DNA of 24,633 nt from the IMG/VR virus record IMGVR_UViG_3300030060_004082, positions 1-24,633 of that record. One strand, 5' to 3'. The notes under the pieces were generated by a model. It was not told where the DNA came from, ran no database searches, and worked only from the letters and a program-made list of their open reading frames with translations. Below are positions 1 through 24,633 of the stretch, in pieces. The position numbers and the translations under genes were made by a program. The DNA comes from a virus. How positions within the stretch are numbered: the first letter of the stretch is position 1; each line of letters begins with the position of its first letter.

Positions 1-1614
1 AAGACTAAACCCATCAGAACTTATAGCAGAGATATATGTCCCTGATGTGCTTTCTGCGTTATTAGCATCAGGATATATAATTTTGTAAGTCCCACTATCA
101 ACTCGTTGAGAATCACTGACACCGTGATTTGCGTTAATGCTGCGGCATTTTATCCAAACCAAGTCTGGCTGAAATCCTACACCAGTTAACGCCCTATCGT
201 CTGTATCGTTACCCGTATACAACAAGGCATTAAAATGATCTGTGGGTTTTGCAATTGTTGGGGTTGGGAGGTTTGCGGCGTTTAGAGCTTTAAAGCCTGT
301 AGGTGGCGTGTAGGCAAACCCTTTCTGTCCGTAGTTAACCTCAACAATATTTGTACCAGAACCAGACCTAAGTTCAATTCTCATATTGGTTGGAACGCCA
401 ATGCTTGACGCTGCAAAATCATCTGCCGCATCTGCCCCAGTTGCAGGGTTCGCGGTTCCGCCTGTGTTATACCAAGTGTTGTTTAAGCCGTACCAAACTT
501 TACGATCATCATAATCTATAGCTACTTGGATAACATCATTAACACTCCAGTTGCTGATAGAGTACGTTGAGCCGTTTCCGAGAATTTGCGTAGTTGGTGT
601 ATTGTAATAGCTCCAAATGTAACTAGAGGCAGAACCTTGAATCTGAATATACCCTGTGCTTCCGTTTAGGTTTAATTGTATTAGCTTGACTTCGTAGTAC
701 CACTTGCCAGAAAGAGGGACAATGGTTGGATGATTCTTGTTTGTGTCAGAAGTGCTGTCTGATTCAAGTCTTAAATTACCTTGAGATAAAGAAGAAGGGT
801 GAAGACTTGTCGTGTAGTTATCTAGCGGATTAATCGTGCAATAATTATTAGTTGGTGTATCTGTCATAACGTCAGCGTCAGCAAGATTCACTGCCGTATA
901 GTTATTGCTTCCCGCGCTATCAGTGCCTATTGCTCCACTAACAAACTTGAGATAGAAGCCGTTGGTGCCATAGCTGCCGCCTGTGTACTTCTTAGGCACC
1001 CACTGGCCTGTAGTTGAATCTGTTTTGCCAAAAGCACTTGCAGTTAAAGCTGTTCCATCAATAAAATGGACTTCCGCCAAATAACCATCCCATTCTCTAG
1101 TTGTACCCCCCGCTGAAACTTGATAAGCATCTCCACCGATAATATTTTTTTCTGCACGATTAAATGGCATATCATCGTCTTCATCAGGGTTGTTTGTAGC
1201 AGAGAATGACGTTTCTTGAACACCATTGACATAAACTTTAATCCGATCATTCGCAGTGGATTGGGTTGTATCGAGAACCACCATAATGTGATACCAAGCA
1301 GAGAGATCACGAAACTTTCTGTTAGATGTTCGCCACGCTGTATTCCAGCCCCCCACCATTAAAACATTGCTGCTGTTAATTACGATGTCCATATATCCAG
1401 CATCGGTTTGCGCTGTATAAGTAGACCACAAAAAATTATCAGAACCTGTAGAGGCTCGTTTTACCCAAGCACTCCAAGTCCAAGTTTTCTGGTTTCCTGC
1501 ACCTGAAGGAGTTTTATGAAGGTAAGAACCATCTGAATCCGAAAACATCAGGGACTGATCTATCTCATAATCTTTAGCCCCGCTGCCCATCAATATTTTT
1601 TTAGCAACACTCAC
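1..1614 (-). CDS. LamG/SPRY lectin-like tail protein (C-terminus beyond window)
   Basis: An open frame of 538 codons runs off the left edge, so the C-terminus is missing. Residues about 20-190 look like a concanavalin A-like (LamG) jelly-roll, with a typical WTWSAWVKR strand and an EVHFIDGTAL motif that I associate with marine phage tail proteins. Residues about 230-430 resemble a SPRY-like sandwich (GKWYYEV, then IQVAIDYDDRKVWYGL). The final visible part (FNALLYTGNDTDDRAL, then GVGFQPDLVWIK) starts a third beta-rich repeat seen in such proteins. The likely role is carbohydrate binding at the tail or fibre tip during host recognition; this is inferred from fold resemblance. The GTG start at 1614 overlaps the previous stop by one base (TAGTG) with AGGA upstream; an in-frame ATG at 1590 is the alternative. 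It is the last visible gene of the late operon. Confidence 0.8.
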   Translation of the reverse strand, partial: MSVAKKILMGSGAKDYEIDQSLMFSDSDGSYLHKTPSGAGNQKTWTWSAWVKRASTGSDNFLWSTYTAQTDAGYMDIVINSSNVLMVGGWNTAWRTSNRKFRDLSAWYHIMVVLDTTQSTANDRIKVYVNGVQETSFSATNNPDEDDDMPFNRAEKNIIGGDAYQVSAGGTTREWDGYLAEVHFIDGTALTASAFGKTDSTTGQWVPKKYTGGSYGTNGFYLKFVSGAIGTDSAGSNNYTAVNLADADVMTDTPTNNYCTINPLDNYTTSLHPSSLSQGNLRLESDSTSDTNKNHPTIVPLSGKWYYEVKLIQLNLNGSTGYIQIQGSASSYIWSYYNTPTTQILGNGSTYSISNWSVNDVIQVAIDYDDRKVWYGLNNTWYNTGGTANPATGADAADDFAASSIGVPTNMRIELRSGSGTNIVEVNYGQKGFAYTPPTGFKALNAANLPTPTIAKPTDHFNALLYTGNDTDDRALTGVGFQPDLVWIKCRSINANHGVSDSQRVDSGTYKIIYPDANNAESTSGTYISAISSDGFSL

Positions 1615-2255
1615 TAACTCATATCCTGCCCAGCAGTGAACCCATAATAAGTTGTCCCGCCATTTATGGTATAGAAGACAAATATGTCAACATCAGCAGC
1701 ACCCGTAGAAAGCGTGGGTGCAGTTGCAGAAGCCCAATCTACAGCGGCAGGCCATGAAATAGTCCTGCTCCCAGTGCCGTCTTGGGTCACTTGGAGAACA
1801 AAAGAAGACACATACCCAGATGTTGCCGGGTTGTTCCATGTAAAGGTGCCTATGTTATGAGCCAGCGTGATTGTAAAAACAGATCCATCTCTTATATCCA
1901 GCGCAACTGTTGTGCCTGATGTAAGCGCGGTAGGTGATTGTTCTGTGATAGCCGCTTCAAACTTAACGACACCATTCGCATCTGCCGTTACAGCTTTTGA
2001 GGCTTGAGTTGTACCAAGCGTGGTAATGTCAAGATAGTTAATCTCCGCTGCTGTAGCGGTAACAGCAGTGCCGCCCAGCGTAAACGTGCTGGAGGCTGTC
2101 AAGGTAGTAAAAGATCCTGCCGCTGCTGATGACCCGCCAATAACAGCACCATCAACAGTACCTCCGTTAATATCTACCGTTAGACTACTAGCCAGTTGAT
2201 CTGAACCGACCGCATCATCCGCAATAAGCCCAGTAGTGACTTTTGTTAATGCCAT
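1614..2255 (-). CDS. Tail fibre-like protein
   Basis: A 213-residue protein that opens with the GLIADDAVGSDQLASS motif also found inside the larger fibre gene at 4373-5716. It also carries the VTATAAEINYLD motif common in phage fibre shafts. The N-terminal half is Thr/Ala/Gly-rich and the C-terminal half (about 110-213) is beta-rich and ends in YTINGGTTYYGFTAG. No signal peptide or membrane segment is visible. The start has a strong AAGGAG ribosome-binding site. It sits between a fibre-assembly protein and a lectin-like protein, so a receptor-binding appendage or fibre tip is likely. The exact place in the virion is inferred. Confidence 0.75.
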   Translation of the reverse strand: MALTKVTTGLIADDAVGSDQLASSLTVDINGGTVDGAVIGGSSAAAGSFTTLTASSTFTLGGTAVTATAAEINYLDITTLGTTQASKAVTADANGVVKFEAAITEQSPTALTSGTTVALDIRDGSVFTITLAHNIGTFTWNNPATSGYVSSFVLQVTQDGTGSRTISWPAAVDWASATAPTLSTGAADVDIFVFYTINGGTTYYGFTAGQDMS

Positions 2256-2258
2256 AAT

Positions 2259-2849
2259 TTACTCCTTGGGCCAGTTCTGAGCAGCTATGACCGCTGCTAA
2301 AGCATCGACATCAGCAGCATTAGTTATAGCTGTTTCTAATCTTGTACATTCAGTTAACACCGCTGCCCTATAGGTAGCTGTTGCACTAGGGATAGCAACA
2401 TCCCGCTCTGCTTTTCTGATCACCATCCAATCTGTGTTAGCAAGAGCAGAGTTAGCTGTCGTCTTTACTTGTTCAGTCATCGTAGTTTTAAGACCTTGGT
2501 TAACCACCTTCTCACTACTATTAACATAACCGCCATCGCCATCATTGGCATCGGCATCCCAGACCTGAACATAAATTTGATTACCATCAACATCTTTTGC
2601 ATCTTCATCAGCTAAGAGTTTAGCGGTATTCGTGTAGGCTTGAGTTGGGACACCATCGACTAAAGTAATGTCTCCAGCAGTTACAAAATAATACTGCTCA
2701 TTTTTTCTTTCCCCGTTGACGACATCCATCACATTGTTGTCCCGAAGAAAATCAGCGTTTGGAGATCCTGCAAAACTAGTGTTGGGAAACATTTTCTGGA
2801 CGGATGATCCCGTCCTAATAATTTTTCCGTCTTCGACTATTGCAAACAC
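2259..2849 (-). CDS. Putative tail fibre assembly-type protein
   Basis: A 196-residue protein with a GTG start. GAGGG lies upstream at good spacing and no better ATG is available. The N-terminal part (MFAIVEDGKIIRTGSS) resembles the small beta domain of fibre-assembly proteins. The C-terminal part (about 135-196) has the DWMVIRKAERD helix followed by a helical segment with TYRAAVLTECTRLE, like the C-terminal region of phage tail fibre assembly/DUF4376-type proteins. Its neighbour at 2853-3176 has the same DW...YR layout, so the two form an assembly-factor pair next to the fibre genes. Such proteins usually help trimerise or attach fibres. Family membership is moderately sure and the chaperone role is inferred. 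Confidence 0.65.
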   Translation of the reverse strand: MFAIVEDGKIIRTGSSVQKMFPNTSFAGSPNADFLRDNNVMDVVNGERKNEQYYFVTAGDITLVDGVPTQAYTNTAKLLADEDAKDVDGNQIYVQVWDADANDGDGGYVNSSEKVVNQGLKTTMTEQVKTTANSALANTDWMVIRKAERDVAIPSATATYRAAVLTECTRLETAITNAADVDALAAVIAAQNWPKE

Positions 2850-2852
2850 TAT

Positions 2853-3176
2853 TTAACCCTCTTCTAATTCTGGTCGGGTTGCAGGGAAATCATTTATATA
2901 TTCGTCATCATCGTTTGTTGCAGGCCAATCTCTTAATTTTTGACGATAAGTTAGATAATCATCTCGTTTGGGGTGGTCTGGTGTTTGCGCGATCCAATCA
3001 GTATCCTTTAGCTCTTGATCACGCCACTCTCGCCCAGATTGAACTGTTTCAGCGACGATTTGATGAGGCTTGTCAACGATTAACTCATAGGACTCATAAT
3101 TGTCCTTGACGTAGGACTCTTCAGCTTCAATTAAATTTGTAACCCCATCACTGTCTGTTACTCTAAATTTAGCCAT
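2853..3176 (-). CDS. Phage tail assembly chaperone (APC-type)
   Basis: A 107-residue protein. Its C-terminal half has the hallmark pattern of phage tail/fibre assembly chaperones: WRDQELKDTDW, then YLTYRQKLRDWP. The start is set at the ATG of MAKFRV, which overlaps the upstream TGA by one base (TGATG). A GTG one codon earlier is less likely. It lies directly after the glycine-rich adhesin gene, where such chaperones normally sit, and probably helps fold or attach that fibre or the adjacent ones. It ends 3 nt before the next GTG start. Confidence 0.8.
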   Translation of the reverse strand: MAKFRVTDSDGVTNLIEAEESYVKDNYESYELIVDKPHQIVAETVQSGREWRDQELKDTDWIAQTPDHPKRDDYLTYRQKLRDWPATNDDDEYINDFPATRPELEEG

Positions 3177-4369
3177 CACAGGTACTCCACAACAGAAAGT
3201 ACAACTAAACCGCCGCCACCCATTCCCGAATAGGAATCTGAACTGCTGTAAGAGGCTGCACCGCCACCGCCACCGCCATAGGAACCCGTACCCCCATAAG
3301 TTCCGCTAGACCCTGTCTTATTACTGCCTCCGCCCCCGCCGCCGAATATACCGGGCGAAACATATCCACCCGCTCCTGAGGAAGAGCCATAATAAATACT
3401 TTCATGATACCCTGCTCCACCGCCTCCGGGGCCGGGATAACTGTTAGCAGCACTCGAAGTGACAGACCCCGCCACTCCCCATAACCCATCAAAAATACTT
3501 TGAGATTGACCTGTATGCAGGCCGGTTTCAGCGGAGGCACTACTCACGCGATAATTTAACGTCATGCCCCTAAACTTAAAATTGTAGGTGTAGCTGTTTG
3601 GCGTTTCGCCTATTCCCCACCAGTCTCTATCTGACGCCTCAGAAAAATCATGTCCGGCTCCGAAAGCGGTTCCTCCGGCTCCAGACATTTCAATCCCGTT
3701 GCCGTTCAAGGCAACCATGTCACCTCCACGACCCCACACACCGCCACCTCCGGCAGCGATACATTTGTTGTATCCTCCTGTTGTGCAGTTAGCATCGCCC
3801 CCTCTGTGTGCTAGGCCAAAAATTCCAGCGGCAGCACCTCCCCCTGCGGCAATGTGAAATCCACTACCACTATAAGCCTGTATTGATGCGCTTCCGCCTC
3901 GTGCCCCTGCGACCCCAAATATGTTTCCCGTTGTGCCTACAGCACCGCCCGCACCGCCAGTCGCCGATGGGGTATTTCCTGTGGTAGATGATTGACCTGT
4001 TCCTCCGACCCCACCATTTGCTTGCAGCAAAGCAGAACCGCCCGAAACTTTCCACGAAGTATTTCCGCCTGTACCGCCTTGTTCCTCATCTCCAGAGTTA
4101 TAACTACCTGCTGCACCAACAGTAGCAACGTAAGAAGTCCCAGAGGCTACCGTTAATAAACTTTTGCAGACTGCGCCCGATCCGCCTCCTGCGGCAACTG
4201 CACTGGCTGCGGCATTATTATAGTTGGCTGACCCGCCACCGCCGCCACCGCCTATCACTGTTACGATCACTCGCGCATCAAAGGGACACGCCCAAGTTTC
4301 TGTGGCAGCAAACAATATTTCGTTGAGAACTGATTGATTGGCTGAGTAATACGATGAAGTTGATGCCAT
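3176..4369 (-). CDS. Glycine-rich tail adhesin/fibre protein
   Basis: A 397-residue protein dominated by poly-glycine tracts such as VIGGGGGGGSANYNN near residue 37, and several GGGGGG runs near the C-terminus (about 310-390). The first 35 residues (about 9-36) include ILFAATETWACPFDARV, typical of the entry strand of phage glycine-rich domains, which in other phages form polyglycine-II sandwich adhesins at the fibre tip. The final segment closes with LVVLSVVEYL. Phage glycine-rich tips are known receptor-contact points and evolve quickly, so this is a plausible host-range determinant. The gene is GC-richer than its neighbours because of GGN codons. The adhesin role is inferred from composition and context. 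Confidence 0.8.
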   Translation of the reverse strand: MASTSSYYSANQSVLNEILFAATETWACPFDARVIVTVIGGGGGGGSANYNNAAASAVAAGGGSGAVCKSLLTVASGTSYVATVGAAGSYNSGDEEQGGTGGNTSWKVSGGSALLQANGGVGGTGQSSTTGNTPSATGGAGGAVGTTGNIFGVAGARGGSASIQAYSGSGFHIAAGGGAAAGIFGLAHRGGDANCTTGGYNKCIAAGGGGVWGRGGDMVALNGNGIEMSGAGGTAFGAGHDFSEASDRDWWGIGETPNSYTYNFKFRGMTLNYRVSSASAETGLHTGQSQSIFDGLWGVAGSVTSSAANSYPGPGGGGAGYHESIYYGSSSGAGGYVSPGIFGGGGGGSNKTGSSGTYGGTGSYGGGGGGAASYSSSDSYSGMGGGGLVVLSVVEYL

Positions 4370-4372
4370 TAC

Positions 4373-5716
4373 TTAACTCCCATCCACGGGCAACCAGCCA
4401 ACGGTGTCGTCTATGAACACCCAGTTGGTTGACCAGTTTTTTGTATTTATTGTGGCATTCGCATCCACTCTTAAAATCTTTTTACTACTGGCCTGACCCA
4501 AAGTAAGGTTGTTTGTATCGAAGGTTCCAAGGTAATCAATGATCCCGATAGTATCCCCAGCCGTTGGGCTGGATGGTAAAGTAACAGTAAACGCTCCACC
4601 GTTTGTGTTGCACAGGTATTGATTGCCAGCCGCAGCAGTAAACCCTGATGTCTTAGCAGTAGTGTCTAAGGTGAGTCCTGTTGATATCGAAGCCCAAGCA
4701 TTATCACCACGCAAATAAGTTGAGGATGACGCGGTGCCTGTTGCCGATAATTGTGCTACACCAACCGCATCATCAGCCATTAAAGCATTTGTAATTTGGT
4801 CGTTTGCTATGTGTGCGGTATCAATACTTCCATCTACATATTGGTCACTATCTACGCTGTTAACAGCCATTTTAGCGACAGTAACCGCATCATCTGCAAG
4901 CTTTGCGGTTGAAACTGTCCCGTCACTTGGAGTGCCTACTGAACTGGCGGTGAAGGCCATAACCTCAATACTGCTGCTACTAGGTGGTGCAGTGCTGAAT
5001 GTCAAAGTAGTCCCTGAAACTGCGTAAGTTCCCTTCTCCTGATATACCCCGTCAATATACGCCTGGGTGTTGTTCTCGCTCGATGGGTCTGCTGACAGGG
5101 TAAATGCTGTTGTACTGCCATTGCCGCTAAACTCATTAAGGGAAACATTGGTTGCACCAGAGCCACCAATAGACCCCCAAGAATCAGTGTATCCTTCAAA
5201 TTCGCTTGTTGTTGAGTTATATCGAAATGCTCCGGCAACACCTGTCGGTCTATTACCTGTAGACCCAGCAGGTACATAGAAAGCCTGAGAGCCAAAAGAA
5301 GCTGTAGTAATATCCACTACTGCTGCGCCTCCTCCGGCACCATCGAGATAAACAATCTTTTTGGTTCCTGCCAGAATCGTGACGTTAGCACCACTACCTT
5401 GGCTGATAATTATAGAGTAGCCTCCGCTAGTAGCGTTCTCTATGATTTGAACCCGCTTCATAGTATTCGGGCCAATCGTAATTGTGCAGTTTGAATCCAA
5501 AGTACCTGTGTACTTTAAATGGAAAGCTCTTGCCTGATCAGAAGTGCCGTCTGCAACTGTCGATGCATGTGTATCTGCGTTAGTGGTAATGGCTTCTGTG
5601 CCAATACCAAGCGCCTCACCTATCAACTCTAAAGATGTATTGGTAGATGTTCCCCATCCAGAATCACCGTCTGCGGGTTCAGCTACCCTTAAATTATTTA
5701 CATATGTCGATGCCAT
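4373..5716 (-). CDS. Major tail fibre protein
   Basis: A 447-residue fibre. The N-terminus (MASTYVNNLRVAEPADGDSG) and first 150 residues form a conserved attachment-like domain. A FRYNSTTSEFEGYT motif near 165-180 is common in phage fibres. At about 270-325 there is a degenerate repeat region with LADDAV, NSVDSDQYVDGSID, HIANDQI and LMADDAV, the shaft-type repeats of marine phage fibres. The C-terminal 110 residues are a beta-rich tip ending in a WVFIDDTVGWLPVDGS strand. It probably attaches to the tail hub and carries the receptor-binding regions. The gene overlaps no neighbour and lies 3 nt from each. Confidence 0.85.
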   Translation of the reverse strand: MASTYVNNLRVAEPADGDSGWGTSTNTSLELIGEALGIGTEAITTNADTHASTVADGTSDQARAFHLKYTGTLDSNCTITIGPNTMKRVQIIENATSGGYSIIISQGSGANVTILAGTKKIVYLDGAGGGAAVVDITTASFGSQAFYVPAGSTGNRPTGVAGAFRYNSTTSEFEGYTDSWGSIGGSGATNVSLNEFSGNGSTTAFTLSADPSSENNTQAYIDGVYQEKGTYAVSGTTLTFSTAPPSSSSIEVMAFTASSVGTPSDGTVSTAKLADDAVTVAKMAVNSVDSDQYVDGSIDTAHIANDQITNALMADDAVGVAQLSATGTASSSTYLRGDNAWASISTGLTLDTTAKTSGFTAAAGNQYLCNTNGGAFTVTLPSSPTAGDTIGIIDYLGTFDTNNLTLGQASSKKILRVDANATINTKNWSTNWVFIDDTVGWLPVDGS

Positions 5717-5719
5717 AAC

Positions 5720-6178
5720 TTATGCCGCTACGTCTGTCCAATTAGGTGTTTGTGAAGTACTAACCGCTGACCAGCTTGGTGTTTGTGAAGTACTAACCGC
5801 TGACCAGCTTGGTGTTTGTGAAGTATCAATAATGCTCCATATAAGAACATTTCCAGCAGAAGCTGTTGCTGCTAATCCTGTTACATCAGTTGTGACACCT
5901 GATCCTTCAGTTACTGTAACGCTACCAATAGATGAAGTGCCTGCAGAACCAGAGACTGATACAGTAACGCCTGTACCCTGAACAACAGTGACACTACCAA
6001 CGGCAGACGTTCCCGCTGCCCCTGTAACAGAAACCGTAACGCCTGAACCTTCTGTAATTGTGACGCTGCCCAGGCTAGAAGCTAGTCCGGTAAACGCTAC
6101 ATTTTGGCTATACCCACCAGAGTTGTACGTCTGGGTTATGCTGTTATAACCCTCAAAATATACTGTTACATCAGCCAT
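5720..6178 (-). CDS. Repeat-containing virion protein of unknown function
   Basis: A 152-residue protein made largely of repeats. The central part has three roughly 27-residue beta repeats built around GSVTVTEGSGVTVSV (residues about 35-110). The C-terminal part has two and a half copies of an 11-residue unit, SQTPSWSAVST, encoded by an almost perfect 33-bp tandem DNA repeat. The repeating beta pattern suggests a fibrous or spike-like element. The start ATG overlaps the upstream stop (TAATG). It sits just before the main fibre gene, so it may connect the fibre to the tail or decorate it. No family was recognised. Confidence 0.7.
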   Translation of the reverse strand: MADVTVYFEGYNSITQTYNSGGYSQNVAFTGLASSLGSVTITEGSGVTVSVTGAAGTSAVGSVTVVQGTGVTVSVSGSAGTSSIGSVTVTEGSGVTTDVTGLAATASAGNVLIWSIIDTSQTPSWSAVSTSQTPSWSAVSTSQTPNWTDVAA

Positions 6179-6648
6179 TAGGCGATCCTGATTATCGCAC
6201 TACTCGCATCAGCTGTAGGGAAACTTATTTTAAAATCACCACTTGATGAAGATTTGTCTGAACCAAAATCAAGAACTAACACGGCTCTGTTGGCAGAACC
6301 AGCGGCTGTTGAAGAGTTATAGATTAATGCTCCTCTTGCCGTAATACTTGAACTACTCCAGGTCACATCTGAAAAGTCAGTTAAAGCTGTAGTGCTGGAT
6401 GTTGTAGGAGTTACATTAGTTAATGCTGCTCCTCCAGCAGAATATCCTGTTCCAGAAGCTTCATTACTACTACTGTACGCAGTTGTTCCTGCGCCAAGAG
6501 AAGCACTGCTGGTATATAAAGCAATTTTGAACGCATTGCCTGATCCAGTAGTAGTAGTAGTACCTCCACCGGAACCACTGGTAAAATTATGTATGCCTTG
6601 CAAAATTTCTTGTTTAAAGCTAGTGCATAAAGCTTGACTGATAGCCAT
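6178..6648 (-). CDS. Conserved phage structural protein, unknown function
   Basis: A 156-residue protein starting MAISQALCTSFKQEILQGIH, an opening I know from many marine phage genomes near tail genes. It has a short Gly/Thr-rich linker (residues 25-37, encoded partly by an ACT microsatellite) followed by a beta-rich domain with FKIALYTSSA and the repeated phrases SGTGYSAGGA and RGALIYNSS. The N-terminal helix and beta body suit a small virion component, possibly a tail or fibre collar protein. The ATG overlaps the upstream stop by one base, so it is translationally coupled. The molecular role is unknown. Confidence 0.75.
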   Translation of the reverse strand: MAISQALCTSFKQEILQGIHNFTSGSGGGTTTTTGSGNAFKIALYTSSASLGAGTTAYSSSNEASGTGYSAGGAALTNVTPTTSSTTALTDFSDVTWSSSSITARGALIYNSSTAAGSANRAVLVLDFGSDKSSSSGDFKISFPTADASSAIIRIA

Positions 6649-6938
6649 TACAGTTTCCTCAGTATTTCAGCCACATCATCATGGCCTTGTTTTTTAAATT
6701 CATTATAAAGCGTTGTTCTATCGCTTTTAATTCCTTGTTCTAAAGTATGCAAAATCACATAAAACATTCTTTCCTTAAATGCTTCAGCCTGTTGTTTTAA
6801 TACAGGATCAGCATTATCAGAAATGCTGATAATTTTATTGACTGCATCTATGGATAATTCTTCTGCTGTAAAACCTCTTTCACAAGTAGTTTGAACACTA
6901 ATGTTTCCGGGTGACATTTTAATTTCCATGTCAAACAT
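6648..6938 (-). CDS. Small hypothetical protein in tail module
   Basis: A 96-residue protein with a short N-terminal beta segment (MFDMEIKMSPGNISVQTTC) and a mainly helical remainder with ERMFYVILHTLEQGIKSDRTT and a basic C-terminal helix. It carries no recognisable catalytic motif, signal peptide or membrane segment. Its gene is tightly packed (2 nt after the upstream stop, 1 nt overlap with the downstream start), which argues for a real co-expressed gene. Position between an adaptor protein and tail appendage genes suggests an assembly factor or minor neck protein, but this is only positional inference. Confidence 0.7.
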   Translation of the reverse strand: MFDMEIKMSPGNISVQTTCERGFTAEELSIDAVNKIISISDNADPVLKQQAEAFKERMFYVILHTLEQGIKSDRTTLYNEFKKQGHDDVAEILRKL

Positions 6939-6940
6939 GG

Positions 6941-7630
6941 CTATGCCCTAAACCCTGGTGGCGGTCCTGCGCCCCTTAAAGATGGACTTGCTACAGTTTG
7001 AACACCAATATCACTTCTGAATTCATCTCTTTTTCCGTACCCTTCACCCATATTCGCCAATGCCTGAAGAGCCCTGTCAAATCTTTGCTGGTAAAGAATC
7101 ACTTCATCCGGTGTTTTCAGGAAAGTTGCGGCTTCTACCAGGGTTCCATAAAGCAATGCGTCAGGCGCATTGTCTGAAAGCCAGGTTGTTCCACTATCTG
7201 CACCTGCAGTCAGAGAATCTGGTCGGTATTTATAATGTAATTCTACGGTATAAGTGCTATCTGGGGTTGGCGCAATAATAAAAGTATCATCATCAAATAA
7301 AGCATAGTACTTAGGCAGTCCTGTAGTGGACGCATTAGGTGTGTAATCCCTAATAAAAGAAACATGCTTAAACAATAAGTACGAATACACACTGCTTGAA
7401 GAAACAGCGAGACTATAAGGCGCTAAAAAGTCGCTAGGTGTTGCCAGATAAGTATTACCGCTTGACACACTTCCTGTTTGATTTTTTCTAAATACTGGCA
7501 TTTCAACATTTTTCAGTATTCTTTCTTCTGCCTCTTTAATAAAAGTCGGAAGAGTATTTACAAACGTAGTTTCTGCTGTTTCACAGTAGTCCTGAACTGC
7601 TGTTTTTAAGGTTGCATAAGTAAAACTCAT
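6941..7630 (-). CDS. SU10-like adaptor (head-to-tail connector) protein
   Basis: A 229-residue protein resembling the phage SU10 adaptor family: an N-terminal helical part (TLKTAVQDYCETAETTF, then FIKEAEERILKNVEMP), a strand stretch with YLATPSDFLAPYSLAV, the YYALFDDDTFIIAPTPDSTYTV sandwich region read in parts, and HYKYRPDSLTAG before a C-terminal helix LYQQRFDRALQALANMG. In SU10-type podoviruses this protein forms a ring joining portal to the tail nozzle. The C-terminus is Pro/Gly-rich (GAGPPPGFRA). ATGA overlap with the upstream zinc-ribbon gene indicates coupled translation. Family resemblance is by memory of motifs. Confidence 0.8.
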   Translation of the reverse strand: MSFTYATLKTAVQDYCETAETTFVNTLPTFIKEAEERILKNVEMPVFRKNQTGSVSSGNTYLATPSDFLAPYSLAVSSSSVYSYLLFKHVSFIRDYTPNASTTGLPKYYALFDDDTFIIAPTPDSTYTVELHYKYRPDSLTAGADSGTTWLSDNAPDALLYGTLVEAATFLKTPDEVILYQQRFDRALQALANMGEGYGKRDEFRSDIGVQTVASPSLRGAGPPPGFRA

Positions 7631-7965
7631 ACTGTCACCGTTACTGTTCCAACGCTTATTGTAGCCTTTATTCCATCAAAAGAAGAACCTATGGAGTCTC
7701 CCGTTACTGTTGTCATTGCATTAGGATCAATAGTCCTGACTACTCCAGCTCCGGCAACTGATGAGGCAGGCACAGACGGCCTTGGATATTGCAAAGCTTC
7801 GGGATCTGACAGAGTTCTGGTAGGTTCTAACTGTGGACTTTTGGGCTCATAGCATTCAGCGCAAACCCTGAAATTAGTCCATTCTTTTCTTAATTGGGAG
7901 TACTTATACTTAAAGCCACATCTGTCGCATATGGCAACTGCGTATTTGCCAGACGCATAAGACAT
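7627..7965 (-). CDS. Zinc-ribbon protein between adaptor genes
   Basis: A 112-residue protein whose first 50 residues carry two CxxC knuckles (C13/C16 in AICDRCGFKY and C35/C38 in FRVCAECYEP), a likely zinc ribbon. The rest is proline-rich and then beta-prone (VVRTIDPNAMTTVTGD). It is wedged between two neck/adaptor genes, directly abutting the upstream stop (TAAATG) with AGGAG in front and overlapping the next start by 4 nt. I have seen similar small zinc-ribbon proteins in this position in marine phages, but no function is known to me. A structural or assembly role at the neck is inferred; DNA binding is an alternative. Confidence 0.75.
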   Translation of the reverse strand: MSYASGKYAVAICDRCGFKYKYSQLRKEWTNFRVCAECYEPKSPQLEPTRTLSDPEALQYPRPSVPASSVAGAGVVRTIDPNAMTTVTGDSIGSSFDGIKATISVGTVTVTV

Positions 7966-8646
7966 TTAAGCTCTCCTGATAGAAAAAATACCCGGTGCAA
8001 TCTTTAAAGAAGCCCTGCTGCTATCCTGATCTGCCGCTCTCTGAAACTCTTCCTCATAAATACCTTTCAGCATTGGCACCCTATCAGGGGCTCTCTTCAA
8101 AGCAATGTAATAAGCTAGTCCAGCCGCCAAACAAGGATAAAACCTGAATGGCATATCCACTGTATTAACGCTGGCATCCGCATCTTCAATGCGAACCAGG
8201 CGATTAATAATCAATTGGTCTGTGCTGTTTTCAGCAGCAGGCCAGATATACAAGCGTGGTGTGATTTGTTTATCCAGAAACCATTGGGTTGGCCTGGCTT
8301 TAGTCGCTTTGTTAGGTATATTCCAATATTCGGAACGACTTACCTGTTCCATCGAAATATCAGTTGTTGTACTTCCTTCAGTTCTTCTGACAATTACATC
8401 CAGAACATCAATGGTGCTGGCAGACAAATCAATATATTCATCAGCTTCAGTTAACGTAGTTGTTGAGTTTGTTACTGTCCATTGGTTTAGCCCTCTGTTT
8501 CCCCAATCGGCAAACAAAAGGTTGAGGGATCTCCTTGCGGTGACCCCATCATAACCAGTGCGAAATTCCAGACCGCATCTTTCAAATGCTTCTTCTATAT
8601 ATTCCGCAACATCCGGCTCAAAATCTCTAGATCCTGACGTAGCCAT
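7966..8646 (-). CDS. Putative neck/tail tube (nozzle or adaptor) protein
   Basis: A 226-residue protein with an N-terminal helical part (DVAEYIEEAFERCGLEF, then TARRSLNLLFADWGNRG) followed by the WTVTNSTTTLTEADEYIDL strand region and the IDVLDVIVRRTEG, RPTQWFLDK, RLYIWPAAE pattern, then a C-terminal helix (KGIYEEEFQRAAD). This layout (helical start, beta insertion with a WP motif, helical end) is like gp11/adaptor proteins that line the head-to-tail connector of podoviruses, and resembles its neighbour at 6941-7630 distantly. AAAGGAA precedes the ATG. Together the two may build stacked rings beneath the portal. Assignment as nozzle versus adaptor is uncertain. Confidence 0.7.
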   Translation of the reverse strand: MATSGSRDFEPDVAEYIEEAFERCGLEFRTGYDGVTARRSLNLLFADWGNRGLNQWTVTNSTTTLTEADEYIDLSASTIDVLDVIVRRTEGSTTTDISMEQVSRSEYWNIPNKATKARPTQWFLDKQITPRLYIWPAAENSTDQLIINRLVRIEDADASVNTVDMPFRFYPCLAAGLAYYIALKRAPDRVPMLKGIYEEEFQRAADQDSSRASLKIAPGIFSIRRA

Positions 8647-8658
8647 TTACCGATTCCT

Positions 8659-9282
8659 TTAAGAAAAGAATGTCGTCATTGCAGTTAGATCTGTAACAGC
8701 AGTAAAGGTTACATATCCTCCGGCTTTGAATAAAAGGCCGTCATCTGGAATATCCGGATAAGAGTTAGTGCTGGCTCCTGCAACAGTCGCAAATTGCATA
8801 ATAATTGTACCTGTTGCAGATCCTTCCCTGAACTTGAGCGTTGCCGCGCCACTACCGTTAACCACATAGATACCGCGTAAACGGCATCTTGATGCTGAGA
8901 TAACACCGCTGCAACTGGTGCCAGATCCTGCACTCACATTACCGGCAGAAGATCCCGAAGTTGCTATCTGGGTGACTGTTTGGAAAAAACTACTGCCCGT
9001 AGCCGTGCCAGTGTCAGCACCTGTTATAACTTCAGTTATAGCAGTTCCGCTTTCATCTGTACCAGTAACGGTAAATGTAATACCTGAGTCATCTCCTGCA
9101 GACAAAATGGTGACGTTCCTTGGGCAATCCATCGTAACAGACCCCCCGGAAGCTAATGCACCACCGATGGTTAAATTGGCAGCACCACTAATACTAGCAG
9201 CAGTGCTAATGCCATCGGTATCTGCGGCAGCAGCTTCTATAAAGCTGGATGCTACATCACTACCTGAACCTTTAAGGGCCAT
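8659..9282 (-). CDS. Beta-rich head/decoration-like protein, unknown
   Basis: A 207-residue Gly/Ala/Ser/Thr-rich protein without charged clusters, predicted to be nearly all beta. Motifs such as NVTILSAGDDSGITFTVTG and RLRGIYVVNGSGAATLKF suggest a beta-sandwich virion protein. It has a strong GGGAGG ribosome-binding site and lies between another beta-sandwich protein and the neck genes. A capsid decoration or vertex protein is plausible; a tail protein is the alternative. No catalytic residues are evident. Confidence 0.7.
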   Translation of the reverse strand: MALKGSGSDVASSFIEAAAADTDGISTAASISGAANLTIGGALASGGSVTMDCPRNVTILSAGDDSGITFTVTGTDESGTAITEVITGADTGTATGSSFFQTVTQIATSGSSAGNVSAGSGTSCSGVISASRCRLRGIYVVNGSGAATLKFREGSATGTIIMQFATVAGASTNSYPDIPDDGLLFKAGGYVTFTAVTDLTAMTTFFS

Positions 9283-9303
9283 AGCGATCTACCTCCCTTA
9301 TCG

Positions 9304-10014
9304 TTATCGTTCAACTGCTGCAAAAATGTAGTCAACGGTCATCGTCTTTGCTGCAGCGGCACCATTCTGAATACCGAAGCTAATAGTAAGGTCTTCATCA
9401 TCAGGCGCATTTGTTAACGTAGTTTCCGTTGCAACTTTTGAATCATCTATAAAGATTTCAAAAGCACCGCCGCCGGAACTTCCACCAGTTGGGTTGTAAT
9501 GGAAAGATGCAGTCAAAAACGTATCGTCAGCTACAGTAGCAACTGAGCTATTAGTTGTCGCAGAATTATCTTTTTCAACAAGGAAATCCATGGTTGCAGC
9601 ACCATCAGCTTTAATGAAGAAAACTCCATCTGTCGTATCAAGCGGCGAGGTATCAGTAATACCAAGGCCCATAACAAAATCAGATTGGGTAGCGTCACTA
9701 ACCTTAAATCTTGCTTTAAAGAACATGTTCTTTGTTGCAACGTACTTGAAAGCTTCCCCTTTCAGTTGGAGAAAATCCAAATCGTCATCAGCATCATCGT
9801 TAGTGATTAAAAGCCAACCACCGGGGCCACTTGCAAGTGCTTCACTAGCGTCACCGCTTCCAGCCTCAGTTGTGGTGATTGTCCACTCATCAGCGTGATA
9901 AGTAAGAAAATCATTAAAATAAGTTGTGTACTTAGTAGGGTCTAGGTACGGGAGTTGAAATAAAGGGTTTCCAGGTACTTGATTGGATACACCAGTACGA
10001 AAATGAGTAGGCAT
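9304..10014 (-). CDS. Putative head decoration/fibre beta-sandwich protein
   Basis: A 236-residue protein. After a 30-residue leader with FQLPYLDPTKYTTYFNDFL, it shows the alternating strands of a concanavalin-like sandwich: DEWTITTTEAG, FFKARFKVSDA, GVFFIKADG and FEIFIDDSKV, ending TMTVDYIFAAVE. Proteins of this type follow the capsid gene in marine podoviruses and may be abundant decoration proteins. It has a perfect AAGGAGGA ribosome-binding site and is preceded by a hairpin plus a TATAAT box, so its expression level may be set separately from the rest of the operon. The decoration role is inferred. Confidence 0.7.
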   Translation of the reverse strand: MPTHFRTGVSNQVPGNPLFQLPYLDPTKYTTYFNDFLTYHADEWTITTTEAGSGDASEALASGPGGWLLITNDDADDDLDFLQLKGEAFKYVATKNMFFKARFKVSDATQSDFVMGLGITDTSPLDTTDGVFFIKADGAATMDFLVEKDNSATTNSSVATVADDTFLTASFHYNPTGGSSGGGAFEIFIDDSKVATETTLTNAPDDEDLTISFGIQNGAAAAKTMTVDYIFAAVER

Positions 10015-10047
10015 AACAGTTCCTCCTTAGAACCAACGCATAGCGTC

Positions 10048-10053
10048 ATTATA
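10048..10053 (-). promoter_or_regulatory. Possible -10 box below the capsid gene
   Basis: A perfect TATAAT on the minus strand lies about 34 nt before the ATG of the beta-sandwich gene at 10014, just below the capsid-gene hairpin. No convincing -35 box is seen at 16-18 bp, so a phage-specific or activator-dependent promoter, or chance, are all possible. Confidence 0.3.
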
Positions 10054-10064
10054 CTACAAACTAC

Positions 10065-10088
10065 AAGAGTGGCCTTGCGGCCACTCTT
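10065..10088 (-). terminator. Intercistronic hairpin after the major capsid gene
   Basis: A perfect 10-bp stem (AAGAGTGGCC with GGCCACTCTT) closes a 4-nt loop that reads GCAA on the minus strand, a GNRA tetraloop. It lies 19 nt past the capsid-gene stop. No U-tract follows, so it is more likely a partial terminator, RNA-stability or processing hairpin than a full stop. It would favour capsid mRNA over downstream genes. Confidence 0.7.
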
Positions 10089-10106
10089 ACAGCTTTATAT
10101 GGAACA

Positions 10107-11015
10107 TTAAGCTCCTTGAGATCCGAAGACACATCGAGGGTTGCTCCATCCGAATGAATAACGCTCTCTAGCCTTGTAGCGAACATTACCCGTATCGAAG
10201 TCGCCTTCCATAGAAGTGCTAATCGGGGTTCTTTCAAAGTGCTTAAACCCATCAGGACAGTCAGTCAGAACAAACCATGCATCAGTATCTGTCAGGAAGT
10301 GGTTAACTGCATAGCCTTCCGGCAACAGTCCCATATTCTTAACTGCGTTGATGTCATTGTCTGCAGTACCAACCCTGCCTGGGGTTTCCAGCAAACGATC
10401 AGCAACAAACTGAAGTTGAGGAGGAACAATCAGTTTCATTCCTCTTAAAGCCAGAATCATATTTCTGTCATCAACAAAAGTTGAGATGCTGATTAAAGCA
10501 TTTTCCAATGAAGTTTCGTTCAGGTCTGACATCGTCGTTTGACGGTTTGCCAGTGAACCTCCATCAGCTAATGTGTGTGCAGTGTTAATCAAGGAAACAC
10601 CGTCACCGCCGGTATAGCTGCTGCTGAACGCATTATTCAGGACGTTTGCAGCTTTCACCTGCTTGGTGTGAGCCATGCTTCTTGCAAGAGCCTTTGTATA
10701 ACGAGCGCCAAGGCGGTCATACAAATTATCTTCTACTGCTTCCTCAGTCAAAGCAAATGCAAGGGCTACTGTCTCGTGGGTATAACGAGCAGTAAAGCCT
10801 TCGGTTGCACTGTCGAACTGAACACCTTGGCCTTCCGATTTAACAGAAGCATTGCCAAAACCTACGATGAGTACTTCTTCTTCAAACGCTCGGTCTGAAG
10901 ATTCCGTATCAAAGATCTCAGCATGTTCGTTTTCATAACGATCATACTCCATGCCAAAAAGGGCATTAAGACCAGGCTCTAGTTCTTTCGCTAATTGTGC
11001 GCGTGAAATTGCCAT
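10107..11015 (-). CDS. Major capsid protein
   Basis: A 302-residue protein in the canonical place after scaffold and decoration genes. It resembles HK97-fold phage major capsid proteins of the Mu-like/marine podovirus type: N-terminal helix (LAKELEPGLNALFGMEYDRY), an E-loop-like acidic stretch (about 35-70), the TEEAVEDNLYDRLGARYTKAL spine helix region (read in parts), and late strands with MKLIVPPQLQFVADRLL and the C-terminal ARERYSFGWSNPRCVFG. It has a strong GGGAGG ribosome-binding site 15 nt after the previous gene. It self-assembles on the scaffold into the procapsid. No protease gene is seen in the window. The fold is inferred from motif pattern and synteny. Confidence 0.88.
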   Translation of the reverse strand: MAISRAQLAKELEPGLNALFGMEYDRYENEHAEIFDTESSDRAFEEEVLIVGFGNASVKSEGQGVQFDSATEGFTARYTHETVALAFALTEEAVEDNLYDRLGARYTKALARSMAHTKQVKAANVLNNAFSSSYTGGDGVSLINTAHTLADGGSLANRQTTMSDLNETSLENALISISTFVDDRNMILALRGMKLIVPPQLQFVADRLLETPGRVGTADNDINAVKNMGLLPEGYAVNHFLTDTDAWFVLTDCPDGFKHFERTPISTSMEGDFDTGNVRYKARERYSFGWSNPRCVFGSQGA

Positions 11016-11029
11016 TTATCGAGCCTCCC

Positions 11030-11638
11030 TTATGCTAGGCCAACTTGCTTCTGACCAAACAGATGGTTCTGTATGGTGACAAGCACGTTGGTATTGGCTG
11101 TACTTACATCTGAATTTTCCGGGTCTTCCGAAATATCCAGGGCTTTCATTGGCAATGTTGCTGTTGTTGCTCCAGTTGAAACGTCTAACTCTACATACGA
11201 AATACCGCTGTCAGAGCTACCCGTTCCAGTGTTATCAACAATATCAAAATTGCCTAACAAGTCAGCAACAGGGAAAGCCGCATCAGCTTGCACCAAGAAC
11301 ACATCCATCGGATGGTCAAAGAGGAAAGCTACTGCATCAGTGGCCGCGTTACCGGGCCAATAATTGCTCCATGTTGGCTTGCTTGTGGTTGGATCAGTGT
11401 AGAAACATCCGTTAAATACGCCAACGATGATATCGCTGGTCGCGCTACCACCATCTGCTCTAGCGATCCGAGTAACAATACCAGCAGTATTCTGGGTAAC
11501 AATGTCGCCCATATAGATGTTGGTAGTGTTCGTTGCATCGCCAGTCGTTATTCGATAACGAGACTGTCCTGAAGAGTTGTAATTACCCTGCAGGTTACGC
11601 ACATAACGGAGTCCAAAAGGCGCATCTTTATTGGCCAT
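11030..11638 (-). CDS. Capsid decoration-like structural protein
   Basis: A 202-residue protein beginning MANKDAPFGLRYVRNLQG, an opening I recognise from many marine phage proteins encoded beside the capsid gene. The middle is beta-rich with YMGDIVTQNTAGIVTRIAR and VGVFNGCFYTDPT, and there is no signal peptide. The C-terminus (VLVTIQNHLFGQKQVGLA) is conserved in type. GGAG precedes the ATG. It lies directly upstream of the capsid gene and is likely a capsid cement/stabilising or minor head protein; that role is inferred from position and composition. Confidence 0.75.
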   Translation of the reverse strand: MANKDAPFGLRYVRNLQGNYNSSGQSRYRITTGDATNTTNIYMGDIVTQNTAGIVTRIARADGGSATSDIIVGVFNGCFYTDPTTSKPTWSNYWPGNAATDAVAFLFDHPMDVFLVQADAAFPVADLLGNFDIVDNTGTGSSDSGISYVELDVSTGATTATLPMKALDISEDPENSDVSTANTNVLVTIQNHLFGQKQVGLA

Positions 11639-11671
11639 TTGATTTTTCTCCTATATAAACACAATCAAAAT

Positions 11672-12145
11672 TTAAGTTTCTCCAGAACCACCAAAGGTTA
11701 CTTTCGATTTACGTTCCTGAGATATCGGCATACGAGGGTCACTATCTTTCATCAGATCATTATCCACAGCAGTCATTTGATGCTCTGTTTGTTTCTGATA
11801 ATACTGATTTCTCTCGTTTGCCGTTTCCTCCGGTATCTTGGCAAGGATTAATCCACCAACGCCCACAGTGCCAGCATGCTTACCTTCATCGATTGTCGGC
11901 AAATCATAGCCTTCAACCTCTGATGGATGCACTGGCTCATATCCCTCACGGAATCGCATGTGTACATTAGTTTTATCCTCCTCACCACGGATATGGGTTC
12001 TAATCCATCGGTAACGCATACCTGGCGGTGCTGGCGGTGTTTCTAATACTTGAGGTGGAGTCCATGGCTGTCGAGCCGCTTTTTCTGTCCTTGAGCTCTC
12101 TGCCCTAGGCTTTCTGTTTGATCCGGCGGTTTTTTGCTTCGTCAT
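11672..12145 (-). CDS. Hypothetical head-module protein
   Basis: A 157-residue, strongly charged protein. The first 30 residues are basic and Ser/Arg-rich (KQKTAGSNRKPRAESSR), followed by a conserved-looking core MRYRWIRTHIRGEEDKTN and FREGYEPVHPSEVEGYDLP. The last 45 residues are charged and probably helical. Its ATG overlaps the scaffold stop by 4 nt (ATGA), indicating coupled translation with the scaffold. The basic leader could contact DNA or the scaffold. It may be a scaffold partner or minor capsid component; no family function is known to me. Confidence 0.7.
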   Translation of the reverse strand: MTKQKTAGSNRKPRAESSRTEKAARQPWTPPQVLETPPAPPGMRYRWIRTHIRGEEDKTNVHMRFREGYEPVHPSEVEGYDLPTIDEGKHAGTVGVGGLILAKIPEETANERNQYYQKQTEHQMTAVDNDLMKDSDPRMPISQERKSKVTFGGSGET

Positions 12146-13227
12146 GATGCCTGCAACCTCAATTTTTGTTTTGCGTATTCTTTGAACGGAACACCTAGTT
12201 TCTTGGCTAATGCCTGTTCGCTAGGGGTCAGTTCAACCCTACGATCATTTTGACTGCGTCCATTTCCTGTTGTGCGCGTACCGGAAACTACGGTTTGGAC
12301 GGGTTTCCCGCTGTTTCCTACGTTGTTTTCCGCTTGGAACCTGTTTGGAAGTTCTTCGCGTAATCTATTGTCAAGCTGAGAATAGTATTCATCAGACTCT
12401 AAGTCAATTCCTGACTCAGCTAATTCCTGATGTATTGCCATAGCTGTATTGGTCATAATCCGATCAACACCAAACCATTCGTTCTTTTCGGCCCACCCTT
12501 GAGCTTTTGGAGACGGCTGCGCATATTGCGCATCTGGTTGCTCCTGGGGCTGCGTCTGTGGTTGTTGAGCCGGAGGATTTATCGGGGCATTTGCCTGATT
12601 CTGATTATAGGCTGCTAAATCCTGCTCATATTGCGCCAGATCACGCTTATACTGTTCAAGCGCATTTCTGTCAGCTTCAGCCCGTGCTAACTGCTGCTGG
12701 GCCTCAACCATTAAATTAGAATCACCAGCTTCATAAGCTTTCGTTAATGCTATTTTTGCAGAATCAACTTCTGCATCTACCCTACCCTGGAATTCACTCG
12801 TATAATTCTTAGATAAAGCAAGATTTTCTTTAGCTGTTGTTTCTTCCCTTAACTGAATCTGGGAAGAAAGTTTTTTGTTTTCTTCCTGCAATTGTTTTGC
12901 ATATTGAAGGGCTTGTATTTCTCGACGTTGAAAATCTTTAGCCTGCTTAATAGCCTGGTTAACACGGTTCTGGGCTTTCTTTGCTTCCTGTTCTACTTCA
13001 GAAAGTTCCCCATCATCCTGCCCTAACGAACCATCTTCAAAGTTTTCTTTTACTTCATCTTCAGTAATAGGGGCAACTTCACCAACATCCTCATCAGTAA
13101 GATCGATAAAAGTTGACTCATCTTGCGGGTCTTCAATATCAGAACGCTTATGTTCAGGAACAGCCGCGCTTTTAATATTGTCGTCGTTTAAATTTTCTAG
13201 TGCTTCACTTAAAGTTTCTTCTGCCAT
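12142..13227 (-). CDS. Capsid scaffolding protein
   Basis: A 361-residue protein with the usual scaffold build: an acidic N-terminal third (residues 1-80), a long coiled-coil segment (about 80-205, AKKAQNRVNQAIKQAKDF onward), a Pro/Gln-rich hinge (210-240) and a basic C-terminal helical region ending LTPSEQALAKKLGVPFKEYA, the capsid-binding type of terminus. It would form the internal template for capsid assembly and leave or be degraded afterward. It has a GAGGTG ribosome-binding site. Placement between portal-side genes and the capsid gene supports the call. Confidence 0.85.
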   Translation of the reverse strand: MAEETLSEALENLNDDNIKSAAVPEHKRSDIEDPQDESTFIDLTDEDVGEVAPITEDEVKENFEDGSLGQDDGELSEVEQEAKKAQNRVNQAIKQAKDFQRREIQALQYAKQLQEENKKLSSQIQLREETTAKENLALSKNYTSEFQGRVDAEVDSAKIALTKAYEAGDSNLMVEAQQQLARAEADRNALEQYKRDLAQYEQDLAAYNQNQANAPINPPAQQPQTQPQEQPDAQYAQPSPKAQGWAEKNEWFGVDRIMTNTAMAIHQELAESGIDLESDEYYSQLDNRLREELPNRFQAENNVGNSGKPVQTVVSGTRTTGNGRSQNDRRVELTPSEQALAKKLGVPFKEYAKQKLRLQAS

Positions 13228-13235
13228 GGTTCACC

Positions 13236-13676
13236 TCACAAAGCTTTAATGTCATCAGGATCTAAGATGGTGCCAATCACCTCATCATCATTAATGATTC
13301 GGACTTCAGCATCATCTTCTAAAGAAAAACGCGCTCCAGCATATCGGCCTATAAGCACCCAATCGCCTTCCTTGCACCATGGTTCGCCAGCAAACTTGCT
13401 GTCATCCTGGTAAGCCAGAGGGCCAATCTTGAGAACATAAGCGACAACGGTAGCCAGGCTTTCACGATCGGTAGTCTGTTTTGTTAACAGAATACCTGCG
13501 TCAGTTTTTCCTTTGCCTTTGTAAGGTAATACAAGCAAACGCCACCCGACAGGGTTAGGCATCCTTTCAATTAGAGTTTTGTCCAGAATGGACGGGTCCA
13601 GGATTTTGCTTTCTTCCGGTATGTATGCGTCTGTTAAAGACGTTGGTGCGACAGCATCTGTTGCCAGATCACTCAT
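13236..13676 (-). CDS. GroES-like co-chaperonin
   Basis: A 146-residue protein with a Cpn10/GroES-like body after a 40-residue extension: PVGWRLLVLPYKGKGKTDAG corresponds to the first barrel strands and mobile-loop entry, ILLTKQTTDRESLATVVAYV to the mobile loop and following strand, and WCKEGDWVLIGRYAGARF plus VRIINDDEVIGTILDP to the last strands. It likely pairs with the host GroEL to fold capsid or other virion proteins, like T4 gp31. The start is set at the ATG at 13676, with AAGGAG six bases upstream, rather than a GTG five codons earlier. It overlaps the upstream gene by 8 nt. The target protein is unknown. Confidence 0.85.
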   Translation of the reverse strand: MSDLATDAVAPTSLTDAYIPEESKILDPSILDKTLIERMPNPVGWRLLVLPYKGKGKTDAGILLTKQTTDRESLATVVAYVLKIGPLAYQDDSKFAGEPWCKEGDWVLIGRYAGARFSLEDDAEVRIINDDEVIGTILDPDDIKAL

Positions 13677-13866
13677 CGAAATCTCCTTCACTTTGCAACG
13701 CTTTCCTTAGTTCATCGTGCAGGGTGCGAAGCGCAGACAATTCACCCATGACGAATCGGTAATCCTCCATGTCTTTAATATTACCGCTTGAAATATATTC
13801 TACTCTATCGGCTTCAAGCTGTTTTATTTTTTCATGTATAAAATTTGCGAGATTAATTGAATCCAT
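13669..13866 (-). CDS. Small helical protein of unknown function
   Basis: A 65-residue protein predicted to be a helical hairpin or coiled coil: FIHEKIKQLEADRVEYISSG then MGELSALRTLHDELRKAL, with an acidic tail. It lies between the EF-hand protein and the co-chaperonin and overlaps the co-chaperonin start by 8 nt. Its tail codons contain the AAGGAG that serves the next gene. It may be a small assembly partner. No family was recognised. Confidence 0.65.
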   Translation of the reverse strand: MDSINLANFIHEKIKQLEADRVEYISSGNIKDMEDYRFVMGELSALRTLHDELRKALQSEGDFDE

Positions 13867-13874
13867 TTAATTGC

Positions 13875-15536
13875 TTACGGCATCATATAAACCCCAGACG
13901 GATTATATGGCATCTGAGGCATTTGTGGATAAGAGCCACCGAACTGATTGCCCTTATTAGCAGAAAACAAATTAGCTAAATAGGATTGAGCGGCGTTTGC
14001 ATTTGTTTGTGCGCCACTTGCTGCACCTGCAGTTGTTCCAGTGCCTGTTGTTCCTGTTTGAGTCTCTGCTCCTGCTTCTCCTGCCGGAGTTGAAGGTCTT
14101 GTCGGAATAGCAGAAAAACCACCGTAGTAGGACAAAGGTGCCATGGTTTGGCTGGGTCCATAGCCATATCCATAACCACCAAAGATTGATGGACTCATGG
14201 GATTAGCCATGCCTGCATATGGAAGGAACGGAGTTTGACTCATGTAGGGCTGACCAAACTGTGGCATTTGCGGCATCATTAAATTTTGATATTGCTGATA
14301 CGGATTATAACCCTGCTGGGTGGAAAACGGATTTGTTGTAGTTTGTTGAGATTGTTGCTGTGCTGCCTGAAGTTGCTGAATCAGTGCTAAAAGCTCCGCA
14401 ATGCCGGTATTTTCTGTACCTGTAGTAGTTACACCAGGAGTTGTTTCTGTTTCAGGAGTTGTTGTAGTAGTTGTAGTAGTTGTAGTTTCTTCTGTATTTT
14501 GAGCAGATAAATTCGCAAGTCTTTCCGCTTCAGCTGCATCAAGTTCTTCTTGACTCATTGCCGTATTGGTGATTGCCTGCTCTTGTTCAGCTGCGCTAAC
14601 AACACCATCGCCATTTAGATCGTAGCCTAATGAAAGCGCATTTGTCTGGTTATCTTCGGCCATTTGGCGAGTCATGCCTCTCGCCATTAACTCTTGAATT
14701 CTAGCTTCTACAGCAGGGTTAAAATTATCTTCTGCTCGAGCTTGCATTTCTCCCGGAACATATGCACCAATTGCTTTAAATTTTTCAACTTCTGAAACAG
14801 CACCATCATTATTAATATCCCAACCATAACTAATAGCATTTCTCTGGTTATCTTCAGCCATTTTCCGAGTCATGCCTCTCGCCATTAATTCCTGAATACG
14901 AGCTTCATAAGGGCCAAGTGCAAAAATTTGTGCTGTACTGCTTAGTCCGGTGTCTTCGTTAGTCGTTCTCCCAGTTGTAATTCCTTCTGTCCGTTCAGTG
15001 GCAGTAACGACTCCATCACCATCAAAATCATAACCAGCGTTAAGCGCACCTTGATGATCTGATATTGCTTCTTCACGAGTCCTAAAAGGTTTTCCAGGTA
15101 TGCCGGTAGGCTGGGCCATCAACTCGGCAATCCTCGCCTCAAAAGCAGAATCTCCACCTTCCTGCATACCAACGGGTCTTTTAGGTGCTATTGGCACTTC
15201 TTTCGGAGCACCCGGAGTTCTTCCCATTTTTGGGATTCTTGTTGGTTTGGGCTGCGGAATTGGTGCAGAAGTGCCATAGGTTACGCCCCGCCGCGCATGA
15301 TAAATCCTCAATGCCTGGTCGCGGGTAATGCCTGGAAAATTTGACATTATTTTTTGTACTGCTCTTTCTATTTCCATAGCAGGATTTCTTCTAGGACCGC
15401 CTAACAAAGGCGGTCGAGGATTACTGAGACCCGCAATTCTGTCTGTCATGCCTCCTCCCTGCATACCTCTCGCTGCAGCTGCTGCCGCCATCCCTTCTTT
15501 GGTATAGGGATAATGTTTATTTCCGACTTGTGGCAT
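13875..15536 (-). CDS. EF-hand repeat protein in the portal-scaffold interval
   Basis: A 553-residue mosaic protein. The N-terminus (MPQVGNKHYPYTKEGMAAAA) is of a type seen in marine phages. Residues 52-90 are helical (FPGITRDQALRIYHARRG). Residues 131-325 hold three modules, each pairing a helix such as EARIQELMARGMTRKMAEDN with a 12-residue loop: DFDGDGVVTATE (170-181), DINNDGAVSEVE (240-251) and DLNGDGVVSAAE (306-317). All three keep Asp/Asn at positions 1, 3 and 5 and Glu at 12, the canonical EF-hand calcium pattern. A poly-Thr tract follows (about 356-367), then a Gln/Pro/Tyr/Met-rich low-complexity C-terminus. The start overlaps the upstream stop (TAATG). It could be an internal or portal-associated virion protein that uses calcium in seawater; function is unknown. 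Confidence 0.8.
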   Translation of the reverse strand: MPQVGNKHYPYTKEGMAAAAAARGMQGGGMTDRIAGLSNPRPPLLGGPRRNPAMEIERAVQKIMSNFPGITRDQALRIYHARRGVTYGTSAPIPQPKPTRIPKMGRTPGAPKEVPIAPKRPVGMQEGGDSAFEARIAELMAQPTGIPGKPFRTREEAISDHQGALNAGYDFDGDGVVTATERTEGITTGRTTNEDTGLSSTAQIFALGPYEARIQELMARGMTRKMAEDNQRNAISYGWDINNDGAVSEVEKFKAIGAYVPGEMQARAEDNFNPAVEARIQELMARGMTRQMAEDNQTNALSLGYDLNGDGVVSAAEQEQAITNTAMSQEELDAAEAERLANLSAQNTEETTTTTTTTTTPETETTPGVTTTGTENTGIAELLALIQQLQAAQQQSQQTTTNPFSTQQGYNPYQQYQNLMMPQMPQFGQPYMSQTPFLPYAGMANPMSPSIFGGYGYGYGPSQTMAPLSYYGGFSAIPTRPSTPAGEAGAETQTGTTGTGTTAGAASGAQTNANAAQSYLANLFSANKGNQFGGSYPQMPQMPYNPSGVYMMP

Positions 15537-15709
15537 TAGTAGACCCCTTCAAATTTGGTGCCTCGAAGTGCTGCTCCACCGCCGCGTGATTTACCTTTGC
15601 CCATACCGGGCGTTGAAGAAGCGTTAGTCTTTTCTTCTTTAATCGCTGAGTAATTAACCTTACCCTGATCTTTTACTGTAAAGCTGCCTTTCTGGACTTT
15701 GTCAGACAT
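15536..15709 (-). CDS. Small basic Gly-rich protein after the portal
   Basis: A 57-residue protein that is easy to miss by length. It starts MSDKVQKGSFTVKDQGKVNY and ends GGGAALRGTKFEGVY, a C-terminal motif I have seen in short proteins beside marine phage portal genes. It has a GGAGG ribosome-binding site 6 bases before its ATG, starts 2 nt after the portal stop, and overlaps the next ATG (TAATG). The basic, Gly-rich C-terminus might bind DNA or the portal. Tight packing and a strong ribosome-binding site make it a convincing gene; the role is unknown. Confidence 0.75.
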   Translation of the reverse strand: MSDKVQKGSFTVKDQGKVNYSAIKEEKTNASSTPGMGKGKSRGGGAALRGTKFEGVY

Positions 15710-15711
15710 TT

Positions 15712-18315
15712 CTAGCCTCCGAAAAAATTCTTTGACATTTTCTCTGCAAGATTACCCATTTGGATTTCTCGCTGCAAATTTAATCTATCCTGCGCAGTTT
15801 GATCTTTCATTTCCGCAATATCAATCTGTGTATCAATGCGCTCTTCCGTTAATTCTTTCTGCGTATCCAAGCGTTCCTGATCTAACCCAAATCGTTTTTC
15901 AGCTTCCATGGTTTTACGCTCAACATCTGCAGCCTTGATATCAAGTTCCTCACGCCTTAAACCAATTAACGGGTCATCATCCTGCTTGGCTTCAAATGCC
16001 GGTGCAATCTGGCTAACTAGCTGCGCAGTTAGTTGTGAAACTTTTGCTTCAATAATTGCATTCATCTGTTGCATCTGCGGATTCGGTTGCGGTGGCATTC
16101 CGGGCATCCCTTCGGGCATAGCACCTTGAGGTGGCATTCCGCCTTGTGGTGGCATTCCCGGCATCGGACCTTGCTGTTGCTGCATCATTTGCATTTGTTG
16201 TTTCATCTGGACAACCTGCGGGTCTTGTTCAACTTGTTGTCTGGCCATCAGGTCAATGTGTCCATAAACGTGTCCCTGTACCAGTCCCTGAAGTTGTGGA
16301 TTTGCCTGGCAAATCGCAGAATTATAGAACGCCATGTGAATCGCAATATGCGATTGATGGTCTTGTTGTGGAAAAGGTATAGCAGGCTTCATGCCTGTAA
16401 AGCCGCCGTTTTCTATGGCTGCAGCAACCGGCTGAGGCTGCGGGGGAGGTGGTGGTGGCGGCAGGATCTGATCGACCTGCTGAACACCCATTGCCTCATA
16501 CATACGTTTATACGCATTATATATTCCCATTGGCCCATGAATTTCAGGATTTGACTGGACCATCTTCAGCATTTCCTGAGACAGCATCACGCGCTGACTC
16601 ATTGAGAAGATGTTGGGGTCACTGACAGGGATAATATCAATGCGATCGTCAAAGTCGGATTGCTTGACGCTCTGGTCACCATTAGCCGTCATATACGGGT
16701 ATTGCGGTGGCAGATAGTCTTTGAACAAACGTGCTAACAGGTTGAATTCTATCCGCTGCGAATAATGCAACCGCTTGTGGATAGCACTCATAACGCGGCT
16801 ACCGCGCTCAAGCAGGGCAACCGTTGTCCCTACTGGTGCCTCCTGGTTACCATCGCCAACCTGCATATCCCCGATAGACGCAAACCTACGGCCTGCATCA
16901 ACGAGCATACCGAGCAGGTTAAGCAATGTGCCGCTGGGCTCCTTGAATGGCAGCGGCATTAACGCCTCACGCAGTGAGCCGCCTGGTGCGTCCATATCCC
17001 TGAACTCACCCGGCTGAATCGGCACATCATCATCCCTGATACGGATGCCCCGTGCCTTAAAGCCGCCCGGTAAGTTCGCTAACGTACCGGCATCAATCAA
17101 CTGGCGAAGAATCGAGGTCGCGCCTCGAGACAGACCGCCGATCATATGGGTCAGGCCAAAGCCGTAAAACCCTACGCCCGGTAAAAACTTGTAGTGGACA
17201 AAGTAATCCACGCGCCTGCGCATGGGATCATTCTGGTCGTAGTTCCTGCGTATCGACAGAATGGTCGATTGCTTTGGCAATAACGTAACGATGTAAGGCA
17301 ACTTGATGCCTGTCTCTTCGCCCTCTGCATTAACATCCTCAAAACCGGGGATGTCGAGGTCAATATGCATTTCAAGGATTTCACACTCATCAGAGCCCGA
17401 GGCACCTGATGGCTTAACACCCTGAAGCTCATCAATCTCTTCCTCAATACCATCATCGCCATAGGAAGGGTCAGAGTTATAGGACAAGGGGGATTTCTTA
17501 TAGAACCCCGCTTCCTGCATTTTCTTCACATCATTGATTGACATATCAATAACGTGGGTAATTCTTGTTGCGCTTTCCAGACTGGATGCACCATAAGGCA
17601 CAACCAGTTTTTCAGACGGAATAAAACGCGATACCGGACGGTCCAGGTTCTGGTCAAAGTGAACTTTGCGGAATGCGCTACCAGAAAGCGGCAGATAAAA
17701 CAACAACTGATCAGTCTCAGGGTCATATTCCCTCATGACCTGGGTGATCTGGTAGTTCATGAACTCCTGAACCCGTGCGGCCTGCAGGTCCGTATTCGGG
17801 GTCATCATGCCGACAACCTGCGTCTTCACAGGACCGCCGGATGGCAACATCTCCTTGTACGCCTGTGCCTGGAACTGGGTCACAGATTCAGCAAGAAGGG
17901 GGTGAATAATCCCTGATGCGCCTTCAAAAGGCTCCGTCCTGTTTTCAAACTTCATGCCGAGGAATTCAAGACCTTCACGATACTGGTCTTCCCATTCTTT
18001 ACGGGAAGATTTATCGTCCTGGTAATCACCCATGCAGTTGGAATAGATACGGCCAAGATCTGTCGTATCAATAATTTCAGCGAGGTTTGCGAAGAAATCC
18101 CCAGCCTGGTCCATCATAGGTTCAGGCGGAAGCCCGACCAACATGGTGCCGTCTTCCAGGATCTCATTCTGGTCGTCTTCAAGATTACCGAAAATATTAT
18201 CTATATCGGCAGATTCTTCAAATTCAGCATCGACATTGACTTCAATCTCTTTTGAATTGTCGTCAATATCAAGATCAAACTTATCGGACTCGCTTACACC
18301 ACGCTCAATCGCCAT
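15712..18315 (-). CDS. Portal protein
   Basis: An 867-residue portal, large even for podoviruses (P22 portal is about 725). An acidic N-terminus (1-60) leads into the portal body with SSRKEWEDQYREGLEFLG, FEGASGIIHPLLAESVTQFQ (wing start), FRKVHFDQNLDRPVSRFIP and FVHYKFLPGVGFYGFGLTHM (crown/stem approach). Around residue 625 there is a poly-Pro tract, at about 700-745 a Met/Gln/Pro/Gly-rich low-complexity linker, and from about 750 to 855 a long charged coiled coil likely to form a barrel. Twelve copies would form the packaging pore and docking ring for TerL and the adaptors. It follows TerL with two small genes between. Confidence 0.9.
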   Translation of the reverse strand: MAIERGVSESDKFDLDIDDNSKEIEVNVDAEFEESADIDNIFGNLEDDQNEILEDGTMLVGLPPEPMMDQAGDFFANLAEIIDTTDLGRIYSNCMGDYQDDKSSRKEWEDQYREGLEFLGMKFENRTEPFEGASGIIHPLLAESVTQFQAQAYKEMLPSGGPVKTQVVGMMTPNTDLQAARVQEFMNYQITQVMREYDPETDQLLFYLPLSGSAFRKVHFDQNLDRPVSRFIPSEKLVVPYGASSLESATRITHVIDMSINDVKKMQEAGFYKKSPLSYNSDPSYGDDGIEEEIDELQGVKPSGASGSDECEILEMHIDLDIPGFEDVNAEGEETGIKLPYIVTLLPKQSTILSIRRNYDQNDPMRRRVDYFVHYKFLPGVGFYGFGLTHMIGGLSRGATSILRQLIDAGTLANLPGGFKARGIRIRDDDVPIQPGEFRDMDAPGGSLREALMPLPFKEPSGTLLNLLGMLVDAGRRFASIGDMQVGDGNQEAPVGTTVALLERGSRVMSAIHKRLHYSQRIEFNLLARLFKDYLPPQYPYMTANGDQSVKQSDFDDRIDIIPVSDPNIFSMSQRVMLSQEMLKMVQSNPEIHGPMGIYNAYKRMYEAMGVQQVDQILPPPPPPPQPQPVAAAIENGGFTGMKPAIPFPQQDHQSHIAIHMAFYNSAICQANPQLQGLVQGHVYGHIDLMARQQVEQDPQVVQMKQQMQMMQQQQGPMPGMPPQGGMPPQGAMPEGMPGMPPQPNPQMQQMNAIIEAKVSQLTAQLVSQIAPAFEAKQDDDPLIGLRREELDIKAADVERKTMEAEKRFGLDQERLDTQKELTEERIDTQIDIAEMKDQTAQDRLNLQREIQMGNLAEKMSKNFFGG

Positions 18316-18321
18316 GTGTAT

Positions 18322-18552
18322 TTAACCCCACTTGGATTCCCATTTAGTCACCATGCCGCCGTTGCGCATTTTCTTTGGTCCTTTGAACGTCCTTAAAGTC
18401 TGCGCGAAACGGGCTCGTTGCCCCAGCTTGCCGGGTGCTTTCGCCGCCTTATCAAGCTTGGCTTTGGGGATCTTCTCCCCTTGCTTAACGCCAAGCTGTT
18501 TGCGCAGGGCACCCGGTTTCTTGATGGCACCCTGTATCCAGTTCTTTGCCAT
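18322..18552 (-). CDS. Small basic protein between TerL and portal
   Basis: A 76-residue, strongly basic protein starting MAKNWIQGAIKKPGALRKQL, with a second related motif APGKLGQRARFAQTLRTF, so it looks like two short KPG...LR/GQRAR helices in tandem. I recall closely similar short proteins beside portal genes in marine phages, without a known function. The ATG at 18552 follows the upstream stop by 5 nt; a frame extension nine codons upstream would overlap the previous gene without a good ribosome-binding site. Its charge suggests nucleic-acid binding, possibly in packaging or inside the virion. Confidence 0.7.
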   Translation of the reverse strand: MAKNWIQGAIKKPGALRKQLGVKQGEKIPKAKLDKAAKAPGKLGQRARFAQTLRTFKGPKKMRNGGMVTKWESKWG

Positions 18553-18557
18553 GGCGG

Positions 18558-19511
18558 TTACTTCATTACCGCGCCCCACCCGCGTGTAGCTGCACCTGCG
18601 CTTTCGGGGGTTCTGGGCTTCCTTGCACCACGGCTTTCATCGCGGCGTGACTTAAAGCTCTGGGACTTGGTGCTTTCCTTGCCATCGCGTTCGCCTAGGG
18701 ACTCATCAAGCCGGTCGTTGTAACCCTGCTTCTTGGCCATACCACCGTCTTTGTAGCCTGCAACTTTACTTTTAACATGGCCACCACCAGCTTTCTTTTT
18801 AGGACGAACAAAGTCTATAGCACCTTTGTCGCCACCAAATGCTTCGTCTTTACCTAATAGAGCTTTGGCAATTTTTCCACCAAATGGACGAAATTTTTTA
18901 AATAATTTTTTTCGTTTTTTAGGCTTATCTTTTTTAAGAGTAGAAGCAGCACTTTTTACTGCATCATCTACGTTTGTTCTTACAGATACAGTTACCTTTT
19001 TTTCAGGCTTTTTTTCAGACTTTTTTTCAGACTTTCTTTTAGCATCTCTTTCCTTTCTAGCTTTCATGCCTTTTTCATAATCAGCCTTAGCACTCTTTCT
19101 TCTTTTTTCTTTTTCTTTTTCTTTGAGTTTTTTGGTTAAAGCATCTACCTGATTTTCTTTTTTCTGATTGCTTTCTGTCTTTTTGCTGCTACGTCCTCGA
19201 GGATTCTGGCTACCTTTGCCCTCTGGCAAAAGTTCAGAAAGAGTCTTGCGATTTTCAGTTGGGGCTCTTTTGCTTTTTGTTTTTTCTGCTGTTGATTTTT
19301 TTCGATTAGACCTTGGGCTGGTTGATTCACCTTTTGGCAAAATTTCAGAAAGGGTTTTTCGATCTTTAGTTGGGGCTCTTTTGCTTTTTGTTGATTCGGC
19401 TGTCGATTTTGTTCGATTGGCTTTTGGATTAGCAGAGCCTCTTTTTTTAAACAAGGAAAGTTCTTTCCCCTCTTTAACTTTTTCAAGTGCTTCTTTTGAT
19501 TGATATGGCAT
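18558..19511 (-). CDS. Very basic repeat protein, possibly DNA-binding
   Basis: A 317-residue protein with an extreme Lys/Arg content. Two near-identical 32-residue units (residues 32-63 and 69-100; shared core KSKRAPT and RKTLSE[IL]LP) repeat with a 37-residue period. Residues 115-175 are nearly all Lys/Glu/Arg (KKLKEKEKEKRRKSAK), probably a charged single helix. Residues 185-245 include KKRKKLFKKFRPFGGKIAKAL, and the C-terminus is Arg/Ser-rich with GYNDRLDESLGERDG and RRDESRGARK. This composition resembles histone-like or internal virion proteins, and it could condense or chaperone DNA next to TerL and portal. Function is inferred only; no catalytic motif is visible and the start has only a weak GGAA leader. 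Confidence 0.65.
   Translation of the reverse strand: MPYQSKEALEKVKEGKELSLFKKRGSANPKANRTKSTAESTKSKRAPTKDRKTLSEILPKGESTSPRSNRKKSTAEKTKSKRAPTENRKTLSELLPEGKGSQNPRGRSSKKTESNQKKENQVDALTKKLKEKEKEKRRKSAKADYEKGMKARKERDAKRKSEKKSEKKPEKKVTVSVRTNVDDAVKSAASTLKKDKPKKRKKLFKKFRPFGGKIAKALLGKDEAFGGDKGAIDFVRPKKKAGGGHVKSKVAGYKDGGMAKKQGYNDRLDESLGERDGKESTKSQSFKSRRDESRGARKPRTPESAGAATRGWGAVMK
19212..19418 (-). repeat. Two 96-bp coding repeats in the basic protein gene
   Basis: Two 96-bp coding units (19323-19418 and 19212-19307) with a 111-bp period encode the duplicated RKTLSE-containing motif. Their divergence shows an old internal duplication rather than a recent slippage. Confidence 0.7.
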
Positions 19512-19529
19512 AATTTTTCCAGTTACTGG

Positions 19530-20993
19530 TTAATAATACGCAATGCGTTTTCGGTAAACTTCTTCTTCAACCTCGTCAGAATGAAGCGTAATAAAGTTTC
19601 CCTGTCTGAATCTTAGTATAGCCTGTGTCATAGAGTCTACATAATCATCGTACTCACCGAAAGGAAAAGATGCACACTCTTCAATGACCTCTTCGGCAAA
19701 TAAATAATCAGGAGCCCAGACAAGCCCCGACTCGAAAACAGGGCTGGCTGAATGCACACGGGTCATCTTATCGTTACCACGGCTTGGCCGATAGTTAACA
19801 ACAGGAATTCCCATCATCCGAAGTTCCTGTGTCAGGGGTGTACCACTCGCCTGGGACTCAATCAGGACCATATCAGGGTTATATTCCCGATATGCGTCAT
19901 GGGCTACCGCTTTTAACTCAGGGAAGTCCCACCGGCCACGTTCCGCATTTAGGAGAATAATCGCATCTGCCATACCGTCACCGGGATTAAACACGCCCCA
20001 GGTGGTAATGGCACTGTAATCCGCCGTTTCCTTCTTGGAAAAGGCCGTATCGTAGGACTGGATCACATAATGACAGGCCGGTGGCTCATCCTTGGTCCAG
20101 ATATTCCACCATTCCCGCTTGATAATCGCCCCTTCTTCCGAAGTCGGGTTCTGCTGGTACTGGGCATTCCACTTCATGACAGGAATCGAAGCCTTGACTG
20201 ACTCCAATTCCTCCTTCTTCCAGAACTCCGGCCAGAGAACATTGCCGGAATCCTCGAAAATTGCGGGTAATTCGATGACTTCCCAGTTATCTGCGTGGTC
20301 TTCAACCTGACGATTGAGCAATCTGCCGGTCAGATCAATGGTAGACCACCGTGTCATGACGATGACAATGGCCCCACCAGGCTGTAAACGCTGCCTTGGA
20401 CCGGAGGTATACCACTCATAAGCCCCCTCCATGGCACTCAGGGACAATGCGTCCTGTTCCGAGTGAGGATCATCAATAATCAGTAAATCAGCACCCCGCC
20501 CCGTGATGGCTCCACCAACACCCGCTGCGAAATACTCCCCTCCCTGTGATGTTTCCCACCTTCCGGCAGATTTTGAGTCAGCCGCCAAAGAAACATTATC
20601 AAACATTCTTTTATATTCCTGGGTATCCATCAGGTTCCTGACCTTACGGCCAAACCGGATAGACAGGTCTGCAGTGTGCGTGGTCTGCATGATCTTCATG
20701 TCAGGCTTTAAGCCCATCATCCACGAAGGGAAGTAGACAGACGCGAATTCGGACTTGGTATGACGCGGAGGCATGTTGACAATCAGGCGTTTACATTTTC
20801 CCTGTGCCACTTCTGTGAGCTTATCCGCGATTAAACGGTGATGCTCCCCTTCAATGAACCCATCCCAGATATATCGGACGTAGTCCATAAAGGAGTCCCG
20901 GCAAGCATCCTTTGTTTCCAGCGTAGCCAGACGATCCTTCAGCATCAGGATTTCTTTCATGTCCGACTCGGGAATATGGGCAAGGCTGCTCAA
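19530..20993 (-). CDS. terL: Terminase large subunit
   Basis: A 487-residue two-domain packaging motor. The ATPase part shows a Walker-A-like NMPPRHTKSEF (about 73-83), a Walker B LLIIDDP (170-176) and the TRWS coupling motif (214-217). The C-terminal RNase H-like nuclease has Asp315 in QSYDTAF, Glu379 in VLIESQASG and Asp453 in DDYVDS, the usual acidic triad. It cleaves and pumps DNA through the portal. The frame opens only after a TAA about 44 nt upstream; the TTG at 20993 (weak GGAA leader) or the ATG at 20960 are the possible starts. It is the first late gene. No small terminase subunit is found upstream or elsewhere in the window. Confidence 0.95.
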   Translation of the reverse strand: MSSLAHIPESDMKEILMLKDRLATLETKDACRDSFMDYVRYIWDGFIEGEHHRLIADKLTEVAQGKCKRLIVNMPPRHTKSEFASVYFPSWMMGLKPDMKIMQTTHTADLSIRFGRKVRNLMDTQEYKRMFDNVSLAADSKSAGRWETSQGGEYFAAGVGGAITGRGADLLIIDDPHSEQDALSLSAMEGAYEWYTSGPRQRLQPGGAIVIVMTRWSTIDLTGRLLNRQVEDHADNWEVIELPAIFEDSGNVLWPEFWKKEELESVKASIPVMKWNAQYQQNPTSEEGAIIKREWWNIWTKDEPPACHYVIQSYDTAFSKKETADYSAITTWGVFNPGDGMADAIILLNAERGRWDFPELKAVAHDAYREYNPDMVLIESQASGTPLTQELRMMGIPVVNYRPSRGNDKMTRVHSASPVFESGLVWAPDYLFAEEVIEECASFPFGEYDDYVDSMTQAILRFRQGNFITLHSDEVEEEVYRKRIAYY

Positions 20994-21028
20994 ATGGTTT
21001 TTCCACAGGATCGTATGCGGTGAATGAT

Positions 21029-21048
21029 ATTATATATGACATTGTCAT
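21029..21048 (-). promoter_or_regulatory. Putative late-operon promoter with palindromic operator
   Basis: On the minus strand a TATAAT (21029-21034) sits about 36 nt before the TerL start. Immediately upstream is a perfect palindrome ATGACATTGTCAT (21036-21048, odd-centred). No good -35 box lies at 16-18 bp, so the palindrome may bind an activator or a repressor that controls the late operon. The -10 is good; the regulatory meaning is inferred. Confidence 0.5.
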
Positions 21049-21102
21049 CTCAACTGCTCAAGGGGGGGTCGCCCTGCGAGAAAAGGGCCTGTCAGAAATT
21101 CA

Positions 21103-21151
21103 AGACTTGACCCCTAGGGAACCTAGTCGATTAGATTCTAGACTTGACCCC
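21103..21151. repeat. Direct repeat AGACTTGACCCC in the divergent control region
   Basis: Two exact copies of AGACTTGACCCC at 21103-21114 and 21140-21151, spaced 37 bp start to start. Between them is the inverted repeat CTAGG-GAA-CCTAG (21114-21126) and the TCTAGA palindrome (21137-21142). Each copy contains TTGACC, a good -35 sequence on the plus strand. They may be operators or a duplicated promoter element. The second pairs with a weak TATTTT at 18 bp. Confidence 0.6.
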
Positions 21152-21194
21152 ATTAAATTTATTTATTTATTTTGCTTTCTCGTTACATTAGTTC

Positions 21195-21224
21195 TTTACA
21201 TTTTGATTAAAATCATGAGACAAT
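21195..21224 (+). promoter_or_regulatory. Sigma70-like promoter before the first plus-strand gene
   Basis: TTTACA (21195-21200) and GACAAT (21219-21224) are separated by 18 bp, with TGA just before the -10 (extended -10 type). It would start transcription near 21231, about 45 nt before the ATG at 21276, through a small hairpin. Confidence 0.5.
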
Positions 21225-21228
21225 AGTC

Positions 21229-21247
21229 TTGTCTTTTAAAAAGACAA
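21229..21247 (+). promoter_or_regulatory. 5' UTR hairpin upstream of the first plus-strand gene
   Basis: TTGTCTTTT and AAAAGACAA form a near-perfect inverted repeat (7-bp stem with the 5-nt loop TTAAA). It lies at the predicted transcript start, so it may protect the RNA 5' end or act as a DNA operator. It is A/T-rich and weak as RNA. Confidence 0.4.
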
Positions 21248-21275
21248 AAACAAATTAATAAAAGGAAACGAAACA

Positions 21276-21632
21276 ATGTCAAAAATAATAACGCAACACT
21301 TCGCGACTAATCTAACTACTGAGATTATAGAGTTAGAGAAAAAGCTAATGGATACGAACGAAGACTTTAGAACATTGCATGCTTTGAAATCTAAGCTTAG
21401 CGACAATTATCAGCACACTAAATCGCATTGCTTTAAAAGCATCACGACTATCGAGGGCAAGCATATTGCTAGACCGGATAGTGGAATTGCAATCTTACAA
21501 AAAGATGGCGAGAAAAATGCCACGTTTACATTCAAAGACTGGGGCGGATTAATAACCCCAGTAGCGGCAGAAACAAAACCAAGACCCGCGACATTTCGCA
21601 GGACATTCCCAAAACTTGCCATCAAAGTTTAA
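21276..21632 (+). CDS. Hypothetical early protein
   Basis: A 118-residue protein of unknown family. The N-terminal half is helical (TTEIIELEKKLMDTNEDF) and the C-terminal half is beta-prone with SGIAILQKDGEKNATFTF and a basic tail ending FRRTFPKLAIKV. It has no membrane segment, cysteine cluster or enzyme motif. It is preceded by an AAAAGGAAA leader and its own promoter, and followed by a GC-rich hairpin and a tRNA gene. Position as the first gene diverging from the late operon would suit an early regulator or host-takeover factor, but nothing in the sequence proves that. Confidence 0.65.
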   Translation: MSKIITQHFATNLTTEIIELEKKLMDTNEDFRTLHALKSKLSDNYQHTKSHCFKSITTIEGKHIARPDSGIAILQKDGEKNATFTFKDWGGLITPVAAETKPRPATFRRTFPKLAIKV

Positions 21633-21639
21633 ACCCATC

Positions 21640-21659
21640 GGGGCGCGGAAACGCGCCCC
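21640..21659 (+). terminator. GC-rich GAAA-tetraloop hairpin
   Basis: A perfect 8-bp stem (GGGGCGCG with CGCGCCCC) closes a GAAA tetraloop 7 nt after the upstream stop. It has no U-tract, so it is either a weak terminator or an RNA processing or stability hairpin between the gene and the tRNA. Its CGCCCC arm could compete with the tRNA 5' AGGGGCG arm. Confidence 0.55.
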
Positions 21660-21670
21660 ACATTCAAAAT

Positions 21671-21744
21671 AGGGGCGTGGTGCAATGGTAGCATGTTGGA
21701 TTCCAAATCCAGTGATGGGGGTTCAAATCCCTCCGCCCCTGCCA
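21671..21744 (+). tRNA. tRNA-Trp (anticodon CCA)
   Basis: The cloverleaf can be folded by eye. The acceptor stem AGGGGCG pairs perfectly with CGCCCCT, the D arm is GTGC-AATGGTA-GCAT, and the anticodon arm TTGGA-TTCCAAA-TCCAG carries CCA at 21703-21705. The variable loop is TGAT and the T arm is GGGGG-TTCAAAT-CCCTC. A G discriminator is followed by an encoded CCA. The acceptor and discriminator match bacterial tRNA-Trp. It decodes UGG. Phage tRNAs often supplement host pools or replace host tRNAs cleaved in defence; which applies here is unknown. It is embedded between two small genes and may be cotranscribed with them. Confidence 0.95.
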
Positions 21745-21765
21745 AACTAAAAAAGGAAAAAATGC

Positions 21766-22143
21766 ATGAACAAACTTAACTTGTCACAATTTACCGGAAG
21801 CCAAAGCTTCTATCCTTTTACTTTCGCAAGAACTTCAGTATTAAGTGAAGGCGCGCGTTACATTGCCGAACATCTCGAAGCATTCTGGCTAATGGAAAAG
21901 ATCGACCAATTAGTGAGAGCAATAGAAAGAGAAGGTAAAGATGTAAGCTTGTTGGTAGCTAATCTCAAACCAGATGGCGATGATGGTGCAAAGCTCAAGA
22001 TCGAGGACGGCGACTATAACGTCCTAGTCGAGGATGAAATCGAGTTTACTGACCTAGATTTTGACCGGATAGATGGTGAACTCACAATATGGGTATCACC
22101 GAATGGCCAAGGGTTTACTCTATACCTGCCATCGGAGTATTAG
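21766..22143 (+). CDS. DUF6876-like small protein
   Basis: A 125-residue protein whose layout (an N-terminal LSQFTGSQSFYPF, the GARYIAEHLEAFWLMEKI helix, and a C-terminal FTLYLPSEY) matches what I recall of the DUF6876 family found in bacterial mobile elements and phages. Function of the family is unknown to me. The central part is acidic (KIEDGDYNVLVEDEIEFTD) and beta-prone. It follows the tRNA gene by 21 nt with an AAAAAGGAAAA leader, and a structured hairpin follows its stop. It could be an accessory or anti-host protein, but the sequence gives no direct evidence. Confidence 0.65.
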   Translation: MNKLNLSQFTGSQSFYPFTFARTSVLSEGARYIAEHLEAFWLMEKIDQLVRAIEREGKDVSLLVANLKPDGDDGAKLKIEDGDYNVLVEDEIEFTDLDFDRIDGELTIWVSPNGQGFTLYLPSEY

Positions 22144-22166
22144 TTTACTCCATAGCTAAACCAAAC

Positions 22167-22197
22167 TGGCGCGCCGATCTTAGGATCGGCTGCGCCA
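22167..22197 (+). repeat. Structured hairpin element, copy 1 (single-T bulge)
   Basis: A 13-bp hairpin 23 nt after the preceding stop. TGGCGCGCCGATC pairs with GATCGGC(T)GCGCCA, with one bulged T at 22191 and a TTAG loop. It shares exact architecture with copy 2 at 22512-22540, and base pair C75-G88 is replaced there by T-A, a compensatory change. It is not followed by a U-tract, so simple termination is not the best reading. Confidence 0.75.
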
Positions 22198-22228
22198 AGC
22201 TCATTACCTAGTAACAAAAGGAAATAAA

Positions 22229-22498
22229 ATGTTTAGGAAATTGACAGAATCAGAAAAGAAACCATTTCAACAATGGGCACGTGATAATTACACAGCTGGA
22301 GATAACCGACAGTTAAACGTATGGCATCCGGAAGTAATCGCGGAATGTAACCGAATCAATAGGGAAGCGTATAAAAAAGGAGATATCGGTTATTGGTGCG
22401 GATGGTGTGGGCTCACTGCTGAAAGTGAAGAAGCAGGAACACAATGGGATGCTCGACCATATGATTATCCGCGCTGCAGAGATTGCGGAGGATGCTAA
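22229..22498 (+). CDS. Cys-rich small protein, possible zinc ribbon
   Basis: An 89-residue protein. The N-terminal half is helical and charged (LTESEKKPFQQWARDN; ECNRINREAYKKGD). The C-terminal third carries YWCGWCG (Cys57, Cys60) and CRDCGGC (Cys83, Cys86, Cys89), a zinc-ribbon-like arrangement. It is preceded by an AAAAGGAAAT leader. Small zinc-ribbon proteins of phages often bind nucleic acid or host proteins, but no family was recognised. It is flanked on both sides by copies of the bulged hairpin element. Confidence 0.65.
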   Translation: MFRKLTESEKKPFQQWARDNYTAGDNRQLNVWHPEVIAECNRINREAYKKGDIGYWCGWCGLTAESEEAGTQWDARPYDYPRCRDCGGC

Positions 22499-22511
22499 CA
22501 CTGACCGACCT

Positions 22512-22540
22512 GGCGCGCTGATCCTGGGATCAGCTGCGCC
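22512..22540 (+). repeat. Structured hairpin element, copy 2
   Basis: GGCGCGCTGATC pairs with GATCAGC(T)GCGCC with a CTGG loop and a single bulged T at 22535, the same form as copy 1. It sits 13 nt after the preceding stop. An outer arm pair CTGACC (22501-22506) and GGTCAG (22555-22560) could extend the structure. The change of one inner pair (C-G to T-A) keeps pairing. Confidence 0.75.
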
Positions 22541-22582
22541 TGGAGCTCTGGCCGGGTCAGCTGCATACCAGGCTAACACCCA

Positions 22583-22645
22583 CCAATATATATAGAGCGT
22601 AAGGCCGCAAGCGCCGCCAATATATATAGCGAGTAAGGCCGCAAG
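22583..22645 (+). repeat. Tandem pair of 29-nt AT/GC repeats
   Basis: Two 29-nt units (22583-22611 and 22617-22645), 34 nt apart, each read CCAATATATATA + 6 nt + TAAGGCCGCAAG-type core. They share the AAGGCCGCAAG core with five more copies in the downstream non-coding stretch. Units differ only in the short junction (GAGCGT versus GCGAGT). An alternating AT tract next to a GC-rich core is unusual in coding DNA, and it lies outside genes. Confidence 0.8.
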
Positions 22646-22677
22646 TATTCATCTATATATATGCAATGCTATCGCGT

Positions 22678-22706
22678 TTCACTTTGCCCCAGGATATTGA
22701 TATAAT
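22678..22706 (+). promoter_or_regulatory. Sigma70-like promoter before the GP88-like gene
   Basis: TATAAT at 22701-22706 is preceded by TGA (extended -10, TGATATAAT) and, 17 bp upstream, by TTCACT at 22678-22683. The match to consensus is good. It lies about 30 nt before the ATG at 22736. Confidence 0.6.
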
Positions 22707-22735
22707 AATCACTCGACAAAAAAGGAAATGACACG

Positions 22736-23350
22736 ATGAAAGTATCGGAAGCAAGACAGTTAGTCGGCGGTTTATCTAACGCCTCAAAGATGCCAAGTAA
22801 ATCTTATGGCCTACCAGCGCAAGCTTGCAAGGTAGGCGGCAAACTTAGAAAGGTTAAAGGTTCAACGTGTGAGAAGTGTTACGCCTATGACCGAGGCATG
22901 TATGTCATGCCGGTAGTTAAGGCCGCACAAGCTAGACGATTAGAAACAATTAAAAGCAAAGACTGGACCGCGAACATGGCGCGCGCCATTAACAAAGCCA
23001 AATTATTTAGATGGCATGATAGCGGCGACATTCAAAGCGCCGAACATTTCCAGAAAATAATAGACGTGGCAAAGTTAACTCCCGATTGTAAACATTGGCT
23101 ACCAACACGCGAGGCTAAGATAGTCGCAAGCCACAAAGAAAAACTACCGGATAATCTAGTAGTTCGAGTATCCGCGCCAATGGTAGATGGTCGCGCACCT
23201 AAACGATTTGCGAACACGTCAACCGTTCACGCTAAAACCATACCCGTTAACTCTCACATATGCCCAGCACCTAAACAGGATAACGAATGCAAAGATTGCC
23301 GAGCATGTTGGGATAAATCAGTTCAAAACGTTAGCTATCACGCACACTAA
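22736..23350 (+). CDS. GP88-like cysteine-rich phage protein
   Basis: A 204-residue protein that resembles what I recall of the phage GP88 family (PF17338-type): a LPAQACKVGG start, then GSTCEKCYAYDRGMY, FRWHDSGDIQS, HWLPTREAKIV, NLVVRVSAP, and the C-terminal CKDCRACWDKSVQNVSYHAH. Eight cysteines (31, 45, 48, 118, 176, 185, 188, 191) and paired CxxC motifs suggest bound metal, perhaps zinc or an iron-sulfur cluster. The biochemical function of the family is unknown to me. It has its own extended -10 promoter and the usual AAAAAGGAAATG leader. It is followed after 17 nt by another small gene. Confidence 0.8.
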   Translation: MKVSEARQLVGGLSNASKMPSKSYGLPAQACKVGGKLRKVKGSTCEKCYAYDRGMYVMPVVKAAQARRLETIKSKDWTANMARAINKAKLFRWHDSGDIQSAEHFQKIIDVAKLTPDCKHWLPTREAKIVASHKEKLPDNLVVRVSAPMVDGRAPKRFANTSTVHAKTIPVNSHICPAPKQDNECKDCRACWDKSVQNVSYHAH

Positions 23351-23367
23351 AGAAAGGAATAAGCATC

Positions 23368-23559
23368 ATGATTACTGTAATACCAGCATATGGACGCGAC
23401 TACAAAAACGCTAAATCCGCAAAGCAAGATTGGAAAGATGGCAAAGATTTTATTATTGCTGACTTGTCTAATCCATACGATGGCAAGCCATGCTCAATTC
23501 GAGATGGTTTAAAAGTTGTCATCCGCTACAACAAACTTCAAAAGATAACGATCGCATGA
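23368..23559 (+). CDS. Small conserved hypothetical protein
   Basis: A 63-residue protein starting MITVIPAYGRDYKNAKSAKQ with later KDFIIADLSN and VVIRYNKLQKITI. Similar short proteins with the PAYGRDY and IRY-K motifs occur in phages and plasmids without a known function. It starts 17 nt after the GP88-like stop with an AAAGGAATA leader and is probably cotranscribed with it. Its last codons and stop form part of a terminator hairpin. It is likely a small beta/alpha protein; no catalytic residues are visible. Confidence 0.75.
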   Translation: MITVIPAYGRDYKNAKSAKQDWKDGKDFIIADLSNPYDGKPCSIRDGLKVVIRYNKLQKITIA

Positions 23560-23575
23560 CGCGGTCGTTTTTTTT
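23547..23575 (+). terminator. Rho-independent terminator
   Basis: A 9-bp stem (AACGATCGC with GCGGTCGTT, one G-T pair), the loop ATGAC, then eight T residues. The TGA stop of the upstream gene is in the loop and its last codons are in the left arm. It ends the GP88-like/small protein operon. Confidence 0.9.
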
Positions 23576-23685
23576 CGCCAGCGCGCCGCCGATCCTAGAT
23601 GAGGCCGGATCAAAGCTCATTCCGGAAACACCTGGTCAACACCTGGTCGGGCATGAGCTCTCACCCGCACCGGCGACCCCCGCAC

Positions 23686-23908
23686 CAGAATATAAGGGCG
23701 CAAGGCCGCAAGTGCGTGAGCTCTCACCCCCGCCCATATATATAACGCGCAAGGCCGCAAGCATGGGGCCTGCCTCAGGCCCTGCCGCGCATGGGGCCTG
23801 CACCGCAATCCGCAGTTGCCGATGAAGGCCGCAAGCAAACCAGTTCAAACCAGTTCAGATATATATACGCACAAGGCCGCAAGCATATAGGTCGAGCAAG
23901 GCCGCAAG
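23686..23908 (+). repeat. Five further AAGGCCGCAAG core repeats
   Basis: Cores at 23702-23712, 23751-23761, 23825-23835, 23873-23883 and 23898-23908, all on the same strand. Four have AT-alternating or AT-rich tracts just upstream (for example CATATATATAACGCGC before 23751). With 22601 and 22635 there are seven copies in all. The irregular spacing (49, 74, 48, 25) rules out a CRISPR array. Confidence 0.8.
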
Positions 23909-24002
23909 CAGAAAGAAAAAAGAACCCCTTCCCTTCCTCCCCCGTGGGGGCGGGGCAGACTCCAACCCCGCAAACCCCCTGAAAACCCCCGAAAACTAGG
24001 GT

Positions 24003-24031
24003 TTTAAACAGAGATAATTATGGGCTATAAT
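24003..24031 (+). promoter_or_regulatory. Sigma70-like promoter before the right-edge gene
   Basis: TTTAAA (24003-24008) and a perfect TATAAT (24026-24031) with a 17-bp spacer, about 33 nt before the ATG at 24064. It is the cleanest promoter in the window by match and spacing. Confidence 0.65.
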
Positions 24032-24063
24032 ACGTGACGCGAAAGCACAAAAAGGAAATGAAG

Positions 24064-24633
24064 ATGAATGATACAAAAGGATTCCCTGTCTGCAGTCAAT
24101 GCGGCAGTGTTGAAGTACGAATACCGTCCCAGTGTGAGTGGGACACCATCATGCAGGAATGGGTAGCAGTCGATCCTGATTACGAGGGTGGTTTCTGTAA
24201 TGACTGCGAAACAGATTGCTGTGGGATTGAGCACATCAATTATCCATTGGCTGACACTCCCGCAAAAACTAACTCGATGAAAATCACCATCCCTCTATCA
24301 CTAGGGGAAACTATCCTGTTGCCGCCCGATGAAAATGATTTACACGGATATGTCACTGACCGCTACCTTGATGCAGCACAGGAAGAATTTTTAGAGAGGT
24401 CGCCAGTAGATGACAGGCATGACAGGGAGATTGTCATTGCGGATGTTGTGAGGATAGTTAATACCACTGACACAGACCGCATCGATCTTGAACTCACTGT
24501 TGAATGCACGGTGACTGACAGTGAGCAAACAACCTACCACTTCTTTGTCGAAGAAAAATTTGTAGAGACAGTTTGGTCTGTCAATGCAGCCAGTGAAGAA
24601 GAGGCGCAGGAAAAACTTTTTGACCGCGCATAT
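24064..24633 (+). CDS. Zinc-ribbon protein of unknown function (C-terminus beyond window)
   Basis: An open frame of 190 codons runs off the right edge. Residues 10-53 carry FPVCSQCGSVEV (Cys10, Cys13), Cys24 and GFCNDCETDCC (Cys45, Cys48, Cys52, Cys53), a zinc-ribbon-like head similar to small proteins of bacteria and phages with the W...EW...C..C layout. A linker is followed by KITIPLSLGETILLPP and a long acidic region with VECTVTDSEQTTYHFFVEE, likely a beta domain. The start is taken at the ATG 8 bases after AAGGA, not the ATG two codons earlier. It has its own strong promoter. Function is unknown. Confidence 0.75.
   Translation, partial: MNDTKGFPVCSQCGSVEVRIPSQCEWDTIMQEWVAVDPDYEGGFCNDCETDCCGIEHINYPLADTPAKTNSMKITIPLSLGETILLPPDENDLHGYVTDRYLDAAQEEFLERSPVDDRHDREIVIADVVRIVNTTDTDRIDLELTVECTVTDSEQTTYHFFVEEKFVETVWSVNAASEEEAQEKLFDRAY

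Follow-up and report, generated by a model that had tools for sequence, protein, structure and literature searches.

Polar direct-repeat clusters around a GP88-family gene of marine phages: a candidate gene-control element

What is the role of a short sequence that recurs in the intergenic DNA of a phage in a single orientation, mostly beside alternating AT tracts? This question is raised by AAGGCCGCAAG, an 11-nt core found in the first 24.6 kb (the window) of a 57,894-base phage record from IMG/VR (hereafter G000). A sequence-only reading of the window had likened its copies either to iterons of a replication or partition site, or to sites bound by a regulator of the phage. The analysis described below suggests that the repeat clusters are probably a gene-control element that has not been described previously. 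Three new facts are the most useful: the repeats are linked to a GP88-type transcription unit, there is a second array, and in distant phages the repeats are fused to a −35 hexamer.

Repeat clusters and their gene context

The window contains exactly seven copies of the core, all on the plus strand (Table 1). Scanning of the complete record revealed the same seven forward copies and no reverse ones, while 200 first-order Markov genomes yielded a mean of 0.05 and a maximum of one. All copies are confined to two intergenic clusters, A (22601–22645, two cores) and B (23702–23908, five cores), and lie outside conserved genes; a near match with two mismatches, AAGGCCGCACA, is located within the GP88 gene (position 22919). 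The initial description of a core present seven times, always in one orientation and only between genes, was therefore borne out, and no copies are dispersed through coding sequence. The same is true of the nearly perfect 29-nt tandem formed by the first two units, which are identical at 27 of 29 positions and separated by 5 nt. Core spacing in this phage is irregular.

The statement that the cores "mostly" adjoin AT tracts was a fair one. The 9-nt sequence ATATATATA precedes four of the seven cores by 5–6 nt, a shorter or weaker AT stretch precedes two, and core 5 has none. In the whole record, (TA)n tracts reach 9 nt or more at only five places, all inside clusters A and B, and the fifth of these (at 22654) is not followed by a core. 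We also considered the TATATA tracts as the −10 elements of stand-alone sigma-70 promoters, which was rejected since the sequence preceding the units carries no −35 signal. A second 11-mer, CCTTCTTGAGT, is likewise present seven times in the record (G000:C1), where it is probably a repeat encoding an EGTQ run in a large tail-like protein near 48.5 kb.

The terL gene occupies positions 19530–20993; the structural genes extend leftward up to terL, and the early block runs rightward from approximately 21.2 kb. Clusters A and B flank a GP88-family gene and point in its reading direction, with the end of cluster A lying about 90 nt from the gene. The G-rich and then C-rich element that follows cluster B is kept in about 25 relatives. 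Several other features of the record were noted: (i) a palindromic GGCGCGC-GATC-GCGCC repeat, whose two copies (22160–22196 and 22504–22540, 84% alike) follow two small early genes, (ii) a tRNA-Trp (CCA) gene in the early region (21671–21744), a tRNA being the only match obtained with Rfam, and (iii) a match to phrog_887 (queuine tRNA-ribosyltransferase; G000:C1:30543–31298), possibly a nucleic-acid modification gene.

Table 1. Features of the GP88 region of G000 (positions are those of the window)
Feature	Position	Strand	Remarks
Array A unit 1	22583–22611	+	AT tract 22586–22594, 6-nt spacer, core 22601–22611
Array A unit 2	22617–22645	+	AT tract 22620–22628, 6-nt spacer, core 22635–22645
Orphan TATATATAT tract	22654–22662	+	No core
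Sigma-70-like promoter of GP88 unit, TTCACT-17-TATAAT	22678–22706	+	Both array A cores upstream
GP88-family gene (PF17338), 204 aa	22736–23350	+	Profile match E 2e-31
Small ORF, 63 aa	23368–23559	+	Second gene of GP88 unit
Intrinsic-terminator-like hairpin ending GP88 unit	23547–23575	+	Upstream of array B
Array B core 3	23702–23712	+	Weak AT stretch AATATAA before core
Array B core 4 with AT tract	23736–23761	+	AT tract 23736–23744, core 23751–23761
Array B core 5	23825–23835	+	Without AT tract
Array B core 6 with AT tract	23859–23883	+	AT tract 23859–23867, core 23873–23883
Array B core 7	23898–23908	+	CATATAGG before core
Conserved G-rich/C-rich element after array B	23940–23979	+	Possible stem GCGGGG 23950–23955 / CCCCGC 23966–23971
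Sigma-70-like promoter of next early operon, TTTAAA-17-TATAAT	24003–24031	+	Downstream of array B

GP88 gave no significant match in the PDB when searched with Foldseek. In a second structure comparison (VIA) the best rows for its AlphaFold model were mostly radical-SAM folds (QueE, TYW1, viperin) with Z at most 6.1, a likeness too weak for a radical-SAM function to be assigned. Conserved cysteines are found at both ends of proteins of this family.

Occurrence in close and distant phages

When 2.9 million viral contigs were scanned with the pattern ATATATA-N2-12-core, 64 stretches were identified. Seven low-GC contigs, with matches inside ORFs, were set aside as chance. Most of the remaining ones were relatives of G000 (terL 73–99% identical), so that the motif search proposed at the outset did find the cores in related phages. 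The layout recurring in them consists of terL, cluster A, the GP88-type gene, cluster B and the next early operon. Since this first scan had selected contigs by the motif itself, the test was repeated on contigs chosen by terL: the 57 relatives obtained contained 103 cores in the expected direction, none in the opposite one and none on the structural side, counts that are not independent, as the contigs partly overlap. When only contigs with a minimum terL identity of 76% and no less than 2.5 kb of flanking sequence were considered (19 in all), the core was present in 16, a variant core in two (L205, AAGTCCGCA[A/T]G; L223, AGGTCGCAAG) and neither in one. The variant of L205 is homogeneous within its genome (nine sites in the same layout), i.e. 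the core varies in concert. A host derived from the genome collection was rejected: single-copy matches look like chance, and the sole multi-copy match belongs to a phage contig, with match positions as in L052, that binning had placed in a Dehalococcoidia MAG.

The slot behind cluster A is variable. Where tblastn found no GP88 a gene of about 240 aa is present there, and in the two cases tested (L021 and L205) HMM analysis assigned it to the GP88 family, as a divergent branch (E 1e-30 and 6e-34). In some loci (e.g. L018) a phrog_2554 protein with only a hint of GP88 similarity is encoded behind cluster B instead. Given that divergent GP88 branches adjoin the same core, and that a few loci carry arrays but lack GP88, the GP88 protein is itself unlikely to read the arrays. 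In loci chosen by GP88 protein similarity, arrays were present where GP88 opens its own unit, and none were found where it is an internal gene of an operon (L287–L289, L299, L311, L313, L318).

The TerL protein of G000 is 59–61% identical to those of HTVC027P, HTVC023P and 023Pt_psg01, and arrays of the CAAGCNN type occupy the same two places in HTVC027P, 023Pt_psg01 and many contigs. In HTVC027P, 16 of the 17 CAAGC..CAAGC doublets of the genome are located on one strand around GP88 (gp33), co-oriented with it, and 10 of the 13 looser C[AG]AGC doublets of 023Pt_psg01 are arranged likewise. HTVC023P (L195) carries unrelated direct repeats in two intergenic clusters (12469–12567 and 14918–15089) of its terS–terL region.

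Scanning with three heptads (CAAGCNN) yielded at least 120 contigs, of which 99 among the matches listed have at least five doublets. As these loci were chosen for their heptads, the presence of arrays reflects selection, whereas their orientation, their GP88 linkage and their fusion to a −35 hexamer do not. Among the matches listed, GP88 was detected within 1.2 kb of 75 of the 99 arrays, co-oriented in all 75 and with arrays on both sides in 58. The remaining 24 comprise 16 cut off by a contig edge no more than 250 nt away from the array, on the side expected to hold GP88, three high-GC chance matches and five without a match to the GP88 model. For 46 GP88 loci among these matches, forward and reverse CAAGC counts were 275 and 42 upstream and 548 and 7 downstream, and the dominant period was 7 nt; in the G000 group it is mainly 8 nt. 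In 30 of these 46 loci there is no gap between the upstream array and the −35 hexamer (CAAGCTTGACA): the sequence CAAGCTTGAC, joining the last unit to TTGACA, was found in 30 of 46 upstream and in 0 of 46 downstream arrays. This fusion is kept, again among the matches listed, before a gene replacing GP88 (L365, L396), and in HTVC027P both gp33 and gp34 are preceded by an array abutting TTGACA.

Promoters beside the arrays and rival explanations

The promoter of the GP88 unit in G000 was equalled in score by none of 60 shuffles, and for the promoter-like hexamers located between array A and GP88 in most relatives 0–4 of 60 shuffles scored as well. Wherever a promoter was called in this interval, the cores lie upstream of its −35. 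A simple consensus scan of the window alone found promoters no commoner than in shuffles (2 vs 2.6), and the case for the GP88-unit promoter is therefore drawn from its own score and its recurrence in relatives. Within the G000 group the last core is found at varying distances from the −35, which is loose for a classic activator. In several relatives array A follows a strong terminator. Array B of HTVC027P-like phages is placed at the 3' end of the unit, facing a convergent gene, and no co-directional promoter was found after it. The convergent ORF facing the downstream array in these phages (minus strand, 8700–9140 in L193, and alike in L396, L423 and L432) may resemble a VRR-NUC nuclease.

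Because the small terminase is a candidate reader of the repeats, a packaging start (pac or cosB-like) is the main rival to transcriptional control, even if an unlikely one. At such sites the small terminase binds polar direct repeats in the terminase region, and the arrays described here are indeed situated between terL and terS; the conserved G-rich element after array B would then lie near the cut, and a directional process would explain the fixed orientation of the repeats. Moreover, terS (34%) was, besides GP88 (49%), the only non-structural match between G000 and HTVC027P at E 1e-4, and in the heptad phages among the matches listed it is mostly encoded 0.5–1.7 kb downstream of array B, and it shares the strand of the array in 81 of 82 loci. 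This association could, however, arise from conserved gene order alone, and the strand of terS is not constant: in the G000 group it lies on the opposite strand and further away, yet the GP88 link still holds. The presence of two clusters flanking GP88 also differs from pac and cosB sites, and the fusion of array A to the −35 hexamer would be left unexplained.

An origin of replication, with the repeats as iterons, the TATATA tracts as the melting region and the hairpin as the priming site, seems improbable. In common with iteron origins of plasmids and phages, the direct repeats stand next to AT-rich tracts; they form two separated clusters, all long AT tracts of the record are concentrated at them, and a conserved hairpin-forming element adjoins array B. 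However, no initiator common to the array-bearing phages was found. The Prim-Pol/AAA protein of G000 was detected in neither HTVC027P nor 023Pt_psg01, whose replication set differs and includes DNA polymerase A, which makes the iteron reading less likely. In addition, the units are spaced irregularly or by 7 nt rather than by one helical turn, and a fusion to a promoter is not needed by iterons. The GC-skew check suggested for an origin was uninformative, since cumulative GC/AT skew merely follows gene strand.

We give a similarly small and slightly lower probability to the possibility that the arrays are recombination-prone or selfish repeats with little direct function, surrounding an exchangeable gene slot. 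Different GP88 branches or other small genes do occur between otherwise alike arrays, the number of units is highly variable, and units can be duplicated in tandem; against this, strict orientation is maintained across a large divergence, the repeats are fused to the −35, and arrays are missing where GP88 lacks its own promoter. Finally, an action in RNA, as an attenuator, antiterminator or protein-binding leader, would fit an orientation fixed relative to transcription, but is very improbable, because array A is placed ahead of the probable start of transcription and, in several relatives, behind a strong terminator, and should thus be little transcribed.

A possible operator array of the GP88 unit

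The two interpretations put forward from the sequence alone have fared differently. Sites of a regulator are partly supported and fit best, given that the clusters lie upstream of promoter-like sequences and that in distant relatives the upstream array is fused to the −35, while the reading as iterons or partition sites has become weaker. We consider the chances about even that the repeats constitute a polar operator array, composed of predicted protein-binding sites, which controls the GP88 transcription unit and the operon following it. RNA-seq analysis of HTVC027P placed gp33 (GP88) and gp34 in a temporal class of their own, with the highest expression at 6–9 h (PMC12753301). Together with the position of the array at the promoter, this favours a regulatory operator array, the evidence coming from a single phage with a heptad array and not from G000.

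The working unit of such an operator would be CGCAAG(C), doubled in G000 as CAAG-GC-CGCAAG with an AT tract upstream, and represented by the CAAGCNN heptad in distant phages. The direct, polar sites of array A (two units) and array B (five) would bind a DNA-binding protein, and the target of control would be a short early-middle transcription unit, normally opening with the GP88-family gene, plus the next operon. As array A is placed directly upstream of the −35, a protein bound there would act on RNA polymerase at the unit promoter, either as an activator or as a repressor. Array B, situated at the opposite end of the unit and pointing the same way, could provide a second site for looping; alternatively, it might titrate the protein as genome copies rise, or act as a polar roadblock. 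Of the genes scanned, which are only part of the total, none was recognised as a regulator; within this subset neither a SARP protein nor a winged-helix regulator was seen, and the reader may be host-encoded.

Two known systems resemble the operator array proposed here. In Cluster A mycobacteriophages (L5, TipsytheTRex), asymmetric short sites are located in promoter regions and short intergenic spaces and are oriented with transcription (PMC9283540). This orientation is shared by G000 (7 of 7 sites) and its relatives (103 vs 0). Those phages, however, contain more than twenty 13-bp sites dispersed genome-wide and recognised by a known monomeric repressor (PMC9283540), whereas G000 has two dense clusters of a different sequence around one unit, within 1.3 kb of 57.9 kb. 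The operator of the SARP/OmpR-type regulator PimR consists of two or three copies of the heptamer CGGCAAG, in 7-bp repeats with 3–4 bp spacers (PMC5930380). Both have short direct repeats within a promoter region, located before the −35 or overlapping it, and the heptamer is similar by eye (CCGCAAG here); cooperative binding is a feature of PimR. In contrast, the phage arrays have a 7–8 nt period without a spacer and up to many copies, and the 10–11 bp period of SARP/OmpR sites (one helical turn) was not found, the period being 7 nt in heptad arrays and mainly 8 nt in the G000 group. Since each system has one defining feature that is lacking here (genome-wide dispersion and helical-turn period, respectively), the arrays were assigned to neither. 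A search of openly accessible journal papers for the motif, the heptad and GP88 returned no description of the arrays.

More tentatively, the arrays may belong to a class of polar cis-regulatory array that is widespread among phages of the sea and has not been described before. Members of this class would be built of CGCAAG/CAAGC direct tandems, with one array fused to a single promoter at its −35 and the other, of larger size, placed at the far end of the unit. Such arrays would be read by a fast-evolving or host-encoded factor, might serve as a copy-number timer by titration, and would enclose an exchangeable slot usually filled by GP88, perhaps a radical-SAM-like enzyme.

Pelagiphages of the HTVC023P/HTVC027P type have been described as widespread in the sea. 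A conserved element tied to a gene of a separate expression class provides a concrete target for studies of how these phages, which lack their own RNA polymerase, time their genes. HTVC027P and its host HTCC1062 are a cultivated pair in which the array can be studied. The sequence of the array can also be used to recognise marine phages that bear GP88.
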